The notes below the pieces were generated by a model. The model made no database searches, was not told the origin of the DNA, and saw only the letters and a list, made by a program, of their open reading frames with translations. DNA of 48,483 nucleotides from Sulfurimonas sp. (GTDB lineage Bacteria > Campylobacterota > Campylobacteria > Campylobacterales > Sulfurimonadaceae), in contig JAOTSA010000004.1 of the NCBI GenBank assembly GCA_030247515.1, positions 1-48,483 of the forward strand, read 5' to 3'. Below, piece by piece: positions 1 through 48,483 of the stretch. Each line of letters starts with the position of its first letter. Position 1 is the stretch's first letter. The position numbers and the translations under genes were made by a program.

Positions 1-1
1 A

Positions 2-169
2 GCATACACAATATACTTTATTCACCCAAAAAGTAGAGAAAAAGTCTCTTTTATTGCGCCTATGGATGAATATATGAAAGAGTATTTAAATAAAAAATTT
101 AACATGGAGCAGATGGATGAAATCATGGACGTTAGCAACATTATATGCAGTTTCGCTACTAATTCTTAG
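2..169 (+). CDS. C-terminal end of an RluA/RluD-family pseudouridine synthase (5' end outside window)
   Basis: The reading frame is open from the window edge to a TAG at 167-169 and gives about 55 residues. It contains FIHPKSREKVSFIAP followed by DEYMKEYL, which matches the usual C-terminal pattern of RluA-family synthases (HP-x-T-GE-x-x-x-F-x-APLP). The family isomerises uridine to pseudouridine in rRNA or tRNA. The catalytic Asp region lies upstream and is not visible. The 3' end overlaps the next gene by 53 nt. An RluA-type gene precedes the same FN3/trmB/ftsE string in Helicobacter pylori, which supports the call. Which uridine it modifies cannot be told. Confidence 0.6.
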   Translation, partial: AYTIYFIHPKSREKVSFIAPMDEYMKEYLNKKFNMEQMDEIMDVSNIICSFATNS

Positions 170-1502
170 TGGATGTGGCGGTACTGTTCCAGTACCTAAA
201 AAAGAGACAGTGATTGATACCACTTTACCAATGGTAGAGCTTACAAAAAATGGTACGATTATCGATACACACTCAATAGCTCTTGAGTGGAAAGCGATTG
301 ATGACCAAAGAGTAGAAGGTGTTTATATCTATAGAGCCGCACTTGATGATAACGGCAGTAAAAAGGAGCTATATTATGACACTGTTCCTAGCCGTTTTTC
401 TACACACTATCTCGACACAAAAATAGAGCCAAATGCACGTTATAGTTACTATTTTAAAACGTATAGCACAAAAGCAGAATCGCAAAAAAGTGAGGTAACA
501 GTCATCACTTCTTTACCTGAACTAGAATCTGTTGTTTGGATTCATAGCAGACAGGGAATGCCAAGAAGTGCAAAAATCATATGGCGTCCGCATGCAAATG
601 AAAAAGTGAAGTCCTATATTATCCAAAGACGAACACTTGAGAGCAACAAATGGGTTGATATATCTATGGTAGATGGACGTTTAAATGCAGAGTATATTGA
701 TGCAGATTTGAAAGATAACTTCACGTATATTTACCGTATTCGTGTAAAAACATATGATGGAATTATTTCAAAACCAAGTCAGGAAGTTACTGTTTTGACA
801 AAGGAGTTGCCAGTTGAGATTACGCAAATTGTCGCCTCTATAGATATTCCAAAAAGAGTAGAACTTCATTGGAAAAAGAGCGAAGCGGCTGACTTTTTGA
901 TGTATAGAATTTACAGATCAGTAAGTATCAATGGAAGTTATGAGTTGCTTGCTGAGACAAGAGAGAACTCATACGTCGATTCTGTAAAAGAGGATGGTCA
1001 AGAATATTTTTACAGAATAAGTGTTGTTGACAGAGATAAACTGCAAAGTATCAACTCTAACCACACGGCACTTGGAAGAACATTGGTAAAGCCTACAGCT
1101 CCATCATTGGCAGAGGCAAAATTTTCAAACGGGCAGGTAAAGCTCTCGTGGATTAGTGCTGACTCAAGAGCAAAAAGCTATACTGTGCAGAAGAAATTTT
1201 CTAAAGGCTTTTTAGAGAGTTCGATTGAGGATTTTCAAAATATCAAAGGAAATCAGTTTACTGATTCCAATGTACAGTATGACAAAACTTACTACTATAA
1301 GATATTTGCGGTGGATGCAAATGGGATCAAATCTGAACCTAGTATAGAGATTAAAATGGTAATAGAAGATAAAAACATGGTTCAAAAAAGAAGAGAGCCT
1401 ACTGTTGTTGAGAGAGAAGTTGAGCAAAAAAGCACCATTAAACAACCACCAGTAAGTGCGCCTGTAGAAGAGGTGATTGTGCCTATGAAAGATTTTAACT
1501 AA
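117..1502 (+). CDS. Lipoprotein with tandem fibronectin type III domains
   Basis: The protein has 461 residues. The N-terminus is a lipoprotein signal with lipobox LSGC, lipidated Cys at about residue 20, so it is expected to be membrane anchored in the envelope. After it come about four FN3-like repeats of roughly 95 residues each (about 35-130, 135-230, 232-327 and 328-420). These are seen as recurrent patterns such as V-x-L-x-W-K and Y-x-Y-R-I near each repeat's end. The tail of about 40 residues is charged and proline-rich. It sits 11 nt before trmB in a tight divisome operon and matches the position of HP0746 in H. pylori. FN3 domains usually bind protein or glycan. A role linked to FtsEX or peptidoglycan is inferred from position only. 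The start overlaps the upstream gene, but the signal peptide fixes it. Confidence 0.8.
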   Translation: MKSWTLATLYAVSLLILSGCGGTVPVPKKETVIDTTLPMVELTKNGTIIDTHSIALEWKAIDDQRVEGVYIYRAALDDNGSKKELYYDTVPSRFSTHYLDTKIEPNARYSYYFKTYSTKAESQKSEVTVITSLPELESVVWIHSRQGMPRSAKIIWRPHANEKVKSYIIQRRTLESNKWVDISMVDGRLNAEYIDADLKDNFTYIYRIRVKTYDGIISKPSQEVTVLTKELPVEITQIVASIDIPKRVELHWKKSEAADFLMYRIYRSVSINGSYELLAETRENSYVDSVKEDGQEYFYRISVVDRDKLQSINSNHTALGRTLVKPTAPSLAEAKFSNGQVKLSWISADSRAKSYTVQKKFSKGFLESSIEDFQNIKGNQFTDSNVQYDKTYYYKIFAVDANGIKSEPSIEIKMVIEDKNMVQKRREPTVVEREVEQKSTIKQPPVSAPVEEVIVPMKDFN

Positions 1503-1513
1503 AACGAGAATAA

Positions 1514-2686
1514 ATGCCACATCTACATATTAAAGAGTTTAAAGAGATAGAGTTTCCATCAAAAAAAGATGGAGTCTCTTTCCATTTTATAGCTAAAAAC
1601 GCATCATATCAAGAGGAAAAGCTCATTGCTGTTTCAGTGGAAGAGGATGAATTTTTCTTGTTGGTGATAGATGAAGAGGGAAGAAAGTTGCTCAAAAGCG
1701 ACAAGCTTACACGACCTCCTTCTGTCTATAATGTACATAAAGCACTTCTCTCTTATGCGCATCTGGCGGAGATGGAAGTGATATCATCTAATGTAGTGTG
1801 TCATCAGAAAAATATTCACCTTAGAGAAGTAACGGCACTTAAAGATATTACATATTTTGCAGCTAATTTCCCGCAAAATAAGAGAATCCGCATCGAGGTT
1901 GGTTTTGGTTCTGGACGTCATCTGTTACATCAAGCTTCCAACAATCCAGATGTATTGTTTATAGGGATAGAGATTCACACTCCTTCTATTGAACAAGTTT
2001 TAAAGCAAATTACTATCCAAAATCTTGACAATATCTTAGTACTCAATTATGACGCAAGACTTTTCATGGAACTCGTCCCATCCAATGCCGTTGAGAAGAT
2101 TTATGTACATTTTCCTGTGCCTTGGGATAAAAAACCTCATAGAAGAGTTATTTCAACTGCATTTGTTGAAGAAGCAAGACGTATTTTAAATATAGGCGGG
2201 ACGCTGGAGCTTAGAACAGATAGTGAACTTTACTATACATACTCTTATGAGACTTTTATCGCATTTCCTAAAACCACACTTAATATCAATAAAAACAGAG
2301 ATATTGCAGTCTCAAGCAAGTATGAAGATAGATGGAAAAAGATGGAAAAAAACATTTATGATTTGACCATGATAAATGATGAGGAGTCTTGCGAGCTTTC
2401 GTTGGAAGGGGATTTTCATTTTTCTAAAGTAAGATTAAAAATGCAAGATATCTTTACATTTTGTAAAACTGTTCAAAGAGTTGATGGTGGATTTGTCAAT
2501 TTTGAAAGATGTTTTGTGCTTGAAGATGGAGTGATGTTGCGCCTCTCTATGGGAAGTTTTGACAAACCTGAACATGTTTATGTTATAGTAAAGGGAGAAG
2601 AGGCTCACTACTATCCAAAAAAACCGCTTCGTTCAAAAAGCAATCTTGCAGCACATAAATTTTTAAATAAGGTGCTTCATGGATAA
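1514..2686 (+). CDS. trmB: tRNA (guanine-N7-)-methyltransferase, long epsilonproteobacterial form
   Basis: The enzyme makes m7G46 in tRNA using S-adenosylmethionine. The SAM-binding motif I is [12 protein letters not shown] at about residues 125-136, followed by [10 protein letters not shown] (motif II). The TrmB signature appears as [13 protein letters not shown], where most family members have FPDPWPKKRH. At 390 residues it is longer than the usual 210-240. The extra material is an N-terminal extension of about 115 residues and a C-terminal domain of similar size. As I recall, Helicobacter and Campylobacter TrmB proteins share this long form. It overlaps ftsE by 8 nt, which suggests translational coupling. 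Confidence 0.9.
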
Positions 2687-3350
2687 AGTTATTGTCGCTC
2701 AGGAACTATCTTTAGCATATTCAAATAGTGAGATAATTATCAATAAAGCAAGTTTTTCGATAAATTCTGGTGAATTTGTGTTTATCACAGGAGCAAGCGG
2801 AAGCGGAAAATCAACACTACTCAAATCACTTTTTGGCGCACTAAAACCAAAACAAGGCTCTTTGGTTGTTGGAGGAGTTGAGCTTCATGGTGCTTCACGC
2901 TCAAAGCTTAACCTTTTGAGAAGACATATTGGGATAGTTTTTCAAGACTATAAACTTGTCAAAGAGTGGACAATAGAAAAAAACATCATGCTCCCTCTTC
3001 TCATCAATGGATATGTCAACAGTGTTGCACAAAATCAGGTTGACAAGCTTCTAAAACATGTACGACTTAACCACCAAATAGGAAAATACCCATTAGAACT
3101 TAGCGGCGGTGAGCAGCAAAGAGTTGCTATGGCAAGAGCATTGGCACATAACCCCATCTTGATTTTGGCAGATGAACCAACTGGAAATCTTGACGACTAC
3201 TCCTCGCAACTTATCTGGAATCTTTTAGAAGGTGCAAACAACCAACTTAAGACGACTGTTATTGTCGTAACGCATCATATTCCAAAAACTTTAAATGTTG
3301 CGTATAAACATTTTCATATTGAGTATGGGAGCATAAATGAAATCTGTTAG
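2679..3350 (+). CDS. ftsE: Cell division ATP-binding protein FtsE
   Basis: This 223-residue ABC ATPase is the normal FtsE size. Walker A is GASGSGKST at residues 38-46. The signature [15 protein letters not shown] is followed by Walker [14 protein letters not shown], and the switch His lies in VVTHH. It pairs with the membrane protein FtsX, encoded directly downstream with a 14-nt overlap. FtsEX acts at the septal ring and transmits ATP hydrolysis across the membrane to a periplasmic activator of peptidoglycan amidases. The EnvC-type gene that follows fits this partner set. Confidence 0.93.
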
Positions 3351-4149
3351 AAATCATCTCTCCCTTGTTATTGCGCTTTTGAGCATACTTTTTTCTATGC
3401 AGGTTTTTTTCATAGTAGAGCGTTCCATAGATGCTTATAAAACAAAGCTCTCCAAAAACTACTCTGTTATTGTAGTGAGTAAAAAAGAGTTAAACAAAGA
3501 TGAGTTTTCAAAAATAAATATAATTGTTTCACAAGCACAAGAGATTACTCCTGACTCTGTGATAAAGCGACTAAGCAGTGATATGAAAAACACAAATGTA
3601 GAGCTTTTAAAACTTACATTGCCAAAATTTTACAAACTATCACTAGAGCATTACCCATCTCCAGAGGAAATAAAAAAACTAAAAAGTGATTTGCTTGCAA
3701 ACAGTGCTGTTACAAAAGTAGAAGATTTTGCTCATACGCATGACACGGTCTATAAACTTTTGCTCTTGTTTAAAAACGTAGTTTCGCTTTTTTCGATTGT
3801 TGTAGCTATTGTTACGTTGCTGCTTATCTTTAAAGAGCTAAGAATTTGGCAGTATAAACATAGTGAACGAATGACTATCATGGGGCTTTTTGGTGCTGCT
3901 CTGTGGTTGCGTTCTGCTGTACTTTTTAGGCTTGCAATTGTTGACGCACTTGTAGCTAGTTTTATTGCTTTTGGTGCTTTTGCTTATCTCTCATCACATC
4001 CATGGATTACCCAGCAACTCAAGAGCATAGATATAGATATAGTTTTATTTTATCCTATAGAAGATTCGTTGATTCTTTTTGGAGTTGCGATTGCAATCTC
4101 GATTGTTTTAGCTTCATTAATTGTTTTGGGTCATAAAGAAGAGGCATGA
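3337..4149 (+). CDS. ftsX: Cell division membrane protein FtsX
   Basis: The protein has 270 residues and FtsX topology. There is one N-terminal membrane helix at about 8-27, a periplasmic domain of about 100 residues, and three C-terminal helices at about 140-165, 185-213 and 240-262. It overlaps ftsE by 14 nt at its start and envC by 4 nt (ATGA) at its end, so the three genes are translationally coupled. The periplasmic loop is where FtsX binds EnvC in E. coli. Identification rests on topology and on the ftsE/envC context more than on strong motifs, because FtsX sequences diverge fast. Confidence 0.87.
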   Translation: MKSVRNHLSLVIALLSILFSMQVFFIVERSIDAYKTKLSKNYSVIVVSKKELNKDEFSKINIIVSQAQEITPDSVIKRLSSDMKNTNVELLKLTLPKFYKLSLEHYPSPEEIKKLKSDLLANSAVTKVEDFAHTHDTVYKLLLLFKNVVSLFSIVVAIVTLLLIFKELRIWQYKHSERMTIMGLFGAALWLRSAVLFRLAIVDALVASFIAFGAFAYLSSHPWITQQLKSIDIDIVLFYPIEDSLILFGVAIAISIVLASLIVLGHKEEA

Positions 4150-5369
4150 TTCGTTTATTTTTACCACTTTTGCTTCTCTCTTTTTCTCTTAAGGCAAAGA
4201 CAAATATTGATGATAAAATCCAAAAAACAAGCTCAGAGATGGGTACGTATGCAAAAACACAAGAGATTATCAATAAAAAAATGGATGAGACAGCACAAGC
4301 AATCATCGCTCATGAAAAAGAGATTGCTGGGCAGCAACAAACTTTAAAGAAGCTTCAGGAAAATCTTGTAGAAAAAGAGGGAAACTATGGTGCTAATGTT
4401 GAGGAGATTAAATCCCTCAAAACCATACAAGAGAACCTGAAACAAAATAGTAATGCTCTTGAAGAAGAGTTGGTTTTTACTATTGCGCAGAGCGTTTCTT
4501 TGTCTATTATTTTAGAAGAAGAGTACAGTGCTAGTGAAGAGTCGCTTATTGAGTATGAAGTTTTGGAGAGTATGCTTAAGGGCGCAAAAATAAAAATCAA
4601 AGAACTCAATAAAGAGTTTCATGAAAATTCCAAAAATATAGATGTTTTAAACCAACATGTTAGCTCCATAGAGAGTGCAATTGCTTCAATTGATGCAAAA
4701 AGAAAAGAGATAAAAAAAACACAAGAAGCAAATATAGAGTCTCTTCAAAAGTTAAAAACTTCAAAAGAGTCTTACAAGCAAGAGTTAAAAGAGATTTTAG
4801 ACAAACAGGACTCTTTAAAAAAGACTTTGTCACAGCTTAATCTCATAAAGATAGATGAGCTTTCAAAAGCACAGGAAGAGGCTCAAAGAGCAGAAGCTTT
4901 TAGTGCTAAAGAGAGTCCATCTAAGGATAATCTGCCAAAAGTGAAGACGCAAGGTAGCAGCTATCAGGCGGTAACAACAAAACTCTATGTCGGAGAAAAA
5001 ACTATACCGCCGTTTGAGCCTTACAAGATTACAAAACAGTATGGAAACTATACAGACCCTATCTATGGTATTAAAGTTTTCAATGAATCTATCTCTTTAA
5101 AACCAAGCCAGCCAAATGAGAAAGTTAAAACAGTTTTCAATGGAAAGGTTATCTATGCGGATAAAACGCCTGTTTTAAACAATATTGTCATTATTGAGCA
5201 TGATAATGGACTTCATACTATCTATGCAAATCTCTCGCAGATAGCACCAGATATAGAAAAAGGAAAAAAAGTAAAGCAGGGTTCTGTTATAGGAAGGGTT
5301 GGGGATGAACTTATTTTTGAAGTAACGCAAAAATCGTTTCATATCAACCCTGTAGCACTTTTCCAATAA
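4146..5369 (+). CDS. envC: EnvC-like murein hydrolase activator (coiled coil plus degenerate LytM/M23 domain)
   Basis: The protein has 407 residues. A short signal peptide (about 1-18) is followed by a long coiled coil (about 20-260, rich in Glu, Lys, Gln and Leu) and a C-terminal LytM/peptidase M23 domain (about 290-407). Active M23 enzymes have zinc-ligand histidines in YAHL and LHFE. Here these segments read YANL and LIFE, so the zinc site is lost. This is expected for EnvC, which activates amidases rather than cutting peptidoglycan itself. It lies directly after ftsEX with a 4-nt overlap, and the order matches HP0748-HP0750 of H. pylori. It is probably the FtsX-recruited activator for septal amidase. 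Confidence 0.85.
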   Translation: MIRLFLPLLLLSFSLKAKTNIDDKIQKTSSEMGTYAKTQEIINKKMDETAQAIIAHEKEIAGQQQTLKKLQENLVEKEGNYGANVEEIKSLKTIQENLKQNSNALEEELVFTIAQSVSLSIILEEEYSASEESLIEYEVLESMLKGAKIKIKELNKEFHENSKNIDVLNQHVSSIESAIASIDAKRKEIKKTQEANIESLQKLKTSKESYKQELKEILDKQDSLKKTLSQLNLIKIDELSKAQEEAQRAEAFSAKESPSKDNLPKVKTQGSSYQAVTTKLYVGEKTIPPFEPYKITKQYGNYTDPIYGIKVFNESISLKPSQPNEKVKTVFNGKVIYADKTPVLNNIVIIEHDNGLHTIYANLSQIAPDIEKGKKVKQGSVIGRVGDELIFEVTQKSFHINPVALFQ

Positions 5370-5472
5370 TTTTTTAATATTTTATACCTCACTTCAATTA
5401 ATTTTTTTTGTTTTTTTTGACAAAATGTGATAAAATGGCTCTAGTTATACATCAGTTTCAAAGGAGGCAGCG

Positions 5473-5876
5473 ATGGATAGGGAGAGAGAGTTGGACAATC
5501 GTAGAAATAACGCCATGTACTATAATCAGGTTTTACGTGAAAATAAAACAAAAAGTAAAAGGCAGATGCCCACTAGTTCTTATGAAACTACATCTTTTGC
5601 CAAAAAAAAGTTGATTTTAGTGACTATCTTCCTTTAGTTGAAGGATATGAGGGTCTTTTTTATACATTTTACTTTATCTTCATACCATATCTAATGGGAG
5701 CTATCTTTCTTTTTTTTATTGTGGCGGGCGGCAGATTTGAATACTTTATGTTTTTAGAATTCAACTCTTTTTTGGTTGTTTGGATGATAGGATATGAAGT
5801 TGTTGCTTCTTTGATACTGTTTGCTATTTTGATTTCATTTTTTAAGCACGATGACACACAAAAAAGAAGGTATTGA
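5473..5876 (+). pseudogene. Small two-helix membrane protein gene split by a -1 frameshift at an A8 tract (disrupted, phase-variable or programmed)
   Basis: Translation from ATG 5473, preceded by a perfect AAGGAGG at 5461-5467, gives a basic, polar N-terminus. It reaches AKKK in an A8 run at 5602-5609 and stops at 5635-5637. The -1 frame continues without a stop from the A-run to TGA 5874-5876. It encodes DFSDYLPLVEGYEGLFY, two hydrophobic helices and a charged end, with good coding character. The run contains the slippery heptamer A AAA AAG in zero frame, so -1 slippage would join the halves. A ninth A would do the same. The joined product is about 134 residues and I do not recognise its family. 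A sequencing error is also possible. A -10-like TAAAAT lies at 5431-5436. Confidence 0.55.
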
Positions 5877-5921
5877 CTTATGATACGCATTCAAACGAAT
5901 GCAACATAAATATTAATTCGC

Positions 5922-5927
5922 TATAAT
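5922..5927 (+). promoter_or_regulatory. Probable -10 element for thrC
   Basis: TATAAT lies 26 nt before the thrC start in an AT-rich leader. No clear -35 is visible, which is normal for sigma-70 promoters in this phylum. Confidence 0.5.
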
Positions 5928-5952
5928 TTCAAAAAAATTTAGGCAGAACAAT

Positions 5953-7425
5953 ATGAACTTTATTCAAACACGTGGGTGTGATGAGACGAGAGCTTACAGT
6001 GTAACATTCTCGGAGGCCATCTTAAACCCAATCGCCTCTTTTGGCGGTCTTTATGTACCTCAAGATTTACCAGAGTTAGGAGAAGCGTTTTTAAACAAAC
6101 ATTTGAACTCTTCTTATAAAGAACTTGCCGCTGCAATGCTTGGGCGTTTTGAAATTGATATTGAAGAAAATGTTATTGATGAAGCACTCAATCTTTATGA
6201 TAAATTTGACAACCCATCTAACCCAGTTCCAGTTGTAAAAGTAAAAGAGAACCTTTACGTAAGTGAGCTTTATCACGGTCCAACTCGTGCATTTAAAGAT
6301 ATGGCACTTCAACCTTTTGGTATTGTACTCTCATCTATCGCACAAAAAAAAGGTGAACATTATCTGATTTTAGCCGCAACAAGCGGTGACACTGGTCCAG
6401 CTGCGCTAGAGACTTTTAAAAACCGTGCAAATGTTCAAGTTGCATGTCTCTATCCTGATGGCGGAACGAGTGATGTTCAGAGACTTCAAATGGTTACAGA
6501 AGATGCGAAAAATCTAAAAGTCATAGGCATTAACGGTGTTTTTGACGATGCACAAAATGCACTTAAAAAACTTTTGGCTTCAAGTGAATTTAAAGCCGCA
6601 CTTCAAGAAAAAAACATCCTCCTCTCAGCTGCAAACTCTGTAAATTTCGGGCGCATCATTTTTCAAATCATCTATCATATCCATAGTTATCTTGAGCTTG
6701 TGCGTCAAAATGCTATCACGATGGGCGAAAAAGTCTATCTCAATGTGCCAAGCGGAAATTTTGGAAATGCGCTTGGTGCTTACTACGCATGGAAAATGGG
6801 CTTGCCAGTTGAAAAAATTATCATCTCTTCAAATGAAAACAATGTTCTTACGAGACTTATAAAAACAGGAAAGTATGATTTAAGAGATTTGCATGTTGTA
6901 AACACAACTTCCCCAGCGATGGATATCCTAAAATCATCAAATGTAGAGCGCATTCTTTATGATATGTTTGGGTTTGAGAGAACAAGAGAGTTGATGCAAG
7001 ATTTGGAGTCAAAAAACTTCTATGAACTAAGCAGTGCAGAACTTGCAGAGCTTCAAAAAAGTTTTGATGCAGATTTTTGTACGGGCGATGAGGGCAAAGC
7101 CTATATAAAAGATACGTTTGACAACAACGGTTACCTTATGGATCCGCATACTGCTACATGTATGAAGTCTTATGAGACATGTTCAAATCCAGCGATAAAA
7201 ACGATTGCTTACTCAACGGCTGAATGGACAAAGTTCTCTCCAGTTATAGCAAATGCGCTTACAGGAGAGGTTGACGCACAAGATATCGTTGCGTTAGAGT
7301 CGATTGCAAAAGAGGCAAAACTCTCTATACCTCCGATGATAAAAGAGCTATTTTCTAAAGAGATAGTTCAAAAAACTGTTATAGAAAAAGAAGATATAGA
7401 AAAAGAGATACTCAAATTTTTGTAA
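5953..7425 (+). CDS. thrC: Threonine synthase
   Basis: The PLP enzyme converts O-phospho-L-homoserine to L-threonine in the cytoplasm. At 490 residues it is the long bacterial/fungal-type enzyme. The N-terminus FIQTRGCDETRAYSVTFSEA is typical. The PLP lysine lies in HGPTRAFKDMALQ (Lys115), and the phosphate loop in AATSGDTGPAALE. The C-terminus ends 2 nt before the converging proC. No other threonine gene is nearby, so it appears to be transcribed alone from the TATAAT at 5922. Confidence 0.95.
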   Translation: MNFIQTRGCDETRAYSVTFSEAILNPIASFGGLYVPQDLPELGEAFLNKHLNSSYKELAAAMLGRFEIDIEENVIDEALNLYDKFDNPSNPVPVVKVKENLYVSELYHGPTRAFKDMALQPFGIVLSSIAQKKGEHYLILAATSGDTGPAALETFKNRANVQVACLYPDGGTSDVQRLQMVTEDAKNLKVIGINGVFDDAQNALKKLLASSEFKAALQEKNILLSAANSVNFGRIIFQIIYHIHSYLELVRQNAITMGEKVYLNVPSGNFGNALGAYYAWKMGLPVEKIIISSNENNVLTRLIKTGKYDLRDLHVVNTTSPAMDILKSSNVERILYDMFGFERTRELMQDLESKNFYELSSAELAELQKSFDADFCTGDEGKAYIKDTFDNNGYLMDPHTATCMKSYETCSNPAIKTIAYSTAEWTKFSPVIANALTGEVDAQDIVALESIAKEAKLSIPPMIKELFSKEIVQKTVIEKEDIEKEILKFL

Positions 7426-7426
7426 C

Positions 7427-8188
7427 CTAAGAGAGTTTTTTTGCTCTCTTATGTGCTTTTTCAATAGCATTGATACATGCAGCACGAGTTCCGCCATCTT
7501 CAAGTGCGCCGTATCCTGCGGCAGTTGTCCCTCCTGGACTCATAACCGCATCTTTTAAAAGAGCAGGGTGAACATCTTGTATGAGTTTTCCAAAGCCATC
7601 AAAAAGTCCACGCATAACATCCATAGCATCAGCTCTTTTCATCCCCTCTTTGACGGCTCCATCAGCAAGTGCTTCAGCGATAAGAGCTAGGTATGCAGGA
7701 CCGCTTCCTGCAAGTGCTGTTGCGATATCCAGCTCTTTTTCACTCCCCAGCCAAAGTGTTGTACCGATAGTTCCAAGCAACTCCTTTGCCTCCTCTTTGT
7801 AAATCTCATCGCCTGTGAGTGTAGTCATGGATTTGCCCACACTTGCAGCGAGATTTGGCATGCAGCGCACGAGAGCATAAGGGTTTAGATGTTCTCTCAA
7901 TTTTTTTAAGGTTGTTCCTGCTAAAACAGAGTAGATTACTCTTGCCCTTCCTGTAAATTTGGAAGCAACTTCTTCTACGTTGGATGGTTTGACGCAAAAA
8001 ATAACTGTTTTGTGTTCGATGCTAAAACCATCAAGAAGTGCTTTTTCTACACTTATGCCAAGCTCTTTTTCAAATTTTTCCAGTTTTTCAAAACTTCTAC
8101 CTACAACTTCGATTTTGTAGCTCTCTTTTAGCCCTTTTGCAATACTTAGAGCCATATTTCCATTTCCGATAAAAGTTATAGTTTGCAT
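7427..8188 (-). CDS. proC: Pyrroline-5-carboxylate reductase
   Basis: This 253-residue NAD(P)H enzyme carries out the last step of proline synthesis. The Rossmann motif is FIGNGNMALSIAKGL at the N-terminus. The family C-terminal signature is present as MSPGGTTAAGYGALEDGG, and the GSGPAYLALIAEALADGAVKEGM segment is characteristic. Its start is 55 nt from the divergent proA start, so two proline genes share one intergenic control region. Proline synthesis would also need proB, which is not in the window. Confidence 0.95.
   Translation of the reverse strand: MQTITFIGNGNMALSIAKGLKESYKIEVVGRSFEKLEKFEKELGISVEKALLDGFSIEHKTVIFCVKPSNVEEVASKFTGRARVIYSVLAGTTLKKLREHLNPYALVRCMPNLAASVGKSMTTLTGDEIYKEEAKELLGTIGTTLWLGSEKELDIATALAGSGPAYLALIAEALADGAVKEGMKRADAMDVMRGLFDGFGKLIQDVHPALLKDAVMSPGGTTAAGYGALEDGGTRAACINAIEKAHKRAKKLS
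7428..7451. terminator. Hairpin between converging thrC and proC
   Basis: TAAGAGAG at 7428-7435 pairs perfectly with CTCTCTTA at 7444-7451 over an 8-nt T-rich loop. It lies just after the thrC stop and inside the last codons of proC. It has no clean trailing T-run, so termination in either direction is probable rather than certain. Confidence 0.45.
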
Positions 8189-8215
8189 AAGCCACCCTCA
8201 TTTTTTTTGTGGTAG

Positions 8216-8221
8216 TATAAC
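8216..8221 (+). promoter_or_regulatory. Probable -10 element for proA in the proC/proA divergent region
   Basis: TATAAC lies 22 nt before the proA ATG, which itself has a GGAG ribosome site. The region also has to hold the proC promoter on the other strand, which I could not place with confidence. Confidence 0.4.
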
Positions 8222-8243
8222 ATTAAAATTTTATGGAGAAGAT

Positions 8244-9476
8244 ATGGAGCAATTTTTACAAGAAGCAAAAAACGCAAGCAGAGTTTTGGCAGAGCTTAGC
8301 GGCGCTCAAAAAAATAGAATTTTAAAAGAGATGGCAAAAGCACTAAGAGCAGAGAGTATGGAGCTTATAGAGGCAAATGCAAAAGATATGGCTGATGGCA
8401 AGAAAAATGAGCTATCATCAGCTTTGATGGATAGACTTTATCTTGATGAGAAGCGCATTGATGCTATGGCGGTGGCGATAGAAGAGATAGCCGCACTCAA
8501 AGAGCCTGTAGGACGTGTGCTTGATGGATGGGTGACGGAAGATGGGCTAAAGATAGAGAAGGTAACGATTCCCATCGGTGTGATTGGTATCATCTATGAG
8601 TCTCGCCCAAATGTAACGAGCGATACTGCCGCACTCTGCTTTAAGAGTTCAAATGTTTGTGTATTAAAGGGTGGTAAAGAGGCTGAGAACTCAAACAGAG
8701 CTATTGCAAAGGTACTTCAAGTGGTACTAGAGAAAAACAATCTGCCAAAATCGCTTATCTCGTTGATTCCCGACTCTTCAAGAGAGGGCGTTGCAAAGCT
8801 TATAAAGATGGATAAGTATGTTGATTTGATTATTCCACGTGGCGGAGAAGGGCTTATACGCTATGTTTGCGACAACGCAACCGTGAGTGTGGTCAAGCAT
8901 GACAAAGGACAATGTCATACTTATGTCGATAAAGATGCAAAACTTGATGATGCGATAAGAATCGCCATCAATGCAAAAGTGCAACGCCCTGGAGTTTGCA
9001 ATGCTATGGAGACGCTTTTGGTTGATAGTGCCATCGCCAAAGATGCGCTTCCACTCTTTAAAAGTGCGTTTGATGCGGCACATACACAGCTTAAAGGGTG
9101 TGCAGATACTCAATCTATTATTGAAGTTGCACATGCCACGGAAGAGGATTTTGACACGGAGTATTTGGCAAATATCTTAAATATCAGGGTTGTTGATGGG
9201 GTGGAGGGTGCGATAGAGCATATTGTCCGCTTTGGCTCTGGACACTCTGAGGCGATAGTGACACAAAATGTTACAACCGCAGAAAAGTTTTTAAATGCCA
9301 TTGATGCGGCGGCGGTCTATCTTAATGCTTCTACACGCTTTACAGACGGAGGTGCTTTTGGCTTTGGTGCAGAGGTGGGCATCAGCACAAACAAGCTTCA
9401 TGCAAGAGGTCCGATGGGCATCGAGGGACTTACAACATACAAATTTAAAATCTATGGAAGCGGACAAATAAGATAG
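8244..9476 (+). CDS. proA: Gamma-glutamyl phosphate reductase
   Basis: This 410-residue NADPH-dependent aldehyde-dehydrogenase-fold enzyme makes glutamate-5-semialdehyde for proline synthesis. The catalytic Cys is in QRPGVCNAMETLL (Cys252). Other typical segments are PIGVIGIIYESRPNVT, VLKGGKEAENSN and the C-terminal STRFTDGGAFGFGAEVGIS. Length is normal for the family. It is divergent from proC. A 6-bp stem GTTGAT/ATCAAC at 9491-9506 follows the stop and may help end transcription. Confidence 0.96.
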   Translation: MEQFLQEAKNASRVLAELSGAQKNRILKEMAKALRAESMELIEANAKDMADGKKNELSSALMDRLYLDEKRIDAMAVAIEEIAALKEPVGRVLDGWVTEDGLKIEKVTIPIGVIGIIYESRPNVTSDTAALCFKSSNVCVLKGGKEAENSNRAIAKVLQVVLEKNNLPKSLISLIPDSSREGVAKLIKMDKYVDLIIPRGGEGLIRYVCDNATVSVVKHDKGQCHTYVDKDAKLDDAIRIAINAKVQRPGVCNAMETLLVDSAIAKDALPLFKSAFDAAHTQLKGCADTQSIIEVAHATEEDFDTEYLANILNIRVVDGVEGAIEHIVRFGSGHSEAIVTQNVTTAEKFLNAIDAAAVYLNASTRFTDGGAFGFGAEVGISTNKLHARGPMGIEGLTTYKFKIYGSGQIR

Positions 9477-9527
9477 GTTGCACTGTCGTGGTTGATACAA
9501 ATCAACACCTCTTCCTAAAAGATAAAC

Positions 9528-9533
9528 TACAAT
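9528..9533 (+). promoter_or_regulatory. Probable -10 element for the DUF2249-like gene
   Basis: TACAAT lies 28 nt before the ATG at 9562. The start has an AGGAG ribosome site. No -35 is recognisable. Confidence 0.35.
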
Positions 9534-9561
9534 TAGGGATATTTTAAAATAGGAGTGAATT

Positions 9562-9897
9562 ATGTCTTTAATTCCAAATGAGGCTGCAAAAATAGAAGTA
9601 ATCGGGGCAACGGTTGATTTTTTTAAGCTTGAGAAAGATGGTGAGAGTACTTACTACTTTGATACATCAAAATGCGGTCCGCCAGATCCGATGGTAAATG
9701 CAGTATGCGGTTTAAAACTCATACAAGGAACGCAAGATAAACTTGTTATGATTAACCACAAAGCACCAGGTGGGCTTTTTGCAAAACTTCAAGGTGATAT
9801 TGCATACGAAATGAAAGAGGTTGATGGTGGTTTGACACAAGTAACTTTTTCAAGTGTCGGTTTGGCAAATACAGACCTTCAAAACATCCGCCACTAG
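9562..9897 (+). CDS. Small cytoplasmic DUF2249/SirA-like protein
   Basis: This soluble 111-residue protein has no signal peptide or membrane helix. The middle has CGPPDPMVNAVCGLKLI, then LVMINHKAPGGLFAKL, and ends with EVDGGLTQVTFS. This order (D-x-S/R-G-x-PPxPM, a helix, a strand with H-x-x-P, and a two-strand end) resembles DUF2249, a TusA/SirA-fold group often found near NO and oxidase genes. The call comes from pattern memory, not a search. The two cysteines (about residues 40 and 52) could bind metal or carry sulfur. It lies 8 nt before a large membrane protein gene and so shares its transcript. Confidence 0.5.
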   Translation: MSLIPNEAAKIEVIGATVDFFKLEKDGESTYYFDTSKCGPPDPMVNAVCGLKLIQGTQDKLVMINHKAPGGLFAKLQGDIAYEMKEVDGGLTQVTFSSVGLANTDLQNIRH

Positions 9898-9905
9898 GCA
9901 AATAG

Positions 9906-11138
9906 ATGTTCTCTATCTCACAAGCTTTTGCGCCGCCATTTAAGCTAATCTCTCCATTTTTTATCGTGGGGAGCTTCTTTTATCTAGCGGCAGTGCTCTT
10001 TATGTTTTTTATCGGTGCAGAAAATCTCTCTCTGCTTGATGCAAAAGTATTGGGCTTTGTTCATCTTTTTTTGCTTGGTTTTGTGATGATGACCATTTTT
10101 GGTGCTATGGCACAGTTAGTTCCCGTCGTTTTGGAAGTGGGGCATTTTGGGGTTGAACTCTTTTATGCTATTTGGCCGCTACTTGGCATCGGTACTGTCA
10201 TGATGGCTTTTGGTTTTAGTTATCCCATGTTGCTTCCTTTTGGCGGCGTAGTTGTCCTCATAGCCATGATGATATTTGTGATGGAGATATTTCTTACCAT
10301 CAAAAAAGTAGAGAAACTCACTCTTGTTATGAGTAGTATGCTTCTTGCCAATATTTTTCTCTTTTTAGGGATAATTTTTGGTTTGGTTATGGCACTTGGA
10401 TATGCTGGTATGGTAAATGTGGACGTTGATGCACTTTTGCGTAGCCATGTTTTCTTGGTCATAGTTGGCTATATCGTCGTTACTATCATGGGCTTATCTG
10501 CAGTTTTGATTCCGATGTTTGGACTCTCACACGGATTTTCTATGAAACCTCTTAAAATTGCTATAACTATGGTTGGAGTTGCGGCTCTGTTGATAGTTGC
10601 ATCCTCTTTTAGCGGTATAAAAATATTTGAGTATGCTGGATATCTACTCTGTGTAGCGGCGATGGTCGTCTATTTTTTCTTTGTTAAAGTTCTTTTTGTT
10701 ACAAGAGCCAGAAAAGAGATAGATATCTATGCAAAATCGCTTCTCTTCTCATTTATCTCTCTTTTAGTCTCTTTGGCTTTAGGGATTTTGTATCTTGTGG
10801 GAGCAGGGGACACTTTTCTCTTAAGTGCTGGATGGCTTATGTTTTTTGGATTTTTTGCATTTATTATCACGGGGCATATCTACAAAATCATCCCTTTTTT
10901 GGTCTGGTTTGAGCGATTTTCTCCGCTTGTTGGAAAACAAAAAGTTCCTATGTTAGCAGATATGCTCCCTAAAAAGAGTTCATCTGCACAACTGATTTTT
11001 AGTGCGGTTGGTGTTGTTGTAGTTGCTGTGGCACTTTTGCTGCAAAATGAGATGCTTATAAAAGCAGGCGCATCATTTTTACTTTTTGGTACATTTGCGT
11101 TTGTTAGAAGTGTTTTTTATATGATAAATTATAAATGA
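9906..11138 (+). CDS. Polytopic membrane protein resembling haem-copper oxidase subunit I / NnrS-like proteins
   Basis: The protein has 410 residues and about 12 predicted membrane helices. Histidines recur at helix positions: GFVHLFLLGF, EVGHFG, RSHVFL, LSHGFS and TGHIYKIIPFLVWFERF. The segment HLFLLGFVMMTIFGAMAQLVPVV resembles a group of short oxidase-subunit-I-like proteins that probably bind haem. No full set of copper-B ligands could be placed, so it is not a conventional terminal oxidase. It lies between a DUF2249-like and a DUF59 gene, in one transcription unit. A role in NO handling or oxidase/haem metabolism is inference. Confidence 0.6.
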   Translation: MFSISQAFAPPFKLISPFFIVGSFFYLAAVLFMFFIGAENLSLLDAKVLGFVHLFLLGFVMMTIFGAMAQLVPVVLEVGHFGVELFYAIWPLLGIGTVMMAFGFSYPMLLPFGGVVVLIAMMIFVMEIFLTIKKVEKLTLVMSSMLLANIFLFLGIIFGLVMALGYAGMVNVDVDALLRSHVFLVIVGYIVVTIMGLSAVLIPMFGLSHGFSMKPLKIAITMVGVAALLIVASSFSGIKIFEYAGYLLCVAAMVVYFFFVKVLFVTRARKEIDIYAKSLLFSFISLLVSLALGILYLVGAGDTFLLSAGWLMFFGFFAFIITGHIYKIIPFLVWFERFSPLVGKQKVPMLADMLPKKSSSAQLIFSAVGVVVVAVALLLQNEMLIKAGASFLLFGTFAFVRSVFYMINYK

Positions 11139-11149
11139 AGGATTGAGTT

Positions 11150-11452
11150 ATGTATTCAAAAGAGGAGCTATTTTTAGCGATTTCAACTGTTCTTGACCCA
11201 GAAGTTGGGTTTAACCTTGTAGAGATGGGGCTTATCTATGATGCTTCATGCGACTCAGAGGGAAATGCTTATGTCAAGATGACGCTCTCAACAAAAGCGT
11301 GTCCACTACATCAGCTTATCATGCAGTGGGTAAAAGAGGCTGTACAAAAAATGGCGGGTATTAAAAGTGTGGAAATCGACCTAGTTTGGGAGCCAGCTTG
11401 GAACATCTCTATGGCAGATGAACATGTCAAGCAGGCACTTAACCGAGGTTAA
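11150..11452 (+). CDS. DUF59/MIP18-family (SufT/PaaD-like) iron-sulfur assembly protein
   Basis: This 100-residue protein opens with AISTVLDPEVGFNLVEMGLIYD, the DUF59 signature (DPE-hydrophobic-x-x-x-GL-Y/I). The conserved reactive Cys appears in STKACPLHQ. Family members help to load or repair iron-sulfur clusters. It is 11 nt downstream of the oxidase-like membrane protein, so it is probably co-transcribed and may mature a cofactor for that protein or its partners. Its stop overlaps that of the converging receiver protein by a few bases. Confidence 0.8.
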   Translation: MYSKEELFLAISTVLDPEVGFNLVEMGLIYDASCDSEGNAYVKMTLSTKACPLHQLIMQWVKEAVQKMAGIKSVEIDLVWEPAWNISMADEHVKQALNRG

Positions 11453-12483
11453 TTGCGGCTTGTGTATTTGTTGATTGCTTCACATACTTCTTGAAGCAAT
11501 CTTTTATATTTTCTAAGATAGTTGATATACTCCATATCTTCTGGATTAGAGAGACTATTTCTAAAGTCAATCGCTACTTGTTGGAGTTCATCCGCCCCAA
11601 TATTTGCCGCTACACCAGAGATATCAAGAAGCATCCTGCTTGCATTTGCGCTGCCAGAAGCACTTATATACTCTTGTATTGTTTTTGCAGAGTTCGAATA
11701 TCTTAAAATAAAATCATGTAAAATTTCAATATAAAACTCTTTATCGCCGCCGCAAATCTCCAAGCCTTTATGTGTGTTAAACTCTTTTAACTCTTCTAAA
11801 TCTCCATCTTCATTCTCATTTGAGAGAGTGTTTTGCGCTTCATTGCCTGTGCTATAGATATATAAAATATCATAGAGTGCATCCATCTTGAGAGGTTTTT
11901 CAAGATGCGCTTCCATTCCAGCATTGAACATGCTCCTTATGTCATCTGCAGCGATATCTCCACTTAGGGCAATAACTGGGATATTTTCATAGTTTGGATT
12001 TTTTCGAATAGCAATTGTTGCTTCAAAACCATTCATGACGGGCATATGTGCATCCATAAAAATCATTGAGAATTTTCTGTTTTTTTCAAGGATGTCAAGT
12101 GCTTCTTGCCCATTATTTGCCATGGTTACCTCAATACCAGATGTCGATAGAAGCCCAAAAATAACTTTTTGATTAATAATATTGTCTTCAGCAACAAGAA
12201 TCTTTACACCTTTGAAAATTTCAAAATCTTCTTTTGATATTTTCCCATGTGCAACATATTCACGCTTATTTCTTCTCGCCGCTTGCACGGCATCAGGTTT
12301 TAGTGGTTGCATTACTTCTTGTTTTTCGAGTTTTTCTGCACCCATATGCTCTTTTGATTTTTCAGGAGCTTTGGAAGTCGGTTGTTGAGATTTGTATTTT
12401 TGCAATGCACTGCTGATGGAAAAACCCATAGCTGCGACTGCACCAGTGATTTTAGTGTAGTATGTACTAAGAAAATTTTGCAT
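11449..12483 (-). CDS. Receiver-domain protein with a degenerate Hpt-like C-terminal domain
   Basis: The protein has about 344 residues. An N-terminal hydrophobic/amphipathic stretch (about 1-30) and a charged linker come first. A receiver domain at about 95-212 has VAEDN, phospho-Asp in FMDAHMP, ALSGD and LEKPL, all needed for phosphorylation. The C-terminal four-helix region (about 250-340) resembles an Hpt domain. Where Hpt domains have H-x-LKG-x-AAN-GA, it reads LDISGVAANIGA, so the phosphorylated His is Leu. No kinase or DNA-binding domain is present. ATG 12483 was preferred over a GTG 9 nt upstream. It is not in an obvious operon and its partner kinase is unknown. Confidence 0.75.
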   Translation of the reverse strand: MQNFLSTYYTKITGAVAAMGFSISSALQKYKSQQPTSKAPEKSKEHMGAEKLEKQEVMQPLKPDAVQAARRNKREYVAHGKISKEDFEIFKGVKILVAEDNIINQKVIFGLLSTSGIEVTMANNGQEALDILEKNRKFSMIFMDAHMPVMNGFEATIAIRKNPNYENIPVIALSGDIAADDIRSMFNAGMEAHLEKPLKMDALYDILYIYSTGNEAQNTLSNENEDGDLEELKEFNTHKGLEICGGDKEFYIEILHDFILRYSNSAKTIQEYISASGSANASRMLLDISGVAANIGADELQQVAIDFRNSLSNPEDMEYINYLRKYKRLLQEVCEAINKYTSRN

Positions 12484-12544
12484 TATGCCCACTTTTTTTC
12501 TTTATCATACACTAAGAAAAATTAAACTTTACAAAATGTTAATG

Positions 12545-12550
12545 TATAAT
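12545..12550 (+). promoter_or_regulatory. Probable -10 element for rsmH
   Basis: TATAAT lies 28 nt before the rsmH ATG in the gap between divergent genes. It probably drives rsmH, the ftsL-like gene and perhaps the RND pump. Confidence 0.45.
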
Positions 12551-12578
12551 AGTAACAAAAATAGCAAATAGGTCAGAC

Positions 12579-13502
12579 ATGCAAGCAGTTCCTCACATCC
12601 CAGTTCTTTATAGAGAAGTATTAGAAACATTTAGTGATGTGGAAGATGGGATAATTATTGATTGTACGATGGGATATGGAGGGCATTCATCGATGATTCT
12701 TGAGGCAAATCCACACATAAAACTCATCGCAATTGACCAAGACCAGAGTGCTATCGACTTTTCAACCACAAGACTTGAACCTTATAAAGATAGAGTTGTT
12801 ATCAAAAAGGGGCGTTTCGCATCACTTATTAAAGAGATTTTGCAAGAGTATGAACCTAGTAAAATCAGAGGCATTTTAGCAGATATCGGTGTCTCATCAC
12901 TCCAGCTTGACCAAAAAGAGAGAGGATTCTCTTTTTCTAGTGAGACGCTTGATATGCGGATGGATAAAGATGCGCCACTCAGTGCATATAACGTGGTAAA
13001 TGAGTACTCACAGCGTGATTTGGAGAGAATATTTTTAGAGTATGGGGAGCTTGGAAATTTTAAAAAAATAGCATCTTTTATTGTGCAAAATCGTCCGTTT
13101 TCTACAGCAAAAGAGCTTTGTGACGCACTCAAACCTCTCTTGCCAAGCGCAAAAAAGATTCATCCAGCCACACTTCTTCTACAAGCTATCCGTATAGAAG
13201 TAAACAACGAGTTAGGCGAGTTGGAATCTCTACTGGAGACGATAGAAGCGGCAAAATTTTCAAATGCAACTGTAGCTATCATCTCTTTTCACTCTTTAGA
13301 AGATAGGATTGTAAAAAATAGATTTAGCCAGTGGAGTAAGAGTTGTATCTGTCCCCAAGAAGCGATGCGCTGCACATGCGGCAATAACCACACTTACGGA
13401 AAGATTGTTACTAAAAAACCGCTTATGGCACAAGATGATGAGCTTAAAGCAAATCCAAGAAGCAGAAGTGCCAAAATGCGAGTTTTCGAGACGGATATTT
13501 AG
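12579..13502 (+). CDS. rsmH: 16S rRNA (cytosine(1402)-N4)-methyltransferase
   Basis: This 307-residue MraW/RsmH protein has the N-terminus PHIPVLYREVLE and the SAM motif DCTMGYGGHS at about 29-38. The family block GILADIGVSSLQLDQKERGFSF and the C-terminal SFHSLEDRIVK are also present. It methylates N4 of C1402 in the ribosomal decoding centre. In many bacteria it sits next to ftsL in the dcw cluster. Here an FtsL-like gene follows immediately at the next base, although the rest of dcw is absent. Confidence 0.95.
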   Translation: MQAVPHIPVLYREVLETFSDVEDGIIIDCTMGYGGHSSMILEANPHIKLIAIDQDQSAIDFSTTRLEPYKDRVVIKKGRFASLIKEILQEYEPSKIRGILADIGVSSLQLDQKERGFSFSSETLDMRMDKDAPLSAYNVVNEYSQRDLERIFLEYGELGNFKKIASFIVQNRPFSTAKELCDALKPLLPSAKKIHPATLLLQAIRIEVNNELGELESLLETIEAAKFSNATVAIISFHSLEDRIVKNRFSQWSKSCICPQEAMRCTCGNNHTYGKIVTKKPLMAQDDELKANPRSRSAKMRVFETDI

Positions 13503-13781
13503 ATGAGCCAAAAAACAGAACTTTTAAATGAAATAGACGATGTTATCAACCCAAAAAAAGAGATTGATTTAAATCACTTTTTTTATGTTGTGTTAAGTGT
13601 TTTTTTTGTGATTGGCATCCTTTTTCCAAAAATATATATACAGCAACAGATATATTTTACAAGCAGGGATATAGCAAAACTCAAAGGTGAATATGATGCG
13701 CTTAAAGAGGAAAACAGGCTTATTCAAAGCTCTGTAGAATCCATACGGTTTAAAAATCAGATTCTTGACACACTTTTTTAA
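13503..13781 (+). CDS. Small bitopic coiled-coil protein, FtsL-like
   Basis: This 92-residue protein has an N-in topology: a charged cytoplasmic part (about 1-24), one membrane helix (about 26-45) and a periplasmic coiled coil (about 50-85) rich in Lys, Glu and Leu. FtsL and DivIC have this layout. The start codon follows the rsmH stop directly, the place where ftsL lies in dcw clusters. Sequence identity with FtsL is too low to judge by eye, so the call depends on layout and position. In the divisome it would pair with a DivIC/FtsB-like protein encoded elsewhere. Confidence 0.6.
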   Translation: MSQKTELLNEIDDVINPKKEIDLNHFFYVVLSVFFVIGILFPKIYIQQQIYFTSRDIAKLKGEYDALKEENRLIQSSVESIRFKNQILDTLF

Positions 13782-13790
13782 AGGGTTTTC

Positions 13791-16700
13791 ATGTTGCGAC
13801 GTTTCTTAGAGTTTGCTATAGACAAGCCGCTTCTCAACCATATCTTTTTAACATTTATTTTTGTACTCTCCGTTTTTTCTTACATAAACATCCCAAAAGA
13901 GATTTTTCCGCCCATGAATATGGACAAAGTAACCATCTCTGGCGGATATGCGGGTACTTCAGCAGATGTTTTAGACAAAATGGTGGTTAAGACCATTGAG
14001 GACGATTTGCAAAATATTGCAGAGATAGAGACCATAAAAACAACCATCAAAAATGGCTCTTTCTCAATCATAGCCGACATCAAAAGAGGCTCTGACAATG
14101 TTAATGTTCTAAACGATGTAAAAGATGTTGTTGGAAGCGTTAAAAAAGATTTACCAGCCGATATGGCTGAACCAATTGCGCAGATTAAACTGCATACTTT
14201 TCCATTGGCACTTGTTGCGTTGGCAGGAGATAGACCAAAAGAGGAGCTTTTGGAGCGTGCCCAAGAGCTTAAGAGTGTGCTTAGTAAGTTTAAAGACCTT
14301 AGTGAGATAACTATCCGAGGAGATGCAGAGGAAGAGCTTGTTATCAACATCAATGAGCAAAAAATCTTAGCGTATGGGCTACAACCTGCTTTGGCGATAG
14401 AAGCTATCAAAAATATCAGCTCTGTTTTTCCCATCGGAACTATAAAAGAACGTGGTTCTCATCTTTATATCTCTACATATAATGGAGAAAAAAATAGAGA
14501 AGCTATAGAGAGTACACTTTTAAATATTGGCGGCGCAAAGGTTCGCATAGGGGATATAGCAGATGTAGCATTTCGGTTGAGTGATGAGTCGGAACTCTCC
14601 CACTATAACGGGATAAGAAATATCTCTATCAATGTTGCAAAATCACAAGATGGCAATGCGATTGCTTTGGTAAAAGAGATACGCACGCTTTTGAAAGAGC
14701 AGGAAAAACTCCATCCAGAGCTTCAGTATGAGATTTATGCGGACACATCAGTGTGGATAAAAAACCGTTTAAATACAGTTTTTTCAAACATAGTTTTTGG
14801 TCTTGCTCTTGTCTTTTTGGCGATGCTGCTTTTTATCAACTCTGGGATTGCCATCGTCGTTGCTGTTGGTATCCCTGTGAGTTTGATGACAGGGCTTATA
14901 GTAACGGAGATGATGGATGACAGTCTCAACATGCTCTCTTTGCTTGGCGCACTTATAGCTCTTGGTATGCTTGTGGATGAAGCCATTGTTGTTGCTGAAA
15001 ATATCTACCGACACCTAGAAGAGGGGATGGAGCGTAGAGAAGCGGCTATCGTAGGGGCTTTGGAGATGTTCCCAGCGGTTCTCACTGCAACGCTTACTAC
15101 TGTTTTTGCATTTTTACCGATGTTGTTACTAAGTGGCGAGATGGGGATGTTTATCAAAATCATTCCTATCATGATAACGGTACTTCTCCTCTCATCTCTT
15201 TTTGAGGCATTTTACTTTTTGCCTCTTCATGCGCATGATTTTTTAAGAGTATCACATAATGAGAGTTTTACAAAAAAACTTTGGGCAAAGCTCTCATCAT
15301 GGCATAACGCTGTTTTGCACTTCTTTTTCAAAAGAAAATGGCTCTCGCTTATCGTTATGGTTGTAACAATTCTCTCTTTAACGGCAGTAATGCTCAAAAA
15401 CTCAAAGTTTCAGCTTTTTCCAGATTTTGATACAACACAGGTTCATGTTTACGGAAAAGTCAATGTAAACAACGAGCTTGAAGACACCGAAAGGATAGTC
15501 ACTGAGCTTGAGAATGAACTTCTAAAACATATAAAAGGTGATGATATCTCCTCCATCACGTCCGTTATCGGTTTTAAACTTGATTCTAAAAATATAGTAG
15601 AAACAGGTAATCATCTTTTTCATATCTTTATCGACTTAAGCGAGCGTGCGCCAGATAATGTGTTTGATAAGTATATTAGCCCGTATATCTCTTTGGAGTA
15701 TGATGAAGATCTGCTTAAAAGAGGAAAAGATGCCAGAGAGATAGCAGGGGATGTAGAAAAAGTTATTGCGCCATTTTATGGACTCAAAAAAGAGGAGAAT
15801 CTTGTTTTTGAAGAGCTTGTTGTCAAAGTTCCAGGAGCAGGGGTTATTGCTTCGGACATTGAGGTTAGTTTGAGCGTAAAAGAGGAACAAAAAGTAGTGC
15901 ATGGGGTAGAGGAACTACAAAATGTTCTAAGAGCTATAGATGGCGTGAGCAACATATCCAACGATGCAACTCTTGGCGAAAAAGAGCTGAAATTGCGTGT
16001 AAATGAGTACGGACAACAGCTTGGATTCAATGAAGAGCTTATCTCCAGAGAGTTGCGCTCCTACTATCTCAAAGGCGAATACGGTAAGATGTTCAATGAG
16101 AGCGGACTTGTACGCATCAAGATAGAGAGCAGTATCAACGAGCAGATAGATTCTATCAACAGAGTTGAGGTACAGATACCATCATCAGATAGATTTGTAC
16201 TTTTGCGTGAGGTGTGTGATTTTGTGATGACGCAGGGTTCTGTCACACTGCAAAAAGAGAATGGAGTACGCATCAGAACAGTGATGGCTTCGCTGGATAA
16301 AAAAAAGATAACATCAGCCGAGGCGATGCAAAAACTTCAACCAACATTTGCAAAACTTAAAAGTGATGGTTTTGTTGTAGATATCAAAGGTGAAGAAAAA
16401 GAGAATGCAAAAAACAAAAGAGAGATGCTTCAAGCTGCACTTATCGCCATTTTTCTCATCTTTATAACACTGGTTTGGCTTTTTGATTCGATTAAAAAAT
16501 CACTTATAGTGATTAGTACTATCCCGCTTGTTTTGCTTGGTGTTTTCTTTGGGCATATGGTAATGGGCATAAACCTTACAATGCCAGGGATGATAGGTGT
16601 AGTAGGACTTGCAGGGGTTGTTGTCAATGATGGTCTTATTGTGGTAAGTTTTATTAGAGATGCAAAAAACACAGAAGAGTTGATGCAGATGGCACAAACA

Positions 16701-16925
16701 AGATTGCGACCGATTATTTTAACCTCACTAACCACTGTTCTGGGGCTTGCAACACTTATCTTTTTTGCATCTGGACAAGCTATGATACTCCAGCCAATGG
16801 CAATCTCTCTAGGTTTTGGCATAGCATGGGCAACAGTACTCAACCTTATCTATGTGCCGCTTCTCTATGCAGTGGTTTTCAAAATCAAAGATGCTGATAA
16901 ATCAGAAAAATCTAAGCTCATCTAA
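13791..16925 (+). CDS. RND-family transporter (HAE-1/AcrB-like), no partner genes adjacent
   Basis: The protein has 1044 residues in two homologous halves, each with one helix, a large periplasmic region and a group of helices. The first TM4 segment is LGMLVDEAIVVAENIYRHLEEG, where AcrB has DD and here D-E is found. The second-half equivalent is AGVVVNDGLIVVSFIRDA. The HAE group exports hydrophobic or amphiphilic compounds with a membrane-fusion protein and a TolC-type channel. Neither gene is next to it. It lies 9 nt after the ftsL-like gene with AAGGG before the ATG. Substrate is unknown; lipid or envelope-component transport is another possibility. Confidence 0.85.
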   Translation: MLRRFLEFAIDKPLLNHIFLTFIFVLSVFSYINIPKEIFPPMNMDKVTISGGYAGTSADVLDKMVVKTIEDDLQNIAEIETIKTTIKNGSFSIIADIKRGSDNVNVLNDVKDVVGSVKKDLPADMAEPIAQIKLHTFPLALVALAGDRPKEELLERAQELKSVLSKFKDLSEITIRGDAEEELVININEQKILAYGLQPALAIEAIKNISSVFPIGTIKERGSHLYISTYNGEKNREAIESTLLNIGGAKVRIGDIADVAFRLSDESELSHYNGIRNISINVAKSQDGNAIALVKEIRTLLKEQEKLHPELQYEIYADTSVWIKNRLNTVFSNIVFGLALVFLAMLLFINSGIAIVVAVGIPVSLMTGLIVTEMMDDSLNMLSLLGALIALGMLVDEAIVVAENIYRHLEEGMERREAAIVGALEMFPAVLTATLTTVFAFLPMLLLSGEMGMFIKIIPIMITVLLLSSLFEAFYFLPLHAHDFLRVSHNESFTKKLWAKLSSWHNAVLHFFFKRKWLSLIVMVVTILSLTAVMLKNSKFQLFPDFDTTQVHVYGKVNVNNELEDTERIVTELENELLKHIKGDDISSITSVIGFKLDSKNIVETGNHLFHIFIDLSERAPDNVFDKYISPYISLEYDEDLLKRGKDAREIAGDVEKVIAPFYGLKKEENLVFEELVVKVPGAGVIASDIEVSLSVKEEQKVVHGVEELQNVLRAIDGVSNISNDATLGEKELKLRVNEYGQQLGFNEELISRELRSYYLKGEYGKMFNESGLVRIKIESSINEQIDSINRVEVQIPSSDRFVLLREVCDFVMTQGSVTLQKENGVRIRTVMASLDKKKITSAEAMQKLQPTFAKLKSDGFVVDIKGEEKENAKNKREMLQAALIAIFLIFITLVWLFDSIKKSLIVISTIPLVLLGVFFGHMVMGINLTMPGMIGVVGLAGVVVNDGLIVVSFIRDAKNTEELMQMAQTRLRPIILTSLTTVLGLATLIFFASGQAMILQPMAISLGFGIAWATVLNLIYVPLLYAVVFKIKDADKSEKSKLI

Positions 16926-16971
16926 AGTATAATTCCGCCCTACAAAGCAATATCTTCTTTGTGTAACAAGT

Positions 16972-17048
16972 GGGTTCTTAGCTCAGTTGGTTAGAGCTCC
17001 CCGCTCATAACGGGGCGGTCAAGTGTTCAAGTCACTTAGAACCCACCA
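16972..17048 (+). tRNA. tRNA with CAT anticodon (elongator Met or lysidine-modified Ile2)
   Basis: A full cloverleaf can be drawn with acceptor GGGTTCT/AGAACCC and D-stem GCTC/GAGC. The anticodon stem is CCCCG/CGGGG with loop CTCATAA, and the T-stem AAGTG/CACTT has loop TTCAAGT. CCA is encoded. The anticodon CAT is at 17006-17008. The acceptor starts with a normal G1-C72 pair, so it is not an initiator tRNA. Choosing between Met and Ile2 (TilS substrate) needs a scan against known identity elements. Confidence 0.93.
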
Positions 17049-17351
17049 CTTATAAACTCCCTACACAACGAACTTTCATAGACTTTCGGAAATTGAGAAA
17101 ATACCTTAAGTTTTTATTGGGTGGCACTTTTCGATCTGATTCTTTTAAAATATGTCGAATTTTTATCTAAACAAGATGAGGATATAATCAATTTTACTGT
17201 ATTAGGCTATTCTAGTATATGTATAAGTGAGTTTATTTCGCCAATTCTAAAAATAAGTGCAATTTCCACCTAAAATTAACAAATGGTAATTTTTAGGACA
17301 CGTACCTGTCCTTTTGTGATAGTAACTCCCTAAAATACGAATTTTCAAAAG
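17049..17351. other. Gene-free stretch after the tRNA, with inverted repeats
   Basis: About 300 bp without a supportable gene. An open frame of 58 codons (17097-17273) has no start codon or ribosome site and I see no family in it. The last 90 bp hold two inverted repeats, listed separately. No tRNA 3'-end duplication or integrase remnant is visible, so an attachment site is not supported. Confidence 0.6.
17269..17311. repeat. Two overlapping short inverted repeats, possible mobile-repeat remnant
   Basis: CCTAAAATTA at 17269-17278 pairs with TAATTTTTAGG at 17287-17297 with one bulged base. It is followed by GGACA at 17296-17300 pairing with TGTCC at 17307-17311 around CGTACC. A third half-copy CCCTAAAAT occurs at about 17328-17336. 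Short palindromes of this sort can be REP/MITE-like elements, but no second copy of the whole unit is in the window. Confidence 0.4.
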
Positions 17352-17795
17352 TTAAGAGAGCAGAGTTTTCGCACACTCGTTGATTCTTTTGCCATCTGCT
17401 TTGCCTGATAGCTCTTTGTTTGCTGCTCCCATCACTTTGCCTATGTCTTTTATGGTTGAAGCACCTACTTTTGCTATAATCTCTTTGAGTGCTAAAGTCA
17501 GTTCATCGTCGCTTAGTTGGGCTGGGAGATACTCTTGATAGTAGGCAATCTCGTCTAGTTCAACTTGCATCAACTCTTCACGCCCAGCATTTTTGTACTG
17601 CTCGGCGGCATCGTCTCTTCTTTTGATTTGTTGTTGAATGATTTTGATAACATCTTCATCACTTAACTCTTTGCGCTCATCAACTTCTATCTGTTTAAAA
17701 GCACTCATAAGAAGTCTTAGCGCATCTCTTTTTTTTGCATCTTTAGCTTTCATAGCCTCTTTTACATCTTCATTTATTTTGTCTCTTAAACGCAT
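17352..17795 (-). CDS. yqeY: GatB/YqeY-domain protein
   Basis: The protein has 147 residues, the usual length of stand-alone YqeY. The N-terminus LRDKINEDVKEAMKAKDAKKRDALRLLMSAFKQIEVDER is typical. The C-terminal tail has the family pattern K-x-x-GKVMGAANKELSGKADGKRINE. The fold is that of the tRNA-binding tail of GatB amidotransferase. Stand-alone members have no settled function, though a tRNA-dependent role is assumed. It is divergent from flgH and transcribed alone. Confidence 0.9.
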   Translation of the reverse strand: MRLRDKINEDVKEAMKAKDAKKRDALRLLMSAFKQIEVDERKELSDEDVIKIIQQQIKRRDDAAEQYKNAGREELMQVELDEIAYYQEYLPAQLSDDELTLALKEIIAKVGASTIKDIGKVMGAANKELSGKADGKRINECAKTLLS

Positions 17796-17812
17796 TTTAT
17801 CTACCTTTTATA

Positions 17813-17828
17813 TGGAACTATTATTGCT
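17813..17828 (+). promoter_or_regulatory. Sigma-54 (RpoN) type promoter for flgH
   Basis: TGGAAC-N5-TTGCT matches the -24/-12 consensus TGGCAC-N5-TTGC with one change, C4 to A. The element ends 32 nt before the flgH ATG. In Campylobacter and Helicobacter, middle flagellar genes including flgH-type ring and hook genes are RpoN/FlgR dependent, so the site is in the expected place. Confidence 0.75.
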
Positions 17829-17860
17829 ATGATTATAGCAGAATAAAAAAGTGAGAGAAG

Positions 17861-18583
17861 ATGAGAGAGAAGTTTTTACTATTTTTACTGCCTGTTTATG
17901 TTATAGGTTTTTTTTCTGGGTGTACTGCGAACTTAACAGAGCCAAAGATTGATTTTGAACCTCCTGCGTACGTGGAGCAGATGCCCTCACGTGAGGATAA
18001 AAAAGATTTCACTTCCACTGGAAGTATCTTTGGTCAGGGGGATAACCCTCTTTTTTCAGACCATAAAGCAATGCATGTCAATGATATCGTCACCGTGGTT
18101 ATCTCTGAGACGGCGAAGAGTTCAAACAGCGGTTCAAAACAGTTGAGTGAGAGTGATTCGCTAGGTCTTGGTGGTGGTGCTTTTACTTCTACGGGTTCAA
18201 ACTCTGTAGTAAATTCTGCGGTTAACAAGCTAAACGGTATAGCTAATGTTGGTTTCAATGCAGGTTCTCAGAGCGCATATCAGGGTAAAGGAAGTGCTAC
18301 CAAAGATGCCTCTTTTGCAACGACTGTTTCAGCGAGAATTGTCAAAGTTTTGGAAAACGGGAACTATTTTATCTCTGGAAGCAGAGAGATTCTCATAGAT
18401 GACCAAAAGCAGATTATTCAGATAGGCGGCGTAATACGCCCTTATGATATAGACCAGAAAAACATGATTAACTCTTCACAAATGAGTGAAGCAAAAATTC
18501 TTTATAAAACACAAGGGGATGTGGATCGTGCTACAGAACAAGGGTGGGGGTCAAAAATTGTTCAATCTGTTTGGCCGTTTTAG
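17861..18583 (+). CDS. flgH: Flagellar L-ring protein FlgH
   Basis: This 240-residue lipoprotein has signal lipobox FSGC with the lipidated Cys at about residue 21. Family features are GSIFGQGDNPLFSDHKAMHVNDIVTVVISETAKSSNS and the C-terminal block GNYFISGSREI...QIGGVIRPYDI. FlgH forms the outer-membrane L-ring of the flagellar basal body. It is preceded by a sigma-54-type promoter. A secreted transglutaminase-like gene begins within or just before its 3' end and is probably co-transcribed. Confidence 0.95.
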   Translation: MREKFLLFLLPVYVIGFFSGCTANLTEPKIDFEPPAYVEQMPSREDKKDFTSTGSIFGQGDNPLFSDHKAMHVNDIVTVVISETAKSSNSGSKQLSESDSLGLGGGAFTSTGSNSVVNSAVNKLNGIANVGFNAGSQSAYQGKGSATKDASFATTVSARIVKVLENGNYFISGSREILIDDQKQIIQIGGVIRPYDIDQKNMINSSQMSEAKILYKTQGDVDRATEQGWGSKIVQSVWPF

Positions 18584-19976
18584 CCTTTTACTGCTGCTTG
18601 TATCTGTAACGCTAAATGCACAGCAAAGTTTTAAAGATTTTAAGCAGACGCAAGTAGAGTCTTTTAAGAGTTACAAAGATGAGCGAGATAAGGCATTTGA
18701 AAAATACCTTAAGCAGGAGTGGAGAGCGTTTAGCGAACAAAAACCAACTCCATTTTATGAAGAGCCAAAACCTCTTGAAATCACTCCTGCAACTCCGCAA
18801 GTTCAAACTCCAGTTGGTCCAAAGGTTTATCTTCAAATCAGAGAGGATTTAAACGAATCTGTTGTTGAGACAAAACCGCAAAGTATCAAGCCTCAAGCGT
18901 TAGTTTTTGATTTTTTTGGAACAAAACTGGCGTTTGATGTTGCTGAGAATCTTAAAAAAAGCAACTTTAATCCGCAAAATCAGAGCGGTATAACAAACTT
19001 TTTTACAGTGGCGGCTTCAAGTGAGTATGAGACGCTTGTAAGTGAGATTGAGAATGTAGCCAAAGAGATGGAACTCAACGACTGGGGAGTTTATCTTTTG
19101 GTGACAAAAATTTCGCAAAAGGTGTTTTCAAACCACGATAACGCAAACCTCCTAAGCTGGTTTTTGCTGAACAAACTAGGGTATGCAGTCAAAATCGGTT
19201 TGGCAAACGGACATACACTTTTGATGCACTATGCACAAAAAACTATCTATGCCACACCTCGGTACAGTTTTAGCAACAAAAACTACTATGTTGTTGCAAA
19301 CTATGCAAAAGGGGGCGTGGGAAAAATTTTTTCTTATGAACAAGAGTATCCAAATGCGACTAAAGAGCTTGACCTCTCTTTGGAGAGGCTTCCAAAGTTT
19401 GCTACAAATGCACAACAAAAATCACTGAAATTCTCTTTGCATGGAGAGAGCTACAGTGTCGCATTTAGCTACAACAAAAACTTGATAGACTTTATGGCAA
19501 CGTACCCTCAAGCTGATTATGAGACCTTTTTCAATACGCCGCTTGACAAAAATACGTTAAATGATTTAAAGGTTGCTTTCAAAGAGTATGTCGGCGGAAA
19601 AAAAGCTAGTGAAGCAATCAATTTTGTACTTCATTTTGTGCAAAATGCTTTTAAGTATCAGCAAGACGGTGAGCAATTTTCACGAGAAAAAGTGATGTTT
19701 GCGCAAGAGACGCTTTACTATGACAAGTCAGACTGTGAGGATAGAGCGGTTCTTTTTTCTTCTCTTGTAAAAGAGTTTTTTGGCATCAATGTCGTGGGTG
19801 TAAAATACAAAGACCACATGGCGACGGCACTTTACATCCCTCTTGATGGCGATAATGTGACAGTAAAATCCAAAAAGTTTGTTATCGCCGACCCAACATA
19901 CATGAATGCAACGGTTGGGATGAGTATGCCAAAATATAGAGCCATCAAACCTCAGGAGTATATTGTTGTAAGGTAG
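18558..19976 (+). CDS. Exported transglutaminase-like cysteine protein downstream of flgH
   Basis: The frame extends 5' to an ATG at 18486, but that would overlap flgH by 98 nt. Other starts are ATG 18519, GTG 18528 and TTG 18558. TTG 18558 was chosen because the signal peptide LFGRFSLLLLLVSVTLNAQQ begins there and a G-rich site precedes it. The choice is uncertain. The mature part has a charged N-terminal region, a middle domain, and a C-terminal transglutaminase-like domain. That domain has a candidate triad: Cys393 (SDCEDRA), His420 (YKDHMATAL) and Asp445 (IADPTYM). It may process or link envelope or flagellar proteins. The last 32 nt overlap the converging SulP gene. Confidence 0.7.
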   Translation: MFNLFGRFSLLLLLVSVTLNAQQSFKDFKQTQVESFKSYKDERDKAFEKYLKQEWRAFSEQKPTPFYEEPKPLEITPATPQVQTPVGPKVYLQIREDLNESVVETKPQSIKPQALVFDFFGTKLAFDVAENLKKSNFNPQNQSGITNFFTVAASSEYETLVSEIENVAKEMELNDWGVYLLVTKISQKVFSNHDNANLLSWFLLNKLGYAVKIGLANGHTLLMHYAQKTIYATPRYSFSNKNYYVVANYAKGGVGKIFSYEQEYPNATKELDLSLERLPKFATNAQQKSLKFSLHGESYSVAFSYNKNLIDFMATYPQADYETFFNTPLDKNTLNDLKVAFKEYVGGKKASEAINFVLHFVQNAFKYQQDGEQFSREKVMFAQETLYYDKSDCEDRAVLFSSLVKEFFGINVVGVKYKDHMATALYIPLDGDNVTVKSKKFVIADPTYMNATVGMSMPKYRAIKPQEYIVVR

Positions 19977-21594
19977 TGGCACGTGAGAGTGCTTTTGTAA
20001 AAGAGCTGAGGATATTTTCTCTTCCAACCAACGAGACAACCCCGCCTTTGTAAAGGTCTCTAAAAACACCCTCCTGCACGCCTGAGAGGACTATTTTTAC
20101 CCCTGCATGCTGTAAGATTTTAATCATCTCTTCAAAGTTATGCAGAGCCGTTGCATCGACAAAAGGGACATGGCGCATACGGATGATGAGGATTTGGCTT
20201 TGAAAGCCTATATTTTTAATGATTTCAGAATACTGTTTTGCAGAGGCAAAAAAGAGCGGACCGCTTATCTCGTAGATGCTTATGCCCTCTGGAACATCTG
20301 AGTAGTCCTCAAGCACATCGCTATCCACACGAGATGGGGTGTTTATGCCGATATCCGCCATTCGTTTCATAAAAAGAAGCGAGGAGAGTACAACACCTAT
20401 CTGAATGGCAGCCGTCAAATCGACAAACACCGTGAGCAAAAAGGTGCTAAGTAGAACTATGATGTCAAATGGAGAGGCTCTAAGTATGGAGACAAAAGAA
20501 CGCCATTCGCTCATATTGTAAGAAACCACGATAAGAATTCCCGCCAAACAAGCCATCGGGATAAGTTTTGCGTAGCTTGCGAACAAAAGCATAATCAAAA
20601 GAAGTGTGAGCGCATGAACTATGCCTGCTATGGGCGTTCGTGCGCCGTTTTTGACATTGGTGGCAGTTCTGGCAATCGCTCCCGTTGCGGCGATACCCCC
20701 AAAAAACGGAGTAACGACATTGGCTATGCCTTGCGCTATAAGCTCTGTGTTTGAGCGGTGTTTTGCGCTTATCATACCGTCTGCTACAACCGCCGAGAGA
20801 AGAGACTCAACACCTCCAAGAAGAGCGATGGTTAGAGCAGGGGCGATGTACATGTGGAGCGTGCTAAATTCTACGGATGGGAGTGCAAAACTAAAACTGC
20901 TGGGAATTTCGCCAAAAAAAGATTCGATTGTTGTTACTGGGATAGCAAATATTTGAACTATAAGCGTTATAAGTATGATGGCGAGAAATGAGCCTGGGAT
21001 TTTTGTTGTGATATGTTTTGAGTAGATAGTTATAAGAATAGTTGTGATGGTAATGCCTATGGCGTGAAAGTTGACCTCGCTAAGGTGTGAGAAGTAAACC
21101 ATCCATTTTTCATAAAATTCTGATGGGAGTTTTTCAAGTGGCAATCCAAGCGCATCTTTTATCTGGGTAGAGAAGATAACCACCGCAATACCGCTTGTAA
21201 AGCCCACGATAAGCGGATGTGGAAAGTATTTGAGAAGATTGCCAAGGCGTAAAAGCCCAAAAACAATCAAAATGACCCCAGCCATCATAGTAGAGACCAT
21301 CAAACCATCCACACCGTACTGCTCAACTATGGCATAGAGAATGACGATGAACGCTCCCGTCGGACCGCCGATTTGAACTCTGCTTCCGCCCAAAAAGGAG
21401 ATGATAAAACCCGCAACAATGGCGGTAATTAGCCCTTTTTCAGGCGATACACCAGAAGCTACCGCAAAAGCGATAGAGAGAGGAAGAGCAACGATGCCAA
21501 CCACGATACCCGCAAAGATATCGGTAACAAGCTGCTCTTTGCTAATGCCAGATTTGAGCAGAGTAAAAAGTTTGGGTTCGAAAAGTTTGCTCAT
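19945..21594 (-). CDS. SulP-family anion transporter with STAS domain
   Basis: The protein has 549 residues. About 10-12 membrane helices (about 20-410) carry SulP signatures: DIFAGIVVGIVALPLSIAFAVASG, a GGPTGAF motif, and GLLRLGNLLKYFPHPLIVGFTSG. A cytoplasmic STAS domain follows at about 430-540, with RMRHVPFVDATALHNFEEM. SulP proteins move sulfate, bicarbonate or other anions. With a carbonic anhydrase gene elsewhere in the window, bicarbonate is an option, but the sequence does not decide. It starts one base after the valS stop on the same strand, so it is probably co-transcribed with valS. Confidence 0.9.
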   Translation of the reverse strand: MSKLFEPKLFTLLKSGISKEQLVTDIFAGIVVGIVALPLSIAFAVASGVSPEKGLITAIVAGFIISFLGGSRVQIGGPTGAFIVILYAIVEQYGVDGLMVSTMMAGVILIVFGLLRLGNLLKYFPHPLIVGFTSGIAVVIFSTQIKDALGLPLEKLPSEFYEKWMVYFSHLSEVNFHAIGITITTILITIYSKHITTKIPGSFLAIILITLIVQIFAIPVTTIESFFGEIPSSFSFALPSVEFSTLHMYIAPALTIALLGGVESLLSAVVADGMISAKHRSNTELIAQGIANVVTPFFGGIAATGAIARTATNVKNGARTPIAGIVHALTLLLIMLLFASYAKLIPMACLAGILIVVSYNMSEWRSFVSILRASPFDIIVLLSTFLLTVFVDLTAAIQIGVVLSSLLFMKRMADIGINTPSRVDSDVLEDYSDVPEGISIYEISGPLFFASAKQYSEIIKNIGFQSQILIIRMRHVPFVDATALHNFEEMIKILQHAGVKIVLSGVQEGVFRDLYKGGVVSLVGRENILSSFTKALSRATTLQQYTPEV

Positions 21595-21595
21595 T

Positions 21596-24223
21596 TTAGT
21601 TTTGCAGTGAGTGTAGCTGCTCTCTTACTTTTGTCTGCTTATCCTGCGCATCTGCCAAAAGTTCACGGTTTTTTGCCAAAACATCCTCTGGCGCATTTGC
21701 GACAAAGCGTTCATTGCTCAACATACCGCCGATTTTGTCTATCTCTTTTTGGAGTTTTTCATCCTGTTTTGTAAGACGGCTGATGATAGGAGCAAGGTCG
21801 ATGCTCTGTGTCGGGATGAATGTTTCGCACTTTTGAGAGATGTCGCTTATAGCATTTTCCACTTTAGCGTCTGTAAACTCCACAACTTCCACTTTTGCAA
21901 GTCTTGAGATAAATGGTCTCATCGACTCTTGCTCTTTCTCGGAGATGCCCTCCATCTTGACATAAGCTTTTTCTATCTTCTGGTTTGCTAGGTCAACCAA
22001 AACTTTGGCACGGCGGATAGATACGATAGCATCCATGATAAGCTCAAATTTCGCCTCATCCCTCTCTCGTTTTTTTGTTTTAAACGGATACTTCATAAGC
22101 ATAATCGACTCACCGCTCTCTAAGCTTGTACCTGAGAGTTCATGATAAAGATACTCTGTGATGAAGGGCATAAACGGATGCAGAAGCTTCATCGCCTCTT
22201 TAAAAATCGCTCCAAGCTCAACTATCGCACCTTTGTCTGCCTTGCTAAGTTCAATCCCCCAGTCGCAGAACTCGTTCCATAAAAAGCGGTAAAGCACCGT
22301 TGCAGCATCGTTAAATCTGTACTCATCCATACACGCACGAACCTCAAGTGTAGCCATGTTGAGGCGAGAGAGCATGTATCTTCCAAGGTCGCTCTCAACA
22401 CAAAAACCTCTCAAATCAGGGAATGTTTCAACATTCATTTGAAGGAATTTTGCCGCATTGTAGAGCTTGTTTGTAAAGTTGCGGTTTTGCTCCAGCTTCT
22501 CCGTGCTCATGCGGATGTCACGCCCTTGTGCCGCAGAGATGGCAAGAGTGAAACGGAGTATGTCGGCACTGTACTTCTCAACCATGTCAAGTGGGTCGAT
22601 AACATTGCCTTTTGATTTGCTCATCTTCTGTCCATGCTCATCACGAACGAGTGCGTGAAGGTAGATGTGGTTAAAAGGAAGTTCGCCAATGAAGCTCTCG
22701 CCCATCATCATCATTCTCGCCACCCAGAAAAAGAGGATGTCAAAGCCCGTGATAAGAAGCGAATTTGGATAAAAATCTTTCATATCTTGTGAAGTGAAAA
22801 GCTTGTCCATATCTACATCGCCGTTACCCCAGCCAAGAGTTGAAAACGGCCAGAGTGCGGAGCTGAACCAAGTATCTAGCACATCTGGGTCTTGCGCTAT
22901 GTTTTTTGAAGCACATTTTGGACACGCATGCTCTGCATCCTTAAGACTTGCCCACTCATGGTCGCAATCGCCGCAGTAAAAAACAGGGATTTGATGTCCC
23001 CACCAAAGCTGACGGGAGATACACCAGTCACGCAAATCTCCCATCCAAGAGTTGTAGGAGTTTATCCAGTGCGGCGGGAAAAATTTTGCTTCGCCGTTGT
23101 TTGTTTTCTCTATCGATTTTTTAGCCACTTCGCTTCTAACAAACCACTGTTTTGAGATGTAAGGCTCAACTACATTTTTACATCTGTAGCAGTGTCCCAC
23201 TTGATGTTTGTGGTCTTCGATTTTTACGATAAAGCCCTCATCTTGAAGTTTTTTGACGATAATCTCACGAGCTGCAAGTCTCTCTAGTCCTTGAAACTCC
23301 CCCGCATACTCGTTTAAAATCCCTTTTTCGTCAAAAACGGTAATGAACTCCAAATCGTGTCTTTTGCCCACTTCATAGTCGTTTTGGTCGTGTGCGGGAG
23401 TAACTTTTACCACGCCCGTTCCAAATGTCATATCGACATGCTCATCGGCGATGATGGCTACTTCTCTGCTTGTAAGCGGAAGTTTTACTTTTTTGCCTAA
23501 AAGATGTTTGTATCTCTCATCTTGGGGATGAACCATAACGGCGGTGTCGCCAAAGTAGGTTTCAGGTCTTGTGGTCGCAACTTCCACAAAACCGCTTCCG
23601 TCCGCAAACGGGTACTTTATATGGTAAAACTTGCCGTCATGGTCTTCATGCTCTACTTCTATGTCGCTAAGTGCGCCATCATGCGTACACCAGTTTACCA
23701 TGTAGTTTCCACGAACGATTAAACCTTGGTTGTAGAGATGAACAAACGCCTCTTTTACAGACTTTTGAAGCCCGTCATCCATGGTAAATCGCTCTCTCTT
23801 CCAAGCGGGACTTACGCCCATTTTGCGGAGCTGTGAGGTCATGATGCCTGCTGACTCCTCTTTCCACTCCCACGCTCTCTTTAAAAACGCTTCTCTGCCT
23901 ATCTCTTCTTTGGTTGTTCCCTCTGCAAGAAGCTGTTTTTCAACGACATTTTGCGTCGCAATGCCCGCATGGTCAGTCCCTGGTTGCCAAAGTGTTTTGT
24001 ACCCGTCCATTCTTTTATAACGAGTGATGATATCTTGAAGCGTAAATGTAAGGGCGTGACCGATGTGCAGGCGACCCGTGACATTTGGCGGAGGCATCAT
24101 GATGGAGAAATTTTTTCCCTCTTCTTGAATGGTTTTGTTGCCGTCCACCTCAAAGTAGCCTCTCTCTTCCCAAATTTTATAAAATTTATCTTCCGTAAGT
24201 TGCGGTTCGTAGCTGTTTGACAT
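21596..24223 (-). CDS. valS: Valyl-tRNA synthetase
   Basis: This class I aminoacyl-tRNA synthetase has 875 residues. The HIGH motif is in PPPNVTGRLHIGHAL near residue 45, and the KMSKS motif in DEHGQKMSKSKGNVIDPLD. A zinc-like set CxxC...CPKC occurs in the middle (YCGDCDHEWA and HACPKCASKN). The editing domain carries TTRPETYFGDTAVMVHP. The C-terminus is a coiled-coil arm typical of ValS. It is divergent from rubrerythrin and followed by a SulP gene. Confidence 0.97.
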   Translation of the reverse strand: MSNSYEPQLTEDKFYKIWEERGYFEVDGNKTIQEEGKNFSIMMPPPNVTGRLHIGHALTFTLQDIITRYKRMDGYKTLWQPGTDHAGIATQNVVEKQLLAEGTTKEEIGREAFLKRAWEWKEESAGIMTSQLRKMGVSPAWKRERFTMDDGLQKSVKEAFVHLYNQGLIVRGNYMVNWCTHDGALSDIEVEHEDHDGKFYHIKYPFADGSGFVEVATTRPETYFGDTAVMVHPQDERYKHLLGKKVKLPLTSREVAIIADEHVDMTFGTGVVKVTPAHDQNDYEVGKRHDLEFITVFDEKGILNEYAGEFQGLERLAAREIIVKKLQDEGFIVKIEDHKHQVGHCYRCKNVVEPYISKQWFVRSEVAKKSIEKTNNGEAKFFPPHWINSYNSWMGDLRDWCISRQLWWGHQIPVFYCGDCDHEWASLKDAEHACPKCASKNIAQDPDVLDTWFSSALWPFSTLGWGNGDVDMDKLFTSQDMKDFYPNSLLITGFDILFFWVARMMMMGESFIGELPFNHIYLHALVRDEHGQKMSKSKGNVIDPLDMVEKYSADILRFTLAISAAQGRDIRMSTEKLEQNRNFTNKLYNAAKFLQMNVETFPDLRGFCVESDLGRYMLSRLNMATLEVRACMDEYRFNDAATVLYRFLWNEFCDWGIELSKADKGAIVELGAIFKEAMKLLHPFMPFITEYLYHELSGTSLESGESIMLMKYPFKTKKRERDEAKFELIMDAIVSIRRAKVLVDLANQKIEKAYVKMEGISEKEQESMRPFISRLAKVEVVEFTDAKVENAISDISQKCETFIPTQSIDLAPIISRLTKQDEKLQKEIDKIGGMLSNERFVANAPEDVLAKNRELLADAQDKQTKVREQLHSLQN

Positions 24224-24261
24224 GATTATTTACCTTGATTTTTCTGGTTTAAAAGTGCGCA

Positions 24262-24306
24262 ATTGTAGCTAAAATCGAGTGAGTATTTACTTATCGGAGC
24301 TACAAT
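24262..24306. promoter_or_regulatory. Mirror-image promoters of valS and rubrerythrin
   Basis: AGCTACAAT occurs twice, facing outwards: minus strand 24270-24262 (towards valS) and plus strand 24298-24306 (towards rubrerythrin). Each contains a TACAAT -10-like hexamer at a suitable distance from its gene (about 38 and 28 nt). The symmetrical AGC next to each hexamer could also be part of one operator. Confidence 0.4.
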
Positions 24307-24334
24307 CTAGCTCTATAAAATCAAAGGAGTTATC

Positions 24335-24832
24335 ATGCCAAATACAAAAGAGAATTTAGAAGTAGCATTTAGCGGAGAGAGCGGGGCATACCAGAAATAC
24401 AGTGCATTTGCAAAACAAGCTCAAAAAGACGGCTTTATAAACATCGCAAAGCTTTTTCGCACAACCGCAGAAGCGGAGAAAATCCACGCTGAGGGTCACT
24501 TAAAAGCGATGGAGAAAATAGGTTCAACACTTGAAAATCTTGAAGCGGCAATCGGCGGAGAGACTTATGAGTTTGAAGATATGTACCCGCCTATGTATGA
24601 GCAGGCAGTTGCTGAGGGACATAAAGCAAAGAAAATGTTTGGATGGGCGATGGAAGCTGAAAAAGTCCACGCCGAGCTTTACAAAAAAGCCCTTGAAGCA
24701 GTGCGTGAGGGAAGAGACCTTGATGAAGTAGGCATCTACCTCTGTCCTCTCTGTGGTTACATAGAGATAGGAGAGCCAACAGAGAACTGCCCAGTTTGTG
24801 GCGTAAAACCGTCTGGATTTGTGCAGATTTAA
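24335..24832 (+). CDS. rbr: Rubrerythrin
   Basis: This 165-residue non-haem iron peroxidase has an N-terminal four-helix ferritin-like domain and a C-terminal rubredoxin domain. Di-iron ligands appear in SGESGAYQKY, EAEKIHAEGH and MEAEKVHAEL, and the rubredoxin iron ligands as CPLCG...CPVCG. It reduces hydrogen peroxide in the cytoplasm of anaerobes and microaerophiles. The start has an AAAGGAG site. Transcribed alone, with a hairpin after the stop. Confidence 0.96.
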   Translation: MPNTKENLEVAFSGESGAYQKYSAFAKQAQKDGFINIAKLFRTTAEAEKIHAEGHLKAMEKIGSTLENLEAAIGGETYEFEDMYPPMYEQAVAEGHKAKKMFGWAMEAEKVHAELYKKALEAVREGRDLDEVGIYLCPLCGYIEIGEPTENCPVCGVKPSGFVQI

Positions 24833-24844
24833 GGGGTTGTGTTT

Positions 24845-24867
24845 GTGGTTACATTTATTGTAGCCAC
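24845..24867 (+). terminator. Hairpin after rubrerythrin
   Basis: GTGGTTACA pairs with TGTAGCCAC (one G-T wobble) over a 5-nt loop. A run of five T follows 7 nt later. It lies between the converging rubrerythrin and lpxA-like genes. Confidence 0.5.
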
Positions 24868-24878
24868 GCATCCACTTT

Positions 24879-25613
24879 TTAAAGATTGCTAGAAGCCACA
24901 AAAGAGGCTAGTTTTTTTATAAACTCGTTTGGGTTGGTGTCGGCTATCTCTTGAGCTAGTATCTTGTCCGCACCGTCTCCTAGTATCTTTTTGAAAACCG
25001 CTTTGATGTCTTCTATATCGCCTCTGTTTTCAAGTCTTCTTCTAAGACCTATGGCATTTAGTCCTTTGATGGTTGCTTTGTTGCCCTCTATGAGCATGAA
25101 AGGTGGGACGTCTTTGTCCACCACCGATGCCCCGCCTACCATCACGCCAGTGCCTATAGTGTTGTTTGCTTCTACCACGCTAAAACCGCCAAGGATAACT
25201 CTCTCTTCGCATTTGACATTCTCATAAAGTTTGACGGCGTTGGTTGCGATACAGTTTTCTGCCAGCTCCACACCGCCAAAAATCTGCACATATCCCATAA
25301 GAAAATTGTTTGCGCCGATGATGATTTTTCTGCTCTCTTTAGTTATATCTTGCGTACCAATCTGTACAAACTCTCTGATATGTGTTTTTTCTCCGATGTG
25401 AATCTCTGACTCTTCAGAACCTATAACGGCAAAGCTAAAAATCTTTACATCTTCATCTACTTGAAGCTTGCCTTTTAGGATGATGTTTGACTCTAAAGTA
25501 CATCCTGCTTTGAGTACGACATCTTTGCCGATAAAACAAAACGGACCGACGGTAACATCAGGTGCGATGGTTGCACCTGTTTCTATAATGGTAGTTGGAT
25601 GGATTTTTTGCAT
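24879..25613 (-). CDS. LpxA-like left-handed beta-helix protein lacking the catalytic histidine
   Basis: The 244-residue protein begins with hexapeptide-repeat turns (IHPTTIIETGATIAPDVTVGPFCFIG). The C-terminal part aligns with LpxA: IGANNFLMGYVQI, then VMVGGASVVDKDVPPFMLIEGNKATIKGLNAIGLRRR. LpxA transfers an acyl chain from ACP to UDP-GlcNAc (or the 3-amino form) in lipid A synthesis. The family motif NAHIAHDC, with catalytic His125 in E. coli, reads YVQIFGGV. The positions of His122, His144 and His160 also lack His. Either the fold is non-catalytic or it works differently. It is the last gene of the lpxB-gnnB-gnnA operon, and a functional lpxA may be elsewhere. Confidence 0.75.
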   Translation of the reverse strand: MQKIHPTTIIETGATIAPDVTVGPFCFIGKDVVLKAGCTLESNIILKGKLQVDEDVKIFSFAVIGSEESEIHIGEKTHIREFVQIGTQDITKESRKIIIGANNFLMGYVQIFGGVELAENCIATNAVKLYENVKCEERVILGGFSVVEANNTIGTGVMVGGASVVDKDVPPFMLIEGNKATIKGLNAIGLRRRLENRGDIEDIKAVFKKILGDGADKILAQEIADTNPNEFIKKLASFVASSNL

Positions 25614-26521
25614 TATTGACCTGCGATTTGGAGTGTGATGATACTATCTTCTATGGATGCTAAAGAGCCTCTCTCACCGCTATTTAGGTAGTCGATAAAT
25701 GCTTCAAGCTCATCATGAAGTGCGTTGCTTCTGCCAACAAAACAGTTGTTTGTAATATGTGCATTTGCATTGATATTGACACGTTCTGTAAGTGTTTGAG
25801 AGAGAAGATCGGCCTCAAAAAACTTGATTTTGCTATGTGCATCCGCTCTACATGCAACACTTATATTTCTTTTACGGTAAGGTGTGAGCCAGTTTGTTGC
25901 TATATCGCCGATAACGTTTCCATCAAGCTCAAACGCCAAAATAGCATTGTCTTCGTGTGTTTTATGAATCTTTTGGGACTTAAAGACAACGCTTTTTATT
26001 ATCTCTTTTTGCGTGATAAAGCGAATCAGGTCGCTATCATGCACGGAGAGGTCGGTTAAAATGCCAACGTCCGCTATACGTTCAGGAAAAGAGCCGCTGC
26101 GAACGATAGATATGGCAAGAATCTCATGCTCTTTTATCTCTTTCATAAGTGCTTTTACGACAGGATTGAAACGCTCTATATGTCCTACACAGCTCTTGAT
26201 ACCGCTCTTTTGCACTGTTTCAAGAAGCTCTTTCGCATCTGTAACACTTGAAGCGGCAGGTTTTTCGATGAAGATATCTACACCACGAGTGGCGCATTTG
26301 AGAGCAGCTTCTTTATGCAAAAATGTAGGTGTTGCAATGATGAGTGCATCTGGTTTTACTTCATCTAACATAGTCTCTAAATCATGAAAAAACGGCTCTT
26401 TAAATTCGCCGTTTTTTATAACATCACAAAGTGCGACAACCTCTGCACCGGCTACTTTTTTGAGCGTGTTATAGTGGTTTTTTCCCATAACACCAAGACC
26501 AAGAATGGCGATTTTTTTCAA
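25613..26521 (-). CDS. gnnA: Gfo/Idh/MocA-family oxidoreductase, probable GnnA (UDP-GlcNAc 3-dehydrogenase)
   Basis: The protein has 302 residues. The NAD(P)-binding Rossmann motif is [15 protein letters not shown]. The family dinucleotide/substrate block is [29 protein letters not shown], with the EKP motif. In Acidithiobacillus, Leptospira and Campylobacter jejuni, GnnA oxidises the 3-OH of UDP-GlcNAc and GnnB then aminates it, giving the UDP-2,3-diamino sugar for amide-only lipid A. Its neighbours gnnB-like, lpxB and lpxA-like match this role. A WbpB/WlbA-type uronate enzyme is an alternative for the fold. The gene overlaps the lpxA-like start by 1 nt. Confidence 0.75.
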
Positions 26522-26524
26522 TGT

Positions 26525-27616
26525 TTACCCTTTGATGGCGTTAACGACAAAATCTTGCTCTGCTTCGCTCAAAAACGCACTCATTGGCAGGGACATAATC
26601 TCTTTTGCTACTATCTCGCTGATAGGAAAATCGCCCTCGTTATAGCCCAAATCTGCAAAAGCCTCTTGCAAATGAAGCGGCAGTGGGTAGTGAACAGCAG
26701 TCGGAACGCCAGCGGCAGAGAGTTTTGCTACCATCGCTTCTCTATCTTTTACTCTCACGGAGTACTGCGCATAGACGCTTGTATTGTCCTCTGCGATTTT
26801 TGGCGTGATAACATCTGCATCTTCAAGGAGGTCACTGTATCTTGCTCCTATCTCCTCTCTTGCAGTTGCTTCCGCCTCAAAATGTTTGAGTTTTACATTT
26901 AAAACGGCTGCTTGAATAGCGTCAAGTCGTCCGTTGATACCGATATATTTGTGCTTATAACGCTCATTTTGTCCGTGGTTGAGAAGCATACGCATCTTTG
27001 CGGCAAGTGCATCATCGCTTGTAAATATCGCTCCGCCATCTCCGTATGCACCAAGCGGTTTGGATGGGAAGAAGCTTGTGCATGCTATGGTTGAGAGGTT
27101 GCATGATTTTTTGCCTCTGTAAGATGCGCCAAAACTCTGGCACGCATCTTCAATGACAACGATGTTGTGTTTTGCGGCGATTGCATTGATAGCATCCATA
27201 TCTGCACACTGTCCATAAAGAGAGACGGGAATGATGGCTTTTGTTTTGCTTGTGATGGCATCTTCTATCTTTGTAGGGTCGATGTTGTAGCTCTCTTCGT
27301 CTATGTCAACAAAAACGCTCTTAGCCCCCAAAAGTGCGACAACTTCGGCAGTTGCTATAAAAGTAAAAGGAGTAGTGATAACCTCATCGCCCACGCCGAT
27401 ATCAAGAGCCATAAGCGCAAGAAGAAGAGCGTCCGTGCCACTGCTACATCCGATAGCGTGTTTTGCGCCCGTATAAGATGCAAGACCTCTCTCTAACGAG
27501 TTAAGTTTTTCTCCGCCGATGAACTGCGCCGAGGACATAACCTCTAAAACTTCACTGTTTATCTCTTTTTCATATTTTTTGTATTGTGCTTGTAAGTCTA
27601 TAAAATTAATCTTCAT
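26525..27616 (-). CDS. gnnB: DegT/DnrJ/EryC1-family aminotransferase, probable GnnB
   Basis: The protein has 363 residues. PLP-enzyme features are CSSGTDALLLAL, TTPFTFIATAEVVALLGA, VIEDACQSFGASYRGKK and the PLP-lysine segment SFFPSKPLGAYGDGGAI. It would transfer an amino group to the 3-keto sugar made by GnnA, with glutamate as donor. It lies between lpxB and the gnnA-like gene, overlapping lpxB by 11 nt. WbpE/WlbC enzymes of O-antigen synthesis have the same fold, but lipid A neighbours favour GnnB. Confidence 0.75.
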   Translation of the reverse strand: MKINFIDLQAQYKKYEKEINSEVLEVMSSAQFIGGEKLNSLERGLASYTGAKHAIGCSSGTDALLLALMALDIGVGDEVITTPFTFIATAEVVALLGAKSVFVDIDEESYNIDPTKIEDAITSKTKAIIPVSLYGQCADMDAINAIAAKHNIVVIEDACQSFGASYRGKKSCNLSTIACTSFFPSKPLGAYGDGGAIFTSDDALAAKMRMLLNHGQNERYKHKYIGINGRLDAIQAAVLNVKLKHFEAEATAREEIGARYSDLLEDADVITPKIAEDNTSVYAQYSVRVKDREAMVAKLSAAGVPTAVHYPLPLHLQEAFADLGYNEGDFPISEIVAKEIMSLPMSAFLSEAEQDFVVNAIKG

Positions 27617-28661
27617 CTCTATCCTCTATAATGTTTGCTACTTTTTTGGAACTGCCGTACTTAAGATACGCTCTGAGTGCCTTTGAATCCTCTAAAAATC
27701 TGCTTCTCTCAAACGTTTTATACGCTTGTATAAGATTTGTTGCGTTCACATTTTCTTGTATAAATTCAGGGTGTAAAACTCTGTTTTTAAACTTTGAAAA
27801 CATGATATTTGCAAGCCCGATATACTCCAGCTTTACAAGTCTGCTTGCAATAAAATAATCAAACGGTTTGGCAATATAGGTCAAAACAAAGGGAGTCCCG
27901 ATGAGTGAAGCCTCTAATGTTGCCGTGCCGCTGCAAATAAATGCAAAATCTGCATTTAGAAGTGTTTTGTGTGCATCATGCGCTATTTTAAAACCTGCAA
28001 GGCTACCATAAACTTCTTTTATATCTTCTTTAGAGAAGTGTTTTGGAACGATAATAATCGCATCCACGCCAAGTGCTTCTCGAACCTCTTTAAAGATGGG
28101 AAGGAGTTTTTTTATCTCTCCCTTTCTACTCCCTGGCATAAAAACAACGCTTTTTACTTCATCATTTAGATGCTCTTTAAACTCTGTTATTTGGTCAAGC
28201 AGAGGGTGTCCTACATACTCGATGGGTGCATTTTTGGAGTAGTAGTCACGCTCAAAAGGAAGGATAGAGGCGAGACGGTCAATAGTCTTTTCTAAAATTG
28301 GAATTCTTTTTTGTTTCCACGCCCACGCTTGAGGCAATATATAGTAGATAATCTCTTTTTGCGGGTACTTTTTTCTGATTTTTTTGGCAAGAGGGAGATT
28401 GAAGCCAGAGGAGTCTATGAGAAGCACTTTGTCGGCATCACGTGCGAGTTCTACCATCTCATTGCCCAGTTTGATGAAAAAAAGAAGTTTTTTTAGTGCA
28501 TCGACAAACCCCATGATAGCGAGACTTCTAAGGTCAACGATGCTCTCTCCAAGCTCTCTGTCAAAGATGCCGATAAACTCTGTCGTCTCGCTCAACTCTT
28601 TTTTAAGAGATTTAAGATGTACATTTGCCGAGTGTTCAAGTGCGCTTACTAAAATTTTCAT
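27606..28661 (-). CDS. lpxB: Lipid-A-disaccharide synthase
   Basis: This 351-residue GT19 glycosyltransferase has the family features YYILPQAWAWKQKRI, RLASILPFERDYY, YVGHPLLDQ and VVFMPGSRKGEIKKLLP. The N-terminus ILVSALEHSANVHLKSL replaces the common AGE-x-SGD motif, a variant that I associate with epsilonproteobacterial LpxB. It condenses UDP-2,3-diacyl-GlcN with lipid X at the inner membrane. The ATG overlaps the stop of the upstream cytochrome gene (ATGA). Confidence 0.92.
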   Translation of the reverse strand: MKILVSALEHSANVHLKSLKKELSETTEFIGIFDRELGESIVDLRSLAIMGFVDALKKLLFFIKLGNEMVELARDADKVLLIDSSGFNLPLAKKIRKKYPQKEIIYYILPQAWAWKQKRIPILEKTIDRLASILPFERDYYSKNAPIEYVGHPLLDQITEFKEHLNDEVKSVVFMPGSRKGEIKKLLPIFKEVREALGVDAIIIVPKHFSKEDIKEVYGSLAGFKIAHDAHKTLLNADFAFICSGTATLEASLIGTPFVLTYIAKPFDYFIASRLVKLEYIGLANIMFSKFKNRVLHPEFIQENVNATNLIQAYKTFERSRFLEDSKALRAYLKYGSSKKVANIIEDRDED

Positions 28662-29020
28662 GAGCCTCCATGTCCGTGTGTGTGAAAACTGTCATCATAA
28701 CGATTTTTGCTATCCTCTGGTACAAACTCATTCATGTAAATGGTAAGATTTTCTATATCTTTATCGCTTAAACCAACCGCAAAAGGTATCATCATCTCTT
28801 GTTGTTGGTTGTCTGAGAGTTTGGAACGAAAACGCTCAAGTTTGTACTTTATATAGCCCTTTGCACGGTTGGCAAGATAGGGGTAGTTGTGCATTCCCTC
28901 CAAGTTTCTCCCATGACAGCCAAAGCAGCCATGTTGTCTGTAGAGCCGTTTGCCATCTTCATATTGGGGCGATGCACAAAACAGAGAGAGCGGTACTAAA
29001 ACTAAAGATATAAAACGCAA
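28658..29020 (-). CDS. Small periplasmic class I c-type cytochrome
   Basis: TTG 29020 was chosen, giving 120 residues. The signal peptide LRFISLVLVPLSLFCASPQ begins there and an AAAGG site lies about 9 nt upstream. The longer frame from 29086 has no plausible signal at its front. The haem motif is CFGCH, and a distal Met candidate is in EMMIPFAVGLSD. The C-terminus is His-rich (HTHGHGGS). The domain is a single cytochrome, probably an electron carrier or a subunit of another complex. It is the first gene of the lipid A operon, coupled to lpxB by an ATGA overlap. Its functional link to lipid A is not clear. Confidence 0.8.
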   Translation of the reverse strand: MRFISLVLVPLSLFCASPQYEDGKRLYRQHGCFGCHGRNLEGMHNYPYLANRAKGYIKYKLERFRSKLSDNQQQEMMIPFAVGLSDKDIENLTIYMNEFVPEDSKNRYDDSFHTHGHGGS

Positions 29021-29038
29021 CTCTAAGCCTTTGTCTAA

Positions 29039-29056
29039 TATAATTTTGCAATTATA
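29039..29056. promoter_or_regulatory. Back-to-back -10 elements for the cytochrome/lpxB operon and the dihydroorotase homologue
   Basis: Plus-strand TATAAT lies at 29039-29044, 31 nt before ATG 29076. Minus-strand TATAAT lies at 29056-29051, 30 nt before TTG 29020. The two -10 hexamers are separated by only 6 nt and the promoters overlap, so they may compete. Confidence 0.5.
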
Positions 29057-29075
29057 CCAAAGCGAGGCAGTTTTT

Positions 29076-30269
29076 ATGATTATCAAAAGTGCGAGAGTAT
29101 GCGATGCAAAGGGCGAGAGAGAAGTTGATGTAAGAGTGCAAGATGGTGTAGTTGCGGAGATAGGCGCAAATCTTCAAGGAGATGAGTTTATCGATGCAAA
29201 AGGTCTCTATCTTCTGCCGCTTTTGGTGGACACAAACATAAGAGTTCAAGATGCAGCACTCAATGCAAAAAATATAAAAGCTCTCTCTCAAGAGGCACTT
29301 GAGGCTGGCATAGGGCATATCGTCATAAACCCAGAGTGTTCGCCCGCACTTGATAATGAGATTGTTTTGGAATTTGCGCAAAACGGGCTTCATGGCTTAA
29401 GCGGTGCAAAAGTTGATTTGATGATTAGTGCTTTAAGGGAAGATGCAACACTTAGTAATATCGCTATCTTGCTAAAGCGTGGCGCAATCGCTCCATACAT
29501 GAGTACCATCGCAAAGAATGATTTGGTGATTAAAATCGCACAGTATTGCCAGATGTACGGTGTAACGCTTTTTTGTAAAGCAGAGGACAACTCTCTTATC
29601 TCTAGCGGTGTGATGCTTGATGGCGATGTGAGTTCACAGCTCGGACTTGCAGGGATTCCTGATTTGAGTGAAGTTTTGCATGTCTCTCGTATGATAGAGA
29701 TAGCTAGACACTTTAAGATAAAGATTCTATTTAAGTCCATCGCTTCTCCACGCTCCATCTACCTTATAAGCAAAGCAAAACAAGAGGGTGTTGCAGTGAG
29801 CTGTGAAGTCTCCATCCACCATCTTTTAAACTCAGATGAAGCATGCAGAAACTTCAACACCACCGCAAAACTCAACCCGCCTTTAGCATCAAGCATAGAT
29901 GTTGTGCTTTTGCAAGAGGCACTCAAAAACTCTCAAATTGACGTCCTAACAACCCTCCATCAGCCAAGCTCACCTGTAAACAAAGAGGTGGCATTTTACG
30001 ATGCGGCGTATGGATGTGAGGGGCTAAAAAATGCGATGAGTCTCTACTATACAAAGCTGGTTAAGAGCGGTTTTATCTCCATGAGCCGCCTTATAGAGCT
30101 ATGTGTGCAAAACCCCGCAAAAGCTCTGGGGCAAGAGTGCGGCGTTATAGAAGTCGGAGCAAAAGCGCAGATGATGCTTTTTGATGCGAATGCTAAAGTG
30201 ACGATGGATGAAAAACTCTCGCTATACAACGGCGAGGAACTTTATGGAGAGATTAAGGCTATATTCTAA
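29076..30269 (+). CDS. Dihydroorotase homologue lacking metal ligands (PyrC'/PyrX-like)
   Basis: The real start is ATG 29076 (GCGAGG site), giving 397 residues; the longer frame runs back into the opposite cytochrome gene. The overall pattern is that of class I dihydroorotase. The usual D-x-H-x-H reads DTNIRV, the second metal His (H-x-STA) reads KSIASPRS, and the catalytic TDHAPH reads TLHQPS. Only the HH of SIHHLL is kept. An inactive PyrC' supports aspartate transcarbamoylase PyrB in Pseudomonas, and this may do the same. No pyrB is adjacent. Confidence 0.75.
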   Translation: MIIKSARVCDAKGEREVDVRVQDGVVAEIGANLQGDEFIDAKGLYLLPLLVDTNIRVQDAALNAKNIKALSQEALEAGIGHIVINPECSPALDNEIVLEFAQNGLHGLSGAKVDLMISALREDATLSNIAILLKRGAIAPYMSTIAKNDLVIKIAQYCQMYGVTLFCKAEDNSLISSGVMLDGDVSSQLGLAGIPDLSEVLHVSRMIEIARHFKIKILFKSIASPRSIYLISKAKQEGVAVSCEVSIHHLLNSDEACRNFNTTAKLNPPLASSIDVVLLQEALKNSQIDVLTTLHQPSSPVNKEVAFYDAAYGCEGLKNAMSLYYTKLVKSGFISMSRLIELCVQNPAKALGQECGVIEVGAKAQMMLFDANAKVTMDEKLSLYNGEELYGEIKAIF

Positions 30270-30287
30270 TTTTTAACATTTGACTGA

Positions 30288-30293
30288 TATAAT
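30288..30293 (+). promoter_or_regulatory. Probable -10 element for the first metal cassette
   Basis: TATAAT lies 35 nt before the GTG start of the His-rich protein. An AAAAGGAAG ribosome site precedes that start. Confidence 0.45.
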
Positions 30294-30328
30294 TGGGTGC
30301 AATAATTTTATAAAAAAAAGGAAGAGTA

Positions 30329-30637
30329 GTGAAGCGATACGCAATTGTTATCTTTATCGCTCTTTCTGTCTTTAGTGCCAACTTTTTTGCGATGTCGGAT
30401 GTTTTTTCAAAACACGATTTTAACCATAACTTATACTCTCTTCATGAGCATCAACATACCCATAGTGCAGTAAAACATACCCATAATCATAGCCATAAAG
30501 TTAGTTATGTTGATTTTTATATAGCAGAAAGTATCCAGATAAAACTCTCCTTTTGTATGCAAGAAAATAACTTTGATTTTGCAAAACTCCATCACTCTTT
30601 TATATCTAAAGAACTCTTCCGCCCTCCTATCGTCTAA
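30329..30637 (+). CDS. Small His-rich exported protein, CzcI-like
   Basis: This 102-residue protein starts with GTG. The signal peptide (about 1-22) is followed by a His cluster HEHQHTHSAVKHTHNHSHK (about 36-55), a short region, and the C-terminal end KELFRPPIV. Small secreted proteins with a His/Cys centre and an RPP-like end are often encoded at the front of Czc-type metal loci (CzcI in Cupriavidus). The similarity is in layout and I could not align it further. It heads a cassette with HupE and a second His-rich protein. The last third of the gene is repeated at 38379-38466. Confidence 0.55.
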   Translation: MKRYAIVIFIALSVFSANFFAMSDVFSKHDFNHNLYSLHEHQHTHSAVKHTHNHSHKVSYVDFYIAESIQIKLSFCMQENNFDFAKLHHSFISKELFRPPIV

Positions 30638-30650
30638 TCTTTTCTCAACT
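30562..30650 (+). repeat. Long direct repeat, copy A1 (3' end of the CzcI-like gene)
   Basis: This segment recurs at 38379-38466 with a few substitutions and one short indel. It covers the last 25 codons of the 30329 gene and about 13 bp beyond. See also the DUF3147 repeat. Confidence 0.9.
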
Positions 30651-30690
30651 ATTATCATTTTAATACATACAATTTTTCAGAAGGAAATCT

Positions 30691-31464
30691 ATGAAGACGC
30701 TTTTAATTTTAGGCGCATTGCTTCTGTCGAGTACCATGGCTTTCGCGCACGGTATTTCAGCCGCAGACAAGCAGGCAATGCTTGATGGGGGAAACCTCAA
30801 ATATATTTGGCTTGGTGCTACCCATATGCTTAGCGGGTATGACCATCTGCTCTTTTTGTTTGGTGTGGTCTTTTTCTTAAACACACTCAAAGATATCGTT
30901 AAATTTGTCTCCGTCTTTACATTGGGACACAGTATTACGCTGATTTTGGCGACTTTTATGGGAGTCAATGCCAACTACTATCTGATTGATGCCGTAATAG
31001 CAATCAGCGTTATCTATAAAGCATTTGACAACAACAAGGGCTTTCAAAACTATCTGCATGTCAAATCTCCAAACCTGTTATGGGTTGTATTTCTATTTGG
31101 GCTTATCCATGGTTTTGGACTCTCCACTCGCTTGCAACAGCTTCCTCTTGGAGAAGACAAGGTTGATATGTTGTTGAGAATAGTTTCATTCAATATCGGT
31201 GTTGAATTTGGACAAATTATTGCCCTGATTCCAATACTTTTCATTCTAATGCTTTGGCGCAAAAAAGAGTCATTTATGCAGCAAAGCAAGGTTGCCAACC
31301 ACGCTCTTATGTTCGCAGGTTTTATGCTTTTGCTTATGCAGTTACATGGCTATTTGCATACCACAAACGAAGAGGAGTTCGGCTTTAACAAAGACGCTCA
31401 TACGCATATTCATCTTGATATGAAGGCAGAAGAGTCAAAACAAAATATACACGGTTCATTATAA
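30691..31464 (+). CDS. HupE/UreJ-family membrane protein
   Basis: The protein has 257 residues. A signal peptide (1-19) is followed by AHGIS, the typical metal-binding N-terminus. Six or so membrane helices carry the family motifs GATHMLSGYDHLLFLFG, FTLGHSITLILA, FGLIHGFG and FNIGVEFGQ. A His-rich tail (DAHTHIHLD) follows. HupE/UreJ proteins are linked to nickel or cobalt transport in hydrogenase and urease loci. Here the neighbours are His-rich secreted proteins and a Czc-type efflux system, so a metal-permease role in tolerance or supply is inferred. AAGGAA precedes the start. Confidence 0.85.
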   Translation: MKTLLILGALLLSSTMAFAHGISAADKQAMLDGGNLKYIWLGATHMLSGYDHLLFLFGVVFFLNTLKDIVKFVSVFTLGHSITLILATFMGVNANYYLIDAVIAISVIYKAFDNNKGFQNYLHVKSPNLLWVVFLFGLIHGFGLSTRLQQLPLGEDKVDMLLRIVSFNIGVEFGQIIALIPILFILMLWRKKESFMQQSKVANHALMFAGFMLLLMQLHGYLHTTNEEEFGFNKDAHTHIHLDMKAEESKQNIHGSL

Positions 31465-31476
31465 AAGGAGAACAAA

Positions 31477-31839
31477 ATGAAAAAAATGATTACAAAGGTT
31501 GCAGTTGCAGCCATCTTGACACTCGGGGTAAATCCATTGTATGCTGGAGCAGGGCATGACCATGAACACGGGCATAGCCACGCTCAGGAAAAAATCAATG
31601 AGGCAAAAGCTAAAGAGATTGCTATAAAAGAGATGAGAAAGTATGTTCTTAAGGGAAAGCTTGAGAAGAGTTGGGAGAGTGTGCCAGTTAATAGTGCGAA
31701 ACAGCAGGTTTTTAAATCTGTACCTGAATGGGTAGTTGCTTTTAAAAATCAAAATGAGACGAACCCAGAACAGCAAAATCTCTATATTTTTGTAAACCAA
31801 TACGGCGAAATAATTGGTGCTAACTTTACTGGCAAGTAG
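31477..31839 (+). CDS. Small exported His-rich protein with a PepSY-like C-terminal region
   Basis: This 120-residue protein has a signal peptide (about 1-23) followed by the His cluster HDHEHGHSH. The rest (about 35-120) has helix-strand order with KEIAIKEM and a final LYIFVNQYGEIIGANFTGK, similar to PepSY-type or DUF6488-type small domains. It is expected to bind a transition metal in the periplasm. It starts 12 nt after hupE with an AAAAGGAG site. I do not have a firm family. Confidence 0.65.
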   Translation: MKKMITKVAVAAILTLGVNPLYAGAGHDHEHGHSHAQEKINEAKAKEIAIKEMRKYVLKGKLEKSWESVPVNSAKQQVFKSVPEWVVAFKNQNETNPEQQNLYIFVNQYGEIIGANFTGK

Positions 31840-31871
31840 AGAGTGTGTCAGCCTCTTTGGCTGGCATGATT

Positions 31872-32235
31872 CAAGGAGAATAAGGTGTATTTCTACATTA
31901 CAAAAATCGTTATTACAGCGCTTTTAATCGTGCTTATATCTGAAATAACAAAGCGAAGCTCTCTGGTGGGTGCTTTGTTGGCGGCTATTCCGTTAGTCTC
32001 AATATTGGCTATGACTTGGATGTATTTAGATACAAACAACAGCAATGCTGCGGTAGAATTTTCAAACAAAATTATTTGGTTGATTCCTCCGTCAATGACA
32101 CTGTTTATAATGTTCCCAATACTCATAAAAAAAGGAGTAAGCTTTTTTCCTAGTATGGCTATTTCGGTAATACTTACAATAACTGCTTATTACCTAATGA
32201 TATTAATTCTTGGAAAATTCGGGATAAAAATGTAA
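31872..32235 (+). repeat. Long direct repeat, copy B1 (leader and whole DUF3147 gene)
   Basis: Recurs as 38512-38885. The leader AAGGAGAATAAG and the GTG start are shared. I count about 25 substitutions over the gene, concentrated in the first 100 and the last 110 nt. Confidence 0.9.
31885..32235 (+). CDS. DUF3147-family membrane protein (intact copy)
   Basis: This 116-residue protein starts with GTG after AAGGAGAAT. It has four predicted helices. The N-terminus ITALLIVLISEITKRSSLVGALLAAIPLVSILAMTW matches DUF3147, whose function is unknown. The gene ends the first metal cassette. A second copy at 38525-38885 is broken by a 10-bp duplication. The central 143 nt (31978-32120) of the two copies are identical apart from that insertion. 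Confidence 0.8.
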   Translation: MYFYITKIVITALLIVLISEITKRSSLVGALLAAIPLVSILAMTWMYLDTNNSNAAVEFSNKIIWLIPPSMTLFIMFPILIKKGVSFFPSMAISVILTITAYYLMILILGKFGIKM

Positions 32236-32314
32236 GTCAAGAGTGGTCAGTAAAAATTAATATGGCTAATAAGTCAGTGCTTTTTATTTACTATTGTTAG
32301 TTACACTTCAAGTT

Positions 32315-32626
32315 ATGCGAATACGAAAATTCTGGACATTGCTATTATTAATCTCGATTAGTTTTTTCGTAGCACATGCTTCGGTCTTCTCGGCAGTTCA
32401 AGATGAGCACTGCAGTGTTGATAGATACGTTCAGGAACTTTCGGAGCCTGTAGATTGTGGAGATCTCTGCGATATCCACTATATGTTTCATATGAGCTAT
32501 ATCCTTCCTCTGAAAAACAGTCTCAACATATATAACAATAGCCAGTTACTTCCCCCTATTCATCCTAATGAGCATTATCAAAATGGCTCAATTTTACCAT
32601 TTTACCGCCCTCCAATTACCGCTTAA
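32315..32626 (+). CDS. Small exported CzcI-like protein at the head of the Czc operon
   Basis: ATG 32315 is preferred to the TTG 21 nt upstream because the signal peptide MRIRKFWTLLLLISISFFVAHA starts there; no clear ribosome site is seen. It gives 103 residues. The centre has two Cys and His groups (DEHCSVDRYVQE and CGDLCDIHYMFHMSYILPL), and the C-terminus is LPFYRPPITA. The layout and RPPI end resemble the 30329 product. The Cys/His centre resembles CzcI, a regulator-like periplasmic protein of czc operons. The assignment is tentative. Confidence 0.5.
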   Translation: MRIRKFWTLLLLISISFFVAHASVFSAVQDEHCSVDRYVQELSEPVDCGDLCDIHYMFHMSYILPLKNSLNIYNNSQLLPPIHPNEHYQNGSILPFYRPPITA

Positions 32627-32660
32627 CTTTTTTATTTACACACTAAACCATTACCACTAA

Positions 32661-32676
32661 CTCCCTTCTGAGGGAG
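32661..32676 (+). promoter_or_regulatory. Hairpin between the CzcI-like and PepSY genes
   Basis: CTCCCT pairs perfectly with AGGGAG over a TCTG loop. No T-run follows, so it is more likely a processing or attenuation structure than an intrinsic terminator. Confidence 0.35.
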
Positions 32677-32711
32677 ATTATATACCTATGTATTTATTCA
32701 AAGGATTACAC

Positions 32712-33035
32712 ATGAAATTTATCCTATTAATATGGAGCATAATGCTCGTATTACAGGCAGAAGCAACAAATATTACCGTTCAAGAACACAACTCTTTTCA
32801 TAACACAAATAGTCGTCCTATTTTGCAAATGGACAAAAAAAGAAAAATGCACGATTTACACAAAATTGATGAAAAGCAGGCGGCACAATTAGTTAAAAAT
32901 GAAACGGGTGAAGAGATTATTTCTCATACATTAACACATGAGGGAAACTCTCTTTTTTATGATATTGATACCAAAAACTATACTATTGAGCTCGATGCAA
33001 TTGATGGAACAATTCTCAAGAAAGTAAAAAAATGA
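32712..33035 (+). CDS. Small exported PepSY-domain protein
   Basis: ATG 32712 follows an AAAGGA site and opens the signal peptide MKFILLIWSIMLVLQAEA; the longer frame from 32688 is less likely. The product has 107 residues. The mature part has the PepSY pattern KIDEKQAAQLVKNETGEEIISHTLTHEGNSLFYDID...YTIELDAIDGTILKKVKK. PepSY domains bind or inhibit partners outside the membrane and occur in metal-resistance loci. It overlaps the CzcC-like gene by 4 nt (ATGA), so it is part of the efflux operon. Confidence 0.8.
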   Translation: MKFILLIWSIMLVLQAEATNITVQEHNSFHNTNSRPILQMDKKRKMHDLHKIDEKQAAQLVKNETGEEIISHTLTHEGNSLFYDIDTKNYTIELDAIDGTILKKVKK

Positions 33036-34180
33036 TTAAGTTTATTTTACCCATCACACTTCTATGCAGTTTAAGTTACGCCGAAAACTTTGAAACTTTT
33101 TTGGCACGTGCAGTTGAAAATAGTATATATCTTCAATCCTCTGGGTTAACGATTGAACAATCTCGTCTGGAGGGAAACATCATAAAACGGTATGAAAACC
33201 CAAAGGTTGAGATAGAAGCATCCAGCTTTGAAAGCGAAAGCGGATATCGTGTAGCCATCACTCAGCCAATCCGCCTTTTGGACATAAGCGCCGATAAAGA
33301 ACATTTCGCAACTTCTAAAGAGAGAAATGCTAAAGTCAATGTTTCAGCCGCACATGCGCAGTTTGTAAAAGAGATGTCTCTTTTATATGTAGAGTACTCA
33401 CAAAAACAAAAACTGCTGGATTTAGCCAACGAAGAGCTTAAAATAGCTCAAAAAATAAATGAGATATCAAATCAGCGCTTTCTTAGCGGTTCGTTATCCA
33501 AAGCGTTGATGCTCCAAGCGGATATCGATTACGCAACTGCGCAAAGCAATGTTCTTGAACATGAGAGAGAGCATTCGTTAAGCCATTACGACTTGTTGGC
33601 ATTTGCAGGAGTCACCGAAGAGCTCCAGATTGAACCAAACTATCAATTCGGACTCATCAATGATGAAAAAGAGAATCCGGATATCGCACTGCTTGAATCT
33701 GAGAATGCTATGTCGATATCAGAATCAAAGCTAAATACATATGCGATTGAGTCTATCGAGGTGTTTGGTGAATATGAAAGAGAGGGCAATCAAAATATTT
33801 ACCGCGCCGGAGTCTCAATTGCCTTGCCTTTTTTTAATGACAAGAGTGAAGAAAAATCGATTTTATCACTGCAAGAACGCCGTAATGCCTTAGCATTAAA
33901 GGCTTATAAAAATCGTCTTCAAACTAAAATAACCACACTCAAAAAAGAGTTGGACACCCTAAACAGACTGCTTCAAAAGCGTCAATCCAATCTAAAAAAT
34001 GAACAGGAGCTAATGAACATGTACAATGATGCGTATGCTATAGCCACAATCAATATTTTAGAACTCTATGAGATTAAAAATAGACTTCTTTCAACAAAAC
34101 GCGAAGTAATAAATCTGCAATCACAGATAAGCCGTACCACCATCGACTACAACTACACACAAGGAAACTATAATGAATAA
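33032..34180 (+). CDS. czcC: TolC-family outer-membrane efflux protein, CzcC-like
   Basis: The protein has 382 residues. After a signal peptide (about 1-17), long helical segments rich in Glu, Gln, Leu and Ala follow in the two-repeat pattern of TolC/CzcC channels. Each repeat carries a beta-strand stretch (for example GYRVAITQPIRLLDIS and YRAGVSIALPFFND). It forms the outer-membrane exit of the tripartite pump with the genes that follow. It overlaps the adaptor gene by 8 nt. The metal specificity is not given by this subunit. Confidence 0.8.
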   Translation: MIKFILPITLLCSLSYAENFETFLARAVENSIYLQSSGLTIEQSRLEGNIIKRYENPKVEIEASSFESESGYRVAITQPIRLLDISADKEHFATSKERNAKVNVSAAHAQFVKEMSLLYVEYSQKQKLLDLANEELKIAQKINEISNQRFLSGSLSKALMLQADIDYATAQSNVLEHEREHSLSHYDLLAFAGVTEELQIEPNYQFGLINDEKENPDIALLESENAMSISESKLNTYAIESIEVFGEYEREGNQNIYRAGVSIALPFFNDKSEEKSILSLQERRNALALKAYKNRLQTKITTLKKELDTLNRLLQKRQSNLKNEQELMNMYNDAYAIATINILELYEIKNRLLSTKREVINLQSQISRTTIDYNYTQGNYNE

Positions 34181-35288
34181 AATCGTATTGAGAGCCTTTT
34201 TTTTACTATCAGCGACACTGCTTGGAGCGCTTGATATTCCAACTCAAAAAGTTCAAATTCGCCCTTTTGGTGCAACAATCGATGTTAACGCCAAAATTAT
34301 CCAGCAAAACAGTGATCAGCAAGCCATCACATCCCCTTTGAGCGGATACATTGAAGCATATTATGTTCGTGCCGGAGATAGAGTCAAAAAAGGAGACAAA
34401 ATAGCAAAAATAGTCTCAGCCGAACTTTCAAAAATGGCAGTAAATTATCAGTCGTTAAAAACACAATACGGTTATTTGGATAAAAATTTTCAATCCAATA
34501 AAGAGCTGTATGAGTGCGGGATGCTCTCTACTCAGGAGTTTACATCAAAACAAATCGAACGAGATGCCATGCTTTGGCAAATAAAAAGCATAGAAGCCAC
34601 TCTTAAAACATCAAATATTAAACCGGAAGCACTTAACACTCCAAACTCTGCATACTTTATTTATGCAACCGCTTCAGGGAGTATTTCTGAGATTATTCAG
34701 CCTCTTGGTTCATACGTAAAAGAAGACACCTCAATAGCGCTCATTATCAATAAAAATGCCTTCTTTTTAGAGTGCTATGTTCCTCAGCGTTACGCTATGA
34801 ATGTAAAAAATGGGCAAAAGGTGCTTATAAAAAATAACGCATCAACTCCTATATACGGGAAGGTTGAGCGTATTTTGCCGTCGATAGATGAAAAAACTCA
34901 GCGTATAAGTGTTTTGGCTTCTATAGAACCTTCTTTGCAAGAGCTTTATCTAAACCAATATGTCGGTGCAACTATCTACACCCAAAAAGACAAAAACTAT
35001 CTCTCTGTGAAAAAATCTGCACTCACCTTTTTTCAAAATGAGTGGGTTGTATTTGTTCCAGTACAAAAAAGCCTTTCTGCAAAACAAGAAGAGCATGGAG
35101 AACATGGAGAACTTGATGAGCATAAAGAGAGTCCCCAGTACGAAGCCAGAGTAGTTGAAATAATCACCAAAGATGATGATTATATTGCAATTCGTGGGCT
35201 AGAGGAAGGTGAGAGCTATGTCAGCGATAAAAGCTATTATGTAAAATCGATGCTGTTAAAATCAGCTATCGGTGAGCATGGGCATTGA
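34173..35288 (+). CDS. czcB: RND periplasmic adaptor, CzcB-like
   Basis: This 371-residue membrane-fusion protein starts with the signal peptide MNKIVLRAFFLLSATLLGA. The lipoyl half-motifs ITSPLSGYIEAYYVRAGDRVKKGDKIAKI and the hairpin region (about 80-150) are followed by a beta-barrel and a membrane-proximal domain. The last part has an acidic, His-containing insert, EEHGEHGELDEHKE at about 309-322, and ends IGEHGH. Both could bind metal ions. It lies between the CzcC-like and CzcA-like genes. Confidence 0.85.
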   Translation: MNKIVLRAFFLLSATLLGALDIPTQKVQIRPFGATIDVNAKIIQQNSDQQAITSPLSGYIEAYYVRAGDRVKKGDKIAKIVSAELSKMAVNYQSLKTQYGYLDKNFQSNKELYECGMLSTQEFTSKQIERDAMLWQIKSIEATLKTSNIKPEALNTPNSAYFIYATASGSISEIIQPLGSYVKEDTSIALIINKNAFFLECYVPQRYAMNVKNGQKVLIKNNASTPIYGKVERILPSIDEKTQRISVLASIEPSLQELYLNQYVGATIYTQKDKNYLSVKKSALTFFQNEWVVFVPVQKSLSAKQEEHGEHGELDEHKESPQYEARVVEIITKDDDYIAIRGLEEGESYVSDKSYYVKSMLLKSAIGEHGH

Positions 35289-35297
35289 TAGGAAATT

Positions 35298-38200
35298 ATG
35301 ATGATAAATAAACTTATAGATACTGCCCTTAAATACCGTGTTTTGGTCCTTGTAGCGTTCCTTGCTGTTATTGCTTTTGGAATAAAATCATATCATGAGA
35401 TACCTGTTGATGCATTTCCGGACATTACTCCAAAGCAGGTCGTCATTTATACCGAAAGTCCCGGTAATTCCGCCGAAGATATTGAAAAACTAATCACCTA
35501 TCCGATTGAATCAGCACTCTCTGGTATGGCAGGTGTCAAAATGATTATGTCCAACTCTATTTTTGGACTTTCCTATGTATCCATCTTTTTTGAAGACAAT
35601 ATGGACATCTATTTTCTCCGCCAGCTGGTTAATGAACGCCTAAGCGGTGTTGAGATACCACAAGGATGGGGAAAACCTGCACTTGGTCCCAATACCACAG
35701 GTCTTGGTCAAGTATTTTGGTATCAAATTCAGGATAAAACAGGACGATTTTCACTTAGCCAACTGCGAGAGCTCCAAGAATATGTCGCAGCTCCATTATA
35801 TAAAAGTGTATCGGGGGTTGAAGAGGTTACGGGATGGGGAGGTCATGAAAAGCAGTATGATGTACTCATCGACACACAAAAGCTTCAAGATTTCGATATA
35901 ACATACGATAGTGTGGTTAATGCTTTACAAAAAAGCAACAGTGCGGCAGGAGGACAATATCTCGAATTTAACCAAGAGCAATATCTTATACGAGGCGTAG
36001 GTCTTTACAGTTCATTGGATGATATTCGAAATACTCCAATAAAACATCTAAACGGGGATTCTATAACCATTAACGATGTCGCAGAAGTAAAAGAAGGGAC
36101 ATCGCCACGATTCGGAGCGGTATCGGTTGATGGAAAGGAAGCTGTTATGGGGATGGTGTTGCAACGCACCCAGACCAATGCGGCTGATGTTGTCGAACAA
36201 CTCAAGGCAAAAACAAAAACAGTCAACGCAACGCTTCCAGAAGGTGTCAGCATCAAACTTTTATACGACCGCACAGAAATAACAAAAAAAGCTGTTGATA
36301 CAATGGATGTGGCGCTGCTGGGCGGAATGATACTTGTAGGCATCGTTCTATTCTTATTTTTATTTGAGTTGCGCTCGGCATTTATTGTTATTCTCTCACT
36401 TCCCGTTTCATTGCTAATAGCTTTTTTACTAATGGATTATTATGGACTTAGTGCCAATTTGATGAGTTTAAGCGGTCTGGCTATTGCCGTGGGAATGATT
36501 GTAGACGGAACGGTTGTTATAGTTGAAAACAGTTTTAGAAAGCTGCATGATCACCCAGAATTATCACATTTTGAGGTAATTTCAGAGGCAGCCAAAGAGG
36601 TTTCAACACCGGTAACCTTTGCGATTTTAATAATTGCCGTTGTTTTTTTGCCGCTGCTCAGCCTTGATGGTTTAGCCGGAAAACTCTATGTTCCGATGGC
36701 ACTTAACATAACATTTGTTATGCTGGGTTCGCTTGCGGTTGCCCTTATTTTAGTACCTGTTTTAGCAACTTATCTGCTAAAACCAACGACTCATCACGAT
36801 AATATTGTTATGCGTGCGCTTAAGAGACGATACACTCCGATGCTGAACTTTGCACTATCTCATGCCAAAATGTTGCTTGGGGGAACATCTATCATCTTTT
36901 TAGCTTCTATTGTAATGCTAACTCAGCATGGGCGTGAATTTATGCCAGAACTAAACGAAGAGTCAATTATGTATCGTGTCACTTCTATCCCCGGTACCAG
37001 TTTGTCGCGCTCAACACAGACCGCTCAAGAAATAGAAAGCTTCATACTTAAACACCACAGTAATGAAGTAGAGTCGGTTTTATCAATGATTGGACGGAGT
37101 GAAAAAGGAGAAACCGCACAAGCAAACTACATGGAGGTGCTTTTAATACTAAAGCCAACCATTGAAAACTATGAAGCTCTTTCCAAGCAGATTGACACCG
37201 AACTTGATAAAGAGTTTGAATTTGTCCAATTTACACCGACTCAGCCAATAGCCATGAGGATTGAAGAGCTGCTTGAAGGAGTAAAAGCCGAACTTGCAAT
37301 CAAAATCTACGGTGAAGACCAAAAAACACTCCAATCCATTGCAAATGAGATACAAGAGAGCATCGGTTCTATAAGCGGGGTTCAAGGCATAGAGGTTGAA
37401 TCTCAACTAGGACAGGCTCAAATCAAAATCGAACCTGATTATGCCGCCCTTGCACGACATGGCATCGGTGTAGATGAAGTAATGGAGATTATTCGCTACG
37501 GCATCGGAGAAGAGCCTGCCACCTATATGATTGAAGGTGTGCGCCGCTATGGTATAGTGCCGAAAATCAAAGATGCGAAAATTGACATTGAAACAATAAA
37601 AAATATTCCAATACGCTCACATAATGAACAAATTGTTACACTCGAGCAAGTTTGTCATATCGAAACAATCCAAGGTCCTTCATTTATTAAGCGTGAAAAT
37701 ATGAGCCGCTATATGGTGCTATCCATTGATGTTGAGGGGCGCGATATTGCCTCATTTGTCAAAGAGGCGGATTCACTCATAGACAAAAACATCAATATGC
37801 CAGATGGCTATTATCTGGGGTGGGCAGGAGATTTCAAAAATATGCAAGAGGCAACACAAAAGCTGCTTATCATTATCCCTATTACACTGCTGTTAATAAT
37901 CCTGCTTTTATATATGGCATTTAATTCGCTCTCTAAAGCAGGGCTTATTTTACTTAATGTTCCATTTGGATTAATAGGCGCCGTTGCCGCACTATTGATC
38001 AGCGGCGTATATTTATCGGTTTCTGCAATTGTCGGATTTATAGCCATCTTTGCAATTGCGGTTCTTAACGGAATCGTTTTGGTGAGTTTTATTGATGAAA
38101 TGAGAACAAAGTTCCCAGATGTAGATCTAAAAGAGGTAGTTAAAAATGCAACGCTTCTTCGTCTGCGTCCGGTACTCATGACTGCTTCTACTGCGTTGCT

Positions 38201-38363
38201 TGGAATTTTGCCTTTACTCTTTGCCACAGGTGTCGGAAGTGAAATCCACTACCCTCTTGCCGTCGTAGTCACAGGGGGAATCATAAGTTCTACAATCTTA
38301 ACTCTGCTGATATTGCCATCTACTTATTGGATGTTTTATCGTAAAGTTTCTACAAAACTATAG
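35298..38363 (+). CDS. czcA: Heavy-metal RND efflux pump, CzcA/CusA-like
   Basis: The protein has 1021 residues and the two-fold RND layout. The HME signature at TM4 reads GLAIAVGMIVDGTVVIVENSFRKL. N-terminal VDAFPDITPKQVVIYTESPGNSAEDIEKLITYPIE is typical of the heavy-metal group. The group moves Co2+, Zn2+, Cd2+, Ni2+ or Cu+/Ag+ out of the cell using the proton gradient. The TM4 motif lies between classic CzcA (DFG-x-x-VDG) and CusA types, so the metal cannot be named. Codons such as CCG, GCC and ACC appear more often than in the neighbouring housekeeping genes, which may reflect transfer. Confidence 0.92.
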   Translation: MMINKLIDTALKYRVLVLVAFLAVIAFGIKSYHEIPVDAFPDITPKQVVIYTESPGNSAEDIEKLITYPIESALSGMAGVKMIMSNSIFGLSYVSIFFEDNMDIYFLRQLVNERLSGVEIPQGWGKPALGPNTTGLGQVFWYQIQDKTGRFSLSQLRELQEYVAAPLYKSVSGVEEVTGWGGHEKQYDVLIDTQKLQDFDITYDSVVNALQKSNSAAGGQYLEFNQEQYLIRGVGLYSSLDDIRNTPIKHLNGDSITINDVAEVKEGTSPRFGAVSVDGKEAVMGMVLQRTQTNAADVVEQLKAKTKTVNATLPEGVSIKLLYDRTEITKKAVDTMDVALLGGMILVGIVLFLFLFELRSAFIVILSLPVSLLIAFLLMDYYGLSANLMSLSGLAIAVGMIVDGTVVIVENSFRKLHDHPELSHFEVISEAAKEVSTPVTFAILIIAVVFLPLLSLDGLAGKLYVPMALNITFVMLGSLAVALILVPVLATYLLKPTTHHDNIVMRALKRRYTPMLNFALSHAKMLLGGTSIIFLASIVMLTQHGREFMPELNEESIMYRVTSIPGTSLSRSTQTAQEIESFILKHHSNEVESVLSMIGRSEKGETAQANYMEVLLILKPTIENYEALSKQIDTELDKEFEFVQFTPTQPIAMRIEELLEGVKAELAIKIYGEDQKTLQSIANEIQESIGSISGVQGIEVESQLGQAQIKIEPDYAALARHGIGVDEVMEIIRYGIGEEPATYMIEGVRRYGIVPKIKDAKIDIETIKNIPIRSHNEQIVTLEQVCHIETIQGPSFIKRENMSRYMVLSIDVEGRDIASFVKEADSLIDKNINMPDGYYLGWAGDFKNMQEATQKLLIIIPITLLLIILLLYMAFNSLSKAGLILLNVPFGLIGAVAALLISGVYLSVSAIVGFIAIFAIAVLNGIVLVSFIDEMRTKFPDVDLKEVVKNATLLRLRPVLMTASTALLGILPLLFATGVGSEIHYPLAVVVTGGIISSTILTLLILPSTYWMFYRKVSTKL

Positions 38364-38380
38364 TCCTTTTCTGACTATAG
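38358..38380 (+). terminator. Hairpin over the czcA stop, at the repeat boundary
   Basis: CTATAGTC at 38358-38365 pairs perfectly with GACTATAG at 38373-38380 across CTTTTCT. The czcA stop lies in the left arm. The right arm ends where the copied segment A2 begins. No T-run follows, so termination is uncertain. Confidence 0.4.
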
Positions 38381-38466
38381 AAAATAACTTTGATTTTGCA
38401 AAACTCCATCACACTTTTATATCTAAAGAACTCTTCCGCCCTCCTATCGTCTGATTTTTTTCAACT
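38379..38466 (+). repeat. Long direct repeat, copy A2 (fragment of the CzcI-like gene)
   Basis: A near copy of 30562-30650, without the front two thirds of the gene and without hupE or the His-rich gene. It still reads ENNFDFAKLHH...KELFRPPIV to a TGA. No start codon or ribosome site is present, so it is a remnant. Confidence 0.9.
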
Positions 38467-38511
38467 TATAAGACTTCTTTGCATAACTTAAAAATTAGAT
38501 TCCAAATGACC

Positions 38512-38885
38512 AAAGGAGAATAAGGTGTATTTCTACATTACAAAAATCGTTATTACGGCACTTTTAATCGTGCTTATATCTGAAATAACGAAGAGAAGCA
38601 CTCTAGTCGGTGCCTTATTGGCGGCTATTCCGTTAGTCTCAATATTGGCTATGACTTGGATGTATTTAGATGTATTTAGATACAAACAACAGCAATGCTG
38701 CGGTAGAATTTTCAAACAAAATTATTTGGTTGATTCCTCCGTCAATGACACTGTTTATAATGTTCCCAATCCTAATAAAAAAAGGAGTAAGTTTTTATCC
38801 CAGTATGGCTATCTCGGTTGTGTTGACAATAACTGCTTATTACTTGATGATACTAATTCTTGGAAGATTCGGGATTAAAATGTAG
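38512..38885 (+). repeat. Long direct repeat, copy B2 (leader and disrupted DUF3147 gene)
   Basis: A copy of 31872-32235, longer by exactly 10 nt. The extra bases are a tandem copy of TGTATTTAGA at 38671-38680. Confidence 0.9.
38525..38885 (+). pseudogene. DUF3147-family gene, second copy, frameshifted by a 10-bp tandem duplication
   Basis: The GTG start and AAGGAGAAT site are shared with the intact copy at 31885. TGTATTTAGA occurs twice in a row (38661-38670 and 38671-38680), where the intact copy has it once. This shifts the frame after residue 49 and yields a 117-residue altered protein. Removing the 10 bp would give a 116-residue protein with four conservative differences from the intact copy: Ser/Thr, Phe/Tyr, Ile/Val and Lys/Arg. 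Re-initiation at ATG 38670 could make a 71-residue C-terminal part (two or three helices) from the original frame. Confidence 0.85.
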
Positions 38886-38944
38886 AAATTCAAAAGATTT
38901 TTTCCTGAAATATGCTAATATTCCAAAAAAATTAAGGATTGCCC

Positions 38945-39181
38945 ATGTTACATGAATACCGTGATATCATCACTCACATGAAAGAAAACGAAGCAGCAAA
39001 CGCACACTTTTTAAAGATTTTTCACAAGCACAATGAGCTTGATGACCAAATTGCAAAAAGCGAAAAAGGCGATGTTCTTTTGACTGATTTAGAGCTTGAA
39101 ACACTTAAAAAAGAGAAGTTGAAGCTTAAAGATGAGGCGTACGCTATTATTCTTCAGTACAAAAAAGAGAACAATCTCTAA
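38945..39181 (+). CDS. YdcH-family (DUF465) small protein
   Basis: ATG 38945 is chosen over the upstream TTG because of the AAGGA site at the proper distance. The product has 78 residues. LHEYRD, then MKENEAANAHFLKIFHKHNELDDQI and the end LKKEKLKLKDEAYAIILQYKKENN match DUF465/YdcH, a short helical-hairpin protein of unknown function. A hairpin terminator follows. Confidence 0.8.
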   Translation: MLHEYRDIITHMKENEAANAHFLKIFHKHNELDDQIAKSEKGDVLLTDLELETLKKEKLKLKDEAYAIILQYKKENNL

Positions 39182-39185
39182 TTTT

Positions 39186-40373
<1,188 letters not shown>

Positions 40374-40402
40374 TCGCAAAAAATTTCTCTAAGGTAAATC
40401 CA

Positions 40403-40969
40403 ATGGCAACTGTAGGAATGAGTGATATCAAAAAAAATGTGCGTCTTATAATCGGTGAAGTACCGTATAAAGTCGTCGAGTTTCAACATGTTAAACCAGG
40501 TAAAGGTGCGGCATTTGTTCGTATGAAAGTGAAGAGCTTTTTAAACAATAAAGTTGTTGAAAAAACTGTACATGCTGGCGATAAGTTTGAAGTTCCTGAG
40601 ATAGCTTACAAAACAATGCAGTATCTTTATGATGATGGCGAGGCGTTTCAGTTTATGGATCAAGAGTCTTACGAGCAGATATCTCTCTCGTACGAGCAGT
40701 GTGACGACGCTTCAAAATGGTTCAAAGACGGTATCAATGTTGATATCATCTTTTACAAAGGAAACGCTATCTCTGTAACTGCTCCTGAAGTTATGGAACT
40801 CCTTATTACCGATACACCGCCAAACTTCAAGGGCGACACATCAAGCGGTAGCAGAAAACCTGCAACGCTAGAGACGGGTGCAGTTGTTCAAGTACCTTAC
40901 CACGTTTTAGAGGGCGACACAATCAGAGTAAATACTGTTGATTGTGAATACTTAGAAAAAGTGAAATAA
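40403..40969 (+). CDS. efp: Elongation factor P
   Basis: This 188-residue, three-domain translation factor rescues ribosomes stalled on polyproline. The tip of domain I carries VKPGKGAAF, with Lys34 as in E. coli, the residue lysylated by EpmA. The C-terminal signature NTVDCEYLEKVK is close to the family end. A hairpin follows the stop. Confidence 0.96.
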   Translation: MATVGMSDIKKNVRLIIGEVPYKVVEFQHVKPGKGAAFVRMKVKSFLNNKVVEKTVHAGDKFEVPEIAYKTMQYLYDDGEAFQFMDQESYEQISLSYEQCDDASKWFKDGINVDIIFYKGNAISVTAPEVMELLITDTPPNFKGDTSSGSRKPATLETGAVVQVPYHVLEGDTIRVNTVDCEYLEKVK

Positions 40970-40975
40970 ATCCTC

Positions 40976-41003
40976 TTTTGATGCGAGTTTTCTCGTGTCA
41001 AAA
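40976..41003 (+). terminator. Terminator hairpin after efp
   Basis: TTTTGATGCGAG pairs with CTCGTGTCAAAA (12 bp with two G-T wobbles) over TTTT. A run of six T follows 5 nt further on. On the minus strand the two wobbles become mismatches, so the plus-strand direction is favoured. Confidence 0.55.
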
Positions 41004-41012
41004 ACCTCTTTT

Positions 41013-41705
41013 TTAGTCAATCAAAACCTCTGCTATCGTAAAATCAATCTCTTCATCAATATCTATAGAACTTTTTCTGTCCATTTTGTAAGCAAAAATA
41101 TTATCTTTAAGAAAAAAACTTTTCTCATCCAAAAGTTTATCTGTTTTGCAGATGTAAATCGCACCGTTTATTCTGTAGCATGGTTCTAAATCTTGGCTTC
41201 GTTTGTTGAGTGTCTCGTCTCTTAAAAATCTACTCATGTTTATGTCTTGTGGCAAAGTGTTGCTCCAAAGCGGACTGTGTTCCATCTCGCATACACCGAC
41301 CACGGCATCTGCATTTTTAGCCAGAAGCAGTTCTATGGCTTCATCTATGTGTTTTTCATCTCTAAGCGGACTTGTTGGTTGGAGCAAAACTATATAATCA
41401 TACTTTTTAAAGTTGTCTATCGTGTGCTTAATGGCATCAAAAGTTGTGGCAGTGTCACTTGAGAGTTCATCTGGGCGTTTGATGGTTTGTGCGCCGCAGA
41501 GTTTTGAGATATTTAGTATCTCCTCATCATCGCTGCTTACAACTACTTTGTCAATATATCTGCTTTTAATCCCTGCTTCTATGCTCCATGTTATAAGTGG
41601 TTTTCCGCATAAATCTAGTATGTTTTTTCTAGGTAATCTTTTGCTTCCGCCTCTTGCAGGGATAATTGCTAAAAAAGTTTTATTTTTTTCTATTTGATTA
41701 TTCAT
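41013..41705 (-). CDS. Acylneuraminate (nonulosonate) cytidylyltransferase
   Basis: This 230-residue CMP-sugar synthetase has the nucleotide loop AIIPARGGSKRLPRKN and the motifs VVSSDDEEIL, LLQPTSPLRDEKHID and YRINGAIYI. Metal-binding Asp residues are in SSIDIDEEIDF. It activates a nine-carbon acidic sugar (sialic, pseudaminic or legionaminic acid) with CTP. The sugar cannot be decided. In this phylum such sugars decorate flagellin, LOS or capsule. Unexpectedly it sits 2 nt after an outer-membrane barrel gene of a two-component locus, away from other sugar genes. Confidence 0.85.
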   Translation of the reverse strand: MNNQIEKNKTFLAIIPARGGSKRLPRKNILDLCGKPLITWSIEAGIKSRYIDKVVVSSDDEEILNISKLCGAQTIKRPDELSSDTATTFDAIKHTIDNFKKYDYIVLLQPTSPLRDEKHIDEAIELLLAKNADAVVGVCEMEHSPLWSNTLPQDINMSRFLRDETLNKRSQDLEPCYRINGAIYICKTDKLLDEKSFFLKDNIFAYKMDRKSSIDIDEEIDFTIAEVLID

Positions 41706-41707
41706 GT

Positions 41708-42520
41708 TTAAAATGTATAGCCAACATAGGCTGAGATTGATTTGTCGCTGGCTGAGTCACTTAGACCATGTCCGTAATGTCCGCCAATATTCCAACTGTT
41801 GTCAATCATATAAGTGTATCCGAGGGAGAGATATTTTATGGTTTGGGTTGAGGTGTAAATACTCTCATTTTGGTAGTAAGCCGCACTTAACGCTGATTTC
41901 TTGCTAGGTTGTATATATTTTGCACCAGCATAAAATCCATAGCTGTTTTGGTACTTCTCCTCTGTAACGTCACTGTCATTTACCAATGTATAGTTGCTTC
42001 CAAAAAATAGCGAAAATCTACTGTTTAAATCATAATCTAAATCAACTGATGCCATATAGTCAGTCTCTTCATTGTTGTATGTACTTTTGTATGTTGGCAA
42101 GATGAGTCCAACTCCAGTTGTTATGGAGAGCTTTTCGGTTGGGGTAAATCGGTACATGATACTTACTGATGTATCTTCCAAACCACTTTTTGACTCCACA
42201 CCATCATCGGACTTGTAGTGTGATGCGACCAACTGAAACCACCATCTTCCTGTGTAAATATCTGCTTGCAGTGAGCTGCTTAGAGTGTCGGATGGCTCTT
42301 GAGAAGCATAGTTGATTTGTGAATAGCCCATGCCAAAAACCAAATCATAGGAGATTTCAGTTTCAGTACTTTTTATCATGCATCCATCCGCATCGACCAA
42401 GTCGCTTAAAGGTGTTTGCGGGCAGAGATCATACGCATCTTCTACGCCATCAAAATCACTATCAACATAGGCATAAGAGGAGGTTGTCATACACAACAGA
42501 GCCAATACTAAGCGATACAC
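41708..42520 (-). CDS. Outer-membrane beta-barrel protein with a thrombospondin-3-like calcium motif
   Basis: GTG-initiated, 270 residues. The signal peptide ends about TSSYA. A short acidic repeat DSDFDGVEDAYDLCPQTP follows, typical of type 3 calcium-binding loops found before OmpA- or porin-like domains. About 200 residues then show alternating aromatic/hydrophobic strands, such as YDLVFGMGYSQINYAS, RWWFQLVASHY and FSLFFGSNYTLV. The protein ends with GYTF, and a terminal Phe is the usual barrel insertion signal. The family is not identified. Its start overlaps the previous small gene's stop by one base. Confidence 0.7.
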   Translation of the reverse strand: MYRLVLALLCMTTSSYAYVDSDFDGVEDAYDLCPQTPLSDLVDADGCMIKSTETEISYDLVFGMGYSQINYASQEPSDTLSSSLQADIYTGRWWFQLVASHYKSDDGVESKSGLEDTSVSIMYRFTPTEKLSITTGVGLILPTYKSTYNNEETDYMASVDLDYDLNSRFSLFFGSNYTLVNDSDVTEEKYQNSYGFYAGAKYIQPSKKSALSAAYYQNESIYTSTQTIKYLSLGYTYMIDNSWNIGGHYGHGLSDSASDKSISAYVGYTF

Positions 42521-42852
42521 TACTGTTTTCCTTGCTGTTTTTGACCGCCAAAAGAGCCGTTGTGATGTTTGGAGTGTTGCATCAAACCGCCATTTTCTTG
42601 AGAGTTGCCTTGATGAAGCTTTAGTTGTCCTTTGTTCGCAGAATCGCCTCTACTTTGTTGAAGAGTGTTGAGTGCGTTGGCACGGTCTTTCTCATTCATA
42701 GCCGCTATTTGGGTTTTTAGCTGGTTCATAAGTTTGACACGCTCCGAGGGCGGAGCGTTTTTTATCGCTTCTATCTGCTCATTAATGGATTCATCCCCAA
42801 AAAGAGTAGTACCAAGCAGCAACAAATAGAGTGGCATCATAAAATTTTTCAT
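42520..42852 (-). CDS. Small secreted Gln/Gly-rich protein paired with the two-component system
   Basis: The 110-residue product has a signal peptide (about 1-18). A helical part reads INEQIEAIKNAPPSERVKLMNQLKTQIAAMNEKDRANALNTLQ, and the tail (about 65-110) is disordered and rich in Gly, Gln, Ser, His and Lys. Its organisation resembles the 44611 product: signal, short helical pair with a P-x-E-R/K-D-R element, low-complexity tail. The two genes flank the kinase/regulator pair. This could be a periplasmic accessory protein like CpxP/Spy, but that is inference. Confidence 0.6.
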   Translation of the reverse strand: MKNFMMPLYLLLLGTTLFGDESINEQIEAIKNAPPSERVKLMNQLKTQIAAMNEKDRANALNTLQQSRGDSANKGQLKLHQGNSQENGGLMQHSKHHNGSFGGQKQQGKQ

Positions 42853-42889
42853 AAATATCCTTTAAGTGCAGAAGTTTGACATGAAAGCA

Positions 42890-43945
42890 TTAGTGTTTCG
42901 TTAGCGAGCCGAGTTCGAGAGTAAAAATAGTCCCTTTTGAGAGTTGGCTTTTTACGTCAATGGAAATTTTCAGCTCATCACAGAACTTTTTAACGATGTG
43001 AAGCCCGATACCCACTCCCCGTTCATGCTCTTTGTAAAATCGTTCAAATATCTTTTCTGGATGCGCAATCCCTTTTCCAGTATCTTGAATGTAGAGTTTG
43101 TTCTCTCTTGCGTCAATAGTGAGCGTAACAGAGCCATCATGTTTGTTGTATTTGGCGGCATTGCTTAGGAGGTTGTCAACAATGCGGATAAAAGCGTTTT
43201 GATTTGTGGTTAAGGTTATATTTTCTCCATTAAGTATAAAACGGATGGAGGGGTATAGCTTTTCTAGTGCCGTGATTCTGCCCTTTATCAGATGGTTTAG
43301 CTCAAATGTTTCAACCTGATAAATATGCTCTTCAAGATAGCTCCGCAAGTTGTCTCCAAGAGAGACAATGGTATCAATGCTCTGAAATATTCGATTTATT
43401 TTTTTTTCGTCATCCAAACTGGGTTTGAGAAGAGAGACATTGAGCCTGAGTGCCGAGAGCGGTGTGTTGAGGTCATGCAAAATATCACGGCTGAACTCTT
43501 GTGTTAGATAAAGCGCACGGCGCAGTGGATAGAGTGAGTAGAGTGAAAAAAGGGCTGAAACAACGGCAATAACCAAAAGTGCCAAACTATAGTAAAAGAC
43601 CAAATCATTGCGAATTGTTTCTATCATGATTTCGTATTGCGTGTTTGACAAAGAGAGCTTTAGCGCATAAGTATCATTTTTGGGAATCGAAAAAAGGACG
43701 AACATTTCAGTAGATATGCGTTGCAGTTCGTAGAGTTTGTTGGGATTTAACGGGACAAAATCGAACTCAAATTGAGTATATTTTAAATCATAACTGCACA
43801 GGCGCATCTGGTCGTATAGTTTTTCATCCAAATCGTGTTTGAGTTGGGTATATTGGAGGTAAAACAAAATACCGCTCAATATGCCTAGTGCGATAAAAAA
43901 AACTCCAAAGCTTTTAAAAAATGATTCGTATTCAGCTCTTTTCAA
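42890..43945 (-). CDS. Sensor histidine kinase
   Basis: The 351-residue protein starts with TTG (AGGA site). TM1 is at about 13-31, a periplasmic segment at about 32-112, and TM2 at about 114-136. The DHp His lies in ILHDLNTPLSALRL, an H-box variant with HDLNTP. The ATPase domain has N (IVDNLLSNAAKYN), G1 (DTGKGI), F and G2 (GVGIGLHIVKKF). There is no HAMP domain of full length. It overlaps the response regulator gene by 14 nt and so forms one operon with it. The signal sensed is unknown. Confidence 0.9.
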   Translation of the reverse strand: MKRAEYESFFKSFGVFFIALGILSGILFYLQYTQLKHDLDEKLYDQMRLCSYDLKYTQFEFDFVPLNPNKLYELQRISTEMFVLFSIPKNDTYALKLSLSNTQYEIMIETIRNDLVFYYSLALLVIAVVSALFSLYSLYPLRRALYLTQEFSRDILHDLNTPLSALRLNVSLLKPSLDDEKKINRIFQSIDTIVSLGDNLRSYLEEHIYQVETFELNHLIKGRITALEKLYPSIRFILNGENITLTTNQNAFIRIVDNLLSNAAKYNKHDGSVTLTIDARENKLYIQDTGKGIAHPEKIFERFYKEHERGVGIGLHIVKKFCDELKISIDVKSQLSKGTIFTLELGSLTKH

Positions 43946-44567
43946 TACGGTATCCTACCCCTCTGATGTTTTGGATATCCCATCCAGTTGTATGTTTGAG
44001 TTTGTTGATTGCAAAACGCAGAGCATTGTCGCTGGGATGCTCCATTAACTCAAAGAGACTCTCTTTTGAGAGAGTTCTTCCGATATTTGTGATAAAAAGA
44101 GCAAGAAAAGGGAGTTGAACTTCTCCAAGAGAGAGGGCATGACCTTGTTTTGTTACCTCTTTGCTTATTGGATTGTAGGTGATGTCGCCATATTTTATGA
44201 GCTGTGATTTTCGAGAAAAACGGGCTTCAATACGAAGCAAAAGCTCTTGCGGATAAAATGGTTTTTTGAGATAATCATCAGCTCCGACCAAAAAACCTTT
44301 GGTAATGGCAACGATGTCCGTCATCGCACTGATAAAGATTGCGGGGGTGTTATCCTCCGCATTTCGCAGGCTTTCAACCAAATCAAACCCATTGAGTATG
44401 GGGACGTTGATATCAAATATATATAAGTCATAACGGTTATCGTAAGCCGCATCTGCCGCCGCTTCCCCATTCATAACCCACGTACACCGATATCCGCCCT
44501 CACTAAGCATCTCATGTAAAGTCTCGCCGAGAACCAAATCATCTTCAAGCAGGAGTATGTTTATCAA
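43932..44567 (-). CDS. OmpR-family response regulator
   Basis: The 211-residue protein starts with TTG behind AGAGGA. The receiver domain has ILLLEDDLVLG, phospho-Asp in YIFDINVPILNGF, ISAMTD and DYLKKPF. The C-terminal winged helix (about 125-211) ends with WDIQNIRGVGYRIEKS. It is expected to activate or repress the flanking small-protein and barrel genes. The next gene upstream (44611-44922) is 43 nt away. Confidence 0.92.
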   Translation of the reverse strand: MINILLLEDDLVLGETLHEMLSEGGYRCTWVMNGEAAADAAYDNRYDLYIFDINVPILNGFDLVESLRNAEDNTPAIFISAMTDIVAITKGFLVGADDYLKKPFYPQELLLRIEARFSRKSQLIKYGDITYNPISKEVTKQGHALSLGEVQLPFLALFITNIGRTLSKESLFELMEHPSDNALRFAINKLKHTTGWDIQNIRGVGYRIEKS

Positions 44568-44610
44568 GTTGTTGCTTCCTCTGATTTTATATGCTTAATA
44601 GTAGCATAAA

Positions 44611-44922
44611 TTAGCGTCCGCCACGTCTTTGCATCCCGCCGCCTGTGCCAGAACCCATACTACCTTGAGAACCGCCTTGACGCATCTGTGAACCACTGCC
44701 GTCCATCGCACCTGATTTGCTCTGTTTCATGGTGCTTGTTGCGCTTTGACGCTCCTCGGGAGTCATCGCTTGCATACGTGACTTCATCTCTGTTTGAAAT
44801 GCAGCACGATCCTCTGTTGCTACTGTGCCACGCATCGTTTGCATCTCTTCAAGTGACATGGCAGAGTAGTCTGCCGCAATAACGTTTAGGCTCAACAGAG
44901 CGACAATTATAACTTTTTTCAT
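44611..44922 (-). CDS. Small secreted protein, DUF1104-like
   Basis: The 103-residue product has a signal peptide (about 1-17) and AADYSAMSLEEMQTMRGTVATEDRAAFQTEMKSRMQAMTPEERQ (about 16-59). This resembles the DUF1104 proteins of Helicobacter and Campylobacter, which are periplasmic and of unknown function. The tail is rich in Gly, Ser, Gln and Met. It lies directly before the regulator, is transcribed in the same direction, and mirrors the 42520 product on the other side of the two-component genes. Confidence 0.65.
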   Translation of the reverse strand: MKKVIIVALLSLNVIAADYSAMSLEEMQTMRGTVATEDRAAFQTEMKSRMQAMTPEERQSATSTMKQSKSGAMDGSGSQMRQGGSQGSMGSGTGGGMQRRGGR

Positions 44923-45106
44923 GGTTTATCCTTTTTGTTTTGATAGTGACAGTATGAGGCAAGTGCATTAGTGAAGTATTAGCGAATATCTGTTCTTTTT
45001 GGGAGTTGCATAAAAAACTTATATTATTTTTTGTTATTGTTATATAATAATTCTAATTTTATGAGAAAAAAGCTTATTGTTTAAGTTTAAAAATATAATT
45101 GGCAGT

Positions 45107-45112
45107 TATAAT
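45107..45112 (+). promoter_or_regulatory. Probable -10 element for the GGDEF-EAL gene
   Basis: TATAAT lies 33 nt before ATG 45146. Two similar hexamers lie upstream, at 45043-45048 and 45094-45099, so the site choice is open. Confidence 0.4.
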
Positions 45113-45145
45113 TCAATCCTTTTAAAATCGTAAAAAGTGAAAATA

Positions 45146-47692
45146 ATGCCTAGAAAATTAAAGAATTTTATCTTTTCTATCAATGTAGCACTCCTCTCAA
45201 CGCTCTTTGTTGTGGTTTTTGTTTTTACGGCATATCTCCATACGTTGTTAGCGCAAGAAAATGCTATAAAGCATGCAAATATAGTTTCAAATCAAATTTT
45301 CTCTTCCATGTATCAAGTGATGAAAAAAGGGTGGAGCAGAGAAGATTTAAATGATTTTATGCACTCCGTAAAAGAGAATTTTAACGATAGTGACTATACG
45401 GTCAATATCTATCGTGGCGAAAAAATCAAAGAACTATTTGGAGAAGTCAAAGAGAGACAAAGGGATGATTTGGCAAATACTGTTTTGGCAAAAGGAGAGA
45501 AGATAACGCTTACTGAGATGGGCAAACTTAGAAATCTTCTGCCGCTAAACGCCAAAAAAGAGTGCCTTAGCTGTCATGTAAATGCAAAAGCAGGCGATAC
45601 GCTGGGTGTCATAGATGTAGAGCAAAATTTTGTTGAAGTTATAAAAGAGACATTTTTGGATTATGTTTACTTTTTCTTGATTATTCTTCCACTATTCGCA
45701 TTTATAGCCTTTATAGCCTCAAGATATACAACTTCAAAGATAACAAATTCACTCAAACTATTTAACAAAAAAGTTCAAAATATCAACTCAATGAAAGATT
45801 TTAAAGAGTTTGACCCGATGGAAATTGACTTGAAATTTGATGAAGTAAATGAGATTATTGTACATGTAAATGAACTTGCGCAAAAGCTAAAAATTATCGC
45901 AGTAGATAAAGATTTGCTTGAGTTTGAAGTGCAATTGCTCGATAAGTTTATTATTACTTCAGAGGTTGTTCAGGATTGGCATGATTTTATCAATGAACTT
46001 TTGGTTGACATCAACAAAGTTATGCAGACATATACGCTTATGACTATTTTTAGAGTCGGCGATGACCAGTTTGAGGTGGATATATTTTGGTTTGGTGTCC
46101 CAAAAGAAGATGTGAAAGTTCTTTTTGAGATTTACGTAAGAGAAGCTATCAAAACAAGCAACCACTTCTTGGGATATACAGACTACTCTATCCGTCACAA
46201 TATCGCAGAGTTTAACCACCAAATCACAGTTTCGGAGTATGAAAACTTTGCCCACAGAACCAAATCTCTCTTTTTGGATAGCCCAAAAATAGGCGGTATC
46301 GTCGGACTTAGCGTGCAGTCGGACATGGCGGCTGACCCTATTAAGCATATCGTTATAGACAGTATCTTAACCACAATGGCAAACCTTGTAGGCTCTGTAA
46401 AAGCCATCAACAAATATACAAATGACTTAGAGTACTATGCAGCGCATGACCCGCTTACGGGGCTTTTTAACCAAAGAGTTTTTATTGACTTTTTGGAGTA
46501 TGAGATTAAAAGGGCAGAACCTCATGGCTATGAGTTTGCGCTTATGGTTATAGACTGTGACAACTTTAAACCCATCAATGACAAATATGGACACGCTTTT
46601 GGAGACCTCTTTTTACAAGAGTTCGCAAGAATTTTGTCAGAATCAAAAAGAGGCGAGGATATCCTCTCACGTTATGGTGGAGATGAGTTTACACTTATCT
46701 TGCCAGAGTGTGGTCTTGAGGGTGCTACCGCCGTTGCCCATGCTATCGCCAAAGCGGTAGAGGAGTTTAAGCTTCTTACAACCGATGGAAACTACGCAGG
46801 TGTTACCGTTTCTATAGGAGTATCGGTCTATCCGCAGCATGCAACAACACAAAAAGAGCTTTTTGTGATAGCTGATGGCATGATGTATAAAGCAAAAGAG
46901 GATGGCAAAAACAGTATCAGAGTACCATCTGGCGATGATATCGTTACCATGATAAAAGAGCAAAAAGCCAAGTCTGCACTCCTCGTGGATGCAGTTGCGA
47001 ACAACCGCATCGTGCCATATTTCCAACCTATCCAAACCACACTTAGCGGTAAAAACGAGATTCATGAGCTTCTTATGCGCATTGAAGTGGATGGTAAAAT
47101 CGTTCCTGCATATGAGTTTATAGAAGTGGCAGAGAGCATGAGCATCATCAACCGTATGGATTTGATGGTTATAGAAAATGCGTTTAAAAAGATAAAAGCG
47201 GAGAGTTACGAGGGCATTTTGTTTATAAATCTCTCCCCAAAATCCCTTGTCGTCGGTAACTATGCAGAGGCAATAACACAGCTTATCAAGCAGTATGAGA
47301 TATCAAAAGACCATATAGTTTTTGAGATAACAGAGAGAGAAACGGTCAAAAACTTTTCTGTATTGGAAAAATTTGTTATGAACTTAAAAATGGCTGGATA
47401 CAAGTTTGCCATAGACGATTTTGGTTCAGGCTTCTCATCGTTTCACTATATCAAAAAATTCCCGATTGACTACCTCAAAATTGACGGCGAGTTTATCATC
47501 AACATCAATAAAGATAAAAAAGACAAAGCTTTTGTTCATAGTATCTTGACGCTTGCAAAAGAGCTAAATGTCAAGACTGTTGCAGAGTATGTAGAGGATG
47601 AAGAGATAGTAAAAACCCTAAAAGAGATGGGCGTGGACTATCTGCAAGGGTTTCACATAGGAAGACCGCAAAACTATTTTACAAGGTCATAA
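45146..47692 (+). CDS. GGDEF-EAL cyclic-di-GMP protein with a periplasmic CxxCH motif
   Basis: The product from ATG 45146 has 848 residues (a GTG lies 9 nt upstream). TM1 is at about 8-30 and the periplasmic domain at about 31-168. TM2 is at about 172-194, followed by a HAMP-like linker and a region of about 200 residues without clear family. The GGDEF domain has YGGDEF at about 510-515, with RGED (I-site RxxD) five residues before it. The EAL domain has ELL (for EAL) at 641, INLSP, FEITERE, IDDFGSGFSS, YLKID and YLQGFHIG, so catalytic residues are kept in both domains. The periplasmic part ends with CLSCH (codons 45563-45577), a c-type haem-binding motif. Confidence 0.9.
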   Translation: MPRKLKNFIFSINVALLSTLFVVVFVFTAYLHTLLAQENAIKHANIVSNQIFSSMYQVMKKGWSREDLNDFMHSVKENFNDSDYTVNIYRGEKIKELFGEVKERQRDDLANTVLAKGEKITLTEMGKLRNLLPLNAKKECLSCHVNAKAGDTLGVIDVEQNFVEVIKETFLDYVYFFLIILPLFAFIAFIASRYTTSKITNSLKLFNKKVQNINSMKDFKEFDPMEIDLKFDEVNEIIVHVNELAQKLKIIAVDKDLLEFEVQLLDKFIITSEVVQDWHDFINELLVDINKVMQTYTLMTIFRVGDDQFEVDIFWFGVPKEDVKVLFEIYVREAIKTSNHFLGYTDYSIRHNIAEFNHQITVSEYENFAHRTKSLFLDSPKIGGIVGLSVQSDMAADPIKHIVIDSILTTMANLVGSVKAINKYTNDLEYYAAHDPLTGLFNQRVFIDFLEYEIKRAEPHGYEFALMVIDCDNFKPINDKYGHAFGDLFLQEFARILSESKRGEDILSRYGGDEFTLILPECGLEGATAVAHAIAKAVEEFKLLTTDGNYAGVTVSIGVSVYPQHATTQKELFVIADGMMYKAKEDGKNSIRVPSGDDIVTMIKEQKAKSALLVDAVANNRIVPYFQPIQTTLSGKNEIHELLMRIEVDGKIVPAYEFIEVAESMSIINRMDLMVIENAFKKIKAESYEGILFINLSPKSLVVGNYAEAITQLIKQYEISKDHIVFEITERETVKNFSVLEKFVMNLKMAGYKFAIDDFGSGFSSFHYIKKFPIDYLKIDGEFIININKDKKDKAFVHSILTLAKELNVKTVAEYVEDEEIVKTLKEMGVDYLQGFHIGRPQNYFTRS

Positions 47693-47698
47693 ATCAGC

Positions 47699-47731
47699 AA
47701 ATCCTTATAATTTTACTAATTATAAGGATTT
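47699..47731. terminator. Strong hairpin between the GGDEF-EAL and carbonic anhydrase genes
   Basis: A perfect 14-bp stem, AAATCCTTATAATT with AATTATAAGGATTT, over a 5-nt loop. The arms are AT-rich, so a U-tract is formed in either direction. It lies between converging genes. Confidence 0.65.
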
Positions 47732-47744
47732 TGGAACTATGACT

Positions 47745-48443
47745 TTACTTTGCTCCAAGCAGTGCTTTTAAGTCAGGATGCTCACCTAAAAACTTAACTT
47801 CTCCATTTTCTACATTGTACATCGCTCCGACAACTTTTACTTTTCCGTCTTTAACGAGATGTTTTACAATTTCGCTTTTGTTGAGCAAATCTTCATATGA
47901 CTGCCATACATTTTGAGTAATCGCTTCATTTAGCCATTTGTCATGAGTATGACCTGTATTTTTAGATTTTACTTTATTGACGGCAGGAACTATGTTATCG
48001 ACTAATTTTGGGATATTTCCCTCTACATTGTCGCCTTTTGCTACCGCAGTAACAGCACCACAGCTTGTATGTCCAAGAATTACTACAAGTCTTGTTCCTA
48101 AATGCTCCGTCCCATACTCGACTGTTCCAACTTCATCCGTATCTGAGACATTTCCTGCATTTCTAATAACAAAAATATCACCAAAACCTCTATCAAAGAG
48201 CAGTTCAACAGGAACTCTGCTATCTGAACAAGAGTTGATAGTTACAAAAGGATGTTGCCCTTTGGATGTCTCTTTAACTCTGTTTAATCCTGTATTTATA
48301 TGAGCTGGTTTGCCATCTATAAACCTTTTATTGCCCTCTTGTAAAAGTTTCAATGCTTCATCTGGATTTATATCGCTCATAGAACTTGCGAAAACAGATG
48401 TACATGCCACCACTGCCATTAAACTTAATTTTAAAAACTTCAT
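47745..48443 (-). CDS. Exported beta-class carbonic anhydrase
   Basis: ATG 48443 (AAGGG site) is preferred over the ATG 21 nt upstream, giving 232 residues. The signal peptide MKFLKLSLMAVVACTSVFA marks a periplasmic enzyme. Zinc ligands are in NSCSDSRVP and GHTSCGAV, with Asp-Arg of the active-site dyad in CSDSR. It interconverts CO2 and bicarbonate. Exported beta-type enzymes occur in several epsilonproteobacteria and may help carbon supply or pH control. It is the last gene seen and its promoter lies at or beyond the window edge. Confidence 0.92.
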   Translation of the reverse strand: MKFLKLSLMAVVACTSVFASSMSDINPDEALKLLQEGNKRFIDGKPAHINTGLNRVKETSKGQHPFVTINSCSDSRVPVELLFDRGFGDIFVIRNAGNVSDTDEVGTVEYGTEHLGTRLVVILGHTSCGAVTAVAKGDNVEGNIPKLVDNIVPAVNKVKSKNTGHTHDKWLNEAITQNVWQSYEDLLNKSEIVKHLVKDGKVKVVGAMYNVENGEVKFLGEHPDLKALLGAK

Positions 48444-48483
48444 TTTTAGACCCTTTTTTATCATTTTTTACACCACTAAATCC

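Follow-up and report, generated by a model that had tools for sequence, protein, structure and literature searches.

A membrane GGDEF-EAL protein of Sulfurimonas with a predicted periplasmic haem-c Cache sensor domain

GSU0935 and GSU0582, two MCPs of Geobacter sulfurreducens, carry haem-c sensor domains (3b42 and 3b47, respectively) whose spin state depends on redox and which can bind NO as well as CO; in GSU0935, Met60 is the distal haem ligand and is replaced by CO and NO (PMC8396549). A membrane-bound sCache_heme protein binds NO and does not form a stable O2 complex, and haem-c Cache domains are found fused to GGDEF/EAL among other outputs, with Campylobacterota listed as enriched (PMC12889525). 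The phosphodiesterase RbdA is listed as responding to O2 and as sensing through a haem PAS domain (PMC8846402). Fusions of a haem-c Cache domain to GGDEF/EAL are already described, then, and the protein reported here is of that kind. Our literature search, which left most subscription papers out of reach, found no experimental study of its Campylobacterota subfamily. What is the periplasmic domain of this protein, and how might it act on c-di-GMP?

The window, by which we mean the whole analysed stretch of 48,483 nucleotides from Sulfurimonas sp., encodes the protein close to its 3' end (Table 1). The gene coordinates proposed in the earlier note, including the ATG start, are correct: ATG 45146 is preferred over GTG 45137, the choice of the mechanical ORF caller, because an in-frame stop lies just 5' of the equivalent ATG in homologues L007-L009. 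Within the first 430 residues no Pfam match reaches its cut-off.

Table 1. Features of the GGDEF-EAL gene and its product (window coordinates).
Feature	Position	Strand	Basis
Membrane GGDEF-EAL protein with predicted periplasmic haem-c sensor domain, 848 aa	45146..47692	+	ORF; Pfam EAL 4e-63, GGDEF 3e-47; start from homologue comparison
Transmembrane helix 1	45170..45238 (about residues 9-31)	+	hydropathy
Periplasmic sCache_heme-like sensor domain	45239..45649 (about residues 32-168, ~137 residues)	+	alignments A1/A2, AlphaFold, Foldseek, profile matches
Met59, invariant, predicted distal haem ligand	45320..45322	+	invariant in A1 and A2; aligned to Met60 of GSU0935
CLSCH, predicted covalent haem-c attachment motif (C140, C143, H144)	45563..45577 (residues 140-144)	+	direct sequence; conserved in homologues
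Transmembrane helix 2	45650..45730 (about residues 169-195)	+	hydropathy
Conserved cytoplasmic module, without family assignment	45719..46426 (residues 192-427)	+	44 invariant columns; first residues overlap predicted TM2 end
GGDEF diguanylate cyclase domain	46439..46912	+	Pfam PF00990
RGED, RxxD I-site	46649..46660 (residues 502-505)	+	direct sequence
GGDEF signature	46676..46690 (residues 511-515)	+	direct sequence
EAL phosphodiesterase domain, signature ELL at 47066-47074	46982..47668	+	Pfam PF00563; motifs; PA0861 alignment

The CLSCH motif lies between the two TM helices, about 25 residues N-terminal of TM2, and so close to the second membrane helix, as had been claimed. It contains both cysteines of the periplasmic domain, out of four in the whole protein, and any CxxCH arises in 0.015% of whole-protein residue shuffles. 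Conservation of CxxCH in orthologues, which the earlier note had proposed as a check, was followed in three sets that share genomes, the phylum set including the window. With residues 1-430 as query against 151 family genomes, 24 full-length homologues were found besides the window protein (40-92% identity over the N-terminal region), and CxxCH is kept in the window protein and in 24/24 of these. Profile A1, made from the periplasmic domains of c-di-GMP members alone, has matches in 176 of 298 phylum genomes. The motif is kept, in c-di-GMP proteins and MCP-like proteins alike, in 45/45 loci opened from this phylum-wide search, the window's own locus included, a count that covers the opened loci among the matches and is biased in that the search profile itself contains the motif. 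Among the named contigs (Sulfurimonas, Aliarcobacter, Arcobacter caeni, one Nitrospirae MAG and others), 26 of the 27 have CxxCH. The exception, L085 (5962-6684), reads CLGCN, with the motif His changed, and is further interrupted by an in-frame stop near residue 241; it is either a decayed gene or an assembly error. Of homologues lacking Cys or His, which would have spoken against haem, the three sets contain this one interrupted copy.

The window domain escapes easy assignment by family models: it scores 12.9 bits with PF11845 (Tll0287-like; gathering cut-off 24.1) and 14.9 bits with PF21563 (Mcp40H-20_sensor; cut-off 27), both below threshold, and 18 of 20 A1 members match PF11845 at E<=1, the best with E 4e-5. 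Low-scoring Pfam matches, TEBP_beta and Cas10 palm among them, were put down to chance or generic similarity. Profile A1 retrieved no relevant PDB entry, 3b42 not being found; a PDB sequence match required the MCP-like relatives, whose addition to A1 gave profile A2, and this profile matches 3b42 (E 5e-6) and 3b47 (E 5e-5), with weak similarity to Tll0287 itself (5b82, E 0.087). In an AlphaFold model of the periplasmic domain (pLDDT 86), whose top Foldseek match is again 3b42 (8.5e-5), CxxCH sits on helix 108-112, between strands 97-105 and 122-131. The TM-scores against 3b42 are modest (0.41/0.46), perhaps because the 3b42 structure is domain-swapped, and fold identity is not proven by them. 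Motif conservation, the A2 match to 3b42/3b47 and the top fold match together support the haem reading of the earlier note, and sequence and model point to a haem-c sensor domain, with the haem probably attached covalently to C140/C143.

Which residue might occupy the distal side of this haem? The invariant columns of alignment A2 are F31, M38, G41, P112, C119, C122, H123 and G133, of which M38 corresponds to Met59 in the full-length protein. The A2 profile alignment places Met59 opposite chain residue 26 of 3b42, which is Met60 of GSU0935, since the CxxCH His, chain residue 110, is His144 in PMC8396549. We predict that the haem c is ligated by His144 and Met59, the Met ligation being suggested by this correspondence. 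By analogy, the window protein may sense redox or a gas. O2 is the less likely stimulus, and NO is unproven because homologues do not occur preferentially with NirS: a comparison over 151 family genomes gave 15/25 vs 63/126 genomes (p=0.39), no significant association. The window genome itself encodes NirS (559-aa frame, N-terminal CQGCH) and has a 1050-aa frame of ResB type for haem-c assembly by System II.

That the output is c-di-GMP, a biofilm signal, is supported by strong GGDEF and EAL Pfam matches with active-site motifs retained, and the protein probably both makes and destroys c-di-GMP, as judged from its sequence. RxxD and GGDEF are intact in 25/25 sequences (the window protein and 24 homologues). 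The other EAL-domain motifs searched for (INLSP, FEITERE, DDFGSG, LKIDG, TVAEYVE and LQGF) are all intact, but the EAL signature itself reads ELL (ELLMR at 641), so that the claim of kept GGDEF, EAL and I-site residues stands except at this signature. ELL is also found at the aligned position in PA0861, the closest solved relative.

Between the membrane and GGDEF lies a module of 236 residues, in which 44 columns are invariant when 26 sequences are aligned and for which the window protein gave no Pfam match and no PDB sequence match. It occurs in 10 of 200 phylum genomes, once each and always in a frame of ~850 aa. A GAF domain was considered for residues 192-427 and rejected: the model is of low confidence (pLDDT 62.5), with no Foldseek match at E<=0.001, and the window protein has no Pfam match there. 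Within the 200 phylum genomes the module was seen only in the haem-c GGDEF-EAL architecture.

Taken as a whole, the protein is in our judgement probably an inner-membrane c-di-GMP enzyme governed by a periplasmic, Met-ligated haem-c Cache domain that responds to redox or NO; the computed basis of this explanation is the architecture, the motif conservation and the homology to known haem-c sensor domains. The enzyme, probably dimeric, would carry a single-Cache periplasmic domain with one covalent haem c, bound by thioethers to C140/C143 and with H144 as proximal ligand. In the reduced resting state Met59 would be the distal ligand, to be displaced by oxidation of the haem or by binding of NO (or CO), and its displacement would shift the long N-terminal helix, which runs on from TM1. 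The signal would then pass through TM2 and the cytoplasmic module and alter the balance between synthesis (GGDEF) and hydrolysis (EAL), with synthesis subject to product inhibition at the I-site. Covalent binding of the haem and its ligation by Met are inferences, as are the stimulus (NO or redox in preference to O2), the direction of the response and any effect on attachment or motility.

Could the enzyme work mainly in one direction? A real haem-c domain might control what is most likely a phosphodiesterase, its GGDEF serving as a GTP-binding regulatory domain, and we give this arrangement somewhat less than an even chance: PA0861, which we take to be the phosphodiesterase RbdA, is the nearest GGDEF-EAL relative of solved structure, but GGDEF and I-site residues intact in every sequence compared argue for retained cyclase activity. 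Possible, though we rather doubt it, is a sensor of redox potential only, in which electron flow in the periplasm or the quinone pool determines the oxidation state of the haem, this state is the signal, and no gas is bound in vivo. GSU0582 and GSU0935 have been proposed as redox sensors (-156 and -251 mV) with redox-linked loss of the Met ligand (PMC8396549), and the missing association with NirS fits such a role; however, NO and CO are ligands of both proteins too, and NO is bound tightly by a signalling sCache_heme protein (PMC12889525). We regard as very improbable a haem-free thiol/disulphide switch of the periplasmic CxxC pair, as in CSS-motif phosphodiesterases. Redox control of the CSS type has precedent among phosphodiesterases (PMC8846402) and the periplasmic cysteines number just two, yet the His after the second Cys and the distant Met are likewise invariant, and haem c is present in the best structural matches.

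If the Met-ligated haem-c sensor is indeed what governs this enzyme, c-di-GMP in sulphur-oxidising Campylobacterota would be coupled directly to periplasmic redox or nitric-oxide state. In the genome of the window, three more c-di-GMP proteins have a predicted haem-c motif of this kind, so haem c may be a main input to its c-di-GMP network: two (L001 and L002, on contigs C49 and C60) combine a Tll0287-like domain with GGDEF and EAL and have CxxCH near the N-terminus, and one (L113, contig C59) has CTNCH near the N-terminus and GGDEF. A PF07238 search of the genome found no PilZ receptors. More tentatively, Met-ligated periplasmic haem-c sensors might form a branch that extends across the Campylobacterota, lies mostly under Pfam thresholds and feeds c-di-GMP; in this subfamily the haem input would be joined by a second sensor module, cytoplasmic and exclusive to the architecture. 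Standard annotation misses this sensor branch.

No conserved operon partner was found across the homologue loci examined. The gene comes straight after efp in the homologues closest to the window, and efp was not seen beside the others; in the window, a sugar-nucleotide gene, a two-component pair and small secreted proteins (40403-45146) separate the two. A carbonic anhydrase gene (PF00484, 47745-48464) with an apparent N-terminal signal peptide is convergent with the GGDEF-EAL gene, and two RND-family (ACR_tran) transporters are encoded at 13791-16925 and 35298-38363.

How does the window protein stand beside the described systems? Like GSU0935 and GSU0582 (3b42, 3b47; cf. PF21563), its best profile and fold match, it has, flanked by two TM helices, a CxxCH domain predicted to be of the haem-c Cache/PAS-like type, and an equivalent Met at the distal position, where ligation is predicted; unlike theirs, which is chemotaxis signalling, its output is c-di-GMP. 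With the sCache_heme/Tll0287-like proteins (PF11845) it shares the canonical CxxCH and would share the fusion of signalling outputs to a haem-c Cache domain anchored in the membrane (PMC12889525), although the PF11845 cut-off is not reached. PA0861 has the same GGDEF-EAL tandem and ELL signature, but is a PAS-GGDEF-EAL protein of Pseudomonas aeruginosa, whereas the window protein would place its haem c in the periplasm.
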